This document shows, piece after piece, positions 1 to 62,676 of a stretch of DNA of 62,676 nt. Each line of letters begins with the position of its first letter. Positions within the stretch are counted from its first letter, which is position 1. The translations under genes were made by a program, and so were the position numbers. Origin of the DNA: an uncultured Bacteroidia bacterium (GTDB lineage Bacteria; Bacteroidota; Bacteroidia; Bacteroidales; F082); assembly GCA_902767725.1 (NCBI GenBank), contig CACXIM010000004.1, positions 1-62,676 of the forward strand, given 5' to 3'. The notes under the pieces were generated by a model. That model was not told the origin of the DNA and ran no database searches. It worked only from the letters and a program-made list of their open reading frames with translations.

Positions 1-99
1 GACTACCAGGTGTACAAGAAGGGCTACGCCATCAAGTACGGTACTGGCATCTTCGCCGGTATGCCTGAGCAGCAGTACCTCGACGGTACCAACAACAAA
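1..99. repeat. 99-bp direct repeat, left end (circular closure)
   Basis: These 99 bases are identical to 62578-62676 and lie in the same frame of the capsid gene. The simplest reading is assembly overlap of a circular or terminally redundant genome with a 62,577-bp unit. A length of 99 equals a common assembler k-mer, so this should not be taken as a biological terminal repeat. Confidence 0.95.
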
Positions 100-654
100 G
101 TGGAAATCGTTCCGTTGCCTGGCATGGAAGGTTCCGCTCATGTCTTCATCACCACTCAGGAAAACATGAAGGTCGGTTTCGACGTGCTTTCACGCCACAC
201 CGTCTTCGAGGTTCGCAAGCCCGACAACCCCAATGTGGTCCAGATGCACGCGAAAATCTACATGGGCGTAGATTTCGCCAATGTAGACAAGGAGTTCCTC
301 TTTGTTGGTGCTCGCACCATCAAGAGCAGCACGGTCTTCATGACCAGCGACACGGCCAAAGTGACCTTCGCCGACACCGCGTCCAACGCTACCAAGACCG
401 CCACTGTGAAGTTCTTCGGCTTCAACCTGACCGAGGCCACCAGCCTGACCCTTGAAGGCACCAACGCCGCCAAGTTCAGCCTGAGCGCCAACAGCATCTC
501 CGCCTCCGACGCCAACGCCGCCGCCGGTAAGGAAATCACCATCACCTTCACTCCTGGAGCCACTGGCAGCTTCACCGCCGCCTTGCGTGTGACCAACAGC
601 ACCGACAACGTGAGCATCGTCATCCCGCTGGCTGGCAAGGGAGTTTCGGCTTAA
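1..654 (+). CDS. Major capsid protein, C-terminal part (continues from 62577)
   Basis: These are codons 216-432 of the capsid gene that starts at 61933; the frame runs unbroken across the circular junction, giving 432 residues. The HK97-type body appears to end near residue 320. It is followed by about 110 residues rich in Thr, Ser and Ala with alternating hydrophobic strands that resemble an Ig-like (choice-of-anchor D type) domain, probably displayed on the capsid surface. The capsid role rests on position directly after the protease/scaffold gene and on length, not on a diagnostic motif. The Ig assignment is by pattern only. Confidence 0.8.
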   Translation, partial: DYQVYKKGYAIKYGTGIFAGMPEQQYLDGTNNKVEIVPLPGMEGSAHVFITTQENMKVGFDVLSRHTVFEVRKPDNPNVVQMHAKIYMGVDFANVDKEFLFVGARTIKSSTVFMTSDTAKVTFADTASNATKTATVKFFGFNLTEATSLTLEGTNAAKFSLSANSISASDANAAAGKEITITFTPGATGSFTAALRVTNSTDNVSIVIPLAGKGVSA

Positions 655-672
655 ACGATAGGAGGCTAAGCA

Positions 673-1308
673 ATGAATAGAGAATTTTTGGAATTCAAAC
701 TGAGAAATCTCCGCTTTGCAGTTGCTCTGTCTGACATCAACTTCACCATCGGTAGCGTCAACCCTTCGGGTATCAAGGATGAAGTCTATTTCATCCCCAA
801 GAAAGACATTTCCGCATGGCCTACCATCAGCGACGACTTCCTGACTGCCGAAGACATTGAAGCCTATACCGTTCTCGACGGCGACTTCACACTGGTCAGC
901 GGCAAGAAATGGATTCGCCTCTACACTACCCAAGGCAAGGGTAAGATTACGGGCGAGTCGACTGGTGAGACAGACTGCAAGATGTTCGTCAACAAGGCTT
1001 CATTGTCCTATCCCAAGATTACCAACGAAGCCCGTGGCTTTGCCAAGTATGCCGCCAACGGTGATTTTGTTTTCATCGTCAAACACGATGGCAAGTTCTA
1101 CGTGATTGGTAGCCCTGACTATCGCGCCACAATCAGCCCGAACATCGATTCTGGTGATGCTGCCGGAAGCGCCAAGGGTATCTCGATTGAAATCGAATGC
1201 CCGGATGTCACCCCGTTGCCAGTCTACATGGGCACCCTCGCACTGAGCGACGGAACCCTGAACTGCGAAACTGGTGCGTTCACTGCATCAAGCAACACAA
1301 ACGGCTGA
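673..1308 (+). CDS. Virion protein, tail-tube candidate
   Basis: A 211-residue protein starting at ATG 18 nt after the capsid stop, with GGAGG 8 nt before the start. It has no signal peptide or membrane segment and looks like a beta-rich soluble protein with alternating strands throughout. Its place after the capsid gene and its size fit a major tail (tube) protein or a head decoration protein. I do not recognise a family motif, so the role is inferred from position. Confidence 0.45.
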   Translation: MNREFLEFKLRNLRFAVALSDINFTIGSVNPSGIKDEVYFIPKKDISAWPTISDDFLTAEDIEAYTVLDGDFTLVSGKKWIRLYTTQGKGKITGESTGETDCKMFVNKASLSYPKITNEARGFAKYAANGDFVFIVKHDGKFYVIGSPDYRATISPNIDSGDAAGSAKGISIEIECPDVTPLPVYMGTLALSDGTLNCETGAFTASSNTNG

Positions 1309-1337
1309 TGAACAAGGTTGGTCTTAATTAGTTGATT

Positions 1338-2177
1338 ATGATGAACCTTGAACATCTCAACTCAATGGACGGCTATACCTTCGACGAGGGTATAGCCTTC
1401 CTTGTTTTGGTGAAAGCCCCATTGGGTGTGATTAACCACCTGAAAGCCACGCACAACCGTAGCCACTTGCATAGCGAAATCCACAAGCAACTGCGCTTCC
1501 CGCGTGTGAAGGAAATCGTTCGCCGCAACATGGGAAATTCCCCTCAAATTTCCTCTAATTTCCCAATCGCAAACGAGCCAAAATCGAACGAAATCGAGCC
1601 AAAATCGAACGAAATTGCGCCAAAATCGAACGAAATCAAGCCAAATTCGAACGATGACGAACCCGATTCTGACGAAACCGACCCTACCGAAATCATCCTT
1701 ACCAAGGAGGATGTCCGCACCCATGAGAACACCCGACTTGAAGACATGCCCAACGACCTGTGCCGCAACCTTTGGCAAAAACGCCAAGACGTGTACCGCG
1801 AAATGCAACAGGCTCACCTCAAAATGAGGGCAGTGCCCGAAGGTGAGGAACATAACGAGGAAAGGGCGAAATGGAGGGCTGAAGTGTTGCGCCTCGATGC
1901 CGAAAACGACAAATACTGGCAACAGATTGACGCTGAAATTGAGCGTTTTAATGCAGAAAAGGAAAGGGCAAATGAAAAGGCCGATAAAGAGGATCAAGCT
2001 GGCTTCAATGTGTCGACCTACCGCGCCTATATCTGCAAGGCCATACGCAAGAAAGAACTGTCTCCCGTGCAATTCGCAGAACTGCAACACCGCGTCAATG
2101 CCATGCTTGCCGCTGGTGTGGAGATGGATCCTGAAACCATTGAGAAACTGAAAGCCAAGGGAATCACAGTTGATTGA
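1338..2177 (+). CDS. Hypothetical protein with EPKSNEI repeats and coiled coil
   Basis: About 279 residues from ATG 1338; a TTG at 1332 and an ATG at 1341 are alternatives. The N-terminal 60 residues look globular. Residues about 80-115 hold four 7-residue repeats of the EPKSNEI type running into an acidic Asp/Glu/Ser stretch, probably a flexible linker. Residues about 140-225 are charged, heptad-like and helical. The C-terminus is a compact helical segment. The gene sits between tail-tube and terminase genes and overlaps the next by 8 bp. No family recognised. Confidence 0.6.
   Translation: MMNLEHLNSMDGYTFDEGIAFLVLVKAPLGVINHLKATHNRSHLHSEIHKQLRFPRVKEIVRRNMGNSPQISSNFPIANEPKSNEIEPKSNEIAPKSNEIKPNSNDDEPDSDETDPTEIILTKEDVRTHENTRLEDMPNDLCRNLWQKRQDVYREMQQAHLKMRAVPEGEEHNEERAKWRAEVLRLDAENDKYWQQIDAEIERFNAEKERANEKADKEDQAGFNVSTYRAYICKAIRKKELSPVQFAELQHRVNAMLAAGVEMDPETIEKLKAKGITVD
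1575..1658 (+). repeat. Four in-frame 21-bp tandem repeats
   Basis: Four consecutive 21-bp units (starts 1575, 1596, 1617, 1638) encode EPKSNEI, EPKSNEI, APKSNEI and a diverged KPNSNDD. Units 1-3 are nearly identical at the DNA level, which suggests recent slippage expansion of a linker. The lack of spacers rules out CRISPR. Confidence 0.9.
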
Positions 2178-2625
2178 ACCGCTGACCATACCAGGTGTGC
2201 GCGTCAGCCGGACCAACTCAATGCAGATGCTCAGGCAAATCGTGCAGATGACGGGCAACGGCAGCAAGCTCGTCATCTTTTCCTATTCAGTCACGGACGG
2301 TTGGCTCCGGCAATTGATGAAACTGAGACAGGAATACCAGGTGCAGCACATCACTCTGGTCCTCGACCGCGCCGTGATGATCCGCCACCGCGAGAAACTG
2401 CTGCAAATCGAGCGAGTCGCCGATGCCTGCTACCTCACCGACAGCCACGCCAAGGTCTACCTCAGCCAAGGCGAAACCAAGTCCATCGCGCTGATAACCT
2501 CAGCCAACGCCACGAACAATTATAGAAACGAATGCTATTATGGAACAGACCGAACAACAGAACTTGAACAAATCACCCGAGACATCAGAGGAATTCTTGC
2601 AGCTTCTGATAGAATTACCCCTTGA
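2170..2625 (+). CDS. PLD-like (HxK-type) domain protein
   Basis: 151 residues starting at TTG 2170, overlapping the previous stop. Residues about 92-115 carry DSHAKVYL followed by LITSANATNN, which matches the H-x-K...N signature of phospholipase D-like nuclease domains (single-copy, half-site type). Such proteins dimerise to cut phosphodiester bonds or bind DNA ends. Placement just ahead of the terminase genes suggests a packaging or DNA-end role, but that is inference. The 3' end overlaps the next gene by 86 bp. Confidence 0.55.
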   Translation: MIEPLTIPGVRVSRTNSMQMLRQIVQMTGNGSKLVIFSYSVTDGWLRQLMKLRQEYQVQHITLVLDRAVMIRHREKLLQIERVADACYLTDSHAKVYLSQGETKSIALITSANATNNYRNECYYGTDRTTELEQITRDIRGILAASDRITP

Positions 2626-2887
2626 AGTTCAAGTAGAACGCCTTGCTGAACTCCCTATGACCATCACCGAAATAGCGATGTTCACCGGAATGGCTGCTGA
2701 AGATCTGAGGGCCATCATCAACCACAACCCCGAAAGCCCTATCACAAAGGCATACAACCGCGGCAAAATGGCCACCATCATAAAGACTCGTTTCGACAAC
2801 CTACACTATGCCCTTCACGGCAGCCCCGAAGCCATGCGCGACGTGAAAGAATACTTGTCTGACCAACAAATCGACGAAAATGCGTGA
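2540..2887 (+). CDS. Small helical protein, terminase-associated
   Basis: 115 residues from ATG 2540, or 76 from ATG 2657 if the long overlap with the upstream gene is not used. The central part reads as a helix-turn-helix (MTITEIAMFTGM...DLRAII), followed by a basic helix. It overlaps the next gene by 8 bp, and position suggests a small-terminase accessory or DNA-binding role. No family named. Confidence 0.55.
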   Translation: MEQTEQQNLNKSPETSEEFLQLLIELPLEVQVERLAELPMTITEIAMFTGMAAEDLRAIINHNPESPITKAYNRGKMATIIKTRFDNLHYALHGSPEAMRDVKEYLSDQQIDENA

Positions 2888-3452
2888 CGAAAACCTTGAC
2901 TTGATAGTGCACAACATGTTTCTCCCAGAAGGGCAAAGAAAGGAACTTACGGAGAAACAACAGGAATTGCTGAAGGCTGTAACGGATTGTTACCATCAGC
3001 AACTCGATAAGCCGATGATATCCAAAACGAAACTGCGCGACTACCTCAAACAGCATTACGGCGTATCGAATACACAAGCCTACAAAATCATACAATATGC
3101 AGCCGTCGCCCTAGGTGATGTCAGACCTACACACAAAAACTGGGTGAGGCAACGCATTGAATACATTTCCGAACAGGCTTTTGAGGCTATCGAAGCAAAG
3201 AACTACAAACGCTTCGAAGCCCTGAATAAACTTGCTGCCACACTCTCCAAAGCCTTTGCCACCAATATTGATGAAGGTGAGCTCATCAATGCGCAGAAGT
3301 ATCTCGAAATCGATGTGGTGAACATCACCATCGACCCCACGGCACTCGGCATCAAGACCAGCGAAGCAAAGCAAAGGGAAATCAATAAGATGCTACGCAA
3401 ATACGAGATTGAAGACGCTGAAATCATTCCACCAGAGGAGGATAAGGAATGA
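2880..3452 (+). CDS. Terminase small subunit candidate
   Basis: 190 residues, mostly alpha-helical. An N-terminal helix-turn-helix-like region (KTKLRDYLKQHYGVSNTQAYKII) precedes long helices and an acidic tail. It overlaps terL by 4 bp (ATGA), so the two are translationally coupled. HTH plus oligomerisation helices directly before TerL is the usual small-terminase arrangement, where the protein recognises phage DNA for packaging. Assignment by position and architecture. Confidence 0.6.
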   Translation: MRDENLDLIVHNMFLPEGQRKELTEKQQELLKAVTDCYHQQLDKPMISKTKLRDYLKQHYGVSNTQAYKIIQYAAVALGDVRPTHKNWVRQRIEYISEQAFEAIEAKNYKRFEALNKLAATLSKAFATNIDEGELINAQKYLEIDVVNITIDPTALGIKTSEAKQREINKMLRKYEIEDAEIIPPEEDKE

Positions 3453-5035
3453 ATAACCTCTATCTCCATCCTGGCCAACTCCGCTACAAACTGGTTGATC
3501 CCCGCGATTCGGTCAACATCTGCAGCCGTCGATGGGGCAAATCCTTCATCATTGCCATGCGTATCATGGGCAACGTGCTGGAGATGCCTGGCAGCCTCGG
3601 TGTGTTCGTGGCCAGCAGTTTCCGTCAAGCCCATGCCCGCACCCTGCCTTCGGCTCTCATGGCCATGGATGCCTTCGGATGGAAGCGCGATATCCATTAT
3701 GTGATTGGCCATCGACCCGACCCGCGTTTAGGCTTCAAGGAACCCATCTTCTGCCCAAGCGACCTGAAAGATGTGATATGGTTTGCCAACGGCACGATTA
3801 TGATGATTGTGAGCCAGGAGGTAGTGCTGTCGGCCAACTCCCTTACCATCCACTGGCTCGTCGCCGATGAAGCCAAGGGCCTCGACTACGACAAACTTTC
3901 CAACGAGATACTCCCCGCCATCGGTGGTAGCTCCATCTACTTCAATGACCCAGCAAAATATCCTCACCTCTGGGGCACAACCTACACTACCGATATGCCG
4001 TGCAGCAAGGAAGGTTTGTGGCTTATCAACAAGTTCGAAAACGAATGTGACCCTGAACTATATGAAACCATCATCGGCATGGAACTCCAAAAACGCCGAC
4101 TGATGACGGAGCCTCAGAACACCTACACCAGGCAACGCATAGCCTACCTGACACGTGCCGCCAACCTCTTGCGGTCAAAGACACTCTATTACCAGGAGCG
4201 TTCCATTTTCGACAATATCGCCGTGGTTGGCCCCGACTATGTAAAGCGATGCGAACGCACTATGCCTGCCCTTGCATTCAGAACCTCAATTCTCTGCAAG
4301 CGTATCGACAAAGTGGAAGGTATGTTCTATGAGAGCTTCGAAAAGAAGGTGCACACATACCATGCAACGGATAACAGCCGGTTGAATGACTATAAGCAAC
4401 AGAAATACGACTGCCTCCTCGACACCGACATCGTGAGAAACAAGCCCATCGCCATCAGCTTCGACTATGGCGCACTCATCAACTGGTTGGTTGCCGCCCA
4501 GGTGCAAGGCGGCACTCACAAGACCTTGAAGAGTTTCTACACGAAACACAAGCAACGCCTTCGCGAAGTGATTCAACTCTTCTGCGAGTATTACGAAGCC
4601 CATCCCTGCAAAACGGTGTTCTATTACTTCGACTCCACCGCCTTGGCCACCGGCTATGTCGAAGTCGGCCACGCTGCCTACGACATTGTCCACGATGAAT
4701 TGCAGAAGCACGGTTGGTACGTCAAGGATAAGCCACTGGGAAACCCGATGGAACACGACAAGAAACACAAGATCATCAACGATGCCTTCGAAGGACGAAA
4801 GAATCTGGTGCCCATGTTCAACGCCGACAACAACGAGGAATTGATTCAGGCAATGATGCTGGCTGAAGTGGTGATAGGTTCCAAAGGGGTACGCAAGGAC
4901 AAATCCGGTGAGAAGACCATCGAGAGCGACACCAACCTGCCCTTGGAACTCCGCACCGACGGCACCGATGCTTGGGACACCAACTTCCTCGGCTGCCTCA
5001 CTAACCCCTACGACGACGATTTCATCTATGGATGA
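3449..5035 (+). CDS. terL: Terminase large subunit
   Basis: 528 residues, a normal TerL length. The N-terminal ATPase has a Walker A-like SRRWGKS at residues 26-32 and a Walker B WLVADEA at 136-142. The C-terminal RNase H-like nuclease shows SFDYG at about 337-341 and YYFDSTA at 392-398, whose aspartates are likely metal ligands. The protein pumps DNA into the prohead and cuts it. It starts at an ATGA overlap with the preceding gene and is followed by a late-type promoter and a tRNA-like element. Confidence 0.92.
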   Translation: MNNLYLHPGQLRYKLVDPRDSVNICSRRWGKSFIIAMRIMGNVLEMPGSLGVFVASSFRQAHARTLPSALMAMDAFGWKRDIHYVIGHRPDPRLGFKEPIFCPSDLKDVIWFANGTIMMIVSQEVVLSANSLTIHWLVADEAKGLDYDKLSNEILPAIGGSSIYFNDPAKYPHLWGTTYTTDMPCSKEGLWLINKFENECDPELYETIIGMELQKRRLMTEPQNTYTRQRIAYLTRAANLLRSKTLYYQERSIFDNIAVVGPDYVKRCERTMPALAFRTSILCKRIDKVEGMFYESFEKKVHTYHATDNSRLNDYKQQKYDCLLDTDIVRNKPIAISFDYGALINWLVAAQVQGGTHKTLKSFYTKHKQRLREVIQLFCEYYEAHPCKTVFYYFDSTALATGYVEVGHAAYDIVHDELQKHGWYVKDKPLGNPMEHDKKHKIINDAFEGRKNLVPMFNADNNEELIQAMMLAEVVIGSKGVRKDKSGEKTIESDTNLPLELRTDGTDAWDTNFLGCLTNPYDDDFIYG

Positions 5036-5092
5036 ATCAATAATTTAGCTATTGATTGCCGATTAAGCAGGTTTTGCCGTGCTTATTTGCCG

Positions 5093-5131
5093 TTTTGTCA
5101 CTTCCAAATTGTTTTGGCTTCCTATCTTCGC
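5093..5131 (+). promoter_or_regulatory. Late-type promoter motif, copy 1
   Basis: TTTTGTCAC at 5093-5101 and TATCTTCG at 5123-5130, with exactly 25 nt between TTTG and the -7 box, as in five other copies (7614, 17643, 30690, 36361, 60527). Transcription would begin near the 5' end of the tRNA-like element at 5142. The -7 box is less perfect than in the other copies. Confidence 0.6.
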
Positions 5132-5141
5132 CGCTGCAATT

Positions 5142-5222
5142 GGGGGAGTAGTTCAGTTGGTCAGAACCGATGGGGGCGCGCACCCTGTTGAGTCGCGGGT
5201 TCGAGTCCCGCCTCCCACACCA
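5142..5222 (+). tRNA. tRNA-like element with aberrant anticodon arm
   Basis: Acceptor GGGGGAG pairs with CTCCCAC apart from one G-A mismatch. The D arm is GTTC/GAAC, the T arm is GCGGG TTCGAGT CCCGC, and A plus an encoded CCA follow. The anticodon region (5168-5194) is too long and fits only a stem TGGGG/CCCTG with loop GCGCGCA, lacking U33, plus a 7-nt variable region. It may be a degenerate tRNA, a tRNA mimic or a processing signal, since it lies at the start of a predicted transcript. Isotype undetermined. Confidence 0.55.
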
Positions 5223-5257
5223 TGCAAAAGTCTTTGTGTATATAAAACAAACTCATT

Positions 5258-5662
5258 ATGCTAACATTATCTTTCCTGCGGGAAACCTTAAAAAACAAGA
5301 ATTACGATATTTTGGCTGATGACCAAATCGTTGAATCGACAAAAGGATTAGACGAAATTATCGGCATCATTCAAGATAAATGCGTTTCGCCAATCGTTAT
5401 CCTCGAAAACTCTGATACGGATGCTTTATCATCCTTCATGAAACCGCAGCAAACTCTTTGGCTAATGAAACGGATTCCCGATGGAGAATCCAGACAAAAC
5501 ACACAAAAACAGATTCTTGCAAAGGTAAGAAGTATCCTTTCTGTCTTCATGGCCAACAATGTAGAGTTGGCAAACTGGGAATGGGACTTGATTCCTTGCG
5601 AATTACGAGATATTGGTGATTTCACTGGATACGAGTTTACTTTGTTTTACTCTGAAGAATAA
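5258..5662 (+). CDS. Hypothetical virion-assembly protein, paralogue of 38132-38596
   Basis: 134 residues. It shares with the product of 38132 the N-terminal MLTL..LR, the central SPI.VLENS, W.MK..P, the NWEWDLIP/DWEWDRIP region and the FTGYEFTL.FSE C-terminus. In both places it is followed directly by a gp10-like gene, so the two genes move as a pair. No family recognised; a tail-completion or connector role is inferred from the partner. ATG start 35 nt after the tRNA-like CCA. Confidence 0.65.
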   Translation: MLTLSFLRETLKNKNYDILADDQIVESTKGLDEIIGIIQDKCVSPIVILENSDTDALSSFMKPQQTLWLMKRIPDGESRQNTQKQILAKVRSILSVFMANNVELANWEWDLIPCELRDIGDFTGYEFTLFYSEE

Positions 5663-6093
5663 TGAACAAGCAAGATGTTGTAGATTTGAAGAAATGGGCT
5701 GAAATCACCGTGCAGCGATGGGAAATGCGCATAGCGCAAATTGGTTTCGGACCCACATCGACAGGTGCCTTTATCAACTCGTTTCGAAACCACGTGGAAA
5801 ACGATGCAGGCGGCGACGCAGAAAAAATCTCCTTCACGTTCCTTTACTATGGATATTATTGGGATCAAGGCGTCGGAAAAGGATATTACCGTGGCAATCC
5901 TGGTGATTTGAAAAGCCTCGACCCATGGAACGGAGGCGAAGGCCACCGTAAGAAGCACCGCTGGTTCAATAAGATATTTTGGCGCGAGTTCAACCAGCTT
6001 GGCCGCCTCATGGCCGAACAATATGGGCAGCAGTGGGTTGACGAAGCAATGAAGGCAATACAGACTCTCAACTTCAATGGTCAACATGCGTGA
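5662..6093 (+). CDS. HK97 gp10-like head-tail joining/tail completion protein
   Basis: 143 residues, start overlapping the upstream stop by 1 nt. The core (DLKKWAEITVQRWEMRI, then INSFR.H, ISFTFLYYGYY.D.G and RWFNKIFWREFNQLGRLMAEQYG) is shared with 38574-38936. The size and layout resemble phage gp10-type proteins that finish the tail or join it to the head. This copy has about 15 extra residues between the YYGYY and RWFNK blocks. Family assignment is by overall look, so moderate. Confidence 0.55.
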   Translation: MNKQDVVDLKKWAEITVQRWEMRIAQIGFGPTSTGAFINSFRNHVENDAGGDAEKISFTFLYYGYYWDQGVGKGYYRGNPGDLKSLDPWNGGEGHRKKHRWFNKIFWREFNQLGRLMAEQYGQQWVDEAMKAIQTLNFNGQHA

Positions 6094-6115
6094 TAGAAAA
6101 ATTTTCCGAAAATCG

Positions 6116-6145
6116 CTTGACAAATGTAAAATTTGTCTATCTTTG
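6116..6145 (+). promoter_or_regulatory. Promoter of cassette 1 leader
   Basis: CTTG at 6116-6119 and TATCTTTG at 6138-6145, separated by 18 nt, a Bacteroidetes-type -33/-7 pair. All four leader copies have the same 18-nt spacing and continue into GCAGCG/GCAACG. Confidence 0.75.
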
Positions 6146-6149
6146 CAGC

Positions 6150-6340
6150 GTTGAAATTCTTCGTGCGTCACGATGACGCAGCCCGAAAGCTGCTTTTTTT
6201 GTGGCCACACCTTACTGAAAATAAAAGAGTTATAATATGACTCGGACGATTGTGGTAGCAGTAATGCCCACGGGTTTTGCACGAAGAACCTCAACAAGTC
6301 GTACCGGGTCTTTTGTTTAATGTTTAAATCTTCGTGTAAA
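6150..6340 (+). ncRNA. Structured leader RNA, copy 1 (A-A'-A2 type)
   Basis: A is 6150-6165 (GTTGAAATTCTTCGTG). A hairpin GCAGC/GCTGC (6178-6193) carries seven T. Stem B 6239-6249 pairs with B' 6299-6310, ending in TTTTGTTT. The B loop holds hairpin GTGG/CCAC around GTAATG and antisense A' 6280-6295 (CACGAAGAACCTCAAC). A2 is 6322-6336, with TCTTCGTG 4 nt before ATG 6341. A' can pair with A or A2, not both. The elements are seen directly; translational control of the downstream gene is inference. Confidence 0.75.
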
Positions 6341-6550
6341 ATGGAAAATTCAAGAGAAAATGCGGCACAGGCCGCGAAGACCAACGGCTATCCCAAGCGT
6401 GCGCGGCTTTTCAGCCCTGACGGGCACGCCAACAACGACATCATCACCATGGTGGAAAACATCTATGTGGAGCGTTTCCTTCGCGCCCACGCGCGGCGCA
6501 TAGGCTGGCGCATCAGCGTCCGCATGATCAGGGAAGGAGGTGCAGTATGA
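6341..6550 (+). CDS. Cassette 1 first gene, small basic protein (family shared by all cassettes)
   Basis: 69 residues from ATG 6341; an in-frame ATG at 6320 would add MFKSSCK encoded by A2. Almost identical over residues 18-68 to the product of 59346 (YPKR.RLFSPDGHANNDIIT, then VERFLRAHARRIGWRISVRMI), and more distantly to those of 17107 and 28872 (NNIVTT...RLRA..G.LVAVRK). Arginine-rich, compact alpha/beta look, no Cys. Function unknown; nucleic-acid binding would fit the charge. Its last codons contain the GGAGG used by the next gene. Confidence 0.75.
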   Translation: MENSRENAAQAAKTNGYPKRARLFSPDGHANNDIITMVENIYVERFLRAHARRIGWRISVRMIREGGAV

Positions 6551-6852
6551 GCAAACTGATGACCGACTCGAAAGTCTTGATGGATTTGCTGTTTGATGGC
6601 TGCGCCCCCGATGACACGGAAATCCATTGTCTCATTTCACATTTGAAAGAAGCGGCGTTATCGTGCCTTGAGATATGCGTGGCCGTCGATTACGAAGACC
6701 ACGATGTGTTGAGGAAAAGGCTTGCCGACATCAACTACACCATCACGAACACTTGGAGCAGCCTTGCGTCCTTGCAGAACGACTTCAAGGATTTGATAGA
6801 CGAACATTTCAAGCAATGGTATAAAGAAAATGGGTTAGGAGGTGAGAAATGA
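6547..6852 (+). CDS. Cassette 1 hypothetical protein, paralogue of 29748-30050
   Basis: 101 residues, acidic and largely helical. The start overlaps the previous stop (ATGA) with GGAAGGAGG just upstream. It shares an N-terminus of the MSKL.TDSK..MDLLF type and a C-terminal NDFKDLIDEHF with 29748-30050; in both cassettes the next gene is also a paralogue. Unknown function. Confidence 0.75.
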   Translation: MSKLMTDSKVLMDLLFDGCAPDDTEIHCLISHLKEAALSCLEICVAVDYEDHDVLRKRLADINYTITNTWSSLASLQNDFKDLIDEHFKQWYKENGLGGEK

Positions 6853-7133
6853 GCAAGAAATTGATTGCCTCGCAAGAAGTCGCCTATTGGATTGAAGCCA
6901 ATGTCGGCAAGGAAGATTGCGACTTGTGGTATATGATTGAAGACTTGAAGAAGGCTTTGCTAGATGCGGCCATGCTTCAGGTTGACATAGACAAAGAGGA
7001 AACGGAGCAAATCAAGACCGTCCAATCGATAAGCGCGGCCGTCGTTCACGCGTTGCGCAACTTGAACAGTTTGTACGAAGAGCTTGAGGACGAAATTGTT
7101 CCCAAGCACCCGAAAGGAGGTGCACAGCAATGA
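6849..7133 (+). CDS. Cassette 1 hypothetical protein, paralogue of 30047-30337
   Basis: 94 residues, ATGA overlap with the preceding gene and SD GGAGG. Shared with 30047-30337: N-terminal IASQEV, DCDLWYMIEDLK.AL, and a helical second half with VHALRNLN.LYEE. Acidic, probably all-helical. The conserved gene order with its neighbour suggests the two proteins work together; function unknown. Confidence 0.75.
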   Translation: MSKKLIASQEVAYWIEANVGKEDCDLWYMIEDLKKALLDAAMLQVDIDKEETEQIKTVQSISAAVVHALRNLNSLYEELEDEIVPKHPKGGAQQ

Positions 7134-7318
7134 CCAAGACGGAACTGATAACCCGCCTTTGCGAAATGGCGGCGGAACTGGCCGACCTCACCCAGCAATT
7201 CGAGGCCGACAAAGAAACCCACGCCATCCTCAACATCATGGGCCAATCCTTCCAAACCGGAATGGAAGCCCTGCAAAACAGGCCCAACGAAAGTCATCTC
7301 ATTGTCTTCGGCAATTAA
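7130..7318 (+). CDS. Cassette 1 small helical protein (ITRLCEMAAELADL family)
   Basis: 62 residues, ATGA overlap, SD AAAGGAGGT. The N-terminal MTKTELITRLCEMAAELADL is nearly the same in the product of 17436 and recognisable in 59887 (ITRLCELVAEIEEI); 30334 may be a distant member. It closes or nearly closes three cassettes. Amphipathic helix; function unknown. Confidence 0.7.
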   Translation: MTKTELITRLCEMAAELADLTQQFEADKETHAILNIMGQSFQTGMEALQNRPNESHLIVFGN

Positions 7319-7351
7319 GGGAGTGAGCCTTCATAAATACGCTTTGTTTGG

Positions 7352-7384
7352 AAGGCGCGTGGAAATTGCCGCGCGCCTTTTTCG
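7352..7384 (+). terminator. Rho-independent terminator of cassette 1
   Basis: AAGGCGCG (7352-7359) pairs with CGCGCCTT (7372-7379), followed by a T run to about 7381. It lies 33 nt after the last cassette gene. Confidence 0.75.
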
Positions 7385-7477
7385 CTCTATCGTTCGCTGC
7401 CGTTCCCTGCATATTTCGCAAAAATCGGGTTGGCTTGCCGTTTTTTGTACAGGGCGGCGCAGGGTCTGACGACGCAA

Positions 7478-7508
7478 AACGCGCCGATTTTTGCAAAATC
7501 GGCGCGTT
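7478..7508. repeat. 14-bp perfect inverted repeat
   Basis: AACGCGCCGATTTT at 7478-7491 and its complement at 7495-7508 with a 3-nt loop. There is no T run in either direction, so it is more likely an operator or RNA hairpin than a terminator. The half-site resembles, without matching, the TTTTGCGCCGAT repeats at attP. The surrounding gap 7319-7672 shows no gene I can support. Confidence 0.7.
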
Positions 7509-7562
7509 AGGTGATTGAGGGATAGAGATTTGGCTACTTTCAATTGTGAACTCCGATAATAT

Positions 7563-7616
7563 AAAAAATTCGCCGCCTGCGGCGTCCGGCTGGACTGGCA
7601 GGCGGCGAATTTTTTT
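7563..7616. terminator. Strong, probably bidirectional terminator
   Basis: AAAAAATTCGCCGCCTG (7563-7579) pairs with CAGGCGGCGAATTTTTT (7599-7615), a 17-bp stem with A and T runs on either side. Its T run merges into the TTTG of the late-type promoter that follows, so cassette 1 is insulated from the portal operon. Confidence 0.85.
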
Positions 7617-7651
7617 GTCACTTGGGGCTGTTTCGAGGAGGATATTTTTGC
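7614..7651 (+). promoter_or_regulatory. Late-type promoter motif, copy 2
   Basis: TTTGTCAC at 7614-7621, 25 nt after TTTG, then TATTTTTG at 7643-7650. It drives the portal operon starting at 7673. Confidence 0.75.
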
Positions 7652-7656
7652 ACTAA

Positions 7657-7667
7657 ACCAAAAACCA
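7657..7667 (+). promoter_or_regulatory. ACCAAAAACCA start-site motif, copy 1
   Basis: The 11-mer ends 5 nt before ATG 7673. Identical 11-mers precede four other virion genes (17702, 18394, 60592, 61933). There is no Shine-Dalgarno here, so this may be the ribosome-recruitment signal. Confidence 0.6.
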
Positions 7668-7672
7668 TATCA

Positions 7673-7894
7673 ATGATTCACGAAAGCAAATTGTTTGAAC
7701 TCGTGCAGGCTCACCCGAAGTTCTCCATCCAGTTCGTTGCCGCAAGCGGCGAGCTGGTGAAGGTGGATGAGTGCAGCTGCACTTCGTTCTTCAGCGGAGG
7801 CAAAACGATGAACATCAAGCTGCAAAACGGACAGTTCCGTAAGGTGAACCGTAAGACCGTCACGGCCTTCAATGGAAAGGAGGTATTCCTATGA
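7673..7894 (+). CDS. Small hypothetical protein upstream of portal
   Basis: 73 residues from ATG 7673, first gene after the late-type promoter. Small alpha/beta protein with two Cys in a VDECSC motif and a Lys/Arg-rich C-terminal half. It overlaps the portal start by 4 bp (ATGA). No family recognised; virion assembly role inferred from the operon. Confidence 0.65.
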   Translation: MIHESKLFELVQAHPKFSIQFVAASGELVKVDECSCTSFFSGGKTMNIKLQNGQFRKVNRKTVTAFNGKEVFL

Positions 7895-9270
7895 ATATTC
7901 CCGAAGAAGAGATGGTCTCCTGGGTGGGTGACAAGATTGCACTCTATAAGACAGTTTGCGTCGTTCTTGGCAACGATACGCTGACCCTTTTCGATGAAAA
8001 AGACCTGCAACCTGTCAGTGTGCATGGGTATCGCGTCGCGCCGTGGGGCGTGAATAACGACCTGCCACAACAGGTGATGGCCAAGATTGACGCGGCTGAA
8101 ATCGTGGGCACCAACGCCAATTTCAATTGGAAGGTGGCGTACGGATTAGGGCCGAAACTCGTGGAGGTTATCCGCGACCCCGAAACCAACCGCGTGAAGG
8201 ACTTCAAGGAGGTGATCGAAGGCGAGCCCTACGATTGGTATATGCGTAACAACGTGCCGCTGCTGTTGCAGGAAATCATGACCGACCTTTCCTATTTCGG
8301 CAACGCTTTCCCGCTCCTGATTGCAGGACCGAGGGAAAATGGCGGGAAAAAGCGTGTCGGCATTCGCGGCATCGTTCACCGCGAAGCTATGTTCAGCCGA
8401 TGGGGCCTCACGAAAAAGGATTTGATCAGCCGGCATCTGTATTGCGCAAAGTGGGACGACAGCCCAACGAAGGAGGAAATCCAGGATTCCTACGTGATTG
8501 ACGAATACAACGCCGTGGCCGATATCAACAACAGGCTGCTGCTGGGCAAGGACACAAGAATGTGCTTCCCCATCTACATCACTTCACCTGGCCGACCTTA
8601 TTACAGCTATCCCAACTGGTGGAGCATCTTCCGCTCAGGTTGGTACGACCAACTGACCAGCATTCCAGCGCTCAAAAAAGCCATTCTCAAACACAATTTG
8701 GGTGTGCGCCATATCATCTACATTGCTGATGAGTATTTCGAGGAAAAAGAGGAGCTGCTGAAGATTAACAAGGATGACAAGAAGAGCCGCAAGGAGCTTT
8801 ACGACGAGGTGGTGAAGCAGCTGTGCGAACAGGTGACAGGGGAGGAGAATGCCGGAAAGGCTGTCGTCTCGAAGATGAAGCTCATGCCTAACGGCAACAG
8901 TGCCTCGTTCGAGAAGATGATGAGTGTTGATACCATTAAAAATGACATCAGCGGTGGCGAATACTTGACCGACTATGAAACGGGAGCCAACATCATCTCC
9001 TACGCCATGGACGTCCACCCCTCGTTAATCGGTGCCACACCTGGCAAGAACTCCAACAGCCTTTCGGGCAGCAACATCCGCGAGATCTTCATCATGAAGC
9101 AATCGCTCTCGAAGCCGATGGCGTACCTGGCCCTGCAATGGTGGCCGGTGGTCAGGAAGATTAACGGCTGGAACAATAACCTCGAAATCATGATCCAAGA
9201 CAGCCTGTTTACGACCCTCGACCAGTCGAAATCAGGCGAAGTGAAAACCGCAAACAATCCTACGCAATGA
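7891..9270 (+). CDS. Portal protein
   Basis: 459 residues. The layout fits phage portals: an N-terminal domain, a long central helical stretch with charged insertion (about residues 285-320), and a C-terminal wing containing PSLIGATPGKNSNSLSGS, the region typical of portals from this type of phage, followed by a stem-like helix. Portals form the dodecameric DNA channel at the capsid vertex. Start overlaps the upstream stop; the downstream gene overlaps by 4 bp. It sits next to connector-type genes but is separated from terL by about 2.9 kb, including cassette 1. Confidence 0.85.
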   Translation: MNIPEEEMVSWVGDKIALYKTVCVVLGNDTLTLFDEKDLQPVSVHGYRVAPWGVNNDLPQQVMAKIDAAEIVGTNANFNWKVAYGLGPKLVEVIRDPETNRVKDFKEVIEGEPYDWYMRNNVPLLLQEIMTDLSYFGNAFPLLIAGPRENGGKKRVGIRGIVHREAMFSRWGLTKKDLISRHLYCAKWDDSPTKEEIQDSYVIDEYNAVADINNRLLLGKDTRMCFPIYITSPGRPYYSYPNWWSIFRSGWYDQLTSIPALKKAILKHNLGVRHIIYIADEYFEEKEELLKINKDDKKSRKELYDEVVKQLCEQVTGEENAGKAVVSKMKLMPNGNSASFEKMMSVDTIKNDISGGEYLTDYETGANIISYAMDVHPSLIGATPGKNSNSLSGSNIREIFIMKQSLSKPMAYLALQWWPVVRKINGWNNNLEIMIQDSLFTTLDQSKSGEVKTANNPTQ

Positions 9271-10139
9271 TTCTCAAAAACATAACACAAGCACAGAAGT
9301 TTCTGCCGTCGCTAAACCTGACGCTGGAAAACAGCCGCTTCGACGACTTCTTCAGCCGTGCCCAAGAATGGCTGGTGAGCCACATCGTGGGCAGCTCCAT
9401 CGAGGACGTTTTGGAGGCTGACGTCAATATCACGGATGTTGACATACACAAGGAACTGCGCACGAAGTGCCAGCGCGTCATCGCCGAGAAAGCCATGCTC
9501 GATGCCATCCCCGAAATGGATATGCAGTTGACGGAGGCGGGCTTTGCCGTGCAGGACAATGACGATTTCAGCCCGGCATCGGCCCAGCGAGTTGACCGCC
9601 TGCTGGCGAAGATGCCGGAGCGAATCGCCGCCGACGTGGACGCGCTGGTGCGCTTCCTGATGAAGACCAGCATTGGCAACGGTGCCTACGGCCATTGGCG
9701 CAGTAGCGAGCAATTCAAGTACCTGACAGAGGCTTTCATGCCCTTGTGCGAGGAATACTCGGCGTATATCAACTCAGATTTCTTGCTCGAAAAAAAGCCA
9801 TCGGTGAATTACGATGACTTCTATGCCGCCATCCCGTTGATGGGCAGGGAGCTACGGAGCGTGGCCGACTATTACGTGAGCCGTGCCGAGATTGACCGCC
9901 TCGTTGAGCTTTATCGCGACAACGACCTTCTGGAAATCCACCGCAAGGCCATCGTGAGCCTGAAGGATTGCGCCGTGGCCGCGTTGCGCTACGACATGAG
10001 CCGTGCCCGCAACGCCGCCGTGCAAGCCCGCGAGGTGATGCTTTCGGACCCCGACAGCTTCATTGCCTTCAAGGCTTCGAGTGCTTTCAACAGCCCGACC
10101 GTCAACCTTGACGGCGGCAAATTGGTGAACATGCTATGA
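9267..10139 (+). CDS. Head-tail connector-type protein (possibly DUF6712 family)
   Basis: 290 residues, mostly helical, directly after the portal with a 4-bp overlap. The N-terminus (LKNITQAQKFLPSLN...FDDFFSRAQEWLV) and the helical repeats resemble proteins annotated DUF6712 in Bacteroidetes prophages, which occupy the head-tail connector slot. The family name is from memory and unverified; the virion role is inferred from the operon. Confidence 0.5.
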   Translation: MILKNITQAQKFLPSLNLTLENSRFDDFFSRAQEWLVSHIVGSSIEDVLEADVNITDVDIHKELRTKCQRVIAEKAMLDAIPEMDMQLTEAGFAVQDNDDFSPASAQRVDRLLAKMPERIAADVDALVRFLMKTSIGNGAYGHWRSSEQFKYLTEAFMPLCEEYSAYINSDFLLEKKPSVNYDDFYAAIPLMGRELRSVADYYVSRAEIDRLVELYRDNDLLEIHRKAIVSLKDCAVAALRYDMSRARNAAVQAREVMLSDPDSFIAFKASSAFNSPTVNLDGGKLVNML

Positions 10140-10858
10140 CGATAGATCTGCACACACCCACCTGCTGGAAGGAACTGACCACGGAGCAACTGCGCGAGGT
10201 GGTAGAACTGGCTTTGATGGGCCTACACCGCGAGGAGTACCTGCTGGTGCTGTTTTGCAAGTTCGCCAATGTTGTGATGCTGGTTGGCTCTTCGACTGAC
10301 CCAGAGGCCGTGAAGAACCGCTTCAGGGACAGCGAAGGCCAAGAGTTTGAGCTTGAAGACTGGCAGGTGGCCGAGTTTTGCGGACGGTTGTCGTTTGTTC
10401 TCGACGAACAAATGCCCATGGAAGTGGCGTGGCCGTGGAAATGGAACCGCTATCTGCTGGCCACCAGCTTCGGCGACTGGTTTCATGCCGACGCGCAAAT
10501 GCTTGGCTTTGCCTTGGACGGCAACCCCGAGCGGCTGAAGGGTGCGATGAAAGACCTTGGCGACCCGCCCGAAACGCTGGAGCCGAGCGACATTACGCTC
10601 TTGCTGCGATGGTACGAGTGCTTCAAGGACTATCTGCAACAGACCTATCCGCTCGTTTTCCAGAAAGCGGAACCAGGCGCGAATAGCCCGACCACTCCCA
10701 TCGAGGCCCGCCAGAACATCATGCTGATGCTCAATGAAGGGCATCCCCAAGACAACGAGGCCATCGAGAAAACCAACGTGCATGACGTGTTGGCTGCATT
10801 GCAGCACAAGATTGAGTATGCCAAACAGATTGAACAACAAATGAGCAAGCATAGTTAA
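10136..10858 (+). CDS. Hypothetical protein of the portal operon
   Basis: 240 residues, 4-bp overlap with the upstream gene. Acidic and helical, with many Trp in the middle third (VAWPWKWNRYLLA, FGDWFHAD). The place after the connector gene would suit a tail-assembly chaperone or adaptor. No motif recognised. Confidence 0.55.
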   Translation: MTIDLHTPTCWKELTTEQLREVVELALMGLHREEYLLVLFCKFANVVMLVGSSTDPEAVKNRFRDSEGQEFELEDWQVAEFCGRLSFVLDEQMPMEVAWPWKWNRYLLATSFGDWFHADAQMLGFALDGNPERLKGAMKDLGDPPETLEPSDITLLLRWYECFKDYLQQTYPLVFQKAEPGANSPTTPIEARQNIMLMLNEGHPQDNEAIEKTNVHDVLAALQHKIEYAKQIEQQMSKHS

Positions 10859-10878
10859 TTCAACATTCAAGATTCAAT

Positions 10879-11085
10879 ATGAAAAGGACTTATATCAAAA
10901 AAGCGTTGGCCGAAGTGTTCAAGGCGTTGGACCAGAACGGTTACAAGAATTGCGAAATCATGGAGTTGTCGTTGAAGACCTGCATCGACAAAGAGGCGGC
11001 ACTGTTCGTCAGGGCTGATGCCATCATCAATATGCCAGGCGAGGAAGGCAAAAGTTTCAAGATCAGGAAAGATTTCGACCTATGA
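10879..11085 (+). CDS. Small hypothetical protein
   Basis: 68 residues, ATG 20 nt after the previous stop. Lys/Glu-rich, with a short alpha/beta pattern. It overlaps the Tad2-like gene by 4 bp (ATGA), so the two are coupled. Unknown function; a defence-related partner is possible only by association. Confidence 0.5.
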
Positions 11086-11567
11086 GCAACCATTGCATCG
11101 ACGTTAAGTGCCCAGTGTGTGGCGAGGAGTACGATGCACGGCTGCATTATTACCGGTGCCCCGTGTGCGGCTTCGACCGCGAAAAACTGTCACTCCAACG
11201 TCAGCGGCAATTGCCACCTTTGCAGCCTAATCTCGAACAATTAAATAGTAAGACTATGAATTTTGGACAAGCAATTGAAGCCGCAAAAAGTGGCAAACTC
11301 GTAGCCCGTCAAGGCTGGAATGGCAAGGGCATGTTTATCTTCATGCGCCCTGCCTGCGAACTTGACACTGAAACTGTTGTGAATAAGGTGCAGTCTTTGC
11401 CTGATTCGTTTAAGAAATGGGTTGCTGACCATCATGGGGATGCTCAGACTGATAAAATCAAGTTCGGCAGATACCTTTGCATGAAGGCTGCAGATAGTTC
11501 CATCGTCAATGGATGGCTGGCTTCGCAAACAGACATGTTGAGCGAAGACTGGACTATCGTTGAATAA
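11082..11567 (+). CDS. Tad2-like (DUF2829) anti-Thoeris candidate with N-terminal zinc ribbon
   Basis: 161 residues. Residues 1-57 hold two CPVCG knuckles (zinc ribbon). From residue 59 the sequence is a full DUF2829 domain: [29 protein letters not shown], then [19 protein letters not shown] at the end. DUF2829 is the Tad2 family; characterised members sponge the cyclic ADP-ribose signals of Thoeris and disable that defence. ATG 11256 could give a free Tad2 domain of about 103 residues. The fusion to a zinc ribbon is unusual to me. Activity is inferred from the family. Confidence 0.8.
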
Positions 11568-11605
11568 GGAAATTTGGACTAATCATCGACTAATATTCTA
11601 CAAAA

Positions 11606-12673
11606 ATGAAAAGGATTCTCATGGTATTCGCGTTGGCTCTCCTGGCCGTGTCGGTCAGCGCTCAGAATCGCTACTACTACGATAGCGATAAGAAATACGG
11701 CTTCTTCTCCAATTGGAGCCTCAGCCCGTTCGCCCAGGCTTCGTTCATGAACGGAAAAACAGCCTTTGGCGCAGGCGGCATGGCTCTGAAGCAACTCGAT
11801 GACCACGTGCGTTTCCGCATGGAGGCTTCCGTCAACGGCATCACGGCCGTGGAAGGCTTCGACCGTAACGGCACCGCCTTGGCAGGCCTTCAGTTCCACA
11901 TCGTAGATTGGGTGTATCTCTTCGCCGAAGGTGGCGCAGTGATCAATCCCTCGATGAAACAGAAAGCCGGTCTCGCAGCCTCGGGCGGTGTGGGCCTCAC
12001 CTGCAACTTTGGCAAGTATTCAGGACTGATGGCCGAAGGCGGATATGTGGCCTTGCAGAACGGCGCAAAGGTGGATAACATGTTTCAGGCGCGTATCGGC
12101 TACGTCATTCGCCCTGGCATCATCGAGCGCGACCGAGTGGACATCGACATTAAACACCATAATGCAGAGCGGCTGGGCAACTTGACCGAGGAAAACAAGT
12201 TGCTGAAAAGCGACCTGAAGCGGCAACAAGAGGCCAACGATACACTTATGGCCACGTTGAACAAAGCTTCAGCCCTTTTTGCCGCTATGGAGAAACGGCT
12301 TGACGACTGCAATGCCCAAGTGGCCAAGGCGACCCAGCCTGGCACGATGGCCACAAGCCCCTTCTTCCAGATCTTCTTCGACTATGCCAGCGCCGAAATC
12401 TCGCCTATCGAAGTGGCGAAGGTGGAGCAGCTGGCACAATATATCAACACCACGGAGGCCAATTACCGCATTGAGGGCTACAGCAGCCCCGATGGCGACC
12501 CGTATCGCAACGACGTGTTGAGTGGCGAGCGTGCCCGAGCGGTGTATTGGCTGCTGATTGCCAACGGCGTGGATGAAGACCGCCTCGTACCCATGAAAGG
12601 CGGCATCTCGACGCAATACGGCGACGACTCGCCGCTGAACCGCATGGTGGTGGTGAGTGCCAGCCCTTACTGA
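11606..12673 (+). CDS. OmpA-like outer-membrane protein
   Basis: 355 residues. Signal peptide MKRILMVFALALLAVSVSAQ; residues about 21-170 alternate like a small beta-barrel; residues 185-240 form a coiled coil; residues about 255-355 are an OmpA/MotB peptidoglycan-binding domain (FDYASAEISP, IEGYSSPDGD, LSGERARAVYWLL, LNRMVVV). It would sit in the host outer membrane and grip the cell wall. Phage copies are uncommon; surface change or receptor masking in lysogens is plausible (inference). Last gene before the RNA region. Confidence 0.85.
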   Translation: MKRILMVFALALLAVSVSAQNRYYYDSDKKYGFFSNWSLSPFAQASFMNGKTAFGAGGMALKQLDDHVRFRMEASVNGITAVEGFDRNGTALAGLQFHIVDWVYLFAEGGAVINPSMKQKAGLAASGGVGLTCNFGKYSGLMAEGGYVALQNGAKVDNMFQARIGYVIRPGIIERDRVDIDIKHHNAERLGNLTEENKLLKSDLKRQQEANDTLMATLNKASALFAAMEKRLDDCNAQVAKATQPGTMATSPFFQIFFDYASAEISPIEVAKVEQLAQYINTTEANYRIEGYSSPDGDPYRNDVLSGERARAVYWLLIANGVDEDRLVPMKGGISTQYGDDSPLNRMVVVSASPY

Positions 12674-12678
12674 TGTTC

Positions 12679-12710
12679 TTTGAAAAGATGTTTCATGATT
12701 TATAGATTTG
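12679..12710 (+). promoter_or_regulatory. Bacteroidetes-type promoter before the tRNA region
   Basis: TTTG at 12679-12682 and TAGATTTG at 12703-12710 with a 20-nt spacer, the classical -33/-7 arrangement. It would transcribe the tRNA region. Nothing clear lies between it and the first tRNA; a minus-strand open frame there looks like a gene remnant. Confidence 0.6.
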
Positions 12711-12868
12711 AGTTAGTGCGCCGCCCTTGGCCAGCTTTGTGTTGTTGTTGAAGTTGGTACAGGCGGCAAAAACACGCGACCAGGCTTCACGGCCATCATG
12801 TCCTTTGTCGGCATGGTTGCCCGTGGCAAAGTACACGCCGCAGCATACTCGGTCGCGAACAACAGGTT

Positions 12869-12940
12869 TGCCTATTAGCTCAGATAGTAGAGCGCAACAT
12901 CCTAATGTTGAGGTCATTGGTGCGGTTCCAATATAGGCAA
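12869..12940 (+). tRNA. tRNA-Arg(CCT)-like with shortened anticodon loop
   Basis: Acceptor TGCCTAT/ATAGGCA (7 bp), D arm GCTC/GAGC, anticodon stem CAACA/TGTTG, variable AGGTC, T arm ATTGG TGCGGTT CCAAT, discriminator A, no encoded CCA. The anticodon loop TCCTAA has only 6 nt; reading T33-C-C-T-A37 gives anticodon CCT. The T loop departs from TTC. Either a rearranged functional tRNA or a decaying one. Confidence 0.65.
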
Positions 12941-12943
12941 CAC

Positions 12944-13016
12944 TGCGGGGTAGAGCAGCGGCCAGCTCGCTGGGCCCATAACCCGGAGGTCGGCGGTTCG
13001 AATCCGTCCCCCGCTA
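12944..13016 (+). tRNA. Initiator tRNA (tRNA-fMet, CAT)
   Basis: All arms are canonical: acceptor TGCGGGG/CCCCGCT, D arm GAGC/GCTC, anticodon arm CTGGG CCCATAA CCCGG, T arm GGCGG TTCGAAT CCGTC, discriminator A. Initiator hallmarks are present: unpaired 1:72 (T-T), A11:T24 in the D stem, and three consecutive G-C pairs (29-31 with 39-41) next to the loop. CCA is not encoded. It lies 3 nt after the upstream tRNA, so both are probably co-transcribed. Confidence 0.9.
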
Positions 13017-13018
13017 CT

Positions 13019-13118
13019 GTTCCTCTCACGGCTTGGCAACCGTGACCGCAAGTGCCACTACTATAAGTTCAACTTTAACAACGCCGGTGCAAAGGACACC
13101 GTGGGGTGTGAGCCCCCA
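13019..13118 (+). ncRNA. Structured element after tRNA, copy 1
   Basis: Begins GTTCCT just after tRNA-fMet. Hairpin TCACGG/CCGTGA (13026-13045), then CGCAAG, an unpaired stretch, hairpin CGGTG/CACCG (13085-13101), and directly after it TGGGG TGTGAGC CCCCA (13102-13118), which has T-arm dimensions. Copy 2 is at 13365 with the same order. Not a complete tRNA. Function unknown. Confidence 0.55.
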
Positions 13119-13221
13119 ATGCGAATGACTACATCCTCGGATGACGGGCACGCAAGAGGCAAAAAGGAGAACCGAATAGTAGCAAACGCTTTTTTATGCA
13201 ATAGTTTATATCATTGACAAA

Positions 13222-13252
13222 GCCGCCATCCATCTGTGAAGACGATGGCGGC
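13222..13252. repeat. 9-bp GC-rich hairpin before the tRNA-like element
   Basis: GCCGCCATC (13222-13230) pairs with GATGGCGGC (13244-13252). There is no T run, so it is more likely an RNA structural or processing element than a terminator. It lies 5 nt before the tRNA-like element. Confidence 0.55.
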
Positions 13253-13257
13253 AAAAC

Positions 13258-13362
13258 GGAGATGTCGCCCAGAGGCAGGGCGTTCCGTGTAAAGGGTAGC
13301 AGAACAGAAGCACGGAGTAATAGTTCGCTTGAGAGACGCGGGTTCGAATCCCGCTTTCCCCA
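13258..13362 (+). tRNA. tRNA-like element with oversized anticodon region
   Basis: D arm GCCC AGAGGCA GGGC and a perfect T arm GCGGG TTCGAAT CCCGC followed by TTTCCCC-A. The acceptor pairing with GGAGATG is poor. Between D and T arms, CCGTG/CACGG encloses about 21 nt rather than 7, then about 20 nt more follow. It cannot be a normal elongator tRNA as folded; a decayed, inserted or mimic tRNA are options. Copy 2 of the structured element follows. Confidence 0.45.
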
Positions 13363-13364
13363 CC

Positions 13365-13465
13365 GTTCCTTCAGCCATAGGGATATGGCTGTCGCAAAGA
13401 GACAACACATTATTATTCACTTAATCAAAGCCGGTGCAAAAGGACACCGTCGGGTGCGAGCCCCG
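13365..13465 (+). ncRNA. Structured element after tRNA-like element, copy 2
   Basis: Same plan as copy 1 at 13019: GTTCCT, hairpin CAGCCAT/ATGGCTG (13372-13391) with a different sequence but the same place, CGCAA, hairpin CGGTG/CACCG (13432-13449), then CGGG TGCGAGC CCCG (13451-13465). The compensatory change of the first hairpin supports a conserved RNA fold. The remaining stretch to 13862 has small hairpins (such as ACCTCC/GGGAGGT near 13610) but no gene I can support. Confidence 0.55.
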
Positions 13466-13862
13466 CGTTTGTCAGATTTGTTGCGTTGATGAAGAGTATG
13501 TATGGCGTTGTCTTCTGATTTTTCCACACTCGCAGCTACGGGCAACGGGCGACGGCAACGCCGCCCTGGTCCCACAAAAGCTGCAAAGACAAACGGAAGG
13601 GTTAGACCTCCAAAGGGGAGGTGAGATAAGTACCCCATGGTGTGCAGGTATGGATTAAAGAGCCTCAGGACTGCACACCACGCTTACCGAAAGCTTGGCC
13701 CGCCGTTCGACTCGGCACCCTTCCACGTTCTGGACTCGCCAAAACTCGACTACTACTAACAAGAAAGCTCACCGCCCGCCAAGGCCAGCTTATCAATGTC
13801 CTGAGATGGTACAGCGGGCAACTTTGAAACGATGTAAATGTACAACATAAAGATATGAGAAT

Positions 13863-14057
13863 ATGAAAAGAAGTGTCGTATTGAGATTGGGATGGCCCGT
13901 GTTGCTTGCCGCCGTGTTTGCCGTCCTGAAATGGTGTAAGATCATCACATGGTCGTGGGGGTGGGTGCTGTCGCCCATCTGGATCATTGCGGCCTTCTGG
14001 CTGTTCGTGCTTATCATCGTCTCCGTATTCGGATATATCTATAACAGAAAAACATAG
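13863..14057 (+). CDS. Holin candidate (small membrane protein)
   Basis: 64 residues with a positively charged N-terminus and two hydrophobic segments (about 8-24 and 33-56) separated by a short Trp-rich turn, ending in a basic tail. It lies 6 nt before the amidase gene, the usual holin position. The product would permeabilise the inner membrane to release or activate the amidase. Assigned by topology and context only. Confidence 0.6.
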   Translation: MKRSVVLRLGWPVLLAAVFAVLKWCKIITWSWGWVLSPIWIIAAFWLFVLIIVSVFGYIYNRKT

Positions 14058-14063
14058 TGAGTT

Positions 14064-14474
14064 ATGAGACCCATCAACGAAATCATCATCCATTGCACCG
14101 GCACCGTGCCGAGCACCAGCACGACCGTTGAAGCCGTCCGTAAGTACCACAAGGAACACAACGGCTGGAAGGACATCGGCTATCACTACCTTATCTATCT
14201 CGATGGCAGCATCCACCAAGGGCGACCCATCGACCAGGTTGGAGCACATTGCTCCAACCACAACCAAAACACGATTGGCATTTGCTATGTGGGCGGACTG
14301 GACGAAAAGAAGAAGCCCAAGGACACGCGCACGGTGCAACAGGTGGCCGCCATTCGTCAGCTGGTGAAGTCGCTGAAGGTGTGTTTCCCCACCATCAAAA
14401 AGGTGAGTGGGCATTACATGTACGACAACAAAGCCTGCCCGTGCTTCGACGTGGCCAAGGAATTTGGACAATGA
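14064..14474 (+). CDS. N-acetylmuramoyl-L-alanine amidase (Amidase_2/T7 lysozyme type)
   Basis: 136 residues, the usual length of the single-domain family. Likely zinc ligands H10 (IIIHCTGT), H117 (VSGHYMY) and C125 (NKACPCFD); the GYHYLI and IGICYVGG blocks are typical. It cleaves the bond between muramic acid and L-alanine in peptidoglycan, acting in the periplasm at lysis. No signal peptide, so export needs the holin. Overlaps the spanin candidate by 4 bp. Confidence 0.92.
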   Translation: MRPINEIIIHCTGTVPSTSTTVEAVRKYHKEHNGWKDIGYHYLIYLDGSIHQGRPIDQVGAHCSNHNQNTIGICYVGGLDEKKKPKDTRTVQQVAAIRQLVKSLKVCFPTIKKVSGHYMYDNKACPCFDVAKEFGQ

Positions 14475-14989
14475 GAAAAGTTTTTTTCGTCATAGTATTT
14501 TTCTTTATTGGTCTTCTCCCGGGTTGCCGCGGCCAACGGCAGATGGAAACTACGGAAACGAAGCAGCAAACCTCGGAGACAGCTGTGGAGTTCCACGACC
14601 TTCAAAGGTTTTGGAACTCCCTCGCTGAACGGCTTAATTTCAAGATTGAATTTTACCCTGCTGAAGGAGGCCTTGGACTGCCCACAACGGACAACTGCGT
14701 CCCCATCGATCCGACAGCCTTTGTTCCACCTGCACTCCCATCAGGTAGTGCTGAAGGCTGTTTCGGCTCGGTGAAAAGCATCGAGTTCAGCAGCGAACGC
14801 ATCGCGGCTGACTCGTCGTTTGCACAAACCGACAGCGTAGCGGACTCAAAATCCGCCGAGGCTTCGGACGCGCATACGGAAAAAGCGTCGGAGCTGCGGC
14901 AGGACAATGGCACAGTGGCAACAGTGTGCATTGTCTTTGCCGTGGCCGCTTTGATATACCTTTGTATTAAGCAATTCATTAAAAAATGA
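14471..14989 (+). CDS. Unimolecular spanin candidate (lipoprotein with C-terminal TM)
   Basis: 172 residues from ATG 14471 (ATGA overlap with the amidase). An N-terminal lipoprotein signal with lipobox LLPGC (Cys19) should anchor it in the outer membrane. Residues 20-145 are a periplasmic region rich in Ser, Ala and Glu; residues about 148-167 form a transmembrane helix followed by basic KQFIKK. Lipoprotein start plus C-terminal inner-membrane helix is the u-spanin topology, which fuses the two membranes in the last lysis step. Assigned from topology and position. Confidence 0.75.
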   Translation: MRKVFFVIVFFFIGLLPGCRGQRQMETTETKQQTSETAVEFHDLQRFWNSLAERLNFKIEFYPAEGGLGLPTTDNCVPIDPTAFVPPALPSGSAEGCFGSVKSIEFSSERIAADSSFAQTDSVADSKSAEASDAHTEKASELRQDNGTVATVCIVFAVAALIYLCIKQFIKK

Positions 14990-15135
14990 TGCGTTGGCTG
15001 CAAATAGACAGGGAAGTAGTGGTGCTACAGTACGAGGAGCACGACGGAAAGATTACACCAGGCAACATTCAGGTGCTGCCCGTTGGCGTATGGAACAACA
15101 TTCTAAAACGTAAGAGAAATGAAGAGATACACTAA
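14986..15135 (+). CDS. Small hypothetical protein after spanin
   Basis: 49 residues (MMRWLQIDREVVV...), start overlapping the spanin stop (ATGA) and end overlapping the next gene by 17 bp. Small beta-strand-rich, basic C-terminus. Unknown function; kept because the tight overlaps on both sides match the coding style here. Confidence 0.5.
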   Translation: MMRWLQIDREVVVLQYEEHDGKITPGNIQVLPVGVWNNILKRKRNEEIH

Positions 15136-15364
15136 ACCAAACGATGACCGCTACCAGTTCTTGGTGATTCACACCCTCAATGGCTATTCCATCGAGGTGC
15201 TGGTAGTGCCGACAGAAGACCTTGCCGCCATCACGCCCACGGTGGCCGCACAGTTGCATATCAAACTACCCGACAGCTACCAACTGCAAAGCTGCGCCGA
15301 AGTGGATGCCGAAAAGCAGCTTGACGAACTGGCCGCGCTCAATGGATGGGTGGCTATGGAATAA
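15119..15364 (+). CDS. Hypothetical protein, end of lysis operon
   Basis: 81 residues, alpha/beta, acidic C-terminal half (QLDELAALNGW). Last gene before a terminator. No family recognised. Confidence 0.6.
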   Translation: MKRYTKPNDDRYQFLVIHTLNGYSIEVLVVPTEDLAAITPTVAAQLHIKLPDSYQLQSCAEVDAEKQLDELAALNGWVAME

Positions 15365-15400
15365 GAAACACGTCTTTTTCATAATCTTTATATTGTTTTT

Positions 15401-15436
15401 CCTCTCCAATTCGCCCGAGTTGGGGAGGTTTTTTTG
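15401..15436 (+). terminator. Terminator of lysis operon
   Basis: CCTCTCCAA (15401-15409) pairs with TTGGGGAGG (15420-15428), followed by seven T. Confidence 0.8.
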
Positions 15437-15485
15437 TGCCTGAAGAAAAAAAATGCACTTTTTTTGAAAAAAAATGGAGAAAATT

Positions 15486-15516
15486 GTTGTTAGTACGAAT
15501 ATTTGTATTATCTTTG
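15486..15516 (+). promoter_or_regulatory. Promoter for 15547
   Basis: GTTG at 15486-15489, a 19-nt spacer and TATCTTTG at 15509-15516, a Bacteroidetes-type pair. An AT-rich A-tract lies just upstream. The 5' leader is about 25 nt. Confidence 0.7.
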
Positions 15517-15546
15517 CATCGTCTTAATCAATCAAACACAACAACA

Positions 15547-15696
15547 ATGAAAACAGTAAAAGTAGAACTAACAGAAAAAGAAAACGACTTGATTCAAGCC
15601 ATCAGAAATTACAGAAAGAGTTACATCTTCGCAAGTCCCGAAATGATCTTCTACATCGAGAAACTCTTCACAGAACTGATGGACGGAGAAGAATGA
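15547..15696 (+). CDS. Small hypothetical protein, monocistronic
   Basis: 49 residues, Lys/Glu-rich, two amphipathic helices (KENDLIQAIRNYRKSY and MIFYIEKLFTELM). Own promoter 31 nt upstream and a stem-loop right after, so an independently expressed moron-like unit. Unknown function. Confidence 0.6.
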   Translation: MKTVKVELTEKENDLIQAIRNYRKSYIFASPEMIFYIEKLFTELMDGEE

Positions 15697-15704
15697 AAAA
15701 CCAA

Positions 15705-15730
15705 GGGGTTCCGCTGAAAGGCGGAACCCC
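15705..15730. terminator. 10-bp stem-loop after 15547 gene
   Basis: GGGGTTCCGC (15705-15714) pairs perfectly with GCGGAACCCC (15721-15730), loop TGAAAG. No T run follows, so termination may be weak or the hairpin may stabilise the mRNA end. Confidence 0.5.
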
Positions 15731-15747
15731 ACTAAAAACAATATGAT

Positions 15748-16005
15748 ATGGCAACAATGACTTTGAAAGAGACCCAGCAGGGCACAATGAAGAAACAACT
15801 TGAAGACATTCTGATTAGCATTTCATGGCGCGACCTCGCAATGCGCTACTTCGAGAAATCGGGGTCGTGGCTATACCACAAGCTTGACGGCGTGGATGGC
15901 AATAAGAAGCCGACCGACTTCACTACTGAAGAGCGCTTCCAATTGAAAGGGGCGTTGGTGGACCTGGCCGACCGCATTCGCCGTGCCGCCGATACCATCC
16001 AATAA
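15748..16005 (+). CDS. DUF5053-like protein
   Basis: 85 residues, or 72 from the internal ATG 15787. The core reads SISWRDLAMRYFEKSGSWLY, HKLDG, then FT.EE...LK.AL.DLADRIR.AAD, matching the DUF5053 family common in Bacteroidetes phages and prophages (family named from memory). Helical, with an HTH-like first half that resembles a DNA-binding fold. Function unknown. Followed by a terminator with a UUCG loop. Confidence 0.7.
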   Translation: MATMTLKETQQGTMKKQLEDILISISWRDLAMRYFEKSGSWLYHKLDGVDGNKKPTDFTTEERFQLKGALVDLADRIRRAADTIQ

Positions 16006-16070
16006 GCCCACGGCCGTTGTGTGCCGTTGATTAAGACAGAAGTCGCCGCCAGGGCTTGCGGCGCAGATTG

Positions 16071-16096
16071 GCCCGTGCTTCGGCATGGGCTTTTTC
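16071..16096 (+). terminator. Terminator with TTCG tetraloop
   Basis: GCCCGTGC-TTCG-GCATGGGC (16071-16090) and TTTTTC. A second hairpin CGCCGC/GCGGCG lies just before it (16044-16063). Confidence 0.85.
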
Positions 16097-16099
16097 TTT

Positions 16100-16155
16100 A
16101 TCATTTTCCTGACGTCAGGAAGATGATATCATATTGCTGACGCCAGCAAAATGAT
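16100..16155. repeat. Two tandem related palindromes
   Basis: TTCCTGACGTCAGGAA (16106-16121) is a perfect 16-bp palindrome. TTGCTG-ACGC-CAGCAA (16134-16149) is its diverged sister. Each is flanked by ATCAT and ATGAT, so the unit is repeated with the pattern TTnCTGACGYCAGnAA. Likely a paired operator. Confidence 0.7.
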
Positions 16156-16180
16156 GTTCCCGAAAACGATTTCGGGAACA
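16155..16180. repeat. 11-bp inverted repeat TGTTCCCGAAA
   Basis: TGTTCCCGAAA (16155-16165) and TTTCGGGAACA (16170-16180) with a 4-nt centre. Third in a row of five inverted repeats. Confidence 0.7.
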
Positions 16181-16226
16181 AACCCTTATTTTACTTTCTG
16201 CATCGAAACTAAAATAAAAGCCTTCC

Positions 16227-16259
16227 TTATGTTACTTTTTCGCCGAAAATGTAACATAA
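16227..16259. repeat. Inverted repeat TTATGTTAC
   Basis: TTATGTTAC (16227-16235) and GTAACATAA (16251-16259), with TTTTCG/CGAAAA also able to pair inside. Fourth inverted repeat of the cluster. Confidence 0.65.
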
Positions 16260-16329
16260 TGCCACCATCATGTTCGGTTTTCCACATTTTCTGTACCTGA
16301 AAAGCGGCTTTTTTACACATTATCGACAG

Positions 16330-16376
16330 ATTATGTACCCGAAACAGCGTTTTAGGGTACATAATTCATATCTTTG
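16330..16376 (+). promoter_or_regulatory. Operator-like palindrome joined to promoter of 16403
   Basis: ATTATGTACCC (16330-16340) and GGGTACATAAT (16355-16365) form an 11-bp inverted repeat. TATCTTTG at 16369-16376 is a -7 box 3 nt after it, so a repressor bound here would cover the -33 region. Confidence 0.65.
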
Positions 16377-16402
16377 TGGCCTCAAACCTAAACAACAACA
16401 CT

Positions 16403-16810
16403 ATGAAAAAAGTATTATTTATCATCGCGATTGTGTTTGCCGCCCTGGTTGCAAACGCACAACAGAAGCCACACAAGGTCTACGCCGAATTGCTTGGCGA
16501 AACCAACCTCATGAGAACGAAGGTGACCATCTCTATCGACTTCGGACAGGAAACCACGTTTTGGCAGCAACACGCCCAAAAGCAGCTTGTCGACGCCCAA
16601 GGCCGCGAAATGAAGTTCAACTCCATGGTCGATGCCATGAACTACATGGGCACCCTCGGTTGGGAGTTTGAGCAAGCCTACGTGGTGACTGTAGGCCAGC
16701 AAAACGTATATCACTGGCTCATGAGCAAGCTGGTAGATGAGGAAGGAGCGGCCACACAGGGCATCAACACCAAACAGAACTTCATCGATTCGCAAGGCGG
16801 AGAGGAATAA
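16403..16810 (+). CDS. Secreted/periplasmic hypothetical protein
   Basis: 135 residues with a clear signal peptide (MKKVLFIIAIVFAALVANAQ, cleavage after AQ typical of Bacteroidetes). The mature part is a small alpha/beta domain with GWEFEQAYVV, a pattern seen in short secreted proteins of this phylum. Own promoter and operator, so probably expressed in the lysogen; a periplasmic effect on the host is possible. Family not recognised. Confidence 0.7.
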   Translation: MKKVLFIIAIVFAALVANAQQKPHKVYAELLGETNLMRTKVTISIDFGQETTFWQQHAQKQLVDAQGREMKFNSMVDAMNYMGTLGWEFEQAYVVTVGQQNVYHWLMSKLVDEEGAATQGINTKQNFIDSQGGEE

Positions 16811-16867
16811 TTTCTTTCCAAAACTTGCCAATTCTTGCCAAAACTTGCAAGATTTTTTCCGAAAAGC

Positions 16868-16897
16868 GTTGCAAAATTGAAAATTGTCGTATATTTG
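16868..16897 (+). promoter_or_regulatory. Promoter of cassette 2 leader
   Basis: GTTG at 16868-16871, an 18-nt spacer and TATATTTG at 16890-16897, followed by CAACG. Confidence 0.75.
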
Positions 16898-16900
16898 CAA

Positions 16901-17106
16901 CGCTATACGAGAGGGATAGACCTCTAAGCCGGGGCAGCTTCAACAGCCCAAGACACAGCCGAGGGCTTTTTTGATGCCCTCAAACTATAGACCCTTGCGG
17001 TCGCCTTTCGTGAGATTCAGCCCCCTTGGAGGCCTCTCGTATAGCAGCGAAATGGCGGCCGCTTTCTTTTTTGCTGCCCAATACCAACTCTTAAATGCTA
17101 TACGAT
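16901..17106 (+). ncRNA. Structured leader RNA, copy 2
   Basis: A 16901-16915 (CGCTATACGAGAGGG); hairpin AGCCC/GGGCT (16945-16967) with six T; B GCGGTCGCC 16997-17005 pairs with B' GGCGGCCGC 17054-17062, followed by a T-rich run; antisense A' CCTCTCGTATAGC 17033-17045, perfectly complementary to 13 nt of A; A2 GCTATACGA 17097-17105, one base before ATG 17107. An in-frame ATG at 17095 begins just before A2. Same architecture as copies 1, 3 and 4 with unrelated A sequence. Confidence 0.75.
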
Positions 17107-17439
17107 ATGCAACACACACAGAAGACAGCCGGACAGACGGCACCGAGAACACTGGTAATCATCCGCGATTGCCATTCAAAGCACAACATCGTAGTAACCG
17201 CCAACAGCGACCGCGAGGAAGAGAAAATCAGACTCCGCGCCCTCAGTGACGGATTCCTCGTGGCCTTGCGTAAGCCCAGACAACTTGAACCCCAACTTGA
17301 ACCCTCACTTGCACCCTCACAAGCCACAAACCATGTATGGCGTAAGCATTCGACCATCGAGCAACGCCCGCGCCCACGCTTGGGCGGTGCTTTCAACCTT
17401 GCACTTACTTCGTTGACCATGGAAGGAGGTGCGCTATGA
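17107..17439 (+). CDS. Cassette 2 first gene (cassette-protein family)
   Basis: 110 residues from ATG 17107 (114 from ATG 17095). N-terminus MQHTQKTAGQTA resembles that of 59346; from residue 14 it matches the 28872 product (TLVIIRDCHSK.NIV, E.IRLRA.S.G.LVA.RKP) and the shared C-terminus RPRPRLGGAFNLALTSLTME. A Pro/Gln/Leu linker (residues 54-70) differs between copies. Unknown function. The gene end encodes the SD of 17436. Confidence 0.75.
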   Translation: MQHTQKTAGQTAPRTLVIIRDCHSKHNIVVTANSDREEEKIRLRALSDGFLVALRKPRQLEPQLEPSLAPSQATNHVWRKHSTIEQRPRPRLGGAFNLALTSLTMEGGAL

Positions 17440-17591
17440 CACGCCTTGAAATCATCACCCGCCTTTGCGAAATGGCGGCGGAACTGGCAGACCTCGAACA
17501 ACAGGCACAAGATCCAGATGTCAAGTTCGGCGTTTCCAGCATCGAGGAAGAGATGCAAAAGACCTTGCGCGAATTGCAGGGCGAATCGTAA
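17436..17591 (+). CDS. Cassette 2 small helical protein (ITRLCEMAAELADL family)
   Basis: 51 residues, ATGA overlap with the upstream gene and GGAAGGAGGT before the start. N-terminal ITRLCEMAAELADL is identical to the 7130 product. Amphipathic helical protein, function unknown. Confidence 0.75.
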   Translation: MTRLEIITRLCEMAAELADLEQQAQDPDVKFGVSSIEEEMQKTLRELQGES

Positions 17592-17615
17592 GCAAGTCGC
17601 AATACTCCACCAAAG

Positions 17616-17645
17616 GCCTCGCAACCGTGTTGCGGGGCTTTTTTT
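17616..17645 (+). terminator. Terminator of cassette 2
   Basis: GCCTCGCAA (17616-17624) pairs with TTGCGGGGC (17630-17638), then seven T merging into the next promoter's TTTG. Confidence 0.85.
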
Positions 17646-17680
17646 GTCACTTGCTGGTTATGGCATCGGTCTATTTTTGC
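17643..17680 (+). promoter_or_regulatory. Late-type promoter motif, copy 3
   Basis: TTTGTCAC at 17643-17650 and TATTTTTG at 17672-17679, with 25 nt between TTTG and TATTTTTG. It drives the fibre/DGR operon. Confidence 0.75.
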
Positions 17681-17685
17681 CATAA

Positions 17686-17696
17686 ACCAAAAACCA
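17686..17696 (+). promoter_or_regulatory. ACCAAAAACCA start-site motif, copy 2
   Basis: Ends 5 nt before ATG 17702; same 11-mer as at 7657, 18377, 60570 and 61915. Confidence 0.6.
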
Positions 17697-17701
17697 ACGC
17701 A

Positions 17702-18052
17702 ATGATCAAGAAACCAATAATCGCGGGTGACACTTTCCCCATCGTCTACAAGCACATGCCCAATGGCGAGCTGCGAGACCTGCCTGATGGCTTTGACTAT
17801 ATGATAGGCCTTCGCCAGGAAGGCAGCAAGAAACCGATGGTGTTCAGCTACCGCAACGGCGACATCGAGAACCCTGACAAGGGTGTCTACCGCTGGGAAT
17901 GCAAACATGATCTGTCAATGTCGCTTAGCGGCAACATCATCGCCGAAATGGTCATCTACAGCCGCGACGGCAGCTTTGTCAAGCATTGCAGCGAGCCGCT
18001 CCTGCTTGAAGTGCAGCAAAGCTTCATGAACGACCAACTGGACATCGAATGA
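17702..18052 (+). CDS. Baseplate/fibre-associated protein, BppU-like N-terminal domain look
   Basis: 116 residues, beta-rich. The pattern FPIVYKHMPNGELRDLPDGF, DYMIGLRQEG and G.YRWECKHDLS resembles small domains at the start of phage baseplate upper or fibre proteins; this is a visual impression. First gene of the operon with the giant receptor-type protein, so a tail-tip adaptor is likely. Overlaps the next gene by 4 bp. Confidence 0.5.
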   Translation: MIKKPIIAGDTFPIVYKHMPNGELRDLPDGFDYMIGLRQEGSKKPMVFSYRNGDIENPDKGVYRWECKHDLSMSLSGNIIAEMVIYSRDGSFVKHCSEPLLLEVQQSFMNDQLDIE

Positions 18053-18372
18053 CAGACGCGATTGAAATAGGAACCATCTGGGAAGCAGGCATCGTCGTCG
18101 TCGACGACTTCGACATGGAGCTGACCGTTGAGTCAGGCTTCGATGTCATGGTTGAGACCGAATTTGACGACAATTCCGAAGTCCACCTCATCATTGGCGA
18201 CATCGTGGAGGAGTCGAATGCCGCCGAAACGGAATACGACTTCGACATGGAGTTTGCCAGTGCGGTGAACAACTATGTCTACGTCGGTCCCGCACTGCCT
18301 GACATCGACGTGGAATGGAGTAGTGATGCCTGGTTCCGGAATGACGGATGGTTTGAAAGCGACGGCTGGTAA
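18049..18372 (+). CDS. Very acidic hypothetical virion protein
   Basis: 107 residues with a high share of Asp and Glu and few basic residues; repeated DDFDMEL/DFDMEF strands and a C-terminal WF.NDGWFESDGW motif. Likely beta. It sits between the small fibre-associated gene and the DGR target; chaperone or adaptor role is a guess. Confidence 0.55.
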   Translation: MTDAIEIGTIWEAGIVVVDDFDMELTVESGFDVMVETEFDDNSEVHLIIGDIVEESNAAETEYDFDMEFASAVNNYVYVGPALPDIDVEWSSDAWFRNDGWFESDGW

Positions 18373-18376
18373 GAAC

Positions 18377-18387
18377 ACCAAAAACCA
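18377..18387 (+). promoter_or_regulatory. ACCAAAAACCA start-site motif, copy 3
   Basis: Ends 6 nt before ATG 18394. Here it lies inside the operon without a promoter of its own, which argues for a translational rather than transcriptional role. Confidence 0.6.
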
Positions 18388-18393
18388 ATAGAT

Positions 18394-21300
18394 ATGGCAA
18401 AGAAGATCATCATTAGAGGAAGTAATCTGCTCCAAAGTCTCATTGACCCTTGGGGCGGAGTCAATGATACAGACCAAGACATCATCCCGTATTCTGATCG
18501 AGGGGCGACGACAGTGGTCCACCCTGGCGAGGAATGGGGCATGAATCGCGGCGAAGTGGAACGGTTCAATAAACTGCATTTCGGCACGAAAAAGATAGGA
18601 TGCCCTTATGTGACTCCACGAAAGCAGACCGATAACTTCTACCACATTTGGGGCTTCGCCACCAAAACCGACCGCGACACATACCTTGCAGCCGTGGCCG
18701 CATTGCAGCCCGGACAGAGCCTCGATGAAGAGACGGCAGCCCTGCGGCTGGCCGATGAAGCCATCCCCATCAACGAAGACCAGGGAACGACATACACGGC
18801 AAGATTGACCTTGCTTGACATCAGCGGCGAGGAACCCGAAACTCTCGACCCGACTTTGCCCATCGTGTCGGTCACAAGGTCATATAATATAGGTGTGCGT
18901 TTCTGCGGCATCCAAAACGACAACGGCGAAATCAGCAATGCCGGTGAATCGGGCACACTGACCGTGCAAAGAAGCACGGACGCGACCAACTGGACTACCG
19001 TGGGAGCGATGCAGCTCATTTCCCTCAATACGGACTCGAACGCCTACACCGTTCTCGACCTTGGCCAATGGTTCACCACGACCAACCCGCAACAATTCCG
19101 CTTGCGTGTGGCCTTCACAAAGAGAGACGATGAGGGAAACGAAATAGCCACCGCGCAAAGCGCATGGCAGGTGATTTCGGATGTGACCTACACCCAACTC
19201 ACCGTGCGCAATATGCAGGACTGGACGCGACCCATCCAAGCCTCGGAAGGAGTGTTCCCGCTTCGCTTCGCCGTGACGGGAACGGTCAGGAAGTGGCTGC
19301 ATGTGACCATCAGCGGCTCATTGGGCACTTATACCCATGTGGAGGAGATTGCGGCATCCACGGAGTTCCCAGCCACCAATCCGCGTACATGGTCAGAGAC
19401 AGAGAAACAGAACATCGGCATCCTGACACACGGCATCCACACTGTGACAGCCTGGCTGACCTGTGACGACGGCAGCGGCCACCTCGGAACTGACGGCTAC
19501 CCCGATGGGCTTTCGTCTGAAGTGGTGGTGAACCGCTTTATGGTGGTGAACACTGAAACCCAAGGCGCAGACCTCACCAAGCCTTATCTGATGCTCCAGC
19601 AAACGCTGACCACGGTGCAGAACTATGTCCGCGCCGTGTTGACCCATTATGCCGTGTGGGTTCCTGATCCAGAGAATCCCACAGCGGCCAGCAGTGAGCC
19701 GTTGCCCATCTCCATCCGATTGACCGACTCGGCAGAGAACGATACAGACTACACGACCGAATATGTCCGCAACGAGTTGTCGGTTTTGAGCGGCACGGAT
19801 TATGCCTTGGACACCACCGTAGAGATTGAGGGCGACGGCAGTAGTCAGCATGTCAACGAATACCTTGCCTACCTGCGTTTCTTCCGTTATGGCGCAAATG
19901 AGGAAGTCATCAACTTCATGCGTGAGAGCGTACAGGCCATGCGCTTCATCACCATCACCGTCGACAACTCAAAAGACTTTGCACCCGTAGCCGGTGCATG
20001 GTTTGTGATGTCGCCCCGCACACGCAACAACAGCGAGACCAACAAGTTCACCATCATCAACCATCAGACGGGCGAAGTGGTACCGGCAGAGTTCCATGGC
20101 TTCGGCGGTATCAACGACCTTTGGACCGAGGATGAGAACGGCCAAAAGGTGCTGCGCGTTTTGGCAGGGCAGGAACTTGAAATCTTTATCGATCCATACG
20201 GACACTTTGCCAACGACCCCCGCGCCCAAGCGAGTGTCGAGTTTGACTACGCGGTGCATAACTCCACCGCCGAGGATGCTCCGGTCATTGACATCACACA
20301 GGAAGTGGGAGGCGAAACCCTCGGTCTGCGGATGCTGCCCATGGAAGGCACGGTGAAGTGCAAGGGCCGTCAGGAAACCAATGACCAGGATTTCGGATGG
20401 GGAGAGGATGAGCGTACACACATGGTACAGACCATTGACCCCGCAGTCATCGCCAAAGCCGATGACGAACTGACTTGGCAACAGACCTTGAACGGTGCGC
20501 CAAGCCTTCCTTTGTCGCTGTCCAAGGTTTATATCAACGGCGACCCGCAAAGAGAAATGGACTACACGCCAACAGCCGGAACTTGGGTGAGCGGTGACGG
20601 CCACACCGTCAAGATTGGCAACCCCAATGCCGACATAGACATCTACGGCATCAAGTTCTACCGCACGGCACTTTCGGCGGAGCAAGTCCGTCAAAACCGC
20701 AAGGCGGCACTCCCCACAGCGGAAGAAAAGGTTGAGTTTGAGAACCGAAACGCCATCACTACCAACGGACGCATTGACTATGACAAGGCTAAGACCAAGG
20801 GCTTCCGTTGCCTTACCTTGGTAGGTCAGGACCAATACAAGCTGAACCAGTCCAAAGACCCGGGCTATCCCTGCTATTGGCGTATTGATCATGACAACCC
20901 AGCACTGAGCGGCACCATCGGCAAGGCTGCCTATCTCGCATACATGGCCGATGCCTTAAATGGTAAGAAATGCCTGATGGTTACGCCACAAGGCTCCACG
21001 GCCAACACCTATTGGGACAACAACGAGCAAACCAAGGTGGACAAAATCACCTTTGTCATCAACATTCCTTTCTCGAAAGTCCATGCCGATTTTGGATGGA
21101 AAGCTGCTATGAGCACCGGAGATGACTGTACCAATCCCATGTATCTTGACGGCCAACGCATTGAGGGTACTACATACGCCGACCTCACAGACGAACAAAA
21201 GGCCAGAGTGACCATTGATGTGGTGGATGGCTGGTTTGATGGTAACGGTTGGAGTGAGAATGTAGGCGAAATGGGCATGTACCATGGCCAGTTCTACACC

Positions 21301-24300
21301 ACAACCGTAGGCGGCCCCAAGTGCCAAAAGCTGGTCAACAAAATCAACTATGCCTCGCCGATGCAGAGTCACAAGATGGGCGCGACCCGACTCTACAACG
21401 ACATCATGAAGGCGTTGTGCGGCAATGAAATCCACCTGCACCGCGACAATCCAGCCGTGCGCTTTTCGGTATGTGAGGAAAGTTTCCTCTTCTTTACCGA
21501 GCATCCGCAGGACAACGGCAAGGTGGAGTTCAGAGGCATGTGTACCTTCGGCAATGGCAAGTTCGACAAGGAGGTGTTTGGCTATAAGGCCGACAAGAAC
21601 ACCTTCGGCTTCGAGGGCTTGAACAATAACCTCCCGCTTTGCGACTTCCGTGTGCCTGCCGATGAGAAAGTGACCTATAACCCTGATGATGAGGCATGGG
21701 GCTACAACGGCGTGAAGAGCTTCGAGTACGGCTTGGGTAAGACCCAGGTCATCAACGGGAAGGAATACCCGACCGACACCAACGACCTTATCTTCCGTCG
21801 TTATGTGAACTTCATCTATACGCATACGCCGCGACTGAAATACTACAACGGCACCCTTGAATCTTTCCTTGCTGCCTACGAAGCCCTTGTGAGCGCGGCT
21901 CAATCGGACGATGCCGCCGCCGCAGAGTTGGCCGAAATGCAGAAATGGCAATGGTGGGCGACCCAAGGCAATAACGCCTTCCATCTGGTACGCTTTGACT
22001 ACACCACCGAAACATGGGTGGACGCCGGAACATGGGATCAAGAGAACCTTGCCTATAATGCCGGTGTAAGAGACCTGACAGCCGACGCGATGACGGCAGC
22101 GGCCTACACCGTATGGCAGAGCAGCCCCGACTTTGGCGACTGGGTGGCATTGAACAAAGCGTTCAAGACCGCCATCGCTATGCATGTCATCGACCACTTG
22201 GGCAGTGTGGCGGTGGTGAGCAACCACCTTGGCCACTACAATGTGGTCAACTTCATGGAGGCTGGTACCGACAACTGCTCCAAGAACCTCTACTACCAGT
22301 ACGACCCAGGCACAGGTTTAATCTTCCTTGACCAAGATGACCTTGACAGTATCAAGAAAACCGACAACAACGGTAGGCAGACCAAGAAATACTTCCTCGA
22401 CCGCATCCATGATGTGTCCGACTACGAGGCGGGCTACAAGCCGCAAATCGACTACGAAGGCCGTGCAAGCGCACTCTTCGACATGATAGAAGAGGCTTAC
22501 GAGAATGCAAGTGACGGTCTGCGCCAGAACATGCGCCGTGTGCTGACCATCATGGCTGGTCTTGTCGGCGCCAACGAAGGCTTTGACCAGAGCGTTATGG
22601 GCTGCATCGACAAATACTTCTTCTCGATCCAAAAGTATTTCCCCGAAGTGGCCTACGCCGAGCAAGCCCGACTCCGCTACGAGTGGCCGAAGTCGTTTGG
22701 CTACATCTCATTTGGCAACCAGGCCCGCGGAATCGACCCCATCACACAGCAAGTTGGAAGCCAGTTGGAAAACGAGCGGCAATACATGAAGCGCCGAATG
22801 GCACTCATAGCAAGCTATGCCTGTTGGGGCGACTTTTCTTCAGGCGTGAACGCTGGTGTGGTAGGACTTTCTGACAGTGGTAGCAGCCTCTCACTATCCC
22901 CTGGCAGCGGCCATATAGGAGGCGAATACAAGTTCAGGGTAGTCCCTCATCAGTGGCTCTATCCTACGGGCATGGTGGACCGTACCGCCGTTGATCCGCA
23001 TGTGCGTGTCGCCCCTGGCGAGGAATACGAGTTCAAGGTAGCCAATGCCGGTGACATCAGCGGTGATAGTTCCGTTGGCCTTGCCGCCTTGAACTATTAC
23101 CGCAAAATCGGCAATGTGGGCAATATGGTGGTGGGCAACAATACTCTGTCAGTCACAGCCAAGCGACTGACCGAGTTTATTGCCGAGCCTTCAAATCCTT
23201 CCCAAGCCCAATTTGCCCCTGGCAACATTGCGCTGAATACGCCCAACTTGAAGAAACTTTCCTTGAACGGCTGCCAAACCATTGCGGGAAGCAAGGATTA
23301 TTCTTCGCTGACCCGAGTGGAAGAAATAGACCTGCGAGGAACGAATATCACCGGCGTAGTGCTGCCCACAAGCCAACTGATAGAAACACTACAGTTGCCC
23401 GCCACGATGACAGCCGTAAGCCTCACAGGACAGCCCAACCTTTCCACCTTCACAATGGAAGGCTATGCCGCATTGGAGAGCCTGATTGTGACTGGTAGCC
23501 CGCTGGTGGCCTCTCAAGCAATCGTGATGGCCATCTATGAGGCGCAACAAGAAACGCAGGTATTTACTACCTTGACATTGAAAGACATTCAATGGGCAAA
23601 TCTGCCAGTGGGCATCCTTTCATGGATGGCCGACCTTCAGCATATCACCGTCAATGGCACAATCGGAATCTTTGAGGACAACCCTACAACCAATGCCGTC
23701 ACTTTCGACTTGAAGGAAAAGTTCAACCGCAAGTGGGGCAACGTGGACAATTCCGACAGCAACGAACACCAAGGGCTTCTTTTGTCTTACAGACCGCGCC
23801 GTTTGGAATCGGCCAGCGTAAAGGGCAACTTCTACACCGAAAGCGGGACACAATTCCCATTCACCATCGAGCCAAACTCGTCCTATGTGAACGCCTTCAC
23901 GAAGATTCGATGGTCAATGAGCGGTTTGCAATACTCACAGGCATCCATCGACCCAGTGACTGGCTTACTGACCGTGGAAAGCCTATCAAACCTCGTTGAC
24001 ACAGCCACGATAACCGCGATGATAACCACTTATTACGAGGGGGTGGAAAGCGCAATGGTGGTGTCGAAGGATGTGCAAATCTACAACAGAAAAGCCCAGT
24101 TGGGCGATTATGTCTATCACGATGGCACATATTCCTCGCCTGACACATATACAGGCGAAAAGTATGTGATAGGCCATTGCTGCTACCTTGCACCGGTTGA
24201 CAACAACGGCGACATTGTTGCGGAATTGTTCCACCCCGAGGATAAGCAAAAGCGCCTCATGGTGGCAAGATCGAATGTTTCCGCAACTGGAAGCACGGAA

Positions 24301-25308
24301 AGCGGTGGCCTTACCTACAGCACATGGCAATGGGGAGCATACAGAAATACAGGATTAGGCGCATCCGACTATGCATCATATTGTATTCATGACTTGGTTC
24401 CACAAGAGGGAAACAACTATTACCATGCATTGAAATGCCCAGAGGCAAACCTGGACGGTACAACCTTCTACGACATCCCGACCATTGTTAACCTTACAGG
24501 CAGCACCTTCTACATCACAGACGCAAACATGCGCGACGAGTTAAGCACGCTTGGCGTGCAAAACCACGGTTTCAAGCCCTTCCCATACAATGTCCACTAC
24601 GGCGATGGCGTGGGTGGAGGAAGTGTAGCCGGAAGCGAGTTCTTTGACGGTAATATCGGTGCGCGTACCTTGACGGATGCACTGGCCACATTGGCGGGTA
24701 ATGGTTATAGTGTAGGTGACATCGTCAACAGTGGCTATGCAAAAACGCTGAAAATCATCGAGCACCGCAACAAGATTCTGAATAACGGTGTGGTGATGAT
24801 ACCCGCCAATGATGAATTGGGCACCCCTGAAGACCGTCTTGGACCTCTCGAGATACCTCACGCCACAAGCGGACAGACCGAACTTCAGAACCTGGCAAGT
24901 TTGATGGGCAATTTGCGTCAATACATGGCCAGCCATTTCTCCGAAACGAATGTGGCCAAGTGGACGCAGCTCTACTATCCCGCTGCATCGGCGGCCTACG
25001 CCTACCAGCCTTCGGTGCCTTCAAACTTTGTCCTTGCGGACAAGTTCAAGGCCCACAACTGGTTCTTACCGCCTGAAGGCATCCTTGACAGGATACATTG
25101 GTATCTGAAGAAAGGTGCTGATTCTGAACTAAATATATTTAGAAAAGCGTTGGCGGCAGGTCTATTTGTTAATTTTTCTTCGTCCACCTACTGGAGTTCC
25201 ACGGAGTGCAGTGGTACTTTCGCTTGGACCGTCATCTTCGGCGGCACGAGCTCCTACTACCTCAGCAAGTACGGCAGCGGCGCAGTGAGGGCGGTGGCGG
25301 CATTTTAG
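18394..25308 (+). CDS. Giant tail receptor-binding protein, DGR target
   Basis: 2304 residues, largest protein of the phage. The N-terminal 130 residues look like a virion-attachment region. Several beta-sandwich stretches follow, including a LamG-like part near residues 680-780 (VYINGD, GIKFYRTALSAEQVRQ). Residues about 1610-1730 look like leucine-rich repeats. The last 250 residues form a DUF1566/C-type-lectin-like domain ending YWSSTE...AVRAVAAF, which contains the variable region 25178-25302. The DGR rewrites surface residues there, so this protein most likely meets the host receptor. Family names are by pattern. Confidence 0.85.
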   Translation: MAKKIIIRGSNLLQSLIDPWGGVNDTDQDIIPYSDRGATTVVHPGEEWGMNRGEVERFNKLHFGTKKIGCPYVTPRKQTDNFYHIWGFATKTDRDTYLAAVAALQPGQSLDEETAALRLADEAIPINEDQGTTYTARLTLLDISGEEPETLDPTLPIVSVTRSYNIGVRFCGIQNDNGEISNAGESGTLTVQRSTDATNWTTVGAMQLISLNTDSNAYTVLDLGQWFTTTNPQQFRLRVAFTKRDDEGNEIATAQSAWQVISDVTYTQLTVRNMQDWTRPIQASEGVFPLRFAVTGTVRKWLHVTISGSLGTYTHVEEIAASTEFPATNPRTWSETEKQNIGILTHGIHTVTAWLTCDDGSGHLGTDGYPDGLSSEVVVNRFMVVNTETQGADLTKPYLMLQQTLTTVQNYVRAVLTHYAVWVPDPENPTAASSEPLPISIRLTDSAENDTDYTTEYVRNELSVLSGTDYALDTTVEIEGDGSSQHVNEYLAYLRFFRYGANEEVINFMRESVQAMRFITITVDNSKDFAPVAGAWFVMSPRTRNNSETNKFTIINHQTGEVVPAEFHGFGGINDLWTEDENGQKVLRVLAGQELEIFIDPYGHFANDPRAQASVEFDYAVHNSTAEDAPVIDITQEVGGETLGLRMLPMEGTVKCKGRQETNDQDFGWGEDERTHMVQTIDPAVIAKADDELTWQQTLNGAPSLPLSLSKVYINGDPQREMDYTPTAGTWVSGDGHTVKIGNPNADIDIYGIKFYRTALSAEQVRQNRKAALPTAEEKVEFENRNAITTNGRIDYDKAKTKGFRCLTLVGQDQYKLNQSKDPGYPCYWRIDHDNPALSGTIGKAAYLAYMADALNGKKCLMVTPQGSTANTYWDNNEQTKVDKITFVINIPFSKVHADFGWKAAMSTGDDCTNPMYLDGQRIEGTTYADLTDEQKARVTIDVVDGWFDGNGWSENVGEMGMYHGQFYTTTVGGPKCQKLVNKINYASPMQSHKMGATRLYNDIMKALCGNEIHLHRDNPAVRFSVCEESFLFFTEHPQDNGKVEFRGMCTFGNGKFDKEVFGYKADKNTFGFEGLNNNLPLCDFRVPADEKVTYNPDDEAWGYNGVKSFEYGLGKTQVINGKEYPTDTNDLIFRRYVNFIYTHTPRLKYYNGTLESFLAAYEALVSAAQSDDAAAAELAEMQKWQWWATQGNNAFHLVRFDYTTETWVDAGTWDQENLAYNAGVRDLTADAMTAAAYTVWQSSPDFGDWVALNKAFKTAIAMHVIDHLGSVAVVSNHLGHYNVVNFMEAGTDNCSKNLYYQYDPGTGLIFLDQDDLDSIKKTDNNGRQTKKYFLDRIHDVSDYEAGYKPQIDYEGRASALFDMIEEAYENASDGLRQNMRRVLTIMAGLVGANEGFDQSVMGCIDKYFFSIQKYFPEVAYAEQARLRYEWPKSFGYISFGNQARGIDPITQQVGSQLENERQYMKRRMALIASYACWGDFSSGVNAGVVGLSDSGSSLSLSPGSGHIGGEYKFRVVPHQWLYPTGMVDRTAVDPHVRVAPGEEYEFKVANAGDISGDSSVGLAALNYYRKIGNVGNMVVGNNTLSVTAKRLTEFIAEPSNPSQAQFAPGNIALNTPNLKKLSLNGCQTIAGSKDYSSLTRVEEIDLRGTNITGVVLPTSQLIETLQLPATMTAVSLTGQPNLSTFTMEGYAALESLIVTGSPLVASQAIVMAIYEAQQETQVFTTLTLKDIQWANLPVGILSWMADLQHITVNGTIGIFEDNPTTNAVTFDLKEKFNRKWGNVDNSDSNEHQGLLLSYRPRRLESASVKGNFYTESGTQFPFTIEPNSSYVNAFTKIRWSMSGLQYSQASIDPVTGLLTVESLSNLVDTATITAMITTYYEGVESAMVVSKDVQIYNRKAQLGDYVYHDGTYSSPDTYTGEKYVIGHCCYLAPVDNNGDIVAELFHPEDKQKRLMVARSNVSATGSTESGGLTYSTWQWGAYRNTGLGASDYASYCIHDLVPQEGNNYYHALKCPEANLDGTTFYDIPTIVNLTGSTFYITDANMRDELSTLGVQNHGFKPFPYNVHYGDGVGGGSVAGSEFFDGNIGARTLTDALATLAGNGYSVGDIVNSGYAKTLKIIEHRNKILNNGVVMIPANDELGTPEDRLGPLEIPHATSGQTELQNLASLMGNLRQYMASHFSETNVAKWTQLYYPAASAAYAYQPSVPSNFVLADKFKAHNWFLPPEGILDRIHWYLKKGADSELNIFRKALAAGLFVNFSSSTYWSSTECSGTFAWTVIFGGTSSYYLSKYGSGAVRAVAAF
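25178..25302 (+). repeat. DGR variable region (VR)
   Basis: 125 bp matching the template at 25887-26011. Aligned without gaps, 19 positions differ and all 19 are A in the template (to C, G or T here), the signature of adenine-directed retrohoming. The 3' end, GCAGTGAGGGCGGTGGCGGC, is GC-rich and unchanged, as expected of the initiation of mutagenic homology. The stop codon follows two codons later. Confidence 0.97.
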
Positions 25309-25315
25309 ACTTATA

Positions 25316-25337
25316 GGCGCGGCTTTGACGCCGCGCC
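25316..25337. promoter_or_regulatory. Hairpin/cruciform 13 nt after VR
   Basis: GGCGCGGC-TTTGAC-GCCGCGCC, an 8-bp GC stem. In studied DGRs a hairpin or cruciform just downstream of VR boosts target recognition; position and shape fit that role here. No T run follows, so it is not a standard terminator. Confidence 0.7.
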
Positions 25338-25360
25338 GTAATTTAGCTGGCATCCACAAT

Positions 25361-25386
25361 AAAACGGCCGTGAGGCCGTTTTTTTA
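25361..25386 (+). terminator. Terminator between DGR target and avd
   Basis: AAAACGGCC-GTGA-GGCCGTTTT (25361-25382) with further T to 25385; a GNRA-type loop. It would separate the late fibre transcript from avd and RT. Confidence 0.85.
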
Positions 25387-25401
25387 TGGAAAAATGAGAC
25401 A

Positions 25402-25785
25402 ATGCAGCTAAATCAAACTTCCATATACAGGGGCCTCGAACTTTTGATGGACTGGTACTTGCCAATAGGCGTGAAAATGCCAAAGGTGAGTGCGCTCGAG
25501 AACTTGGGCGATTTCTTCCAAGACAATCTGATGGAGGCAATGACAACGTTTGCCATAGCCTGGGAAACGGATGACGCGGGAGCGAAACTTGAATTGATCA
25601 ATACGCTGATATGGCACATGTCATTGTGCAATACGGCTGTCGGGAACCTTTATAGGTTCTCGTCAAAGAAAGACCAGACTGTCCGCGTCATCAGCCAAAC
25701 TCAGTATGCCAACTATCTTGAGAGAATCAATGACTTGAAAAGTCAGATAGGCGGTTGGAAAAGAAAGACGGCATCAAAAACCTGA
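25402..25785 (+). CDS. avd: DGR accessory variability determinant (Avd)
   Basis: 127 residues, basic C-terminus, four predicted helices (LNQTSIYRGLELLMDWYLPI, then AMTTFAIAWE, LINTLIWHMSLC and QTQYANYLERI). This matches Avd, a pentameric four-helix bundle that binds the DGR reverse transcriptase and template RNA and is required for mutagenic homing. Position between target and TR/RT is the canonical order. Confidence 0.85.
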   Translation: MQLNQTSIYRGLELLMDWYLPIGVKMPKVSALENLGDFFQDNLMEAMTTFAIAWETDDAGAKLELINTLIWHMSLCNTAVGNLYRFSSKKDQTVRVISQTQYANYLERINDLKSQIGGWKRKTASKT

Positions 25786-25837
25786 AGTGACCAAGGTCAT
25801 GACAGGCATCCTTTTCTATAAGTTAAATGGGCGCACC

Positions 25838-25860
25838 ACAAGCGGAATCAAACCGCTTGT
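25838..25860. repeat. Hairpin upstream of TR
   Basis: ACAAGCGG (25838-25845) and CCGCTTGT (25853-25860), loop AATCAAA. Lies 26 nt before TR and may be part of the DGR RNA. Confidence 0.5.
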
Positions 25861-25886
25861 TAATAAACGAATAGCGTGCGCAATAG

Positions 25887-26011
25887 CTTCGTCCAACTAC
25901 TGGAGTTCCACGGAGAACAGTGGTAATAACGCTTGGAACGTCAACTTCGGCGGCACGAACTCCAACAACAACAACAAGAACAACAGCAACGCAGTGAGGG
26001 CGGTGGCGGCA
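25887..26011 (+). repeat. DGR template region (TR)
   Basis: 125 bp, 19 adenines of which are substituted in VR. The A positions cluster in AAC/AAT codons (a run of Asn codons in the middle), the design that maximises amino-acid diversity without stop codons. TR is in frame with the RT reading frame, which is open from 25787 through the RT. Confidence 0.97.
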
Positions 26012-26038
26012 CTTGACGACGAAGAGAAGGCCTCTGTG

Positions 26039-27322
26039 ATGGAAGCTTATGATGACTGCTGCCGAAACAAGATGGGCAGCCCAGACTGTATCGAATTCCG
26101 GCTTCATCCCGAAATGATCATTGTGTTGGCCGTCCGGATAAAGTTGCGATGCTATGAGCCCGGTCTGTCAAAGACATTCATAGTGAAACGGCCAAAGCTT
26201 CGCGAGATCTTCGCTGCATTTTTCCTCGACCGTATTGTTCAACACTGGATATACCTTCGCATCAACCCACTTTTCGAAATCCGCTTTGTTTTGATGGGCA
26301 ACGTGTCGTATAACTGCCGTAAGGGATTCGGTACGCTTGCCGCCAGGATGAGACTATACAACGACATGCACAAGCACGGTTTTTCCTTCGACCTCTTTCT
26401 TGGCAAGTTCGACCTGTTTTCATGCTTCATGTCGACAGACAAGGTGGTGATGTGGGCAAAACTCGAAGAGTTCATCCCCGCCAATTACCAAGGCGAAGAC
26501 CTTGAAACCTTGATGTACCTGCTGAAGATAACCGTGTTCCACCGTCCACAAGACCATTGCGAACGCCGTGGCGACCTCAGTCTTTGGGAAAGGCTGCCCA
26601 AGGAAAAGAGCCTTTTCTACTGCAACGGACTACCCATCGGCAACATCACCACGCAAATCCTACTCAATTTCCTGCTGTCATACTTTGATGAATGGATTTT
26701 GTGGCGTATTGCCACGTTGGGATATGAGCATCCAGAGGAACACTACATCCGCTTCGTTGATGATTTCACGGTACATAGTATGCCAGTAGAGCATATCACA
26801 CTCCTTCATAGAGAGGCTGCGATATGGCTTTGGGAAAACCTTCACTTCAGGATGCACCCTGACAAGGTGTATATCCAACCGCAATTCCACGGTGTGAAAT
26901 TCGTCGGTGGTGTGATCTTGCCTGACCGTATGTACATCATCAACCGAACGGTTGCCGCCATGTACCTGAGAGTTAACTACACTGAAATCCTTTGCCGTGT
27001 CATCTTCGAGAAAGGAGCGACCGCAACGCGACTGTCTTTGTTGCAGCACTGCGTTTCGTCACTCAATTCTTATTCGGGGTTTTTAATATATGGCCGGTCG
27101 TACAACATCCAGAAGAAGTTGTTTTTAGATTTGACTTGGTTTTGGAAGGTGTGCTATACCAAAGGGAACCTTAATGTGGTAGTAATAAAGAAGCAATACA
27201 AACTTTCAAATTATCTCATCCATGAACAAGAATTACAGTGTAGAATTACCGACTCTTTTCGTCCAAGACATAGGGAGTCCTTCCCGGACGATAAATTTCT
27301 GCGTCGAGCCAGTCTCTGGTAG
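26039..27322 (+). CDS. DGR reverse transcriptase
   Basis: About 427 residues from ATG 26039; the frame is open back to 25787 through TR, but this start gives the usual DGR RT N-terminus (MEAYDDCCRNKM). Motifs: FDLFSCF near 124-130 (catalytic Asp), GLPIGNITTQ at 197-206, the DGR-type replacement of the usual QG motif, and FVDD at 239-242 in place of YxDD. It copies TR RNA with errors at A and, with Avd, replaces VR. The 3' end overlaps the next gene by 101 bp. Confidence 0.95.
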   Translation: MEAYDDCCRNKMGSPDCIEFRLHPEMIIVLAVRIKLRCYEPGLSKTFIVKRPKLREIFAAFFLDRIVQHWIYLRINPLFEIRFVLMGNVSYNCRKGFGTLAARMRLYNDMHKHGFSFDLFLGKFDLFSCFMSTDKVVMWAKLEEFIPANYQGEDLETLMYLLKITVFHRPQDHCERRGDLSLWERLPKEKSLFYCNGLPIGNITTQILLNFLLSYFDEWILWRIATLGYEHPEEHYIRFVDDFTVHSMPVEHITLLHREAAIWLWENLHFRMHPDKVYIQPQFHGVKFVGGVILPDRMYIINRTVAAMYLRVNYTEILCRVIFEKGATATRLSLLQHCVSSLNSYSGFLIYGRSYNIQKKLFLDLTWFWKVCYTKGNLNVVVIKKQYKLSNYLIHEQELQCRITDSFRPRHRESFPDDKFLRRASLW

Positions 27323-27971
27323 CGATGAAGGCTACAACTATTCCTTTTATTCCGTTTCAGTTCCCATGGTGCATTGGAACTATGACGGCATTGTGAATGC
27401 CATCGTGTCTGCTGATTATCCAGCAGACAGGATGCAAGCCGTCATCAACAACTTCATGCAGGATTTCTCAAGTGAATCTGAAAAAGAATTTGAAGACATG
27501 CAAGCCTGGCGCGATTTGGCTAAGAAAACTGCATGTGAAGTGCTCGGAGAAACGCCATCTAAAACCTATGCACCTTCGCTGTCGGAACTGGTCGGCCAGC
27601 TGAAAAAGGTGCTCAGTAAGGAAGTGCAGCAGCTGCCCGACGAGGAAGCTATGAATGTCCCTTCGTTATTCGAAGAATGGAAGCCTGACATAACCGTCGT
27701 AGCCGGAGAGCGTAGGTACTTCGCCAAGGAATTGTACAAATGCGTACAAGGCCATAAGACACAATCCGACTGGACTCCCGACATCACACCGGCACTATGG
27801 ACCAAAGTGAGTCTCGACGAATGGCCGCAGTGGGTGCAACCGACAGGCGCACATGATGCCTACAACGCTGGCGACAAAGTGACATTTGAAGGCCAACACT
27901 ATATCAGCCTTATCAATGGGAATGTGTGGTCGCCAACGGCATATCCGGCTGGGTGGAAACTGGAGCCTTGA
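27222..27971 (+). CDS. Tail protein with CBM5/12-like carbohydrate-binding end
   Basis: 249 residues. The first 190 are soluble alpha/beta with a helical mid part; two similar C-terminal modules follow, the clearer being WPQWVQPTGAHDAYNAGDKV, then GQHYISLING and a closing W, matching the small chitin/cellulose-binding CBM5/12 pattern. Probably a glycan-binding fibre accessory. It starts inside the RT gene, an unusually long 101-bp overlap. Followed by a terminator. Confidence 0.65.
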   Translation: MNKNYSVELPTLFVQDIGSPSRTINFCVEPVSGSDEGYNYSFYSVSVPMVHWNYDGIVNAIVSADYPADRMQAVINNFMQDFSSESEKEFEDMQAWRDLAKKTACEVLGETPSKTYAPSLSELVGQLKKVLSKEVQQLPDEEAMNVPSLFEEWKPDITVVAGERRYFAKELYKCVQGHKTQSDWTPDITPALWTKVSLDEWPQWVQPTGAHDAYNAGDKVTFEGQHYISLINGNVWSPTAYPAGWKLEP

Positions 27972-28023
27972 TGATGATCAAGGCGTCCAGCTCATGAAGT
28001 CTTAGGTGACACTGTTTAAGTAG

Positions 28024-28068
28024 AAAACCCCGGTAGGCAACCTTCACTGGCTGCCTGCTGGGGTTTTC
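28024..28068 (+). terminator. Terminator of the fibre/DGR operon
   Basis: CCCCGGTAGGCA (28028-28039) pairs with TGCCTGCTGGGG (28052-28063, two wobbles), flanked by AAAA and TTTT. The gap to 28266 holds only AT-rich tracts and no gene I can support. Confidence 0.8.
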
Positions 28069-28266
28069 TGTTTTCAATCGGAGTTCGCGGTTCCAGCACG
28101 TTTGCTTTGGTGTTCCCCCTATAACTCTCACGTGCCACTTTTTGCTGCAAAGATAGTTGCGCTTACCTCTGCAATGCAACGGTAATACGGAGCGGCCTCT
28201 TGAAAAATCTCCACACCTGCGGGTAGTATTTTTCAGGCCGCCATTGCATTTTTTTTCGCTTTTTCC

Positions 28267-28296
28267 CTTGACTTTTCCAAAAAACCCGTATATTTG
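28267..28296 (+). promoter_or_regulatory. Promoter of cassette 3 leader
   Basis: CTTG at 28267-28270, an 18-nt spacer and TATATTTG at 28289-28296, then CAGCG. Confidence 0.75.
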
Positions 28297-28300
28297 CAGC

Positions 28301-28485
28301 GTTCAAAATCGATTGGCGTCACGAAGACGCCGCCTGCTTGCGGCTTTTTTTGTGGCCCCTACATACTGAAATTTGAGTCAACGACTCCGACGGACGCGGT
28401 ATCAGTAATGCCCGCAAGGTATCGCCAATCGAACCTTGAACACCCGTATCGGAGTCTTTTGTTTAATGTTCAAAATCGATTGGAA
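28301..28485 (+). ncRNA. Structured leader RNA, copy 3
   Basis: A 28301-28317 (GTTCAAAATCGATTGGC); hairpin GCCGC/GCGGC (28329-28344) with seven T; B GACTCCGACGG 28383-28393 pairs with B' 28444-28456 and ends TTTTGTTT; hairpin GCGG/CCGC around GTAATG (28396-28415); antisense A' 28424-28441; A2 28468-28483, identical to A over 16 nt, 2 nt before ATG 28486. ATG 28466 opens a 7-codon frame MFKIDWK whose stop overlaps the gene start (ATGA). Compared with copy 1, stems are kept by paired changes. Confidence 0.78.
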
Positions 28486-28875
28486 ATGAACAAATTTGAA
28501 GAAGAAATCGCCCGCCTCAACGAAGAGCGCAGCGAGAAGATCGCGCCGATTCAAGAGAGAATCGACAAACTTACGGTGCAAGTCCACAACATGAAGGAGC
28601 TGTGCAAACTCAACAGCTCGCAAATCGAAATCCTTGCCGAAGAAAAAAGAGCCATCAAGGAAGAGTATCACCAAAAGAAGCAAAAGCTTTACGAGGAATC
28701 GAAGGATTACTATTCCATCAACATGTCGGCCAACAAGTTGCGTTTCCTCCTTAAAGGCTTCTTGTCAGTGAACGACGGCATCAGAGAATTATGGGATGCC
28801 TATGTGACCGCCAACTTTCATGCAGCATCAGAATTAGCAAACGATTTGTCTATTATGAAAGGAGGTGCGGCATGA
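28486..28875 (+). CDS. Cassette 3 coiled-coil protein
   Basis: 129 residues; residues 1-75 are a long charged coiled coil (EEEIARLNEERSEKI, RIDKLTVQVHNMKEL), then a shorter helical end. The only first-in-cassette protein not in the 6341 family. Unknown function. Ends with GGAGG serving the next gene. Confidence 0.7.
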   Translation: MNKFEEEIARLNEERSEKIAPIQERIDKLTVQVHNMKELCKLNSSQIEILAEEKRAIKEEYHQKKQKLYEESKDYYSINMSANKLRFLLKGFLSVNDGIRELWDAYVTANFHAASELANDLSIMKGGAA

Positions 28876-29159
28876 AAACGCTCGTCATCATCCGTGATTG
28901 CCACAGCAAGAACAACATCGTGACCACCGCCGCCAACGACCGTGAGGAAGAGCGCATCCGCCTGCGTGCCATAAGCAAGGGCTATCTCGTGGCCGTCCGT
29001 AAGCCAAAGCAACCTGGTTGTGAAACACATTGCACAACCATACCGACCAATCGCACATGGCGCAAACCCGCCGCCATTGCCGAACGCCCGCGTCCACGCT
29101 TGGGCGGTGCCTTCAACCTTGCACTTACTTCATTGACCATGGAAGGAGGTGCGCTATGA
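28872..29159 (+). CDS. Cassette 3 member of the cassette-protein family
   Basis: 95 residues from ATG 28872 (ATGA overlap). MKTLVIIRDCHSKNNIVTTA and RLRAISKGYLVAVRK align with 17107, and the C-terminal RPRPRLGGAFNLALTSLTME is the same; a short variable linker lies between. Distantly related to 6341 and 59346. Unknown function. Confidence 0.75.
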   Translation: MKTLVIIRDCHSKNNIVTTAANDREEERIRLRAISKGYLVAVRKPKQPGCETHCTTIPTNRTWRKPAAIAERPRPRLGGAFNLALTSLTMEGGAL

Positions 29160-29437
29160 GCGAAACGATGACCCGCGCCATGCGCAAGAAAGTCCGCGTC
29201 ACCCAAGGCAAGCACCAAGGCGAGCCCACCTGCGACAACTGCGGCCTTATGTCGTTCCGCAACTTCCGCGACGGCAGCGCCCACCGCTTTTGCGGCATCC
29301 TCGGCCTCTTCATTCCCGACCATGAAATGTACCCATCATGCAGCCTTCACACCTGGCAGAACCGCACCTCAAGCACCCTCGCCCGCATCGGCGTGAAATG
29401 GGAAACCACCATAGTGAAGAAAGGAGGTGCGAGATGA
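29156..29437 (+). CDS. Cassette 3 zinc-binding-type protein
   Basis: 93 residues, basic, ATGA overlap. CDNCGL at about residues 26-31 with later Cys and His (HRFCG, SCSLH) suggests a zinc site; the CDNC knuckle is shared with 41462. Possible nucleic-acid binding. No family named. Confidence 0.65.
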   Translation: MSETMTRAMRKKVRVTQGKHQGEPTCDNCGLMSFRNFRDGSAHRFCGILGLFIPDHEMYPSCSLHTWQNRTSSTLARIGVKWETTIVKKGGAR

Positions 29438-29751
29438 AAACACGCATCATCGACTCGGAGAAAAGGAAGGCTTTCGAGCGAAGCTGGAAGCGCGACCAAT
29501 ACCGCCATCCGCAGGGCGACATCGCCAAGTTTAACGCCTGCTTTTTCGCCAATGCCTTTGTCAGCGAACTGGAAGGCGAGAATGGCGTTAGTCTTAATGT
29601 TGACTGTTGCTTCCTTGGTTTCGACCAGTGCAGCGGCTGCGGCCACCACCAGGACTGCGCCCTGCGCCGCCTGCGCATCAGCATCATCAACGCCATCGAC
29701 TTCAGCGCGAAGCACTACAGGAAGCAATTCAAGAAAGGAGGCAAGGAATGA
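29434..29751 (+). CDS. Cassette 3 Cys-rich hypothetical protein
   Basis: 105 residues, ATGA overlap. A Cys/His cluster in the second half (VDCCFLGFDQCSGCGHHQDC) likely binds zinc. N-terminal basic helix. Unknown function. Confidence 0.65.
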   Translation: MKTRIIDSEKRKAFERSWKRDQYRHPQGDIAKFNACFFANAFVSELEGENGVSLNVDCCFLGFDQCSGCGHHQDCALRRLRISIINAIDFSAKHYRKQFKKGGKE

Positions 29752-30050
29752 GTAAGCTATTGACTGATTCGAAATGCCTGATGGACTTGCTTTTCCTTGG
29801 TGCCGACGCGAACGACACGACCATACACAGCACCATCGATGAACTGAAGAAATGCGCTTTCGACTGCATGGAGATGCGAATCACGGGCTACACGCTTTCC
29901 AAAGAGGAGAAAGATAAATTGGACGGCTTCAACACCGTGTTTGTCGAGACGTGGCGAATGCTTGCCGACCTCGAGAACGACTTCAAGGACTTGATAGACG
30001 AACATTTCAGGCAAATGGATGAATCGATAAAGAAAGGAGGAGCGGCATGA
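29748..30050 (+). CDS. Cassette 3 paralogue of 6547-6852
   Basis: 100 residues, helical, acidic. N-terminal MSKLLTDSKCLMDLLF and C-terminal ENDFKDLIDEHFRQ match the cassette 1 protein. ATGA overlap and embedded SD. Confidence 0.75.
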   Translation: MSKLLTDSKCLMDLLFLGADANDTTIHSTIDELKKCAFDCMEMRITGYTLSKEEKDKLDGFNTVFVETWRMLADLENDFKDLIDEHFRQMDESIKKGGAA

Positions 30051-30337
30051 GTAATAGATGGATAGCCTCGCAAGAGGTAACATGCTGGATTAACGCATAC
30101 GTTGACAAAACAGACTGCGACCTGTGGTACATGATTGAGGACTTGAAACAGGCCTTGTTGGACACCACAATGATTCAAGTGGACTTGGATGCCGAAGAAT
30201 ATGATGTACAGATAAAGACCTTGCAAAAAGTGAACGCGGCCATCGTCCATAGTCTGCGAAACCTGAAGAATCTGTATGAAGAAGTTGAAGACCAAATCAT
30301 CCCGACAAACCCGAAGAAAGGAGGTGTGCAGCAATGA
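30047..30337 (+). CDS. Cassette 3 paralogue of 6849-7133
   Basis: 96 residues, helical. IASQEV...DCDLWYMIEDLKQALLD and VHSLRNLKNLYEE match 6849. The pair order is kept in both cassettes, supporting a two-protein unit. Confidence 0.75.
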   Translation: MSNRWIASQEVTCWINAYVDKTDCDLWYMIEDLKQALLDTTMIQVDLDAEEYDVQIKTLQKVNAAIVHSLRNLKNLYEEVEDQIIPTNPKKGGVQQ

Positions 30338-30483
30338 CCAAGCTCGAAGCCACTACCTTCATGGCCGAATGGGTGGCCAACCTCGAAACGCAGAAGGAAG
30401 CCCTGCAAGTCCTCATCGACCAAGGCAAGCAGTTCATCACCGAATTGCAGGAAGATTCGGGTTGCAACCTTGCAACCTGTTGA
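30334..30483 (+). CDS. Cassette 3 small helical protein
   Basis: 49 residues, ATGA overlap, SD AAAGGAGG. Begins MTKLEATTF; position and size match the 7130/17436 family, with weak sequence similarity. Contains the -33 of the next promoter at its end. Confidence 0.6.
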   Translation: MTKLEATTFMAEWVANLETQKEALQVLIDQGKQFITELQEDSGCNLATC

Positions 30484-30509
30484 CAGGAACGGAATTTGTC
30501 GTATATTTG
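30479..30509 (+). promoter_or_regulatory. Promoter for 30532
   Basis: GTTG at 30479-30482, a 19-nt spacer, TATATTTG at 30502-30509. It resembles the leader promoters but no A/A'/A2 structure follows. Confidence 0.6.
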
Positions 30510-30531
30510 CGGCAAGAAAGGAGAAAAAACG

Positions 30532-30675
30532 ATGTATTGGATCTTCATAGTGATAGTGTTCGCCATCATAACCGCGAGGGAGATGCGCAAGGAACGCAAG
30601 AACACAGGATACCGCTCGTGGATGGACGACGGCTCAGTGAAGACATTCCGAGGCCCTAACGACAGGTTCGATTAG
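30532..30675 (+). CDS. Small single-pass membrane protein
   Basis: 47 residues: an N-terminal hydrophobic helix (MYWIFIVIVFAIITA) then a basic, polar tail. AAAGGAG lies 10 nt before the start. Own promoter. A membrane-acting moron or small toxin-like protein is possible; unknown. Confidence 0.55.
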   Translation: MYWIFIVIVFAIITAREMRKERKNTGYRSWMDDGSVKTFRGPNDRFD

Positions 30676-30689
30676 AGAGACGTCGTTTT

Positions 30690-30727
30690 TTTGTCACTAC
30701 ATGATAAGGTTTGGCGCTTAATATTGC
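30690..30727 (+). promoter_or_regulatory. Late-type promoter motif, copy 4
   Basis: TTTGTCAC at 30690-30697 and TAATATTG at 30719-30726 with 25 nt between TTTG and the -7 box. It drives the tape measure gene. Confidence 0.7.
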
Positions 30728-30745
30728 GTCAAACCTTATTTTTTT
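30704..30745 (+). terminator. Hairpin with T run overlapping the TMP promoter and ending at its ATG
   Basis: ATAAGGTTTG (30704-30713) pairs with CAAACCTTAT (30730-30739), followed by a T run to 30745, immediately before ATG 30746. It can end upstream transcription, yet it covers the -7 box of the late-type promoter; a transcript from that promoter would lack the 5' arm and escape termination. Confidence 0.65.
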
Positions 30746-33700
30746 ATGGCAAAGAACACAGCAGAAGCCGAAGTGCTAATCACGATGAACGGCAAGGCAG
30801 CGGAAAACGCCCTTGCGGCACTTCGCAAGCAGCAAGACCAATGCAACGACGCCGTCAAGGCAGGAATTGAGGCGCAGAAGGAACTTGACAAGCTGAGAAA
30901 CACTTCCATCGGCGAATATCAGAAGGTGGAAGGAAGGAGCTATGTGCAGCAAATGAAGCACCTCGAAGACATCATCAAGAAAGGCAAGGAAAACCAAAGA
31001 ACCTTAAACAGGCTCAACAAGGAAATCAATGTCACTGAATTGGCCACCAAGAAATATGCCGAGGTGCTGAAAAACATCAATGGCAGTTCGTTGGCCGAGT
31101 TGCAGGCCGTGGCGAAACAGTTGAAGTTTGAAATCCGCCAACTCCCGCCCGACACTCAAAAATTCATCGACAAGACCAAGCAGCTGAAGGAAGTCAACAC
31201 AAGAATCAACCAATTGACGACTAGCTTCAAGGGGCTGGTGGATCAAGGCGGCTTCTTAAAACGGATGGCTGGCAATTTAAGCAACTATTTCGGTGCAATT
31301 ATGATTGGCTATCAGTCCGTGAAGCGTTTGGCGCAGGGCTTCATGGAACTCTACAAGACCATCTCCAACTTCGAGCAAGCCAACGCCAACCTTGCCTCCA
31401 TCCTTGGGGCTACCAGCGACCAGATGGAGAAGATGGAGAAAGCCGCCATTGCCCTGGGCAGCTCGTCGCGCTACACAGCCACGCAGGTCACGGAGCTTCA
31501 GACCGAGTTGGCCAAACTGGGCTTCACCACCGACCAAATCGTGGCCATGCAGAAATCCGTGCTCAATTTTGCTGGAAGCGTGGGCACCGACCTTGCCAGC
31601 GCGGCGGCATTGGCGGGCGTGGCCTTGCGCTCGTTTGACCTGCGCGCCGACCAAACCGAGGATGCCTTGGGCACGATGGCGGTGGCATGCAACAAGAGCG
31701 CCCTTTCGTTCACCTACCTGCAAAACTCGTTCAGCACCATTGCGCCCGTGGCCAAGACCTACGGATTGAGCCTGAAAGACACCATTGCCTTGCTGGGCAC
31801 GTTGGCCAACGCGGGCTTCGATGCCAGCAGCGCGGCCACGGCTACCAGAAACATCTTGCTTAATTTGAGCGACACCAACGGCAAGCTGGCAAAGGCATTG
31901 GGCGGCACCGTCAATTCGTTTGGCGACATCATGAACGCGATGATCACCCTACGCGAGCAAGGCGTTGACTTGAACGACACCCTCGAACTGACCGATAAAC
32001 GAAGCGTGGCCGCCTTCAACACCTTCCTCGACGGTGCCGAGAACGCTCTTGAACTGCGTGATGCCTTGGAGAAAGTGGACGGCGAGCTGCAAAAAATCGC
32101 CGACCAACGAGCCGCCACGGTTGAAGGTGCCATCGACGGAATGAAATCGGCTTGGGAAGGCTTAGTGTTGAGTTTCCGAGGCAGCACAGGAACGTTCGCA
32201 AAGGTGTTTCGCGACATCACCGACGGCATCAACGCCCTTAAGGCTCTTATCGATCCTCAGAGCGCGGTAAGCGAGGCGGGTGCAGGGCTTATCCAAGACA
32301 ACCTGACCGAGCAATACAAGAAGATGCTCGACCCAGAGGAGTTCGGCAAGTATGTGGAGGAACAACTTGCCGCCTATGATGAGAAGATAGAACAGGCTGG
32401 AAAGAAGACGAGAAGACGGGGATGGGCTTCGTTGCTTTTCACTCCATTGCTGGGCAAATGGGCTGATGCGAAGGGGGTGAAGACCGAATTGGAAGGCGAA
32501 CGAGCCGTGTTTGAGGCTGCTGCCAACGACATTGCAAACACTGTGAATCTAACATTGGGTCAGGAGCTTACCCAACTTCAGAACGTCTATAACCGCGAGA
32601 TGAAAGCGGTTGAAGACGACATGTCTTTGAGTTGGAACGAGGTACACCAAAAACAGGCCGAAATCACCGAGAAATATTACAAGGACAGGCAATCCATCAT
32701 CAAAAAGGATTTCGAAAACAACAAGGCCGCAAGGGAAGCCGAAGCCAAGGAAGCCGAGAACGCGGCAAAGAAAAAGACCCAAGTGGATGAAAAAGAAGCC
32801 AAGAAAGCTGCCCTTGCCCGTCAGCAGGCCTACAACAAGCAGAAGGCGCAAATGGAGGCTTTCATGAACTTCCAGGAAAAGAGCCTGAAAGTGGCATGGC
32901 TTTCGGGCGAGATGGGCGAAGCCGACTACAATTCCTTGGTCTATCAGATGAAGGTAAAGCATTACGAGGCTCTTTTGGAATTGGCTCGGAAATACGGTCA
33001 GGACGATTCATCCATCCGCAACAAGATGCTCGACGACCACATCAAGGCATTGGAGGCGGAAAAGAAGCGAGTCAAGGAAGAAATGGAGGAGATGATGAAG
33101 GTGTATGCCTCAGAGCATCCCGACCAGAACATGAGCGACGAGGATTTCAGCAAGCTCCGCGACAGCCAAAGGAGGCAAGGCTACAAAGAAAAACTTGGCA
33201 CCATTCCCGGTGAGACCGACAAGGAATTTGACGCAAGGATTGAGCAATATGAAGCCTTCCAAGAGAAAATATTGGCCAAGGCCGCCGACATACGCGCCGC
33301 CATCACGGAGGATTCGGCACGTACCCAATATGAGACCGAAATGAAGTGGATCGAGAAACTCCACAAAGACGGCCTGCTTTCTGATGAAGAGTTCGAGAAA
33401 GCGAAAATGGACCAAAAACTTGGTTTTGCGGCAAAGATAGCGCAGGAGGTGAACCGTTACGCCGAGATGGCATCGAATTTCGCCAATGCACTGAAGGAGT
33501 CGGAAACGGCGAAGATGGAAGCCGAATACCAGGCACAACTCACAGCTGCCGGGGATAATGCCGAAGAGAAGGAACGCATCGAGGCTGAATACGAGCAGAA
33601 GAAACTGGATATGCAGAAGAAGTACGCCGATGTGGATATGGTTATCAACATAGCCAAGGCGATTGCATCTGGTGCATTGGCGGCGGTGGAAGCCTTTGCG

Positions 33701-34246
33701 GCGGCGGGCGGCAACCCTGTGTTGGGCGGCATCTTCGCAGCCATCATCGCCGCGACAACCGCAATTGAGATTGCCACTATCGTTTCCCAGCGTAACGCCA
33801 TCAAAAATGCCAGCGTCAGCGGTGGAGGCTCTTCATCGGCTCCGAAGACAGGCGAACGCAAGATGACCGGCTACGCCGAAGGCGGCTACACCGAAGACCA
33901 TACCACCCTGACCACCGTGGGCGAAAAGGGCAGGGAATGGGTTGGCCCCGCATGGATGGTGAGGAAGAACCCCGTGATGTTCGCCAACCTGGAGCGTTAC
34001 CGCAAGAGCGGAAGCCACGGACGAAGCGGCTCCATGAGTCGCGGCTTCGCCGATGGTGGCTTCACCCCCGGCAAAGGCGGTGGCTCGTCGGCAACGATGC
34101 CCGAACAAATCGACATCGAAGCCGCCGTGGAAGCTGCCATCCGCCGTGTGATGGCCGACGGTGCCATCCGCGCCTACGTTGTACGCAAAGACATCGAGGA
34201 ACTCGATGCCCAAACACTGAAATTCAAAAAACTTGGTTCAAGATGA
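30746..34246 (+). CDS. Tape measure protein
   Basis: 1166 residues, long coiled-coil protein. Residues about 200-480 match the phage tape-measure core (ANLASILGATSDQMEKMEKA, then AGVALRSFDLRADQTEDALG and AATATRNILLNLSD). Coiled coil from about 640 to 1000. Hydrophobic segment about 1000-1035 (IAKAIASGALAAVEAFAAAG...) likely enters the host membrane. It sets tail length and implies a tail of roughly 150-170 nm by the usual 1.5 angstrom per residue rule (inference). Confidence 0.9.
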   Translation: MAKNTAEAEVLITMNGKAAENALAALRKQQDQCNDAVKAGIEAQKELDKLRNTSIGEYQKVEGRSYVQQMKHLEDIIKKGKENQRTLNRLNKEINVTELATKKYAEVLKNINGSSLAELQAVAKQLKFEIRQLPPDTQKFIDKTKQLKEVNTRINQLTTSFKGLVDQGGFLKRMAGNLSNYFGAIMIGYQSVKRLAQGFMELYKTISNFEQANANLASILGATSDQMEKMEKAAIALGSSSRYTATQVTELQTELAKLGFTTDQIVAMQKSVLNFAGSVGTDLASAAALAGVALRSFDLRADQTEDALGTMAVACNKSALSFTYLQNSFSTIAPVAKTYGLSLKDTIALLGTLANAGFDASSAATATRNILLNLSDTNGKLAKALGGTVNSFGDIMNAMITLREQGVDLNDTLELTDKRSVAAFNTFLDGAENALELRDALEKVDGELQKIADQRAATVEGAIDGMKSAWEGLVLSFRGSTGTFAKVFRDITDGINALKALIDPQSAVSEAGAGLIQDNLTEQYKKMLDPEEFGKYVEEQLAAYDEKIEQAGKKTRRRGWASLLFTPLLGKWADAKGVKTELEGERAVFEAAANDIANTVNLTLGQELTQLQNVYNREMKAVEDDMSLSWNEVHQKQAEITEKYYKDRQSIIKKDFENNKAAREAEAKEAENAAKKKTQVDEKEAKKAALARQQAYNKQKAQMEAFMNFQEKSLKVAWLSGEMGEADYNSLVYQMKVKHYEALLELARKYGQDDSSIRNKMLDDHIKALEAEKKRVKEEMEEMMKVYASEHPDQNMSDEDFSKLRDSQRRQGYKEKLGTIPGETDKEFDARIEQYEAFQEKILAKAADIRAAITEDSARTQYETEMKWIEKLHKDGLLSDEEFEKAKMDQKLGFAAKIAQEVNRYAEMASNFANALKESETAKMEAEYQAQLTAAGDNAEEKERIEAEYEQKKLDMQKKYADVDMVINIAKAIASGALAAVEAFAAAGGNPVLGGIFAAIIAATTAIEIATIVSQRNAIKNASVSGGGSSSAPKTGERKMTGYAEGGYTEDHTTLTTVGEKGREWVGPAWMVRKNPVMFANLERYRKSGSHGRSGSMSRGFADGGFTPGKGGGSSATMPEQIDIEAAVEAAIRRVMADGAIRAYVVRKDIEELDAQTLKFKKLGSR

Positions 34247-36360
34247 AGCTGACGACTCGTAACGGGGAAATCGACCTGCCTGGCGATTTCTCTTTCAATA
34301 TGGAAAGGAGCAACCCGCTCCTGTTGGACGAAGGCGATTCAAGCGTTCCGGCCACATTGCCATCGTCGTCGAGGAACTTGGCCGCCATCGACCACCGCGA
34401 ACGCATCGACCGCGCCGAAGCCTACGACGACAAAGTGGATGCCATTCTCGAAGTGGGACCCATCCGTAAGAATGGGCAACTGGCATTCGACACCGTACAC
34501 AGCAGCAAGGGCGTCAATGCCTCGTTCTACATCGACAACAGCGACCTTTACATATCGTCGAAAAACAAGACTCTGAAGGAGATTTTTGCCAACAAGACCG
34601 AAGTGTTCGGAACCGTCAGTGCAGCCATTGAGGTGCTGCAGCGCGTCTACGAAGGTGCCGATTCCGACTTCAAGGTGTTTCCCGTGGCCGTGTCGCCCTA
34701 CGAGGAAAACGGCGTGACGAAATACCAATGGAACAACAGAACTGAAAATAATATGCTGGTGTATGAAACGACCATCCACGAGGGCGATTCCATCAACTCA
34801 GTGCCTGAAGGCTATGGACTCGCACCCTTCCTGAAGCTTTCGAGGCTCGTGGAGCTGCTTTTCTTTCTCCTTGGCTACGAGGTGACGGAAAACTGCCTGG
34901 CCGAATGGCCCTTCCAAAGGCTGGTCATCGTACACAACTACTCAGACTGCCTCTGCAACCAGACCGTCACCTTGTTTTATAAGGACCTCGTCCCGAGTTG
35001 TACCTTGCACGATTTTTTGACCTGGCTTAACAACAAGTGGCACGTGCAGCCGGTGGTGGATTCAAACAGCCGCAAGGTGAGGGTGGTTTCGATGGAAACC
35101 ATGTTGGCCATCGGTGCCGACATGGATATCACCCCCATCGTGGAGGACGATTTCACCGTACAGCTCAATCCCAGCAAGCGTGTGGTGATGACACCGACCA
35201 ACTCGATTGAAGGCACTGACCCAGCAGCCGACACTTTCGACCAACTGATTGAGAAGTACGGCGATTTTGCCTACGTCAATGAAATCGAATTCGGACAATT
35301 TCCGACGGCCACGCCACCGGTGCAAAACTCGCTGTTGCTCAGGCGGGCCACTGGCCTGTTCTACGGCAGCCTGTTTGACTCGAACTTTCAGCATTACAAG
35401 CTGAAACTTCTTGGCACCAACCATTTCACTTACGACCGTGCCAACAGTGCCGAAACGGAAGAATTCAGCCAATCGGATGTTATCCCGCTCATGCTTTGCG
35501 AAGGCAAGGCCGGAGCGATTTGGGTCGCGCCTTTCATCGGCGACCGCAAACACGCCCACACTTCGTACAACGACTCGGCCACCGACGACAAACAAGAAAT
35601 CATCGTTGTGCAGGCCGTGACGGACAGCGAGCACTTCTTTTATTACACCCAAGCCACGACACAGCCGGTCATCCCGTATAAGCTGCCCGAAAACGACAAG
35701 CACTTCATGGAGCTTGGCTTCGGTACCACGCCCTACGACCTCTACGATGCTTGTTGGAGCAAGTTCAACAACATCTTGCTGAACCATCCCACCTACCTTG
35801 ACGGCAGGGTGCGCTTCACCATCGGTCAAATCCTTGGCATGGACATGACACGCCTGAAGTTCTGCCAAGGCCAGAATCTTTTGCCAGTCAGCCTGTCGGC
35901 TCCCATAGCGGCAAAGCAGGGACTGACTGAGGCAAAGTATATGCTGGTGAAGACCTACATCGACGGCATCACCGACAGTGCCATACTGCCCAGCGCCATG
36001 TCGGAGTATGTCTGGGAGGTCGAAAGCAACATCCTTACGGTGGTGCAGGCTCTATGGACGCAGATGGGCGGTGGTCCCAACTTTGGCGACATCGATGTCC
36101 CCGACATGAATTGGGGAGTGGAGTCGCATTATCTGGCATACGGCAACTATTCGGTGCAGTATGTAGGCGAAGAGTTGAATCCTGGCACACCTTCGCAAGG
36201 CGATGTCGTTACACTTACCCGCCAAGCCATCATCACCATTCATTACCAAGAGATCATCGAAAATGAGCCGGAGCTAAGTCCTCCAGTTCAAACATTCGAG
36301 TGCCAACAGACCTTTGCCAACCAAACCGTGACCTTCGTGTTTACGGCGGTGCCCGCATGA
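34243..36360 (+). CDS. Tail-tip/baseplate protein after tape measure
   Basis: 705 residues from ATG 34243 (ATGA overlap with TMP). Begins MKLTTRNGEIDLPGDFSFNM, beta-rich throughout. In this slot one expects the distal tail or hub protein; size and N-terminal beta domain fit, but I see no diagnostic motif. Its last codons directly precede the TTTG of late-type promoter 5. Confidence 0.65.
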   Translation: MKLTTRNGEIDLPGDFSFNMERSNPLLLDEGDSSVPATLPSSSRNLAAIDHRERIDRAEAYDDKVDAILEVGPIRKNGQLAFDTVHSSKGVNASFYIDNSDLYISSKNKTLKEIFANKTEVFGTVSAAIEVLQRVYEGADSDFKVFPVAVSPYEENGVTKYQWNNRTENNMLVYETTIHEGDSINSVPEGYGLAPFLKLSRLVELLFFLLGYEVTENCLAEWPFQRLVIVHNYSDCLCNQTVTLFYKDLVPSCTLHDFLTWLNNKWHVQPVVDSNSRKVRVVSMETMLAIGADMDITPIVEDDFTVQLNPSKRVVMTPTNSIEGTDPAADTFDQLIEKYGDFAYVNEIEFGQFPTATPPVQNSLLLRRATGLFYGSLFDSNFQHYKLKLLGTNHFTYDRANSAETEEFSQSDVIPLMLCEGKAGAIWVAPFIGDRKHAHTSYNDSATDDKQEIIVVQAVTDSEHFFYYTQATTQPVIPYKLPENDKHFMELGFGTTPYDLYDACWSKFNNILLNHPTYLDGRVRFTIGQILGMDMTRLKFCQGQNLLPVSLSAPIAAKQGLTEAKYMLVKTYIDGITDSAILPSAMSEYVWEVESNILTVVQALWTQMGGGPNFGDIDVPDMNWGVESHYLAYGNYSVQYVGEELNPGTPSQGDVVTLTRQAIITIHYQEIIENEPELSPPVQTFECQQTFANQTVTFVFTAVPA

Positions 36361-36398
36361 TTTGTCACTCATTGAAACACATACAGGAATAATATTGC
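36361..36398 (+). promoter_or_regulatory. Late-type promoter motif, copy 5
   Basis: TTTGTCAC at 36361-36368 and TAATATTG at 36390-36397 with 25 nt between TTTG and the -7 box. No terminator lies before it, so it may reinforce readthrough from the TMP transcript. Confidence 0.7.
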
Positions 36399-36402
36399 AG
36401 AC

Positions 36403-37809
36403 ATGAATATCAGTGAATTTTCACAGAAACCTTCCTCCGGTTACACCTATGCCAAAAACGAGGTGCCGCCCTTCGTCATCACGACCAACAGAACCTTGCT
36501 GGCCATCCTGAGCATCGGCAACGAGGTTGTCTTCAAGGGTATCTATGCACCCGATTTCAACGGACAAATCTCCATTGATTTCCGTGGGCTTTACGATGTC
36601 TATCTGAAGACCATCATCCCGACCACGGGCAACGATGAAATCACCCATACGGAATATCGCCGCCGATTCACAGCCACATTCGAGGTCGTCGTTGGCGAAG
36701 ACACACCTGGCGACAGCAACACCATCTCGTGGTATGTGGCCAACGCCCGACTGAAGTCGGAAACGCCGTTCTACGAATGGGGCAGGGCCAATTTCCTCAC
36801 CAACCAACCCATTGAGAAAACCACCAACTACGAAGCCCCTGAATGGCTGACTTGGTGGGATGATGGTGCGTTGTGCGAACTCACGGCCCGCTTCTATCGG
36901 AGAAACGGCACCTCGATGGATGTCACCGTAAAGACTGACGCGGATGAAGGCGTGTATAGCTGCAATGTGCGCTACAGCCGCCTCATCAGAATGGCCAACG
37001 TGTTGCCCAGTTCGTTGCTTGGCTATTACGACCTTATCCTTAGTAACGTCAAGGATGGTGAGGTTTGCCGCCAACGCTACATCTACGAGGAACGCAGCGG
37101 CCACGAGAAATACTTCCTCTTCGTGAATGCCCTGGGCGGCATCGACACGCTGATCTGCAAGGGTGAGAACGTGCTCGCGCCCGACATCACCCACAACATC
37201 GGTCGATTTGGCCGCCAATACCGCGCCTTGGACGATACCAACGACATGCGTAAGTGGACACAGCACATCGGCCAGGTGCCCAACCGCCAACGCAATTGGA
37301 TCTACGAATTGCTGACCGCCAAGCAAGGTGCCGAGAAATACGACCCCGAGACGATGAAATACTTGGAAATCGTGGTCGACAGCTCAGAACTCTCCATGAG
37401 CGACTTCGGCCAGTTGGCAGGCTCGCCGTTCAGCTATATCCTGAACGAGACCGAAAACGTGGTGGCCGACACCGAGCGGCCCGACCGTAGCCTGCACCAG
37501 TCGGTGGCCGACCACGCCGATGAACTCTACGACGAAACGACCAAGGTGTTTGTCGCCTTCAGTCATGGTGCGACGGAACCCGTCACCATTCCTTCCGATA
37601 TGCTGTACGTCTTGTTTGACAACGACGAAAGCCAGAAGATGGAAACGGTGTACTACTTCATCAATGGCACAAAGGAAGGTGAGTTTACGATAGGCTATGA
37701 TGAAAGCCCAGTCGAAATCAGCATCAAGGAAGGCGTGAGCGTACACTTCGAAACGGAGGGCGCACTGGAGTCTTTGGAACTTAGGTATTACCCCATAAAT
37801 AATCTATAG
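36403..37809 (+). CDS. Tail-tip protein
   Basis: 468 residues, beta-rich and acidic, no signal peptide. Second large gene after the tape measure; a tail-tip or receptor-side component is inferred from order. No family recognised. Confidence 0.6.
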   Translation: MNISEFSQKPSSGYTYAKNEVPPFVITTNRTLLAILSIGNEVVFKGIYAPDFNGQISIDFRGLYDVYLKTIIPTTGNDEITHTEYRRRFTATFEVVVGEDTPGDSNTISWYVANARLKSETPFYEWGRANFLTNQPIEKTTNYEAPEWLTWWDDGALCELTARFYRRNGTSMDVTVKTDADEGVYSCNVRYSRLIRMANVLPSSLLGYYDLILSNVKDGEVCRQRYIYEERSGHEKYFLFVNALGGIDTLICKGENVLAPDITHNIGRFGRQYRALDDTNDMRKWTQHIGQVPNRQRNWIYELLTAKQGAEKYDPETMKYLEIVVDSSELSMSDFGQLAGSPFSYILNETENVVADTERPDRSLHQSVADHADELYDETTKVFVAFSHGATEPVTIPSDMLYVLFDNDESQKMETVYYFINGTKEGEFTIGYDESPVEISIKEGVSVHFETEGALESLELRYYPINNL

Positions 37810-37811
37810 CC

Positions 37812-38129
37812 ATGGCACGAATTCTTAAAGCAGTTGATTGGTATGTACACCTCGCAATGATTGTGAGCCTTGGGCTGGGCATAGCCGCATTCATCCTCCC
37901 ACCCACGGCGGTCATCGACCGGAGCGTGCTGGCCTTCATCGGCGAAATCACGGGCGCGGCTGCCTTGCTGACCTTCCTCACGAAGCTGCCCGAGTACATC
38001 GAAAAAGGAGGGACGGCCAGGGTGACCAAAGGCAACACCACTATCGAGGTGGGAGGGAAGCGGAGCCATGGCCGTGAAGCGGAACCAGAAGAAGATCCAT
38101 TAGACGAATTCGAACAAAAAGAAGATTAA
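37812..38129 (+). CDS. Two-TM membrane protein (holin-like topology)
   Basis: 105 residues: hydrophobic helices at about 13-31 and 40-58, a short periplasmic or cytoplasmic turn, then a charged acidic tail (EPEEDPLDEFEQKED). Small two-TM proteins with charged tails are often holins, but the lysis cassette is at 13.9 kb, so a tail or membrane role is equally possible. Confidence 0.5.
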   Translation: MARILKAVDWYVHLAMIVSLGLGIAAFILPPTAVIDRSVLAFIGEITGAAALLTFLTKLPEYIEKGGTARVTKGNTTIEVGGKRSHGREAEPEEDPLDEFEQKED

Positions 38130-38131
38130 CC

Positions 38132-38596
38132 ATGCTTACATTAGACTATCTCCGTAAAAGATTGAATGGCCATGTAGCAGCCATCTATAATGTCAAGGAA
38201 CAGGTCATCGAATCGGCAGGAGGCTTTGATGGCATCGTTTCACTTGTCCAAACCAAAAACATATCGCCGATTTTTGTGCTCGAAAACAGCGAGATAGGAG
38301 AGTTTTCGTTCCGACCTGGCGGCTTCGACAAGACTTCGCAATCCATCTGGGTTATGAAGATGGTGCCGAAGGACGGCGACCGACAGAAAGTGCAGCAGGA
38401 GTGCTTCAAGTTGATGAAGCGCATCCTTTCTATCCTCGCTATCCATGACGACGATGATGAATATCTGAAGGACTGGGAATGGGATAGAATCCCATGGGGG
38501 GTGCGTAATGCAGGTGCCAACTTCACAGGTTACGAGTTTACACTGTACTTTTCCGAAGACACCGATTTGACTTATGGACCAGGAACATATTGTTGA
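38132..38596 (+). CDS. Paralogue of 5258-5662
   Basis: 154 residues, 2 nt after the upstream stop. Shares MLTL..LR, ISPIFVLENS, DWEWDRIP and NFTGYEFTLYFSED with 5258. A 12-residue C-terminal extension overlaps the next gene by 23 bp. Unknown function; assembly role inferred. Confidence 0.65.
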   Translation: MLTLDYLRKRLNGHVAAIYNVKEQVIESAGGFDGIVSLVQTKNISPIFVLENSEIGEFSFRPGGFDKTSQSIWVMKMVPKDGDRQKVQQECFKLMKRILSILAIHDDDDEYLKDWEWDRIPWGVRNAGANFTGYEFTLYFSEDTDLTYGPGTYC

Positions 38597-38936
38597 CTTG
38601 AAGCAATGGGCTGAAATCACCGTCCAGCGGTGGGAAATGAGAATCGCAAAGCTGCGGTTCCTGCCCACCCACAGCGGCGACCTCATCAACTCGTTTCGCG
38701 CCCATGTTGAAAAGGACGCGAACGGCGACGTGGCCAAAATCAGTTTCACCTTTTTATATTATGGCTACTACGTGGATGCCGGAGCGGGTCCTGGCTACCG
38801 TTTGCCCAAAAGATGGTTCAACAAGATTTATTGGCGTGAGTTCAACCAGTTGGGCCGACTGATGGCAGCCCAGTACGGCCAGGAATGGATTGACGAGGTC
38901 ATGAAGTCCATCGAGACCATTAACCTTCACGGCTAA
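38574..38936 (+). CDS. Paralogue of 5662-6093 (gp10-like)
   Basis: 120 residues: VDLKQWAEITVQRWEMRIAK, ISFTFLYYGYYVDAGAG, RWFNKIYWREFNQLGRLMA. The second copy of the pair, placed at the end of the tail genes. The shorter spacer relative to 5662 makes it look like the more typical gp10-like form. Its end overlaps the converging integrase gene by 4 bp. Confidence 0.6.
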   Translation: MDQEHIVDLKQWAEITVQRWEMRIAKLRFLPTHSGDLINSFRAHVEKDANGDVAKISFTFLYYGYYVDAGAGPGYRLPKRWFNKIYWREFNQLGRLMAAQYGQEWIDEVMKSIETINLHG

Positions 38937-40093
38937 AAGGCTGGTGCCTTCTCCGAAATTGTTTCCACCAAGTGAGGATCCGCATGGTTGGCGTAACGTG
39001 TGGTGATGCTCAAATCGTGATGATCTGCGTGCTGCATGACGCTCAATGCGTCAATGCCACCCTTCAGCATTTCATTAAGTCCCGTATCTCGCAACGAGTA
39101 AAGCTGCATTTCGTTGGGCAATCCCAATGCTTCCCTCATGTCTTGCCAATCTTTGCGGAAACGACTGTAGGCGATATGCTTCTTTCCTGGCATGTAGCCG
39201 TCGGAAAAGAGGTAATCGCTCCTGTTGGCGTGTCGCGTCATCTTTTCCAGCCTCGTTATGAGTTCCGGAGTGAGTGACGCGCTGCGGCGAAAATGGGTCT
39301 TGCTGTCGTCCTCGCTGACATTGATGTATCGGTCTGCAAGCATCAGGTCTGATACATGCAGCCGCCAGCATTCCTTTGGCCGAATCATGGCGATGAAAAC
39401 CAACTCGCAGAGAACGAGATAGTTTTCATTGCGCTCCGACCAATACTTGAAGATATCCTTCCTCACTTCGTGCGGAATCAATATCCTGGTCTTTCCGTCC
39501 TCGCGCTTTTTCTTGATGTAGGCGAAGGGATTGTCCTTGCAGTAGTATTTCTCGATAGCGTAGGAGAAAAAGGCTCGGGCTTGCTTCAACCGGTTGTTGT
39601 AACTTCGCCCGTGCAAGTTCTTTTCCTCAACGAGATAGTCCATGAAGTTGACGGCCATCACTCGCGTGAAGCTGGAAATTGCAATCTGGCCGAAGTTCTT
39701 GGTCAACCATTCCTTGAACACTTTGACAAAGGAGCGGTAATTTATGATGGTGTCCGGGCGTACATCGCTCTCTTTGTCTTTCAGGTATTTGTCAAGTACT
39801 GCGCTGATAGGTGTCAGTTCCCGCGAATTGCTGGCATATCCCTCGAAGGGATTCCAGCCCGAGGCCAACTGACTGTTAAGCCTTACGATTACATCGGCGC
39901 AATAGGCCTTGAAGTCGGAGACCCTCGAATACTTCTTCCGTATGCGGTTCATTTTCATGACCCGTCTTTCCATCGCATTGAAAGCCGGATTGAACACGTG
40001 GTATTCGATGGTCCAGCCATGCGCCGTGTATTTCAGCGATGCCGGAAGGTAGCTGATGAGAGGTTGAGAGTTTTGGGTTTTGACGAGACACAT
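38933..40093 (-). CDS. int: Tyrosine-recombinase integrase
   Basis: 386 residues: SAM-like core-binding domain (about 100-200: VRPDTIINYRSFVKVFKEWL), then the catalytic domain with Arg in IRPKEC, the box SLRDTGLNEML (usual H-x-L-R-H, here Y-S-L-R-D), QHADHHD and nucleophile Tyr in TTRYANH. Bacteroidetes prophage type. It reads toward the tail genes; attP lies just upstream of its start. It integrates the phage into a host tRNA gene (inferred from attP). Confidence 0.9.
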   Translation of the reverse strand: MCLVKTQNSQPLISYLPASLKYTAHGWTIEYHVFNPAFNAMERRVMKMNRIRKKYSRVSDFKAYCADVIVRLNSQLASGWNPFEGYASNSRELTPISAVLDKYLKDKESDVRPDTIINYRSFVKVFKEWLTKNFGQIAISSFTRVMAVNFMDYLVEEKNLHGRSYNNRLKQARAFFSYAIEKYYCKDNPFAYIKKKREDGKTRILIPHEVRKDIFKYWSERNENYLVLCELVFIAMIRPKECWRLHVSDLMLADRYINVSEDDSKTHFRRSASLTPELITRLEKMTRHANRSDYLFSDGYMPGKKHIAYSRFRKDWQDMREALGLPNEMQLYSLRDTGLNEMLKGGIDALSVMQHADHHDLSITTRYANHADPHLVETISEKAPAF

Positions 40094-40151
40094 TTTTTTT
40101 TCTTCTTTTGTGGCCGAAACCTCAAAAGAATGAAAGTCAGTGTGTTACAAA

Positions 40152-40174
40152 TTTTGCGCCGATTTTGCGCCGAT
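40152..40174. repeat. Tandem TTTTGCGCCGAT repeats, left of attP
   Basis: TTTTGCGCCGAT at 40152-40163 and 40163-40174, 11-bp period. The same motif flanks the other side of the attP core at 40326-40348. Likely integrase arm-binding sites. Confidence 0.7.
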
Positions 40175-40183
40175 TTAAACTCA

Positions 40184-40210
40184 GAAAGTCAGCGTAAATC
40201 GCTGACTTTC
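40184..40210. terminator. 11-bp inverted repeat next to attP
   Basis: GAAAGTCAGCG (40184-40194) and CGCTGACTTTC (40200-40210), loop TAAAT; another GAAAGTCAG copy at 40132-40140. It could be a terminator-like hairpin or an extra recombinase or excisionase site. Confidence 0.45.
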
Positions 40211-40216
40211 AGATTG

Positions 40217-40256
40217 TAGTGGGACGTACTGGACTCGAACCAGTGACTACCGAGAC
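40217..40256 (-). other. Probable attP core (3' part of a tRNA gene)
   Basis: On the minus strand this is the 3' portion of a tRNA: T arm ACTGG TTCGAGT CCAGT (40244-40228) followed by acceptor ACGTCCCA. The 5' half of the tRNA is missing, so it is not a gene but the usual phage copy that restores the tRNA after integration. It is flanked by repeats on both sides and by int. Isotype and core limits cannot be read from this side alone. No gene is supported in 40094-40402. Confidence 0.75.
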
Positions 40257-40325
40257 CAATACCGCGACTTCCATCCGTCTGAAATTCAGCCTGTTGTTAT
40301 TCCTATTTTCTTCGTTTTTCCATGG

Positions 40326-40348
40326 TTTTGCGCCGTTTTTGCGCCGAT
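40326..40348. repeat. Tandem TTTTGCGCCG repeats, right of attP
   Basis: TTTTGCGCCG at 40326-40335 and TTTTGCGCCGAT at 40337-40348, 11-bp period, matching the left pair in orientation and spacing. Confidence 0.7.
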
Positions 40349-40402
40349 TTTTCAAACGCGCAATGATGGTGCATATATCTGTTATTCAGTTTGTTGTGTT
40401 TG

Positions 40403-40726
40403 CTACTGGTTGGCTATCAAATCAGGATCCATTAGATTTATATCGTAAGGCTTATTTCCCTTCCAAGTCTTACCAGACATGTTTTTTCTTTGCCCATCGC
40501 ATTTTGCAAGAAATCCCTCCAAAGCTTCTTCATAAGTACTTCCTATTGCCCAAATCAAAGCACGGTTAACCCTAATAGTATTGGAAACAGGATTGTATTG
40601 GGCGTACATGCCAAAATATGCGTTGCTGTGACCTTCCCATTCCCATTTGAATATTGTGGGACGGAAAAGTTTTTCATTGTAAGATAGATATTTTGGTAAA
40701 TTTTCAAATGTAAAACTATTGTTCAT
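40403..40726 (-). CDS. Hypothetical protein between int and repressor
   Basis: 107 residues, AT-richer than the virion genes. No HTH visible; aromatic-rich first half (FKWEWEGHSNAYFGMYAQYN). Co-directional with the repressor gene, 4 nt after its stop, so probably made in the lysogen. Unknown. Confidence 0.6.
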   Translation of the reverse strand: MNNSFTFENLPKYLSYNEKLFRPTIFKWEWEGHSNAYFGMYAQYNPVSNTIRVNRALIWAIGSTYEEALEGFLAKCDGQRKNMSGKTWKGNKPYDINLMDPDLIANQ

Positions 40727-40730
40727 ACTT

Positions 40731-41063
40731 CTATGTGTTTGATTTCAATATCTCATACAGTTGTTTGTCCTTAATGTACCGCAACACTTCATCGCTTTTT
40801 TCCTTTTCAATTTCGATGTGCAGTACTACTTTGGTACGTTGGTCTTCTTCGTTTTTGGGCTGAGTAAACGGAGCAACGAAGTCTTGTCCCAAAATCTGGG
40901 AAATGGTAAATAATTCTTTTACCCCCCAATCATCTTTCTTGAACCTTCCGTTCAAAGTTTGCTTCGAAATGCCCATCTTTTGAGCAATTTCAACCTGGCT
41001 GTAATTACTTTGTTTACAAGCCTCTTTGATGACTTGACCGAGATGAATTTCTTTCATGTTCAT
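40731..41063 (-). CDS. CI-like repressor (Xre/HTH_3)
   Basis: 110 residues. HTH at about 8-60: LGQVIKEACKQSNYSQVEIA, then QKMGISKQTLNGRFK. C-terminal short alpha/beta part (VVLHIEIEKEKSDEV) probably for dimerisation; no LexA-type protease domain. Divergent from the early operon with an AT-rich palindrome between them, so it most likely represses the early promoter to hold lysogeny. Confidence 0.8.
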   Translation of the reverse strand: MNMKEIHLGQVIKEACKQSNYSQVEIAQKMGISKQTLNGRFKKDDWGVKELFTISQILGQDFVAPFTQPKNEEDQRTKVVLHIEIEKEKSDEVLRYIKDKQLYEILKSNT

Positions 41064-41141
41064 AATGTTCTAATTTACAAATGATTATTGAATTTGAATT
41101 GGTGTCTGAGTAAAATTGTTGATAACTTTTGTAAAAAAATT

Positions 41142-41172
41142 CTTGACTGAGTAAATAAATTATTTACTTTTG
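41142..41172 (+). promoter_or_regulatory. Early promoter with embedded operator palindrome
   Basis: CTTG (41142-41145), a 19-nt spacer, TACTTTTG (41165-41172). The palindrome AGTAAATAA-A-TTATTTACT (41150-41168) fills the spacer and -7; a related half-site GAGTAAAATTG is at 41108. Probable repressor binding site controlling the early operon. Confidence 0.75.
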
Positions 41173-41218
41173 CACTCCGTAAGACGAAACGAAAATACAT
41201 CAACAAAACGAAATCGAA

Positions 41219-41428
41219 ATGACACAATTTGTAGACTTTATCAACGCGATTCCGCACGGGCGTTATGATGAATTCCGTAAACGAGTAGTTGCAGCCTGTG
41301 GCGTAAGCGATGGGCTTTGGAGAATGTGGAAGACAGGTACACCCGTCAAGACGGAGGAAAACCGAAAAGCCATCAACCGCATCGCCCTCGACATGTTCGG
41401 CAAGGCGGTGTTCACCGAAGAATCATAA
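41219..41428 (+). CDS. Cro-like/small regulator candidate
   Basis: 69 residues, basic, first gene of the early operon opposite the repressor. FRKRVVAACGVSDGLWRMWK, then ENRKAINRIALDMFG reads like a compact helix-turn-helix. Antirepressor or Cro role is inferred from position. Confidence 0.6.
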   Translation: MTQFVDFINAIPHGRYDEFRKRVVAACGVSDGLWRMWKTGTPVKTEENRKAINRIALDMFGKAVFTEES

Positions 41429-41461
41429 CCAATCATTCACTAACTCAAAATCAACAACAAC

Positions 41462-41647
41462 ATGAACAAATCAACAACAACACTCACATGCGACAACTGC
41501 GACAATAGCGGCTTCTTCATCGGAAGAGGCGGCCATCTGTCGACCTATTGCCGCAGGACTGGCAAGCCCATTCCGGCCTACATCACACTACCAACCTGCA
41601 ACGAGCATAGCAAACTGGCCGTGCTCCAGAAAGGAGGTGCGCTATGA
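41462..41647 (+). CDS. Early small zinc-binding-type protein
   Basis: 61 residues. CDNCDN near residue 10, C31 and C48 with a following His; CDNC-type knuckle as in 29156. Ends QKGGAL, which encodes the AAAGGAGG used by the next gene (ATGA overlap). Confidence 0.65.
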   Translation: MNKSTTTLTCDNCDNSGFFIGRGGHLSTYCRRTGKPIPAYITLPTCNEHSKLAVLQKGGAL

Positions 41648-41895
41648 GTGCCGCCAAGTACAACTTCGAGATCCGCAAGGGCTTCGACGTCATCGTGAAG
41701 ATGACCGGCACCATGCGCGAGGCACACCAGGAAGCCGCTTTGCAGGCCGAAAGGCACGGCAAGGTGGAACTCTTCGGCTACAACCCTGAGCCCATGAACC
41801 GATGGGAACTGCTTACCACCTTCACCGAAGACGGAAGAATCATCGACTCGTTCGGCAACGTCAAGAAATCAAAGGAGAAAGGAGGCGAATCATGA
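41644..41895 (+). CDS. Early hypothetical protein
   Basis: 83 residues, alpha/beta (FEIRKGFDVIVKMTGTMREA, AALQAERHG). ATGA overlap on both sides with embedded SD. Unknown. Confidence 0.65.
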   Translation: MSAAKYNFEIRKGFDVIVKMTGTMREAHQEAALQAERHGKVELFGYNPEPMNRWELLTTFTEDGRIIDSFGNVKKSKEKGGES

Positions 41896-42119
41896 AGCAA
41901 GGAAAGAAGACCAAGGCCGCCCCAAAAAGAAAGTGGTACACCATGACCGAACTGAGAGAACTGCCGGATGCCGAACTTGTAGAAATGGCAATAGAGATTG
42001 GAGGCAGTAAAGAGTGGCGGAACAACAAACAACGCGCTGACATCTTAGCATTTATTATGGGCCAACAAATTTGTATGAGAGATCAAGGAACCGAATTCGA
42101 GGAAGGAGGCCAGCAATGA
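41892..42119 (+). CDS. Early hypothetical basic protein
   Basis: 75 residues from ATG 41892. Lys-rich N-terminus then TELRELPDAELVEMAIEIGG, a helical SAP- or Rho-N-like pattern that could bind nucleic acid. Ends EEGGQQ (embedded SD). Confidence 0.6.
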   Translation: MKQGKKTKAAPKRKWYTMTELRELPDAELVEMAIEIGGSKEWRNNKQRADILAFIMGQQICMRDQGTEFEEGGQQ

Positions 42120-42430
42120 GCTATATAGGAGAATCAAGACAGCGCAACGACAGCCCATGGGAAATGGTCTTGTGCTTGGATGAATCAGATTGCAAGTTGC
42201 TCTTGAAAGCGGCAGAAAAGATTGCCATCCGTACCCAAAAGAATTACGAGAAATGGAGAGATATTCACGATGGAGGCGAAATGACAACACGGCAGGAAAC
42301 CGCTTTCATGAATGCTGAGGAAGCGAGGGAAGATGCCGACATCCTGTTTAGCAACATCAAAGCTTTTCTCTACCAGATAAAGAAAAGCAAAGAACATGAA
42401 AAACAGATTATGAAAGGAGGCACCAAATGA
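42116..42430 (+). CDS. Early hypothetical helical protein
   Basis: 104 residues, all-helical, charged. ATGA overlaps on both sides. Unknown. Confidence 0.65.
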   Translation: MSYIGESRQRNDSPWEMVLCLDESDCKLLLKAAEKIAIRTQKNYEKWRDIHDGGEMTTRQETAFMNAEEAREDADILFSNIKAFLYQIKKSKEHEKQIMKGGTK

Positions 42431-42852
42431 ACCGCGAAATCAAATTCAGAGGTAAGAGCTATTTTGATGGACGCTGGATTTTCGGCGACCTTTTCCACAC
42501 CATTGGCACCACCGGCGACGGTCTGGCCATCCAATACTACGACGATGAGGACGGCTGGATGACCGAAGACATCAAGGATGTTACCGTCGGCCAGTTCACA
42601 GGTTTGAAGGATTCCGAGGACCAAGAAATCTACGAGGGCGACATTCTAACCTGGAGGTCGATTATATGCGAAGAAGACCCTGTTGAGACATGGGAGCTAC
42701 CTGTGACATTCTATAATGGTTGTTTCTGCCTTAATGATGATTTTGACATGACTCTCATTTCTGTTATTTACGATTCAGAAGAATTTGGAGGAGTAAAAAT
42801 CATCGGCAACATCCACGACAACCCAAAGCTGCTGGAAGGAGGCCAACAATGA
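42427..42852 (+). CDS. YopX-family protein, copy 1
   Basis: 141 residues. MNREIKFRGK at the start, VTVGQFTGLKDSEDQEIYEG, DIL in the middle, and IIGNIHDNPKLL at the end are the YopX signature. YopX proteins are widespread in phages of Firmicutes and Bacteroidetes; the biochemical role is unknown. A second member is at 44351. Confidence 0.85.
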   Translation: MNREIKFRGKSYFDGRWIFGDLFHTIGTTGDGLAIQYYDDEDGWMTEDIKDVTVGQFTGLKDSEDQEIYEGDILTWRSIICEEDPVETWELPVTFYNGCFCLNDDFDMTLISVIYDSEEFGGVKIIGNIHDNPKLLEGGQQ

Positions 42853-43403
42853 AAGGCGTGTGCAAAGTATGCGGCTGCACGATGAAAAACCCGTGCTTCA
42901 GCCATAGATACGGCTTCTGCTGGTGGCCAACATTTGAGGAGGATATTTGCTCACATTGCGAAAACCCCGAAATCAAGGATGATCCAAACACCATCCATTG
43001 CGTCCATGGATTGGAGTTTCCAGTACTGACCGTTCATCAGCCTTACGCGCTGATGCTGGTCAAAGGCGTGAAGAAAATCGAATACCGCAACTGGAAGCTG
43101 CCACAGCAATACGTCGGCCAAAGAATCTTCATCCATGCCGGAAGAGACCTTCACTTCGATTGGGACAAGCACTATTCCGACGAAGAGCCTTTCTATCAGT
43201 GTAGGGATGAAGCCTTGGCCAAAGATCTAACTCAAATGATTCTCGGCTCGGTCGTGTTTGGCGAAAGCCAAGGACCTTTCGACGGAATCAAGTACGGCGC
43301 TCCTTGCAAAATGTATGAATGGCCGGTGTCTGACCCCATAAGGCTTGACGACCCTTTGAAGTTCATCCCCGGCAAGCAAAGAATCTGGAAAATCCAATTC
43401 TGA
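42849..43403 (+). CDS. ASCH-domain protein with N-terminal zinc site
   Basis: 184 residues. The first 50 hold CKVCGC, then C...H..C and C..C-E (zinc). From residue 55: FPVLTVHQPYALMLVKGVKK, IEYRNWKLP, then RIFIHAG, the ASCH (PUA-like) fold. Known ASCH proteins bind RNA or hydrolyse N4-acetylcytidine; activity here is not predictable. ATGA overlap with YopX-like copy 1. Confidence 0.8.
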   Translation: MKGVCKVCGCTMKNPCFSHRYGFCWWPTFEEDICSHCENPEIKDDPNTIHCVHGLEFPVLTVHQPYALMLVKGVKKIEYRNWKLPQQYVGQRIFIHAGRDLHFDWDKHYSDEEPFYQCRDEALAKDLTQMILGSVVFGESQGPFDGIKYGAPCKMYEWPVSDPIRLDDPLKFIPGKQRIWKIQF

Positions 43404-43416
43404 AAGGAACCCAGTC

Positions 43417-43674
43417 ATGAAATTCAACCTCGACAAAGCTGCCACCTATACCGGAACGACTATCGACGGCGTGAACTATCGCTACGGCTGGTACGAAAGC
43501 GGCCGTGCCTTCATCGCCAAAGAAGACGAGCTGATGACCTACAAAGAAGCCTACAAGACCTTCGTGCCAAAAAACTGCTTCAATATGTATGACTATTTCT
43601 TTGATGGCCTCAGCAAATACAAAAAGACCATCGACGGCATCGTCCGCTACCTCATCAACAAATACAACAGCTGA
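43417..43674 (+). CDS. Early hypothetical protein
   Basis: 85 residues, start 13 nt after the ASCH stop with AAAGGAAC before it. Aromatic-rich, alpha/beta. Unknown. Confidence 0.6.
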   Translation: MKFNLDKAATYTGTTIDGVNYRYGWYESGRAFIAKEDELMTYKEAYKTFVPKNCFNMYDYFFDGLSKYKKTIDGIVRYLINKYNS

Positions 43675-43679
43675 AAGCC

Positions 43680-43841
43680 ATGACCAAGCAGCAGAAATAC
43701 AGCATCGTGATGGACATGCAAAACCGCTACAGCGTGGTATTGCGCGGTACCAGCATTGCAGTCTACCGAAGCGAGAACCACGGCCAAGCCGGTCTTGAAG
43801 ACTGTCAGGACTGGCTCGCCCACCAACCACAGGAGGAATGA
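43680..43841 (+). CDS. Early hypothetical small protein
   Basis: 53 residues (MTKQQKYSIVMDMQNRYSVV...), 5 nt after the previous stop; ends in PQEE with CAGGAGGAATGA serving the next start. Strand-helix pattern. Unknown. Confidence 0.55.
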   Translation: MTKQQKYSIVMDMQNRYSVVLRGTSIAVYRSENHGQAGLEDCQDWLAHQPQEE

Positions 43842-43844
43842 CCC

Positions 43845-44087
43845 ATGAGCATCATCACAAGACTATTCTACGGCCTGAAGTGCGACATCTGCGGTCACGA
43901 AGACGAGGACTGGTACGATACCCCTGAGGAGTGCCGTCGCGACTGCGAACACGTCGACTGGCTGCACCTCTGCGACGGGCGCGACGTCTGCTCCGACTGC
44001 ATCACAATCGACCACAACGGCAACTACGTCACCAAGGACGGCGGCGTCTACGACTACGAGACCCTAAGACTCATCAACGTGAAATGA
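43845..44087 (+). CDS. Early Cys-rich (zinc) protein
   Basis: 80 residues. CDICGHEDEDWYDTPEEC, then C..H and CSDC form two probable metal sites. Acidic. SD AGGAGG 9 nt before the start. Unknown. Confidence 0.65.
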   Translation: MSIITRLFYGLKCDICGHEDEDWYDTPEECRRDCEHVDWLHLCDGRDVCSDCITIDHNGNYVTKDGGVYDYETLRLINVK

Positions 44088-44338
44088 CCATGCCACAACG
44101 CGAACAACTTGCCCTCATAGGCGAATCCGACACGCAGATGCACTTCACCTCCGAACGGTGGGGTCTGCTGACATTCTTCCCCGCGAAGAGCAACAAGTTC
44201 AAGGACACTTGCAGCAAGTGCCTTTTGCTGCATGAAGCCGAAGAGTGCAATTTGGCTCACTGCTATGCCGAACACCGCGCCGACGGCCAAAACGGCTACT
44301 ATTCCATCCACGAAATGCCAGATGGCACACAACATTAA
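44084..44338 (+). CDS. Early hypothetical protein with Cys cluster
   Basis: 84 residues from ATG 44084 (ATGA overlap; ATG 44090 is an alternative). CSKCLLLHEAEECNLAHC is a probable zinc site. Unknown. Confidence 0.6.
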   Translation: MTMPQREQLALIGESDTQMHFTSERWGLLTFFPAKSNKFKDTCSKCLLLHEAEECNLAHCYAEHRADGQNGYYSIHEMPDGTQH

Positions 44339-44350
44339 ATCAACAACAAT

Positions 44351-44755
44351 ATGAACAGAGAAATCAAATACAGAGCAAAAGTCAAAATGCCCGAACGACT
44401 AATTGCAAGAAAGCACGAAGTCCCCGAAGGGCAATGGGTGTATGGCGAGCCTCACACAATCGACTGCCCAACACCTCATATCCACACCGCAGATGTCGGC
44501 AAGCAGCCTATTGACAAGGAAACCATCTGCCAGTTCACCAGCCTATACGACCGCAACAAGAAAGAGATCTACGAGGGCGACTTGTTAAAGTTCTGGGATG
44601 ATGATACAGGACTGATCGAAGTCCGTTTTGTCAGAGGAGTATTCGCTTTTCTTTGGCAAGGCAACCTCGATGAAGAAATGCCTATTAACGCCCCGACACA
44701 TGAATGGGCTACCGTCGTGGGCAACATCCACGACAACCCCGAACTGATGAAATGA
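44351..44755 (+). CDS. YopX-family protein, copy 2
   Basis: 134 residues. MNREIKYRAK, then QFTSLYDRNKKEIYEGDLL and VVGNIHDNPELM. Paralogue of 42427 with a different central part. Preceded by an A-rich, SD-less region. Confidence 0.85.
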   Translation: MNREIKYRAKVKMPERLIARKHEVPEGQWVYGEPHTIDCPTPHIHTADVGKQPIDKETICQFTSLYDRNKKEIYEGDLLKFWDDDTGLIEVRFVRGVFAFLWQGNLDEEMPINAPTHEWATVVGNIHDNPELMK

Positions 44756-45162
44756 GGTTCACAATGATTACCTACCAAGAATTAAAGAATAACTCACAGA
44801 TAAATATGGAATTACAATTCAAAGAACAATTTTACGACGCAACAGTAGTCGTAATTCCCGGCACACGCCAACGCGTCAGCCGCACAGAGCAAAACCAACA
44901 ACTAACCGATTGGATGAAGAAAACAAAACACATACCACTTCAGTATATGTGGGAGAACGGCATTAAGGTTGAACTGAGTAAGATATTCGAGGCCAAAATC
45001 AAGGATGCCTTGCAGCGGGGCAATGCAATCGGTGCGGATGGGCGCAAGTATACCTTTGTAGAACCCGACAACCTTTTCCCGATTTGCTCAAGCATTTGCG
45101 TTAGAGCAATAGCAGAAGGTGAAAGCCATGCCGATGCTTATGGCGTAGATTTCTTTGTTTGA
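44752..45162 (+). CDS. Early hypothetical protein
   Basis: 136 residues from ATG 44752 (ATGA overlap; ATG 44764 is an alternative). Mixed alpha/beta, HADAYGVDFFV at the end. Unknown. Confidence 0.6.
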   Translation: MRFTMITYQELKNNSQINMELQFKEQFYDATVVVIPGTRQRVSRTEQNQQLTDWMKKTKHIPLQYMWENGIKVELSKIFEAKIKDALQRGNAIGADGRKYTFVEPDNLFPICSSICVRAIAEGESHADAYGVDFFV

Positions 45163-45175
45163 AGGGAGGTGTCCA

Positions 45176-45421
45176 ATGAAACTGAACTACAACAAACACT
45201 ATGCTGAAGGTGAATTCGATATGGACACTATCGAATTGGTTGCACTTCCCGCACGGCCTTCCAAACACGAAAGACATCCGCTCATTTGCATCACCGAAGG
45301 TGAACACTGCATGAACTTCCAGATTGCATTCCTTGACTTCGGCAGCCTCGAAGACGAGAACGCCATGGCCAAGGAAATCGAAAGACGGTGGAATCTCGCG
45401 AAGAAAGGAGGTGCCCAATGA
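45176..45421 (+). CDS. Early hypothetical protein
   Basis: 81 residues; AGGGAGGT 6 nt before ATG. Pattern ELVALPARPSKHERHPLICI, then FQIAFLDFGSLEDE. Ends KKGGAQ with the SD of the next gene. Unknown. Confidence 0.6.
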   Translation: MKLNYNKHYAEGEFDMDTIELVALPARPSKHERHPLICITEGEHCMNFQIAFLDFGSLEDENAMAKEIERRWNLAKKGGAQ

Positions 45422-45789
45422 ACCAGCAAGAAAGAATACTGAGCCTCGCCCAGGAGCAAATCCAAATTGTAGGGACAAGTGGTGCCCGATTCGGTAAGAC
45501 ATACAAGGCCGCATTTGAACTGGCCATCCGATTCACCCTCGAAAACCTTTGGATTTCGGTGGATGAATCGTTGCCGGAACTTCCAAAAGAAATTCCCTCT
45601 GCAGCAGTATCAGAAATAGTTCTAATAAAATGCGTCAATGGTGCTATTACAAGAGCGCGGTATGTCAAAATACTTGGAGATTTCACAACATACGTATGGC
45701 AATGTGTTGACGCGGGTTTTGGCGTAGGGGACGATAAAGTCACACACTGGATGCCAATCCCAAAGCTGAAGGAAGGAGGTGCCCAATGA
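45418..45789 (+). CDS. DUF551-like protein
   Basis: 123 residues. The second half has WISVDESLPELP and finishes VTHWMPIPKL, the DUF551 signature seen in phage early genes; the first half is a helical extension. Function unknown. Coupled on both sides by ATGA overlaps. Confidence 0.7.
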   Translation: MNQQERILSLAQEQIQIVGTSGARFGKTYKAAFELAIRFTLENLWISVDESLPELPKEIPSAAVSEIVLIKCVNGAITRARYVKILGDFTTYVWQCVDAGFGVGDDKVTHWMPIPKLKEGGAQ

Positions 45790-46520
45790 AACGAGCAAAC
45801 CTTTGTCATATCACCTTCACCGGCATTGATGCCAGGACTGATGTCAGAGCCTTACACGAAATACAGCGCGAGTTCCCAATTGCAGAGTTCGGTGTGCTTG
45901 TTAGTAACAACTGGAAAGAAAACGGAAACCGCTTTCTAGATCCAGGACTGATAGGCTGTTTGCGAAAAAGGCAGAATGAAAAAAGGCTTAATCTTGCCTT
46001 GCATATATGTGGTTCTGCAGCTCACGATGCCGCAAATGGCCATTGGGATAAGGTGGACGAACAGCTGACACTATTCAGACTTGGCCTCTTCCAACGAATT
46101 CAGTTGAATATAGCAGAACGTAAAGACAACCCTGTCACCGTTTGTCCGCCATGCTACCCCAATCAAGAAGTCATCATACAGCAGAAAAGCATAGATGACA
46201 TGCACGTCTATTTGGATTCAAAGAGGATTCATCCCAACCTGTTTTCCGTCCTGCTTGACGCTTCGGGTGGAAGAGGCATCGACACACCCATCAGAGTGCT
46301 TGACCACCCAGGTCACAAAGTGGGTTATGCCGGAGGCTTTACCCCCGACAATGCGGGCGACAAATTGTCCTACTTGCTGGAGCAAGGCACATACGATTTC
46401 TGGATTGACATGGAAACAGGTGTGCGTACCGATGGATGGTTTGACTTGGACAAAGTCGAGAAAGTATTGCAGATATGCAAACTGGTCTTAGACGACCATA
46501 GAAAAGGAGGTAAGCAATGA
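45786..46520 (+). CDS. TrpF-like (phosphoribosylanthranilate isomerase-type) TIM-barrel protein
   Basis: 244 residues. The last third keeps the TrpF blocks LLDASGGRGID (about 157-167), GYAGGFTPDN (about 180-189) and WIDMETGVRTDG (about 206-217), which in TrpF form phosphate and catalytic loops. The N-terminal KxCG block of true TrpF is absent (LCHITFTG instead), so tryptophan synthesis is doubtful. No other trp genes nearby. A different sugar-phosphate or nucleotide substrate is likely. ATGA overlaps on both sides. Confidence 0.75.
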   Translation: MKRANLCHITFTGIDARTDVRALHEIQREFPIAEFGVLVSNNWKENGNRFLDPGLIGCLRKRQNEKRLNLALHICGSAAHDAANGHWDKVDEQLTLFRLGLFQRIQLNIAERKDNPVTVCPPCYPNQEVIIQQKSIDDMHVYLDSKRIHPNLFSVLLDASGGRGIDTPIRVLDHPGHKVGYAGGFTPDNAGDKLSYLLEQGTYDFWIDMETGVRTDGWFDLDKVEKVLQICKLVLDDHRKGGKQ

Positions 46521-46822
46521 AACAGTTGACCAAAGAAGAAGCGATTGCTTTTTGTGATAACGAAGGATGGAAGGGATGGACTTCCAAACAGATTGCAGAG
46601 TTCCAATTGGAGCAAGATCGGATTTGCATACCTATGGACGTGTTCTGCAAAGCAATTCAAGAAACGTTAGGCAGGCCGGTGTTCACACATGAATTTGCAT
46701 TCCGCGACAGACTAAAAGCCGAATTACATGGTGAAGCACAACCCCCGACTTTTGAGGAAATCGTTTCTCTGATTCCCGAAGAAAAACGGATAATCATTTT
46801 CAAGGAAGGAGGTGAGAAATGA
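46517..46822 (+). CDS. Early hypothetical protein (GRPVxTHEF type)
   Basis: 101 residues. IAEFQLEQDRICIPMDVF and LGRPVFTHEFAF resemble a short domain common in phage early genes (DUF7736-like from memory, unverified). Function unknown. Confidence 0.6.
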   Translation: MKQLTKEEAIAFCDNEGWKGWTSKQIAEFQLEQDRICIPMDVFCKAIQETLGRPVFTHEFAFRDRLKAELHGEAQPPTFEEIVSLIPEEKRIIIFKEGGEK

Positions 46823-46986
46823 TACAAGAAACAATTTACAATCCGAATGATCTCAAAAGAGGAAGATGCAGATGCTGCGGAGAAATGTCAAATGAAATCC
46901 TGATTGGAGATGGCCGATGCATTGAGTGTATCGAGGAAGAGAAATTCATCGAAGAAACAATGAAAATGGAACCTAAATGGCTATGA
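46819..46986 (+). CDS. Early small zinc-ribbon protein
   Basis: 55 residues. CRCCGE and CIECIE (13 residues apart) form a likely four-Cys zinc ribbon. ATGA overlap, SD GGAAGGAGGT. Unknown. Confidence 0.65.
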   Translation: MIQETIYNPNDLKRGRCRCCGEMSNEILIGDGRCIECIEEEKFIEETMKMEPKWL

Positions 46987-47396
46987 AAAAACGTCTCATC
47001 GAACTAACCCAAGACACCATGTGTGCTCACGACAAGCACGAATTGGTCAATTACCCACGCTCATGGTTCAAGGCAAAGCCAACGCTGCCCGCAGGAACCG
47101 TACTGGAGGTGAAAAAGGAATGGTCCAACTTCTACGGCACATATTACAGGTGCGAAACAGCCGATGGGGAATACGATATCCCCGTTGAAAACGCGAATGA
47201 TGTTTCTGAGATTTTTCAGATGAAATTTATAGATACCGAGCCTGGCCAAAAATTCAAGTCGGCGGTTGAGGATTTAAAACGAGCTATTGAAAACGAATAT
47301 GGCGATTGTTTTAGAGCGGCCATCGACGCAATGACTTTTTGGATAAAAAAATTGGATGACATTTATATCAAGAAATCTAAAGGAGGTGAGAAATGA
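46977..47396 (+). CDS. Early hypothetical protein
   Basis: 139 residues from ATG 46977 (or 46983). N-terminal beta part (HELVNYPRSWF, PAGTVLEVKKEW), helical C-terminus. Part of the sequence (SEIFQMK) recurs in 51228. Unknown. Confidence 0.6.
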   Translation: MAMKKRLIELTQDTMCAHDKHELVNYPRSWFKAKPTLPAGTVLEVKKEWSNFYGTYYRCETADGEYDIPVENANDVSEIFQMKFIDTEPGQKFKSAVEDLKRAIENEYGDCFRAAIDAMTFWIKKLDDIYIKKSKGGEK

Positions 47397-47767
47397 GCAA
47401 ACTTAGTAGAAACACAACAACGAGAAAAGCATTCAGAATATGTCTCGTTTCCTTGCTCGTGATAGGATTGTTTGCCGGTGTGTTCTATTCATTCTACAAC
47501 ACACACGACATAAAGACCGTGACCGTGCTGGCCATCACCACCCAACAGCGCATATCGGGCGACAACGGCAGCGTCTCCACCCATTACGAATACATCGTGT
47601 CGACCGACTGCGGCCTGTTCAAAATACAGCCTTACGGCATCTTCGCCTCACAGTCGTTCGGGCAGATCCACGAGGGCGAACGATACACAATAGAGACCGT
47701 AGGCTTTTCCGCCCCTTGGGCGAATATCTATCCCTACATCCTCAGAGCGGAAGGAGGTAAGCAATGA
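47393..47767 (+). CDS. Early membrane-anchored protein
   Basis: 124 residues: basic N-terminus, one TM helix (about 16-35), then an extracytoplasmic beta-type domain (TVTVLAITTQQRI, YEYIVSTDCGLF). Signal-anchor topology. Unknown; could alter the envelope of the infected cell. Confidence 0.65.
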   Translation: MSKLSRNTTTRKAFRICLVSLLVIGLFAGVFYSFYNTHDIKTVTVLAITTQQRISGDNGSVSTHYEYIVSTDCGLFKIQPYGIFASQSFGQIHEGERYTIETVGFSAPWANIYPYILRAEGGKQ

Positions 47768-48228
47768 AACACAATGAAAGACCCATCGGATGGACCACCA
47801 TCGACGAGGCAAAGCGACTGGTAGCCGCCCAGGTTGACCTCAACTCAGCGGACATGAGCTATGTTGAAGGACCGCTTGGCTTGGCATTGTCAGCCAGTCC
47901 GTCCTTGGCTGTCAAAAACAATTTGTTCTCATTCCGGCAAGGCTACGAACAGCCCTGCTGGAGCCTTGGCGCATTGCTCAATTTGCTCCCAAAGCAAATC
48001 GGCATGTATGGTGAAAAGTATTACCTGATTGTAAGTGAGGGCGCAAAGCTTCAGTGGAGCATCTGCTATGCCGACGTCTACAACGAAGATCATCCCATTT
48101 TAGCCTTTCAAAAAGAAACCTTAGTGGAAGCCTGCATCGAAATGATCGCAGCTCTCAAAGTTGCCGAAAAGGAAGAAAAAGCCATTGTCCTTTGGCCAAA
48201 TGTCAAAGAGGAAGGAGGTGCCCAATGA
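47764..48228 (+). CDS. Early hypothetical protein
   Basis: 154 residues. WTTIDEAKRLVAAQVDLNSA and LVEACIEMIAALK are helical; the middle is alpha/beta. ATGA overlaps. Unknown. Confidence 0.6.
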   Translation: MKHNERPIGWTTIDEAKRLVAAQVDLNSADMSYVEGPLGLALSASPSLAVKNNLFSFRQGYEQPCWSLGALLNLLPKQIGMYGEKYYLIVSEGAKLQWSICYADVYNEDHPILAFQKETLVEACIEMIAALKVAEKEEKAIVLWPNVKEEGGAQ

Positions 48229-48485
48229 AAAACAAACAAAAGTATGACAAGGAAACACTGAGCCAGTACGATTGGAGCCAGTTGTATCGCCTTCAATGCA
48301 GGCTTGTTGAAAAGAAAATGATACCTGGAGCCATAATCAACTTTTGCTTGGCTATTACAAATCTTTTCATAAAAAAACCGTGGCTCAAATCGTCAATTGA
48401 TATCATCGAAAGCGCATTGATTATATGGCTGCTTGTCTTGGTTGTAAGGTTTAACCGTATCGATAAAATCATGGAGGAAAAGTAA
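48225..48485 (+). CDS. Early membrane protein
   Basis: 86 residues, two hydrophobic segments (about 33-47 and 60-75), basic elsewhere. Unknown. Confidence 0.6.
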   Translation: MKNKQKYDKETLSQYDWSQLYRLQCRLVEKKMIPGAIINFCLAITNLFIKKPWLKSSIDIIESALIIWLLVLVVRFNRIDKIMEEK

Positions 48486-48664
48486 TGTTAGGTCTTGGAA
48501 TAATAATAGGCATTTTGATAGGTGCCGCCATAGGATCAGCAATCGGAAGCCACGTCGCATACGCCGATGGAATCTATGATGAAAAGCACAAATGGTATAT
48601 TCATGCGAAAGGACATTTCCATAAGGAAGAAGATTTCATGGAAGGAGGAAATGACGATGATTAA
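48485..48664 (+). CDS. Early small membrane protein, glycine-zipper type
   Basis: 59 residues; first 24 residues (LGLGIIIGILIGAAIGSAIG) are a Gly-x3-Gly hydrophobic helix; then a His/Lys-rich tail. 1-nt overlap with the previous stop; end overlaps the methyltransferase start. Possible small membrane effector. Confidence 0.6.
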   Translation: MLGLGIIIGILIGAAIGSAIGSHVAYADGIYDEKHKWYIHAKGHFHKEEDFMEGGNDDD

Positions 48665-50252
48665 ACTCCTCTACATCGACCTCTTCTGTGGCGCGGGTGG
48701 CACCACTACGGGCGTTGAAGCTGCACGCATCGGCGGCAAGAAATGCGCCAAGGTGGTTGCCTGCGTCAACCACGATGCCAACGCCATCCGTAGCCATGCC
48801 GCCAACCACCCAGACGCGCTCCACTTCACCGAGGACATCCGCACCCTCGACATTGCGCCATTGGCCGCACACCTGGCCAAGTGCCGCAAGCTCTATCCTG
48901 GCGCGAAGGTGGTGCTGTGGGCTTCGCTCGAATGCACCAACTTCAGCAAAGCCAAGGGAGGCCTGCCGCGTGATGCCGACAGTCGCACCCTCGCCGAACA
49001 CCTCTTCCGCTACATCGAAGCACTCAGTCCCGATTACATCCAAATCGAAAACGTGGAGGAGTTCATGAGCTGGGGCGACATGGACGAACACGGCCACCCC
49101 ATCAGCCGCGACAAAGGCCGCAGCTTCATGGCTTGGGTCAACCATGTGCGCGACTACGGCTATTACTTCGACTACCGCATCCTCAATGCCGCCGACTATG
49201 GCGCCTACACCAGCCGCAAACGCTTCTTTGCCATCTTCGGCAAGAAAGGTCTGCCCGTGGTGTTTCCCGTGGCCACCTACGCAAAAAACGGCAACGAGGG
49301 ACTGGAAATCTTCGGCGACACGATGTATCACAAATGGAAGCCCGTCCTTGAAGTGCTCGACCTCGACGACGAAGGCACGAGCATCTTCACCCGCAAGAAA
49401 CCCTTGTGCGAAAAGACACTCAAACGCATCTATGCCGGACTGATCAAGTTTGTGGCTCACGGGAAAGACAACTTCCTCGTGAAGTACAACTCGATGAACC
49501 AAAGGGGTGAATATGTCGCGCCTGGCACTGACGAGCCAAGCCCGACCGTGGCCGTCCAGAACCGCCTTGGATTCGCCAAGGTGCAGTTCCTCAGCAAACA
49601 CTTCAGCGGCGACCCCGCCAGCAAGAACACCAGCGTAGACCAGCCTGCCGGAACACTCACTTGCAAGTGCAACCAGTCGTTCATCACGGCCTATTACAGC
49701 AACGGCGACAACTGCACTCCGATTGACAGGCCGGCGCCGACCATCCCCGCCCAGGATCGTGTTGCCTTGGTCACCACGCAGTTTTATCAAAACGAGTATG
49801 GCGCAGGCGGCCAACTCTCCAGCCTTGACCAACCCAATCCCACCGTGATGCCAACACCCAAGCAGAAATTGGTGTCGGTCAAGCAGTACCTCATGAACCC
49901 CCAGTTCGACAGTGCCGGTGGAAGCATCGACCAGCCTTGTTTCACACTCATCGCCCGCATGGACAAAATGCCGCCCTATCTCGTCACCACCAAGGAGGGT
50001 GTCGGCATTGCCATCTTTGAGGACGACTCGCCGATGACCGTCAAGATAAAGGAGTTCATGGCCTTGTATAACATCGTCGACATCCGTATGCGAATGCTGA
50101 AGGTGGACGAACTGAAGCGCATCATGGGCTTCCCTTCGGACTATGTCCTCATCGGCACCCAGAGCGAACAAAAGAAATTCATCGGCAACGCCGTGGAGGT
50201 CAACATGGCCAAGGCGTTGGTCGAGACACTTGCTAAATGTATTAGAGCATGA
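48657..50252 (+). CDS. C5-cytosine DNA methyltransferase
   Basis: 531 residues from ATG 48657, 8 nt after GGAGG; ATG 48651 is an alternative. Motif I DLFCGAGG (8-15), the catalytic Cys in LECTNFS (EC where most enzymes have PC), ENVEEF, RFFAIF, and the final GNAVEVNMAKAL block. A target-recognition-like middle contains four repeats of the type DQP-P-T. Likely protects phage DNA from host restriction or marks it. No restriction partner nearby. Overlaps the next methyltransferase by 4 bp. Confidence 0.9.
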   Translation: MIKLLYIDLFCGAGGTTTGVEAARIGGKKCAKVVACVNHDANAIRSHAANHPDALHFTEDIRTLDIAPLAAHLAKCRKLYPGAKVVLWASLECTNFSKAKGGLPRDADSRTLAEHLFRYIEALSPDYIQIENVEEFMSWGDMDEHGHPISRDKGRSFMAWVNHVRDYGYYFDYRILNAADYGAYTSRKRFFAIFGKKGLPVVFPVATYAKNGNEGLEIFGDTMYHKWKPVLEVLDLDDEGTSIFTRKKPLCEKTLKRIYAGLIKFVAHGKDNFLVKYNSMNQRGEYVAPGTDEPSPTVAVQNRLGFAKVQFLSKHFSGDPASKNTSVDQPAGTLTCKCNQSFITAYYSNGDNCTPIDRPAPTIPAQDRVALVTTQFYQNEYGAGGQLSSLDQPNPTVMPTPKQKLVSVKQYLMNPQFDSAGGSIDQPCFTLIARMDKMPPYLVTTKEGVGIAIFEDDSPMTVKIKEFMALYNIVDIRMRMLKVDELKRIMGFPSDYVLIGTQSEQKKFIGNAVEVNMAKALVETLAKCIRA

Positions 50253-51019
50253 TCAGCACCACATACAATATGGACTGCATGGCTTACATGGCCAATTGTC
50301 AAGACAACGCTTTCGACATTGCCATTGTTGACCCGCCGTATGGCATCAATGCGCCCAATATGAATATGGGCAGCTGGGGCAAATACAAGAGCACCGCATC
50401 AAGGCTGAAACGGAGCCGCTTCGATAAGGGCGGCGGCCATTATGCCAACAGTGCCTTTGTCACCATGAATACGGATTGGGACCTGAACCCACCTTCAAGG
50501 GCTTATTTTGAAGAATTGTTTCGTGTCAGCAAAAATCAAATCATCTTCGGCGGCAACTACTTTGGTCTGCCACCCACAAGATGTTTTGTCTGCTGGGACA
50601 AACTTCAAGCCTTGGAAAACTTCTCGCAGGTGGAGTATGCCTGGACTTCCTTCGACTATCCTTCAAAGATAGTCCACATCGGTTCCACAGGAGGAAGGAA
50701 CGATGTAGAGAGAATCCATCCGACACAAAAGCCGGTGAAACTCTATTTGTGGCTGATGCAGAAATTCTGCAAGCCTGGCGACTCCATTCTAGACACTCAC
50801 CTTGGTTCCGGCTCCAGCCGTATCGCAGCCTATCAATTCGGCTTCGATTTCGTCGGAACCGAGATTGACAAAGAGTATTACGAATCACAGGAAAAGCGGT
50901 TCCAAGCCTTCAAAGCAGATTTTGACTTTGACCAAAAGCTGTTTGTCGCTCAGGAACTGCAATGTAACCAGTTAAACCTAAATGAGCAATGGGAAAAACA
51001 GCAGGAATGCCGGTCATGA
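50249..51019 (+). CDS. N6-adenine/N4-cytosine DNA methyltransferase (beta class)
   Basis: 256 residues. Motif IV DPPYG at 28-32 near the N-terminus, then HPTQKPVKLYLWLM and the SAM-binding LDTHLGSGSSRIAA near 185-200, the beta-class order. Adjacent and coupled to the C5 enzyme, giving the phage two DNA modifications. Confidence 0.9.
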   Translation: MISTTYNMDCMAYMANCQDNAFDIAIVDPPYGINAPNMNMGSWGKYKSTASRLKRSRFDKGGGHYANSAFVTMNTDWDLNPPSRAYFEELFRVSKNQIIFGGNYFGLPPTRCFVCWDKLQALENFSQVEYAWTSFDYPSKIVHIGSTGGRNDVERIHPTQKPVKLYLWLMQKFCKPGDSILDTHLGSGSSRIAAYQFGFDFVGTEIDKEYYESQEKRFQAFKADFDFDQKLFVAQELQCNQLNLNEQWEKQQECRS

Positions 51020-51210
51020 GAATCGATACCAGCGAAGCGGCTTGCACCATTGAAGAAGTGACAGAGGCCGTGAGAAGGCTTGGTGATGCTTTCAAAGGAA
51101 TCGTAGGGAGTCCCAAGACGATTGCATTAAGGAAGGAGCCTCGCTTGTGTTCCCAATGCGGTGCCCCGCTCCATGGTCACACATGCGAATACTGCGGAAC
51201 TGAATACTAA
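51016..51210 (+). CDS. Early small zinc-ribbon protein
   Basis: 64 residues from ATG 51016 (ATGA overlap); ATG 50989 would add 9 residues. CSQCGAPL and CEYCGTEY near the C-terminus form a zinc ribbon. Unknown. Confidence 0.6.
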   Translation: MRIDTSEAACTIEEVTEAVRRLGDAFKGIVGSPKTIALRKEPRLCSQCGAPLHGHTCEYCGTEY

Positions 51211-51227
51211 CGAAAGGAGAATAACCC

Positions 51228-51734
51228 ATGCCAACAAAATTTCCAATCGACTACGAGCCTGGAACAAGGCATTTCTACCTGATCGACAAAGAGACAGGCG
51301 AGAAGATGTCAGAAATCTTTCAAATGAAAGAAATCATCCCTAAGCCGTGGCCAATAGACGACATCGAAATCGAGACCGAGCCGGAACCGCCTAAGTCGCT
51401 CACCCTCTCCGGCACCTTCACACTGAAGACAAAGATGAAATCCAACCAAAGGCGAAAACTCATCAGAGCCTTAAGCGGCAAACAGAAGCTGCCCCGCAAG
51501 CTGAAGAAAGCCCTCAAACACTTGGAACTTAAAGAGCCAAGATTTGAGGAAATCAAAATACCAAACGGAGTAGGTTCAATCGCCCACATGGAAATCGGAC
51601 CCAAAGAAGGCTACCCGCACACCAAATGGATATGGAAAGCGGTGCATTTATTGAGAAAGAGAATGGCGATTGTGCCCAAAACCAGGCACCAAGGAACAAC
51701 TTCCAACATGAACAAATACTTATTACCACTATGA
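51228..51734 (+). CDS. Early hypothetical protein
   Basis: 168 residues; GAAAGGAGAA 8 nt before ATG. N-terminal TKFPIDYEPGTRHFYL, Glu/Pro-rich linker (51-58), basic helical centre (residues 75-110), then a beta end. Unknown. Confidence 0.6.
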   Translation: MPTKFPIDYEPGTRHFYLIDKETGEKMSEIFQMKEIIPKPWPIDDIEIETEPEPPKSLTLSGTFTLKTKMKSNQRRKLIRALSGKQKLPRKLKKALKHLELKEPRFEEIKIPNGVGSIAHMEIGPKEGYPHTKWIWKAVHLLRKRMAIVPKTRHQGTTSNMNKYLLPL

Positions 51735-52366
51735 ATATCACCCAAAAACAAGAATTCCGCTACCAATTCGCGGGAATGGCCATGCAGGCACTTTTGGAAC
51801 CAGGAAATGCACAATTTTTAAGAGATATGGCATTCGACAACAATAAGCAATTCGCAAAAATGCTTGCAGAAAACGCGGTTTTTTACGCCGACGCCATCAT
51901 CAAGGAATTGGATTATAGAGAAAATGAAGAAAAACAGACCCGTCCCATTGCCCACAGCCGATTATCTCGAAACGCCGAAGAAAAGAAGCCGAAATGGCTT
52001 TATCGGCTTGAATATAAAGATAAGTCATGCGGCCTGTGGTATGATGGCAACGGGAAATGGTGCTTTGAAAAGGGTATCGGAGCATTAGGAGAAGAATACA
52101 AGTCCAAGACATTGCCGATGGGATATGATTCGCGTTACAAGCAGGACGGAAAGGATTGGTTCTCGTCATGCTCCAACAAAGAAGATCTTCTTCATTGGTT
52201 TTCGCTTGATGACGCGGCAACGCTATTGGCAAACGGATTTGTGTTCACCAGATACCTTGCCATCGACTTTCATGAGTACGAAAACGAGACTGTGTTTCTC
52301 AAAGAAACCAGCCTGTACCGCGAAGAAATAGACATAATGGACCTTTTCAAACCAAAAGAGCCATGA
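51731..52366 (+). CDS. Early hypothetical protein
   Basis: 211 residues from ATG 51731, chosen because it makes the usual ATGA overlap; an ATG at 51626 in the same frame would overlap by 109 bp. Helical N-terminus, then a Trp/Tyr/Gly-rich middle (LEYKDKSCGLWYDGNGKWCF). Unknown. Confidence 0.6.
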   Translation: MNITQKQEFRYQFAGMAMQALLEPGNAQFLRDMAFDNNKQFAKMLAENAVFYADAIIKELDYRENEEKQTRPIAHSRLSRNAEEKKPKWLYRLEYKDKSCGLWYDGNGKWCFEKGIGALGEEYKSKTLPMGYDSRYKQDGKDWFSSCSNKEDLLHWFSLDDAATLLANGFVFTRYLAIDFHEYENETVFLKETSLYREEIDIMDLFKPKEP

Positions 52367-52587
52367 GAAACGAAAGAATGATCAACAGAAATGCTGCAAC
52401 AGCAATGGCAATGGTCGCATACGGCTTGAACGAATCGCCCAGGCAGTGCGGGACCAACGCCAAAATCAGCAAAGGAGAGGCAAAGAAATGTAAATCGTGC
52501 AAGCACTTCGAGAAATGTCGGCTTACCATCGGCGTGTCTCCAATGAAAATCGCTTGCGAGCAATATGAAAGGAAGAAAAGGCATTGA
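52363..52587 (+). CDS. Early small Cys-containing protein
   Basis: 74 residues. CKSCKHFEKCRLTIG, then C at the end, a likely zinc or Fe-S site. ATGA overlap. Unknown. Confidence 0.6.
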   Translation: MRNERMINRNAATAMAMVAYGLNESPRQCGTNAKISKGEAKKCKSCKHFEKCRLTIGVSPMKIACEQYERKKRH

Positions 52588-52718
52588 CTCCCGAAGAATC
52601 CGTCCTGTTCTACGAGCAACAGCAAGCCTACCGACAACGCCGCGAAGACTTCAACCAGGAAGTGCTTCGCTGGTTTGAAAACTATAAACCCAAACATCAA
52701 CACCTAATTGAACCATGA
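52584..52718 (+). CDS. Early small hypothetical protein, TTG start
   Basis: 44 residues from TTG 52584 (TTGA overlap with the previous stop), stop overlapping the next ATG. Helical, Gln/Arg-rich (FYEQQQAYRQRREDFN). Kept because both overlaps are of the local type. Confidence 0.45.
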   Translation: MTPEESVLFYEQQQAYRQRREDFNQEVLRWFENYKPKHQHLIEP

Positions 52719-53167
52719 GCACCGAACTATCACTACCAACAGCCCGACCTACCAGAAACAAGGTCACAGGAAGATTCCTGCCAGGCTTTATTCCGAAAGT
52801 CAAAGGCAAAAAATGGGAGGAATATTATAGCCAAGAGGCAATTGAAAGAATGAAAAAAGGATGGAAAAATCTAAGATTATTCCAGCCAAAAACAAGACCA
52901 GACATCGCGGAAAGACGAAAGCCAGTCATCGGATTGAAAAAGGATGGGGAAATTATATATTTCGGATACTCTGGTGCGGCGGCTAAATGGTGCGGCGGTA
53001 ATTGTGTGAATGTCAGGAGATGTTGCCGATGGAATTTGGAGAGAAAGCCTTTCAAGGATTCCCATGGCAGAATAATTCCTGACAAATTCCGAACATACAA
53101 AGGAATCGAATGGTTTTTTGAAAGTGATAATTATTGGATGATTAGACATAAGGAATTAAACAAATGA
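52715..53167 (+). CDS. NUMOD/IENR-like DNA-binding module protein
   Basis: 150 residues. KPVIGLKKDGEIIYFGYSGA, then AAKWCGG and a basic helix with GIEWFF at the end look like the NUMOD-type modules attached to homing endonucleases, but no HNH or GIY-YIG nuclease is visible. A stand-alone DNA-binding or decayed homing protein. Overlaps the recombinase gene by 4 bp. Confidence 0.55.
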   Translation: MSTELSLPTARPTRNKVTGRFLPGFIPKVKGKKWEEYYSQEAIERMKKGWKNLRLFQPKTRPDIAERRKPVIGLKKDGEIIYFGYSGAAAKWCGGNCVNVRRCCRWNLERKPFKDSHGRIIPDKFRTYKGIEWFFESDNYWMIRHKELNK

Positions 53168-54183
53168 AAGAAACATTCTACAACAACCTGCGTGTGGCAC
53201 TATTTGAGACCATACCAACCGACCTGGTCCAAAAGGTTATGGACGTGGTGACACAGCAGTTAGGACCATACGACCTGCAGCTGAAGCCGCATGAGATTGT
53301 GGTCTACGACAACGGCGACGCCGAAATGCTGAAGCGCTTCTTTGTCGCCAAGGCCACGGAAGGATTGACAGACAGCTCGCTTCAAACATATAGAAGAATG
53401 CTTGGCATGCTCTTCAACAAGTTTGGCAAGCATATCAAAGACATAAACACCGACGACATACGTCTGCTTATGGCAAGTATGAGAGTCGAGAAAAAAAGCA
53501 CTGCTTACCAGAACTTCATCCGAAGGATACTATGCTCATTCTTCAAGTGGATAACCCAAGAAGGCTACATCGACAAAAACCCGATGCTTCGAATTCCATC
53601 GGTTCGTGAACAAAAAAAGATTAAAAAGCCTTTTACCGAGGAAGAGCTTGAGCAGCTGCGATTGAATGCCGGATCGCTGAGAAATGAATGTATTATCGAG
53701 TTTCTTTACTCGACAGGGTGCCGTGTATCGGAAATGCTTTCACTGAACAGGGACGACGTCAACTTAGTCGAAAATGAAGTGATGGTGCTCGGGAAGGGAA
53801 AGAAATACCGCATGGTATATCTATCGCCGAGGTGTAGCGCACTGCTTAAAAAGTACCTGTCAGAGCGCAAAGACAATGGAGAAGCGTTGTTTGTGGCAGA
53901 TTATAGCAACTGGAAAAACAGAAACATGGACTATAGAACTGGACACAGATTGGATAAATGTTCAGTCGGTGAGTTATTAAGAGCAATCGGCAAAAAGTGC
54001 AACATCCCCAACGTCCATCCCCACCGCTTCCGCCGCACAACCGCAACTCTGGCACTGAAACGCGGCATGAAAATAACCGATGTTCAGAGGATGCTAGGTC
54101 ACTCCGACATTAAGACAACAACCATATATGCAATCTCAAACGATGAAGAAGTCAAGCGTGAACACGAAAAGTATCTTATCTGA
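53164..54183 (+). CDS. Second tyrosine recombinase (XerC/D-like)
   Basis: 339 residues. SAM-like domain (about 60-150), catalytic Arg in STGCRVSEML, Lys in GKGKKYR, HRFRRTTAT, LGHSDIKTTTIY with nucleophile Tyr. All catalytic residues are present. It is unrelated in sequence to the integrase at 38933 and lies in the early/replication operon, so dimer resolution or a DNA inversion role fits better than integration. Confidence 0.85.
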   Translation: MKETFYNNLRVALFETIPTDLVQKVMDVVTQQLGPYDLQLKPHEIVVYDNGDAEMLKRFFVAKATEGLTDSSLQTYRRMLGMLFNKFGKHIKDINTDDIRLLMASMRVEKKSTAYQNFIRRILCSFFKWITQEGYIDKNPMLRIPSVREQKKIKKPFTEEELEQLRLNAGSLRNECIIEFLYSTGCRVSEMLSLNRDDVNLVENEVMVLGKGKKYRMVYLSPRCSALLKKYLSERKDNGEALFVADYSNWKNRNMDYRTGHRLDKCSVGELLRAIGKKCNIPNVHPHRFRRTTATLALKRGMKITDVQRMLGHSDIKTTTIYAISNDEEVKREHEKYLI

Positions 54184-54748
54184 GGTGAACCGAATCCTCG
54201 GCATAACCGACTCATACCAGGCACCCGACAGGATGCTTCAGGTGGTGACAAGCCAAAACCGACAAGAGCGCGACCATATCTATCAGCAGTTGGCCGACCT
54301 TAACGAATGCGACTACTCGACAGACTGGTTTTTCGAGTATTTCCAAGAGGAACATGCCGACCGCCACCAAAACAAGCAGGACTTCACACCGCCCTGCATC
54401 GCCTCAATCGTGCACGACGTGCTGCATGCAGGCGAAACAGAAGGCCAACAAATAACCTACGACCCAGCCGCAGGGACGGGACAATTACTCATCCGCAACT
54501 GGTGGCTTGAACGGCGGAAATACATGCCGTGGGAATATCGCCCAATCGACCACCTTGTTGTTTGTTCTGAACTATCCATCAAGACCGTGCCGTTCCTGCT
54601 GTTCAATCTTTCTGTGCGGGGCATCTGCGGGATGGTATTCCACATGAACACGATGACAGAAGAGGTATTTGAATCATACGTGCTTACCAACCCGACCAAC
54701 GACCCGCTTAAATACTCCGACGTGAACCTATTATCCAAAATGCAATGA
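54128..54748 (+). CDS. HsdM-like SAM-binding protein, catalytic motif degenerate
   Basis: 206 residues from ATG 54128. DFTPPCIASIVHDVL and YDPAAGTGQLL (about 111-121) are the HsdM-type N6-methyltransferase SAM site. Where the catalytic NPPF should be, it reads TNPTND. So SAM binding is likely but methylation doubtful. Overlaps the recombinase by 56 bp and the primase by 4 bp. It may regulate or have a structural role in replication. Confidence 0.65.
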   Translation: MQSQTMKKSSVNTKSILSEVNRILGITDSYQAPDRMLQVVTSQNRQERDHIYQQLADLNECDYSTDWFFEYFQEEHADRHQNKQDFTPPCIASIVHDVLHAGETEGQQITYDPAAGTGQLLIRNWWLERRKYMPWEYRPIDHLVVCSELSIKTVPFLLFNLSVRGICGMVFHMNTMTEEVFESYVLTNPTNDPLKYSDVNLLSKMQ

Positions 54749-57678
54749 TCAACCTCGACAAACTATATGAAGCCACAAACGGCGGCGCCGACCTCTTCAA
54801 GTTCTACTTCCCCGATTTCGATCCGGGAAAGAGTTCCAACCTAGTGAAGGTGCGCGACGACGACGACCACCCCTCGGCCAGCATCTTCGCCAAAGGCGGC
54901 AAGTGGTTCATCAAAGACCATGGCGGCGGCGACAACAAGGCCCGCAATATGGTCAACTTCGTCATGGAACGCGAAGGCATCGACTTCAAGTCCGCAATAG
55001 AGTTCATCTGCCGCGCCTGCAACATCGCCATGGGCGACGAAAAGAAACAGTCTTCCGACGGCGCCAAGCTGACCAAGGTGGAACCCTCGAAGGAACGCCG
55101 TATCATACGCCGCCCTTCAGGCAAGTTCACCGACGCGGAACTGGCCGTTCTCGGTCCGCGCGACAAGAACGGCAAACCCTGCATCACCCAAGAGACCTGC
55201 GACCAGTTCAACCTCATTCCTCTCGATGGCTATATCAACCCCTGCATCGACAAGAACGGCAAGGAGCTTGACTACAGCTGGAAGGTGGAAGCCACCGAGA
55301 CTTATCCAATCATGTACTACGACTACGGCGACTGGGGCAAGATATACCAGCCCTTCGGCAAGGTGAGGTTCATGTACTACGGCGAAAAGCCTGAGCATTT
55401 CGTATTCGGCTGCAAGCTGTTTCTTGAAGCATGGGAGAAAGCCAAAAATGGCGTCTATCCCCACGCCTACGAGCCTTCGAAGCGTAAGAAGAAGAAAGAG
55501 GAGGAAGAAGACCTGGAGGAAGAAAAGGACGAACGCTGGGAAGCCCTCACGATATGCAGCGGCGGCAGCGACGCCCTCAATGTGTATCGTGCAGGCCATG
55601 TGGTGTGCTGGCCCAACAGCGAGAGTGAACCGCTGTCGCCTGCCATCATCGCCAAGCTGAAGAAACTGGCCCGCAATCTCTATGTGCTCTACGATGCCGA
55701 CGCCGCAGGCATCCGCAACGCCAACGAACTTGCCTTGGCCAACCTCGACATCCAAGTGATCAATCTCCCAGCCGACCTGGGCGAATGGCCCACCGGCAAG
55801 CGCGACGAGGAAGGAAAACCAAAGATGTGCAAGGACATCAAGGATTTCTGCATGTACTATCGTCGCGGCCAGATTGACCCCTACAAGGAATTCAAGTACA
55901 AGCTGGTGAAGCTGGCCAAGTCGATGAAGTTCTGGCTGATGACCGAGGATGAAGATGGCAAGCGTAAGTATGAAATCAGCAACGCGCACTTGTATCGTTT
56001 CCTTTCGGCAAGCGGTTTCCACAAGATGCCGACCAACTCAGCCGACGCATGGGAATTCGTTTACGAGCACGACCGTGTGGTCGAAGTCATCCCAGAGAAG
56101 GCCATCGTTGCCCGAGTGAAGGAGTACCTGATCAATTTCATCAGCGACAACCCAGAACACTACAGCATCAACCTTGAAAACACCATACACCGCTCAAAGC
56201 AAATCAACGCTGAATCGCTGAAGAACCTGGACTCCATCCAACCCAACTTCGACGCCTACACAGCCGATAGCGAGTATTATTTCTTCAGGAATATGGTAGT
56301 ACAGGTGACGGCTGAAGGTATTAAGAAGATCATGCCCGACAAGTGCCCGTACTATGTGCTGAAGCATAAGGTAATCCAACACGACCTGCAACTGACGAAG
56401 GACTTGTACCGCGCCAACTTTACCGCCGATTGGCTTTGGGGTCAGGAGCTGTTGGCCAAGAACACCCCCGACACCCCCCAACATCTGCCTACGGTGATGG
56501 AACTTGACAAACTGACAAAGGAAAACAAAGTTGTGGAGGCGGAGCTGCTGACCGATTTCGACTATGTCCGCTTCGTCTGGAACACCGGCATAAAGATGTG
56601 GCGCGAAATGGAAGAGGCGCAGCGCAACGGTACCAGCCTGACACCTGCCGAAAACCGCGCCATCCAAAAGAACTTCGTCAACAAGGTGACCACCCTCGGC
56701 TACATGCTTCGCAAGTACAAGAGCCGCGGTCTGCCCAAGGCGGTCTACTGCATGGAGACCTCGGTGCTCGAAGAGGAGGAAGGCTCTCACAACGGCGGTA
56801 CCGGAAAGTCGCTCTACCTGTCGTCACTCAACCTGCTACGCAAGGCCGAGTTCCTCAATGGCCAGTCGATGAAGGATAACAAGTGGGACTTCGTTTTCCA
56901 GCGCATCAACTTCGACACGGATATCGTGAACATCGACGACCTCAATTCAAGTATCGACATGAACCGCTTCCTTCCTGATATCACTGGTGACCTGCAGGTG
57001 AACCCGAAGAATAAGGATGAGTTCGTCATCCCCTACGACCGCTCGCCGAAGTTCGCCTTCACCAGCAACCACGCCATCAAGCGCTTCGACGGCAGCCTTC
57101 GACGACGCATCCAGTTCGTCAGCTTCAGCGACTACTACCACAGTCCCAATCCCGACATCAACCTGCAAGGCCGGTCGCCAAACACGGAGTTTGGCCGCGA
57201 CCTGCTGAAGGACTACAACGATGCCGATATGAATTTGTTCTACAACTTCATGCTTCAGAACGTCAGGACCTACATGCGCCTTGGCCTGGTGGAACCCGAC
57301 ATGCCCGACATCGAGCTGCGCCAAAAGAGAGCTGCCATCGGTGAGGTGTTTGGCGACTGGGCTGATGGATGGCTCGAAACCAAGTGCAATGCCGACATCG
57401 ACCGCAACGAGGCCTTCGCCAACCTGACCGACTACTGCAACCGCTTGAAGATCCGCAACGCCGTCAAGCTGAACCTCTTCACTAAGAAGGTGAAGATATG
57501 GTGCGAGATTCGTGGCTACATCTACAACCCCGACTGGTGGATGAACACGCTATCACCTTCCGACCAAAAGCGTAAGCTGAAGCGCGTGACCGACGATATG
57601 ACCAAGGAGAAACACGAGTATTTCTATATCCAAGCCAATGAAAGCCTCAGCCAGGCTACCGACGGCGACCCGTTCTGA
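54745..57678 (+). CDS. Primase-helicase (TOPRIM plus SF3-like ATPase)
   Basis: 977 residues. N-terminal primase-like part (DDDHPSASIF, WFIKDHGGGD), TOPRIM around 270-330 (ICSGGSDALN, VLYDADAAGIRNA), linker, then ATPase with Walker A GGTGKS near 684-689, Walker B VNIDDLN near 730, sensor FAFTSNH and GSLRRRI. No zinc Cys set at the N-terminus. It should unwind and prime phage DNA; no DNA polymerase gene is visible, so host polymerase is needed. Followed by the TGTCA-rich region, a candidate origin. Confidence 0.9.
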   Translation: MINLDKLYEATNGGADLFKFYFPDFDPGKSSNLVKVRDDDDHPSASIFAKGGKWFIKDHGGGDNKARNMVNFVMEREGIDFKSAIEFICRACNIAMGDEKKQSSDGAKLTKVEPSKERRIIRRPSGKFTDAELAVLGPRDKNGKPCITQETCDQFNLIPLDGYINPCIDKNGKELDYSWKVEATETYPIMYYDYGDWGKIYQPFGKVRFMYYGEKPEHFVFGCKLFLEAWEKAKNGVYPHAYEPSKRKKKKEEEEDLEEEKDERWEALTICSGGSDALNVYRAGHVVCWPNSESEPLSPAIIAKLKKLARNLYVLYDADAAGIRNANELALANLDIQVINLPADLGEWPTGKRDEEGKPKMCKDIKDFCMYYRRGQIDPYKEFKYKLVKLAKSMKFWLMTEDEDGKRKYEISNAHLYRFLSASGFHKMPTNSADAWEFVYEHDRVVEVIPEKAIVARVKEYLINFISDNPEHYSINLENTIHRSKQINAESLKNLDSIQPNFDAYTADSEYYFFRNMVVQVTAEGIKKIMPDKCPYYVLKHKVIQHDLQLTKDLYRANFTADWLWGQELLAKNTPDTPQHLPTVMELDKLTKENKVVEAELLTDFDYVRFVWNTGIKMWREMEEAQRNGTSLTPAENRAIQKNFVNKVTTLGYMLRKYKSRGLPKAVYCMETSVLEEEEGSHNGGTGKSLYLSSLNLLRKAEFLNGQSMKDNKWDFVFQRINFDTDIVNIDDLNSSIDMNRFLPDITGDLQVNPKNKDEFVIPYDRSPKFAFTSNHAIKRFDGSLRRRIQFVSFSDYYHSPNPDINLQGRSPNTEFGRDLLKDYNDADMNLFYNFMLQNVRTYMRLGLVEPDMPDIELRQKRAAIGEVFGDWADGWLETKCNADIDRNEAFANLTDYCNRLKIRNAVKLNLFTKKVKIWCEIRGYIYNPDWWMNTLSPSDQKRKLKRVTDDMTKEKHEYFYIQANESLSQATDGDPF

Positions 57679-57730
57679 TTCTTTTTTTTGGCCGCTCCGA
57701 AAAACTACAAACTTGCAACTTGATAATTAA

Positions 57731-57988
57731 TGACATTTTTGACATTCTGACATTGGAAAAAGAAAAAGAAATGATAATCAAAGATTTATATAATAAATTT
57801 CGTTGTCAAAATTTTGTCAAAAACGAAAAATCGCGATTTTCGTTTGACAACGGTTTTGACAAAAATGACATCGGTGAGAATCAACAAGTTATGATTTCGT
57901 TGTCAAAACCCATTTTTGGCCGATTTCATCTTTTGACACCAATAACACGCTGTAACACAGCGATGTCAATTCCGTTGTCAGTTTGTCA
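57731..57988. repeat. Cluster of TGTCA/TGACA repeats (candidate origin or regulator sites)
   Basis: At least 12 copies of TGTCA or TGACA in about 260 bp, many as TTGTCAAA or TTTGACAA, AT-rich, between the primase-helicase and 58028. A GAAAAATCGCGATTTTC palindrome lies inside (57825-57841). The only open frame here (57720-58022) is low-complexity and made of the repeats, so I do not call a gene. The same TTTGTCA core opens all six late-type promoters. Confidence 0.65.
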
Positions 57989-58027
57989 AAGAAAAACCAA
58001 CCTTAGACTAGAAAGGAGATAATTAAT

Positions 58028-58555
58028 ATGAAAGGACTCTATGTGACTGCCAGAATCGGCCAACGCTACAAACGCTTCATCGTTGGATCCTACCAGTCGG
58101 ACACTGTGCCGCTGGAACGTGGCTCCAACCTCCTCAACATCATCATGCCCTACCTCGAACTGACCACCGGCGAACCTGAGGAAATAGACGACGAAACCAT
58201 CAAAATCGAACTGCCCTTGGGCAACAAAAAAGTGTACAACTCTTCCGGGCAGACTGTGTATGTTTGCAACACGCTTTGGAGGAACCGCCTCAGCGAGGAA
58301 GGCCAGTACCGCGTGAAACGCTTCTTCGAGAACGAGTTCAAGAGCAAGTTGCGAACCTATGTGGACGCTTACATCGAGAAGGGTAAGGAGCGCGACAGAA
58401 ACGGGAAGGACAGGCGGGTGAAAGAAGCCATCACGGCATTCTTCATCCAGTACCACATCGACTTCACCAAGAAGGACCTCGCCACCATGGCCCGCGACTG
58501 GTACCGCCATCGCGACAAGGTGGACGAAAACAAGCGTTCGCCGTTGGTTTGCTGA
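58028..58555 (+). CDS. Hypothetical protein after repeat cluster
   Basis: 175 residues; AGAAAGGAGAT 9 nt before ATG. N-terminal beta part, C-terminal basic helical part (FENEFKSKLRTYVDAYIEKG, RDRNGKDRRVKEAI). Candidate DNA-binding protein acting on the adjacent repeats, by position and charge only. Confidence 0.65.
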   Translation: MKGLYVTARIGQRYKRFIVGSYQSDTVPLERGSNLLNIIMPYLELTTGEPEEIDDETIKIELPLGNKKVYNSSGQTVYVCNTLWRNRLSEEGQYRVKRFFENEFKSKLRTYVDAYIEKGKERDRNGKDRRVKEAITAFFIQYHIDFTKKDLATMARDWYRHRDKVDENKRSPLVC

Positions 58556-58563
58556 TTTTTACA

Positions 58564-58631
58564 CAATTCTCGCGTCGCGGTTTTTCCAAGCCAAAAAGAA
58601 AAAATTTCGCAATTCTCGTGTCGTAGTTTTT
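58564..58631. repeat. Two 22-bp direct repeats
   Basis: CAATTCTCG-C/T-GTCG followed by CG/TA and GTTTTT, at 58564-58585 and 58610-58631; 19 of 22 positions are identical, spacing 46 bp. They lie between two genes just before the ATG of 58656. Operator-like. Confidence 0.7.
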
Positions 58632-58655
58632 AACGCAAAAATACCAACCTGAAAT

Positions 58656-59087
58656 ATGAACAAAGTAGCACTGAAAACCATCGGCTTCGTCGAGCAAAAC
58701 GAGGCCAACGACCAATGGACGCAACAACAGGAACAGCAGCTTGCCGAAAGAAGCCTGCCCCAAGACATATACATCGACGGCATCCACCGCTTCCGTAGCA
58801 TCGACCAAGACAATTCCTCTATGAATGAGGATCTTGAAATAGGCGAGGAAGGCAACAAATACCGCCAAGAGGTTCAGTTTGTGGTGCGTACCGAGTACGA
58901 CCGCAAGCTGGCCAAGAAATACGAGCGCCGCCCGCTGGTGGTGCACGTGTGGGCTGTGAACGGCGACCATTATAAAATAGGTACACCAACCTATCCGGCC
59001 TATCTCATCCCCTCCAAGAGCAATAGCATGAATGCCGTTGAAACGGCCATGACCGTGAATTACGAAACGCTTACGCCAATAATGTAG
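58656..59087 (+). CDS. Hypothetical protein before cassette 4
   Basis: 143 residues. Gln/Glu-rich N-terminus, then beta-type core (QEVQFVVRTEYDRKLAKKYE, RPLVVHVWAVNGDHYKIGTP). The strand pattern recalls small virion or tail-terminator-like proteins; not certain. Preceded by the direct repeats. Confidence 0.6.
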   Translation: MNKVALKTIGFVEQNEANDQWTQQQEQQLAERSLPQDIYIDGIHRFRSIDQDNSSMNEDLEIGEEGNKYRQEVQFVVRTEYDRKLAKKYERRPLVVHVWAVNGDHYKIGTPTYPAYLIPSKSNSMNAVETAMTVNYETLTPIM

Positions 59088-59105
59088 AAAAAAAATGCCC
59101 AAAAT

Positions 59106-59135
59106 GTTGCACAATTGAAAAAAGCCGTATATTTG
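59106..59135 (+). promoter_or_regulatory. Promoter of cassette 4 leader
   Basis: GTTG at 59106-59109, an 18-nt spacer, TATATTTG at 59128-59135, then CAGCG. Confidence 0.75.
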
Positions 59136-59139
59136 CAGC

Positions 59140-59345
59140 GTTCAAGTTAAACATGCGGGACGAGTGAAATCGTCCGTATGCGCTGCGTCCGGGCATTTTT
59201 TTATGCCCCAATGCGGCACCAGATATGGCGGCGTGCCAACCCCGTGATGCGGCTGTAATGGCCGTGTCGGTCCCGTATGTATGACTTGAACAGCGGGAAG
59301 TGGCGCGCCGCTTTTTTCGTGCCATATGTTCAAAATACATACATT
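59140..59345 (+). ncRNA. Structured leader RNA, copy 4
   Basis: A 59140-59160; hairpin GGACGA/TCGTCC; a T run (59196-59202) within GGGCAT/ATGCCC; B GCGGCGTGCC 59228-59237 pairs with B' GGCGCGCCGC 59302-59311 and ends in six T; an outer stem ATATGGC/GCCATAT encloses it; hairpin CGGC/GCCG around GTAATG; antisense A' 59271-59291; A2 59328-59343 (GTTCAAAATACATACA), 2 nt before ATG 59346. A' matches both A and A2 best at GTTCAA and ACAT. Confidence 0.72.
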
Positions 59346-59555
59346 ATGCAAAATTCATTACAGACGGCGGGAAAGACCGCAACCCCTCACGGCTACCCCA
59401 AGCGGGTGCGCCTCTTCAGCCCCGACGGGCACGCCAACAACGACATCATCACCACGGCAGACGACATCCATGTGGAGCGTTTCCTTCGCGCCCACGCCAG
59501 GCGCATAGGGTGGCGCATCAGCGTCCGCATGATCAGGGAAGGAGGTGCGAGATGA
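59346..59555 (+). CDS. Cassette 4 first gene, near-copy of 6341
   Basis: 69 residues. MQNSLQTAGKTATPHGYPKR, RLFSPDGHANNDIIT and VERFLRAHARRIGWRISVRM match 6341. DNA identity is also high, so this is a recent duplication or transfer. ATGA overlap with the next gene. Confidence 0.8.
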   Translation: MQNSLQTAGKTATPHGYPKRVRLFSPDGHANNDIITTADDIHVERFLRAHARRIGWRISVRMIREGGAR

Positions 59556-59890
59556 GTGAATTCAAGAGAATAGCCGAAGACGCTCCCAGCGAGGAACAAG
59601 TGGCAAGAAAGAAAGCCGTGTGTGAGTTGAAAATCGGGCAAGTGCCGTCGCTGGCGAATTTGTTTGGCTATGCCGGTGTTGATGGCGAAACGCTCGACAG
59701 GAATCGTAAACGGTTGGATTATGCAGTGTTGGCAATGTCGGAATGGCTGGATGTGATGGAAGACTCCGAATCCCTGATGCATGCCTTCCACGTCATGTGC
59801 GACTGCCGCTTTTTCGTGAATCAAATTGAAGGACAAATCCTGAAGGCAGTTCACGCCACAATGGAAGAAGAGAAAGGAGGTGAGGAATGA
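59552..59890 (+). CDS. Cassette 4 hypothetical helical protein
   Basis: 112 residues, helical, acidic. Similar in size and place to 6547 but with little sequence identity; ends EEEKGGEE (embedded SD). Unknown. Confidence 0.65.
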   Translation: MSEFKRIAEDAPSEEQVARKKAVCELKIGQVPSLANLFGYAGVDGETLDRNRKRLDYAVLAMSEWLDVMEDSESLMHAFHVMCDCRFFVNQIEGQILKAVHATMEEEKGGEE

Positions 59891-60240
59891 TGACCTGCAC
59901 CGAAACCATCACGCGTCTCTGCGAACTTGTGGCAGAAATCGAGGAGATAAGAACGAACACCGAAGTATGCTGGGTCGGCTACGACCTACATGATATAGGT
60001 GAAAAGTTACAAGACATGATACTGACAATGCAAGAGCAAAAAGTGATGAAAAAGCCCTATGTCACCATCAAAGTGCCGTTGGACGGCTCTGTTTTGCGCC
60101 GCTTGAATATGTGTAAGGAAAAAGGACTTACGTCGAACGAGCTTTCCGCGATCGCCGTGCTTCACAACATTTATGACGACTTTGCCTTTCCTATCTACGA
60201 CGCATGGCTGAAGCAAAGCAAGGAAGGAGGTGAGCAATGA
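59887..60240 (+). CDS. Cassette 4 protein of ITRLCE family with extra domain
   Basis: 117 residues. The N-terminus ITRLCELVAEIEEI matches 7130 and 17436, then an added alpha/beta part (PYVTIKVPLDGSVLRRLN, GLTSNELSAIAVLHNIYDDF) with an HTH look. Unknown; possible regulator. Confidence 0.65.
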   Translation: MMTCTETITRLCELVAEIEEIRTNTEVCWVGYDLHDIGEKLQDMILTMQEQKVMKKPYVTIKVPLDGSVLRRLNMCKEKGLTSNELSAIAVLHNIYDDFAFPIYDAWLKQSKEGGEQ

Positions 60241-60473
60241 ACAAACAGAAGACGATAGAAAGCTATCCCGTCCTGATGGATTACATAGGCACTTGCGCCG
60301 ACGACAGCCGCCTCGATGCCGACCTCGAAGGCCTCAAGGACATACTGCCCGGCCTGGTGAAGGTGCGCGCCTGTTGCGGCAACGACGACATCGAAGAGAT
60401 GGATTCGGCTATCCAGTGCATAGGCTTCACCATAACCAACCTCAAGGAACTGCGTAAGGAACTCCTCAACTGA
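60237..60473 (+). CDS. Cassette 4 last gene
   Basis: 78 residues, helical, acidic (MDYIGTCADDSRLDADLEGL). ATGA overlap. Unknown. Confidence 0.65.
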   Translation: MNKQKTIESYPVLMDYIGTCADDSRLDADLEGLKDILPGLVKVRACCGNDDIEEMDSAIQCIGFTITNLKELRKELLN

Positions 60474-60495
60474 CGCTATCCATCCACCACAGCCA

Positions 60496-60529
60496 AACGG
60501 CGGCGACTTCGGTTGCCGCCGTTTTTTTT
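60496..60529 (+). terminator. Terminator of cassette 4
   Basis: A 12-bp stem (60496-60507 with 60512-60523) capped by a C-TTCG-G tetraloop, then eight T that run into the TTTG of the next promoter. Confidence 0.92.
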
Positions 60530-60564
60530 GTCATTTACCACCACGGCGTGGAAAATACTTTTGC
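60527..60564 (+). promoter_or_regulatory. Late-type promoter motif, copy 6
   Basis: TTTGTCAT at 60527-60534 and TACTTTTG at 60556-60563 with 25 nt between TTTG and the -7 box. It drives the protease-capsid operon. Confidence 0.75.
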
Positions 60565-60569
60565 TCCGA

Positions 60570-60580
60570 ACCAAAAACCA
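60570..60580 (+). promoter_or_regulatory. ACCAAAAACCA start-site motif, copy 4
   Basis: Ends 11 nt before ATG 60592. Confidence 0.55.
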
Positions 60581-60591
60581 AAGTTTTTTCT

Positions 60592-61905
60592 ATGCCGATT
60601 CTTTCTTTATTCAACGAAATCTTTCGTGAACCGTGGATGATTGACCCTCAAACCGCTGTGGGTCTAAAGCATGTGCTTCAAGGATTGCTCATGGGGATGG
60701 AGATTGATGACGATGAAGGCGATGATCAGCCCGCAACCGCCAATCACGACAAAAACAACATTATCCCCCGTGGCAAGAAAGTTCACCTTTCCTACCTGCA
60801 AGGCACCATGTTCCGCGATGGTACTGTTTGTGGCATTCCTGGTACCCGCGTGATTGCCAACAATCTCCTTGATGCCGACAGCCAAAAGGAAATCATCGGC
60901 CACATCCTCATTATCAACAGTGGCGGCGGTGCCGCCAACAGCGTTCCCGATCTTGCTGAAGCCATACAAGCCTGCCAAAAGCCTGTGGTCGCCTACGTTG
61001 ACGGCTACATGTGCAGCGCGGCAATGTATGTCGGCAGCTACTGCGACCATATCATTGCACACCGCGAGGAAGACCAAGTTGGCTGCATCGGAACGATGAT
61101 CCAACTCGCTGATTACCCAAAACAGGTTCGCGACAGCGACGGCATGATGCACATCCGCGTCTATGCCGACGGCGCAGATGAAAAAAACAGTGAGTATGAA
61201 GCTGCTCTTGAAGGCAATTTCGAACTCATCAAAGAGCGTGTGCTGAATCCGGCAAACGAACGCTTCAAAGCAGACATCAGAGCCAACCGACCAAACGTGA
61301 ACGAAAACCAATTGAGAGGCCGCACCTACAACGCCAAGGATGTGACCGGCTCACTTATCGATGCCATCGGCAACTTCGATAGTGCCGTGGCTAAAGTGCT
61401 TGAATTGTCAAACCTTAAAATAACCAAGATGGACGGAAATCAGAACCTGCAATCGCTCCCTGGCTGCCAAAACCTTGAAATTGTTGATGGCAGCGTGAGC
61501 CTCACCGAAGAACAGGTGGTGGAGGTTGACAAAGCCATCGGCGAAGGTATTACTGCAAAGGCCTTGAATGAGACCGACAAAAAGACCATCACCGAACAGG
61601 CAAAAACCATCACCGACCTCACTGCCGAACGTGACGAACTGCAGACCAAGGCTGACCAAGTGGAAGCCAAGGATGCCGAAATCGCCACCCTCACCACCGA
61701 ACGCGACAACCTCAAAGAGGAAAACGCGAAGAAGGACGCCCGCATCGCCGAGCTGGAAGCAGCTCTCGATAAGAACCTCTACAGCGACGAAGACCCGTTG
61801 CCTGCAATGCACCTCGGCAACCCTGCAAAGGATGACAACTGGAAAGAGCCATCCGATGAGGAAGCCATGCAAAACGCCATCAAGGCAGTACGTGGAGAAA
61901 ACTAA
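60592..61905 (+). CDS. Head maturation protease (S49/ClpP-like) fused to scaffold
   Basis: 437 residues. Protease part about 60-280: INSGGGAANS near 108-117, KPVVAYVDGYMCSAAMYVGS with likely nucleophile Ser142, and DQVGCIGTM near 161-169, the SppA/ClpP-type pattern. A linker follows, then a coiled coil about 330-400 (ERDELQTKADQVEAKDAEIA) and an acidic end, typical of a scaffold. It shapes the prohead and then digests itself and the scaffold. Capsid gene follows at 28 bp. Confidence 0.9.
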   Translation: MPILSLFNEIFREPWMIDPQTAVGLKHVLQGLLMGMEIDDDEGDDQPATANHDKNNIIPRGKKVHLSYLQGTMFRDGTVCGIPGTRVIANNLLDADSQKEIIGHILIINSGGGAANSVPDLAEAIQACQKPVVAYVDGYMCSAAMYVGSYCDHIIAHREEDQVGCIGTMIQLADYPKQVRDSDGMMHIRVYADGADEKNSEYEAALEGNFELIKERVLNPANERFKADIRANRPNVNENQLRGRTYNAKDVTGSLIDAIGNFDSAVAKVLELSNLKITKMDGNQNLQSLPGCQNLEIVDGSVSLTEEQVVEVDKAIGEGITAKALNETDKKTITEQAKTITDLTAERDELQTKADQVEAKDAEIATLTTERDNLKEENAKKDARIAELEAALDKNLYSDEDPLPAMHLGNPAKDDNWKEPSDEEAMQNAIKAVRGEN

Positions 61906-61914
61906 CCGAAACAA

Positions 61915-61925
61915 ACCAAAAACCA
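61915..61925 (+). promoter_or_regulatory. ACCAAAAACCA start-site motif, copy 5
   Basis: Ends 7 nt before the capsid ATG 61933, in the 27-nt gap after the protease gene and with no promoter, supporting a translational role. Confidence 0.6.
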
Positions 61926-61932
61926 AATTAAA

Positions 61933-62676
61933 ATGCCTGAAACTATCAACACCCCCAGCATTGCTGCTGCATTGATCCATTCGAACCACAGGTTCAGAAA
62001 GGAACTCATGCTGATCACGGTGGCTTCCATCCTGGAATGCACCAAGCACATGCGCGTTATCAACGGATTGAAGGGTAAGGAAACCGAGGCAACGATTGTG
62101 CCTCAGGCCCACTTCAGACCTTATAAATCCCAGAAGGTCGTAGGCGAAACTGCCAGCCTCACCGCCCGTACCCTCGAGACCTTCCCCTTGGAGATCCTCG
62201 AGGAGTTTGACCCCGAGAACCTGTACACAACCGTATTCGGCGTTCCTTTCGATGCCGAGAAAGTGGACCTCGAAATCGTCCGCAAGCTGTTGCAGGAAGA
62301 AATGAAGAATGCCAGCCGCGGCCTGTGCGATCTTCTGTGCCGTGGCGTCCGCAATGCCGAAGGCACCGGTCGCATGGATGGCTTTAACGGCCTCGATACC
62401 ATCATTGCCAATGAAATCGCTGCTGGCAATATCGCCTTCACCAATGGCAACTTTGCCAACATCGGCGAACTGACCGAGTACAACATCGTTGACGCATGGT
62501 ACAACATGTTCACGATGATCGATGAAGCCTTGCTTGGCGATTCGAGCAAGAAGCTGAAGCTCATTTGCTCCATCAAGGACTACCAGGTGTACAAGAAGGG
62601 CTACGCCATCAAGTACGGTACTGGCATCTTCGCCGGTATGCCTGAGCAGCAGTACCTCGACGGTACCAACAACAAA
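61933..62676 (+). CDS. Major capsid protein, N-terminal part (continues at position 1)
   Basis: Codons 1-215 up to 62577, after which the sequence repeats from position 1. MPETINTPSIAAALIHSNHR begins a protein of 432 residues in total. Long helix (VDLEIVRKLLQEEMKNASRG) and E-loop-like beta part fit an HK97-type capsid subunit. Assigned from place after the protease/scaffold and from size. The last 33 codons duplicate those at the start of the window. Confidence 0.8.
   Translation, partial: MPETINTPSIAAALIHSNHRFRKELMLITVASILECTKHMRVINGLKGKETEATIVPQAHFRPYKSQKVVGETASLTARTLETFPLEILEEFDPENLYTTVFGVPFDAEKVDLEIVRKLLQEEMKNASRGLCDLLCRGVRNAEGTGRMDGFNGLDTIIANEIAAGNIAFTNGNFANIGELTEYNIVDAWYNMFTMIDEALLGDSSKKLKLICSIKDYQVYKKGYAIKYGTGIFAGMPEQQYLDGTNNK
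62578..62676. repeat. 99-bp direct repeat, right end (circular closure)
   Basis: Identical to bases 1-99; shows that the sequence closes to a circle or a permuted genome. Confidence 0.95.

Follow-up and report, generated by a model that had tools for sequence, protein, structure and literature searches.

Why should one phage genome carry four leaders in which a short segment (A, here a1), its antisense (A', here a'), and a second match to that antisense (A2, here a2) precede a start codon, in letters that change completely from one leader to the next? The leaders lie in the window, the 62,676-nt stretch of DNA analyzed here, at 6116-6345, 16868-17109, 28267-28488, and 59106-59348, all on the + strand. 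A reading made from the sequence alone (the sequence-only reading) had described them as copies of one leader RNA with antisense logic. Our analyses make it likely that each locus is a c4-type antisense silencing module heading a cargo cassette.

The window ends share an exact 99-nt terminal overlap. Therefore, we read the window as a circular genome of about 62.6 kb. PHROG matches to a terminase, a head protease, a tape measure protein, two integrases, and a reverse transcriptase lead us to read it as a temperate phage. The gene at 7891 encodes a 459-aa protein without a family match, a portal protein by position only. Searched against the named genomes, it gave five loci, all in uncultured Bacteroidales/Bacteroidia metagenome-assembled genomes; the RUG isolate names presumably denote rumen genomes. 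A DNA similarity search of the window against the "phages" collection gave no match. The reverse transcriptase gene (25787-27322; PHROG 1423, E 5.9e-47) has a weak Lcl_C match in its N-terminal part, which to us resembles the asparagine-rich template/variable region of a diversity-generating retroelement. Two adjacent gene pairs (5258-6093 and 38132-38936) resemble diverged duplicates inside one phage, and phage tRNA genes or tRNA-like sequences lie at 12869-13017, 5142-5222, and 13258-13362.

All four loci have the same order: promoter, a1 close to where transcription should begin, U-run hairpin, folded RNA that contains a' (antisense to a1) and ends in a U-run, a2, and start codon (Table 1). 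We take the promoters to be of the Bacteroidetes type from the form of their consensus. In c4 of P1/P7, too, a complementary upstream copy (a1/b1) lies on the same transcript.

Table 1. Positions of the module and cassette features in the window
Locus	Feature	Position	Strand	Basis
1	Promoter, Bacteroidetes-type (TTG ... TATCTTTG)	6117..6145	+	sequence; consensus form
1	a1 (A)	6150..6166	+	inverted repeat with a'; energies
1	Early hairpin GCAGC/GCTGC + U7 run	6178..6200	+	sequence
1	Folded antisense RNA (putative), Rfam c4-2	6238..6313	+	RF02944 41.1 bits; fold z -3.76
1	a' (A'), third hairpin loop + 3' strand	6279..6295	+	repeat, Rfam alignment, energies
1	a2 (A2), 4 nt upstream of ATG at 6341	6322..6336	+	repeat (6326-6336), energies
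1	First cargo gene, 69 aa	6341..6550	+	
1	Coding hairpin GCGG/CCGC, loop CACAGG (variant form)	6362-6375	+	
1	Additional small cargo genes, 101, 94, and 62 aa	6547..7318	+	
1	Terminator-like palindrome + U-run, end of cassette 1	7563..7615	+	also sub-threshold, unrelated Rfam match
2	Promoter (TTG ... TATATTTG)	16869..16897	+	sequence
2	a1	16902..16914	+	inverted repeat, energies
2	Early hairpin GCCC/GGGC + U6 run	16946..16972	+	sequence
2	Folded antisense RNA (putative), scaffold without Rfam match	16994..17066	+	model R2 80.2 bits (R2 built partly from this copy itself); alignment fold
2	a'	17033..17045	+	inverted repeat, energies
2	a2, directly upstream of ATG at 17107	17097..17105	+	repeat (17094-17105), energies
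2	Cargo gene, 110 aa; covarying coding hairpin 17128-17141	17107..17439	+	
3	Promoter (TTG ... TATATTTG)	28268..28296	+	sequence
3	a1	28301..28318	+	inverted repeat, energies, comparison with L015
3	Early hairpin GCCGC/GCGGC + U7 run	28329..28351	+	sequence
3	Folded antisense RNA (putative), c4-2 below gathering score	28383..28458	+	RF02944 37.4 bits; z -3.48
3	a'	28423..28440	+	inverted repeat, energies, comparison with L015
3	a2, directly upstream of ATG at 28486	28468..28483	+	repeat, energies, comparison with L015
3	First cargo gene, 129 aa	28486..28875	+	
3	Second cargo gene, paralogue of locus 2 gene (68%)	28872..29159	+	
4	Promoter (TTG ... TATATTTG)	59107..59135	+	sequence
4	a1	59140..59161	+	inverted repeat, energies
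4	Early hairpin GGGCA/TGCCC around T7 run	59191..59208	+	sequence, fold
4	Folded antisense RNA (putative), scaffold without Rfam match	59227..59313	+	fold z -4.02
4	a'	59270..59291	+	inverted repeat, energies
4	a2, directly upstream of ATG at 59346	59328..59342	+	energies
4	First cargo gene, 69 aa, 76% to locus 1 gene; covarying coding hairpin 59367-59380	59346..59555	+	
4	Entire cassette	59087..60522	+	missing from same site in two related phages
4	Terminator	about 60497-60529	+	spans right cassette junction

The a1/a' arms, 104-118 nt apart, are 17 nt at 88% at locus 1 (6150-6166 with 6279-6295), 13 nt at 100% at locus 2 (16902-16914 with 17033-17045), 10 nt at 100% at locus 3 (28309-28318 with 28423-28432, longer if mismatches are allowed), and 22 nt at 86% at locus 4 (59140-59161 with 59270-59291). 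a2 is a direct repeat of a1 at 6326-6336 (locus 1), 17094-17105 (locus 2), and 28468-28483 (locus 3). At locus 4 such a repeat was looked for and not found; its a2 nevertheless pairs with a'. In a 4-by-4 matrix of duplex energies, computed for loci originally chosen for this very a1/a'/a2 match, every own pairing was stronger than all cross-pairings: -23.4 to -34.7 versus -7.4 to -13.9 kcal/mol for a':a1, and -15.9 to -19.4 versus -4.0 to -9.2 kcal/mol for a':a2. Random 29-mers from the window were as good as the own a1 pairing in 1, 3, 1, and 0 of 3000 cases (loci 1 to 4) and as good as own a2 in 13, 110, 14, and 79 of 3000; a2 alone is moderately unusual. An exact-word scan for promoter, a1, a', a2, and ATG together found three instances in the window (loci 1 to 3) versus nine in 200 shuffled windows. 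It missed locus 4 because the pairing there is interrupted. Direct reading, the computed repeats, and the matrix thus bear out two claims of the sequence-only reading, that the four loci share a layout and that A differs between loci yet is matched within each. The stem changes it had listed (GCAGC/GCTGC versus GCCGC/GCGGC, GACTCGG/CCGGGTC versus GACTCCGA/TCGGAGTC, and GTGG/CCAC versus GCGG/CCGC) are likewise present.

The same reading knew of no described element with this layout. The c4-type kind is, however, already known (c4 and c4-2). Locus 1 belongs to Rfam c4-2 (RF02944, clan CL00128, by its name presumably the clan of c4), with 41.1 bits barely over the gathering score of 41, and locus 3 falls just under it with 37.4 bits. 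c4 motifs also appear in PMC2864571. For loci 2 and 4, Rfam gave no match with E allowed up to 5. This limit matters because the c4-2-type module L077 is missed at the gathering threshold, whereas our model R1 gives it 80 bits. Lack of a match at that threshold therefore only weakly marks a separate family; for loci 2 and 4 it extends beyond the threshold, up to E 5.

Aligned to Rfam, loci 1 and 3 show an outer stem, a GNRA-type hairpin, and a variable-loop hairpin, in c4-2 order. The predicted fold of locus 4 has an outer stem and two inner hairpins, with GUAA in the second, and that of locus 2 has a 15-pair outer stem and an interior unlike c4-2. Compared with shuffles, fold stability gave z values of -3.8, -3.5, and -4.0 for loci 1, 3, and 4 and a weaker -1.9 for locus 2. 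An automatic alignment of the c4 core (A2) recovered the second hairpin only and misplaced the outer stem; for that stem, covariation is therefore judged from Rfam and from reading the sequences. In the window leaders at 6170-6210 and 28315-28360, a segment 3' of the early U-run pairs with the strand 5' of the U-run, in a stem that covaries; similar wraps were seen by eye after the end U-run of the locus-2 and locus-4 scaffolds.

Within the window's family, c4-2 was found in 18 of 173 genomes at E up to 0.01 (15 over the cut-off), and in a class sample in 4 of 395 (three over the cut-off, one genome with six copies). Read directly, most matches have a1 upstream and a2 downstream. Therefore, the a1/a'/a2 plan belongs to the c4-2 family. 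Locus-2-type relatives (L059-L066, L050, and others) share the 15-pair outer stem and have no Rfam match at the gathering threshold; their a' has an additional partner within the RNA, with an own value reached by 45 of 20,000 permutations. The locus-2-type covariance model R2 matched 11 of the 173 family genomes and 3 of 295 genomes of the class, including the window's own. The others were L128, from a different family of the same order, in which the a'/a2 layout is visible by eye and a1 is imperfect, and L129, which lies outside the genus, lacks the layout by eye, and was judged false. The locus-4 type has two clear relatives, one in genome G064 and one in a viral contig.

Matching was scored across 49 modules, all with different a' (33 of the c4-2 type, 13 of the locus-2 type, and 3 of the locus-4 type), using a1 windows anchored on the promoter. 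L020 and L025, which had no promoter match, and W3 (locus 3), whose a' is the same as that of L019, were left out. The own a1 was the best partner in 34 modules and among the top three in 41, and the own a2 in 21 and 35, respectively. None of 20,000 permutations reached the own-pair mean, for a1 or for a2, and the same was true of each in the locus-2 type alone. Mean own energies were -24.1 for a1:a' versus -17.4 for a2:a'. Within the 49, loci 1, 2, and 4 rank first for own a1 and second for own a2, and among the 33 c4-2-type modules the own segment was in the top three of 49 for 25 (a1) and 20 (a2). The sample was not blind: L102a, L102b, L118b, and L119 were first located through an address scan, although similarity or model searches also match them. 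Two earlier counts used other a1 windows. With a fixed window that missed short leaders, own a1 was best in 27 of 51 modules and own a2 in 22 of 51; with a wide window, the figures were 16 and 19 of 33 units.

Own a1 fell beyond rank 3 in eight modules (L007, L008, L009, L023, L024, L027, L028, and L029). Pairing of a2 is the weakest part, with 14 of 49 beyond rank 3. In L014, L016, L017, and L030, the match seems to span or follow the start codon, or to be poor. L023 and L026-L029 are copies in G273, L019 has a gene intervening before a2, and the rest are L024, L033 (rank 4), L083, and L102a (rank 5). Five c4-2 copies of G273 precede related 77-aa genes and by eye have five different short addresses, which are A/T-rich and mostly ranked low in the energy test. 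In four of these modules (L023, L026, L027, and L028), an ATG and an open frame run from after a1 into the folded RNA, by eye a decoy-like target start.

A natural experiment is provided by locus 3 and its relative L015, whose downstream proteins show 100% identity across 129 aa. The alignment of the two modules has 15 differences, and 12 of these fall in a1, a', or a2, which make up 54 of the 192 positions (Fisher p 2e-5). Each of the four changes in a1 has a pair-restoring counterpart in a', where a fifth change occurs beyond the ten-pair core. Of the three changes in a2, two follow a1 and one does not. This address co-change is written in the sequences themselves. Together with the 49 modules, such natural compensatory changes support two proposals made at the outset, an antisense logic like that of c4 and joint variation of A, A', and A2.

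From these data, we infer that the RNA is made, is processed, and acts in trans. A single Bacteroidetes-type promoter would place a1, the folded RNA, a2, and the cargo gene on one transcript. The folded RNA would end at its U-run, and the 5' part bearing a1 would probably be removed by processing. Exposed in a loop or junction, a' would then pair with a2 over the cargo start region and block cargo translation. The letters of a1, a', and a2 would be an address. Modules whose addresses differ would not be expected to silence one another, and this phage would then have four independent circuits, one per cassette. If P1 c4 is a guide, cargo would be expressed in a burst on entry into a cell that lacks the RNA, and expression would cease once the RNA has accumulated or where a prophage of the same address is present.

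Predicted folding bears on the form of the RNA. When the RNA ends at the folded RNA, the mean a1:a' pair probability is 1.0 at locus 2, 0.93 at locus 4, 0.40 at locus 1, and 0.47 at locus 3. An RNA of about 160 nt that retains a1 would thus pair with itself (partly so at loci 1 and 3), which argues for processing. By analogy with the c4 of P1/P7, a 5'-processed active RNA of about 75-90 nt is more likely than the roughly 160-nt form proposed earlier. In a longer RNA that extends past the start codon, the proposed capture of A' by A is predicted at loci 2 and 4 (1.0 and 0.92) and not at loci 1 and 3 (0.10 and 0.00). In nested co-folding, the intact folded RNA gained no net energy with a2 (+1.0 to +3.1 kcal/mol at loci 1 to 3 and +0.8 at locus 4), and with the a1 leader the results were mixed (+1.2, -9.2, -5.1, and -2.0 kcal/mol). 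Co-folding covers nested pairs and excludes loop-loop contacts; even so, the a2 result counts against a simple reading.

The stronger pairing of a' with a1 than with a2 would be expected if the target were a1. Pairing of a' with a1 on nascent RNA might favor the early U-run terminator and shut off its own operon by attenuation, with a2 secondary. Antisense binding switches a terminator on in pT181. The early U-run stem covaries, with 3 of 7 pairs changed on both sides across 12 leaders. When a1 was the sole position set blocked, the predicted terminator probability rose in 8 of 16 c4-2-type leaders and fell in none, and it rose in both locus-4-type leaders (2/2). However, the terminator was already formed in 8 of the 16 c4-2-type leaders, and the locus-2-type leaders gave no rises and three falls in 10. 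(A first run, with 13 falls and 4 rises in 28, had blocked an a1 set that was far too wide and was discarded.) Moreover, short-leader c4-2 modules such as L004 and L006-L009 have no U-run after a1, and attenuation leaves the match of a2 to a' unexplained. We consider it unlikely.

A second alternative keeps a2 and dispenses with any free antisense RNA. In a purely local switch, a1 and a2 would compete for a' in one mRNA, and the cis pairing of a1 with a' predicted above, at loci 2 and 4 and in part at loci 1 and 3, is in its favor. Against it is the arrangement in G095 (L019). There, a1 and a' are the same as at locus 3, but the next gene, of 81 aa, has no matching a2. Counted from the first base of the folded RNA, the 16-nt a2 of locus 3 is instead 375 nt away (the window distance is 93 nt), beyond the intervening gene, where it precedes a 94% identical homologue of the locus 3 gene. 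Therefore, a2 travels with its gene and not with the RNA. The arrangement is consistent with action over a distance, and a leader switch that is only local does not account for a matching a2 that stays with its own gene. In addition, P1/P7 c4 RNAs are processed and act on target mRNAs, and Acinetobacter C4-like RNAs appear processed, according to PMC5320573. A local switch alone is accordingly improbable in our judgment.

The cargo might indicate what a silencing RNA of the c4 type would control. Antirepressor-type domains lie behind a2 in six related modules: Bro-N in L014, L016, L020, and L077, KilA-N with ANT in L017, and AntA in L128, whose scaffold is of the locus-2 type. For seven other related cargo proteins, including that of L084, no Pfam match was accepted. 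Ten window cargo proteins, compared with Pfam and PHROGs, had no antirepressor domain and no accepted Pfam family; their PHROG matches were weak and to families without an annotated function (best E 0.0018). A HicB-like antitoxin match (E 0.35) and four PADLOC matches of one protein (best E 0.0023) were too weak, and Pfam coiled-coil matches were below the cut-off. Two pairs of cargo genes are paralogous: the first genes of loci 1 and 4 (76%), and the locus 2 gene with the second gene of locus 3 (68%). The locus 1 protein matched one locus in viral contigs. AlphaFold gave a poor model for the locus-2 protein (pLDDT 57.7) and a small beta-beta-alpha-beta fold for the locus-4 protein (pLDDT 76.6), which had no match in the PDB or among viral models at E 0.001 or better.

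The cargo proteins are small, and that of one relative (L022, 61 aa) looks membrane-like by eye, as would suit an addiction module of the type I toxin-antitoxin kind with toxic cargo and the RNA as antitoxin. In classic type I pairs, the RNA and the mRNA do not come from one promoter and strand; here they do. With antirepressor-type cargo in six relatives, and no toxin or defence family accepted among the tested proteins beyond weak chance-level matches, addiction is very unlikely. That A and A', inverted repeats with 104-118 nt between their arms, are DNA inversion sites like those of invertible Bacteroidales promoters is scarcely credible, because the repeat letters vary by locus around a conserved scaffold, whereas a site for a recombinase would be expected to keep its sequence; in addition, A2 adds a third copy at the start codon, and the promoter lies outside the repeats.

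Comparison with selected relatives, which was not systematic, suggests that the modules head exchangeable cassettes. Cassette 4 is missing from the same site in L105 (G118) and L098 (G129), where there is a short other sequence; window positions 59086 and 60523 correspond to 5406 and 5479 in L105 and to 121 and 195 in L098. A phage moron is a self-contained unit inserted between two genes that are neighbors in related phages. Cassette 4, with its own promoter and terminator and its insertion relative to L105 and L098, has this form. The slot of locus 1, between the terminase gene and the 459-aa gene at 7891, holds c4-2 modules with another gene in G129 and G118 and a locus-4-type module in G064. 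Upstream of the tape-measure gene, the place of locus 3 is taken in G129 by a locus-2-type module. Thus, heads, cargo, and sites recombine.

The head often continues past the start codon. The peptide TAG[EKQ]TA or a close variant opens the cargo in 22 of 51 modules examined, in unrelated gene families. In all 22, the wobble base of the second peptide codon complements that of the fifth, a pair that would close a hairpin (10 GC, 9 CG, 2 TA, and 1 AT); none of 100,000 permutations matched this result. These sequences were selected by protein motif and not by pairing, although L077, L083, L084, and L095, all of the G-C type, were obtained through a TAG-sequence pattern. Because the modules are related, the 22 hairpins are not 22 independent events. 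Loci 2 and 4 have the hairpin, locus 1 has a variant, and locus 3 has none. A covarying hairpin in the first codons means that the module reaches into the coding region. In viral contigs, the tag-sequence pattern gave 29 stretches, of which 5 were judged modules (L032, L077, L083, L084, and L095) and the others unrelated sequence.

A wider proposal, to which we give even odds, is that an exchangeable head (promoter, a1, terminator hairpin, c4-like RNA, a2, start codon, and often the TAG[EKQ]TA tag peptide with its covarying RNA hairpin) is placed on unrelated cargo in several slots, and that the address diversifies so that many units can share one cell. Cargo would then be addressed by RNA, through three or more scaffold families of which two lie outside Rfam. 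Four things are, as far as we have seen, new: two scaffolds that Rfam does not match, a single phage with four addresses, the organization into cassettes, and the hairpin within the coding region; among open-licence papers, we found none on these four points and none linking c4 antisense with a moron. What was a textbook oddity of P1/P7 now comprises dozens of RNA-target pairs that have separate addresses and show naturally occurring compensation, so the c4 a1/a'/a2 model can be tested directly. It also suggests self-silencing for some phage cargo genes, whose use may be confined to entry, and addresses of this kind could let several prophages or cassettes share a cell. A second RNA signal, beside the c4-like module, is the hairpin in the first codons.

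Among known systems, c4-2 (RF02944) is nearest to loci 1 and 3, which have the same three-helix fold and U-run end. Loci 2 and 4 differ from it in having no match up to E 5, and the U-run leader hairpin and the coding hairpin found here are absent from short-leader c4-2 modules such as L004-L010. In P1/P7 c4 (RF01695), as here, a' is complementary to an upstream a1 and to a2 at the target start, on the same strand. P1/P7 has one unit, in an antirepressor operon, whereas the window phage has four units with four addresses and dispersed cargo. An antirepressor target has no counterpart among the ten tested window cargo proteins, unlike the six related modules described above. Weinberg 2010 (PMC2864571) lists "c4 antisense RNA" and "c4-a1b1" motifs. 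As described in a section of PMC5320573, RNase P trims the P1/P7 RNA out of a longer transcript, leaving about 77 nt, and the variable a' of this RNA sets target specificity; in the model given there and in PMC8546580 and PMC8201110, the cut RNA pairs with the start region of the following gene. The C4-like Group 1 sRNAs of Acinetobacter baumannii, 21 similar sequences in the same section of PMC5320573, are likewise many paralogous c4-like RNAs that vary in a'. Their targets are not assigned in that section, whereas here each RNA matches a following gene. Finally, cassette 4 resembles phage morons in having its own promoter and terminator and in being absent from two related phages, and it differs from them in that expression of the window cassettes is predicted to be gated by their own antisense RNA.
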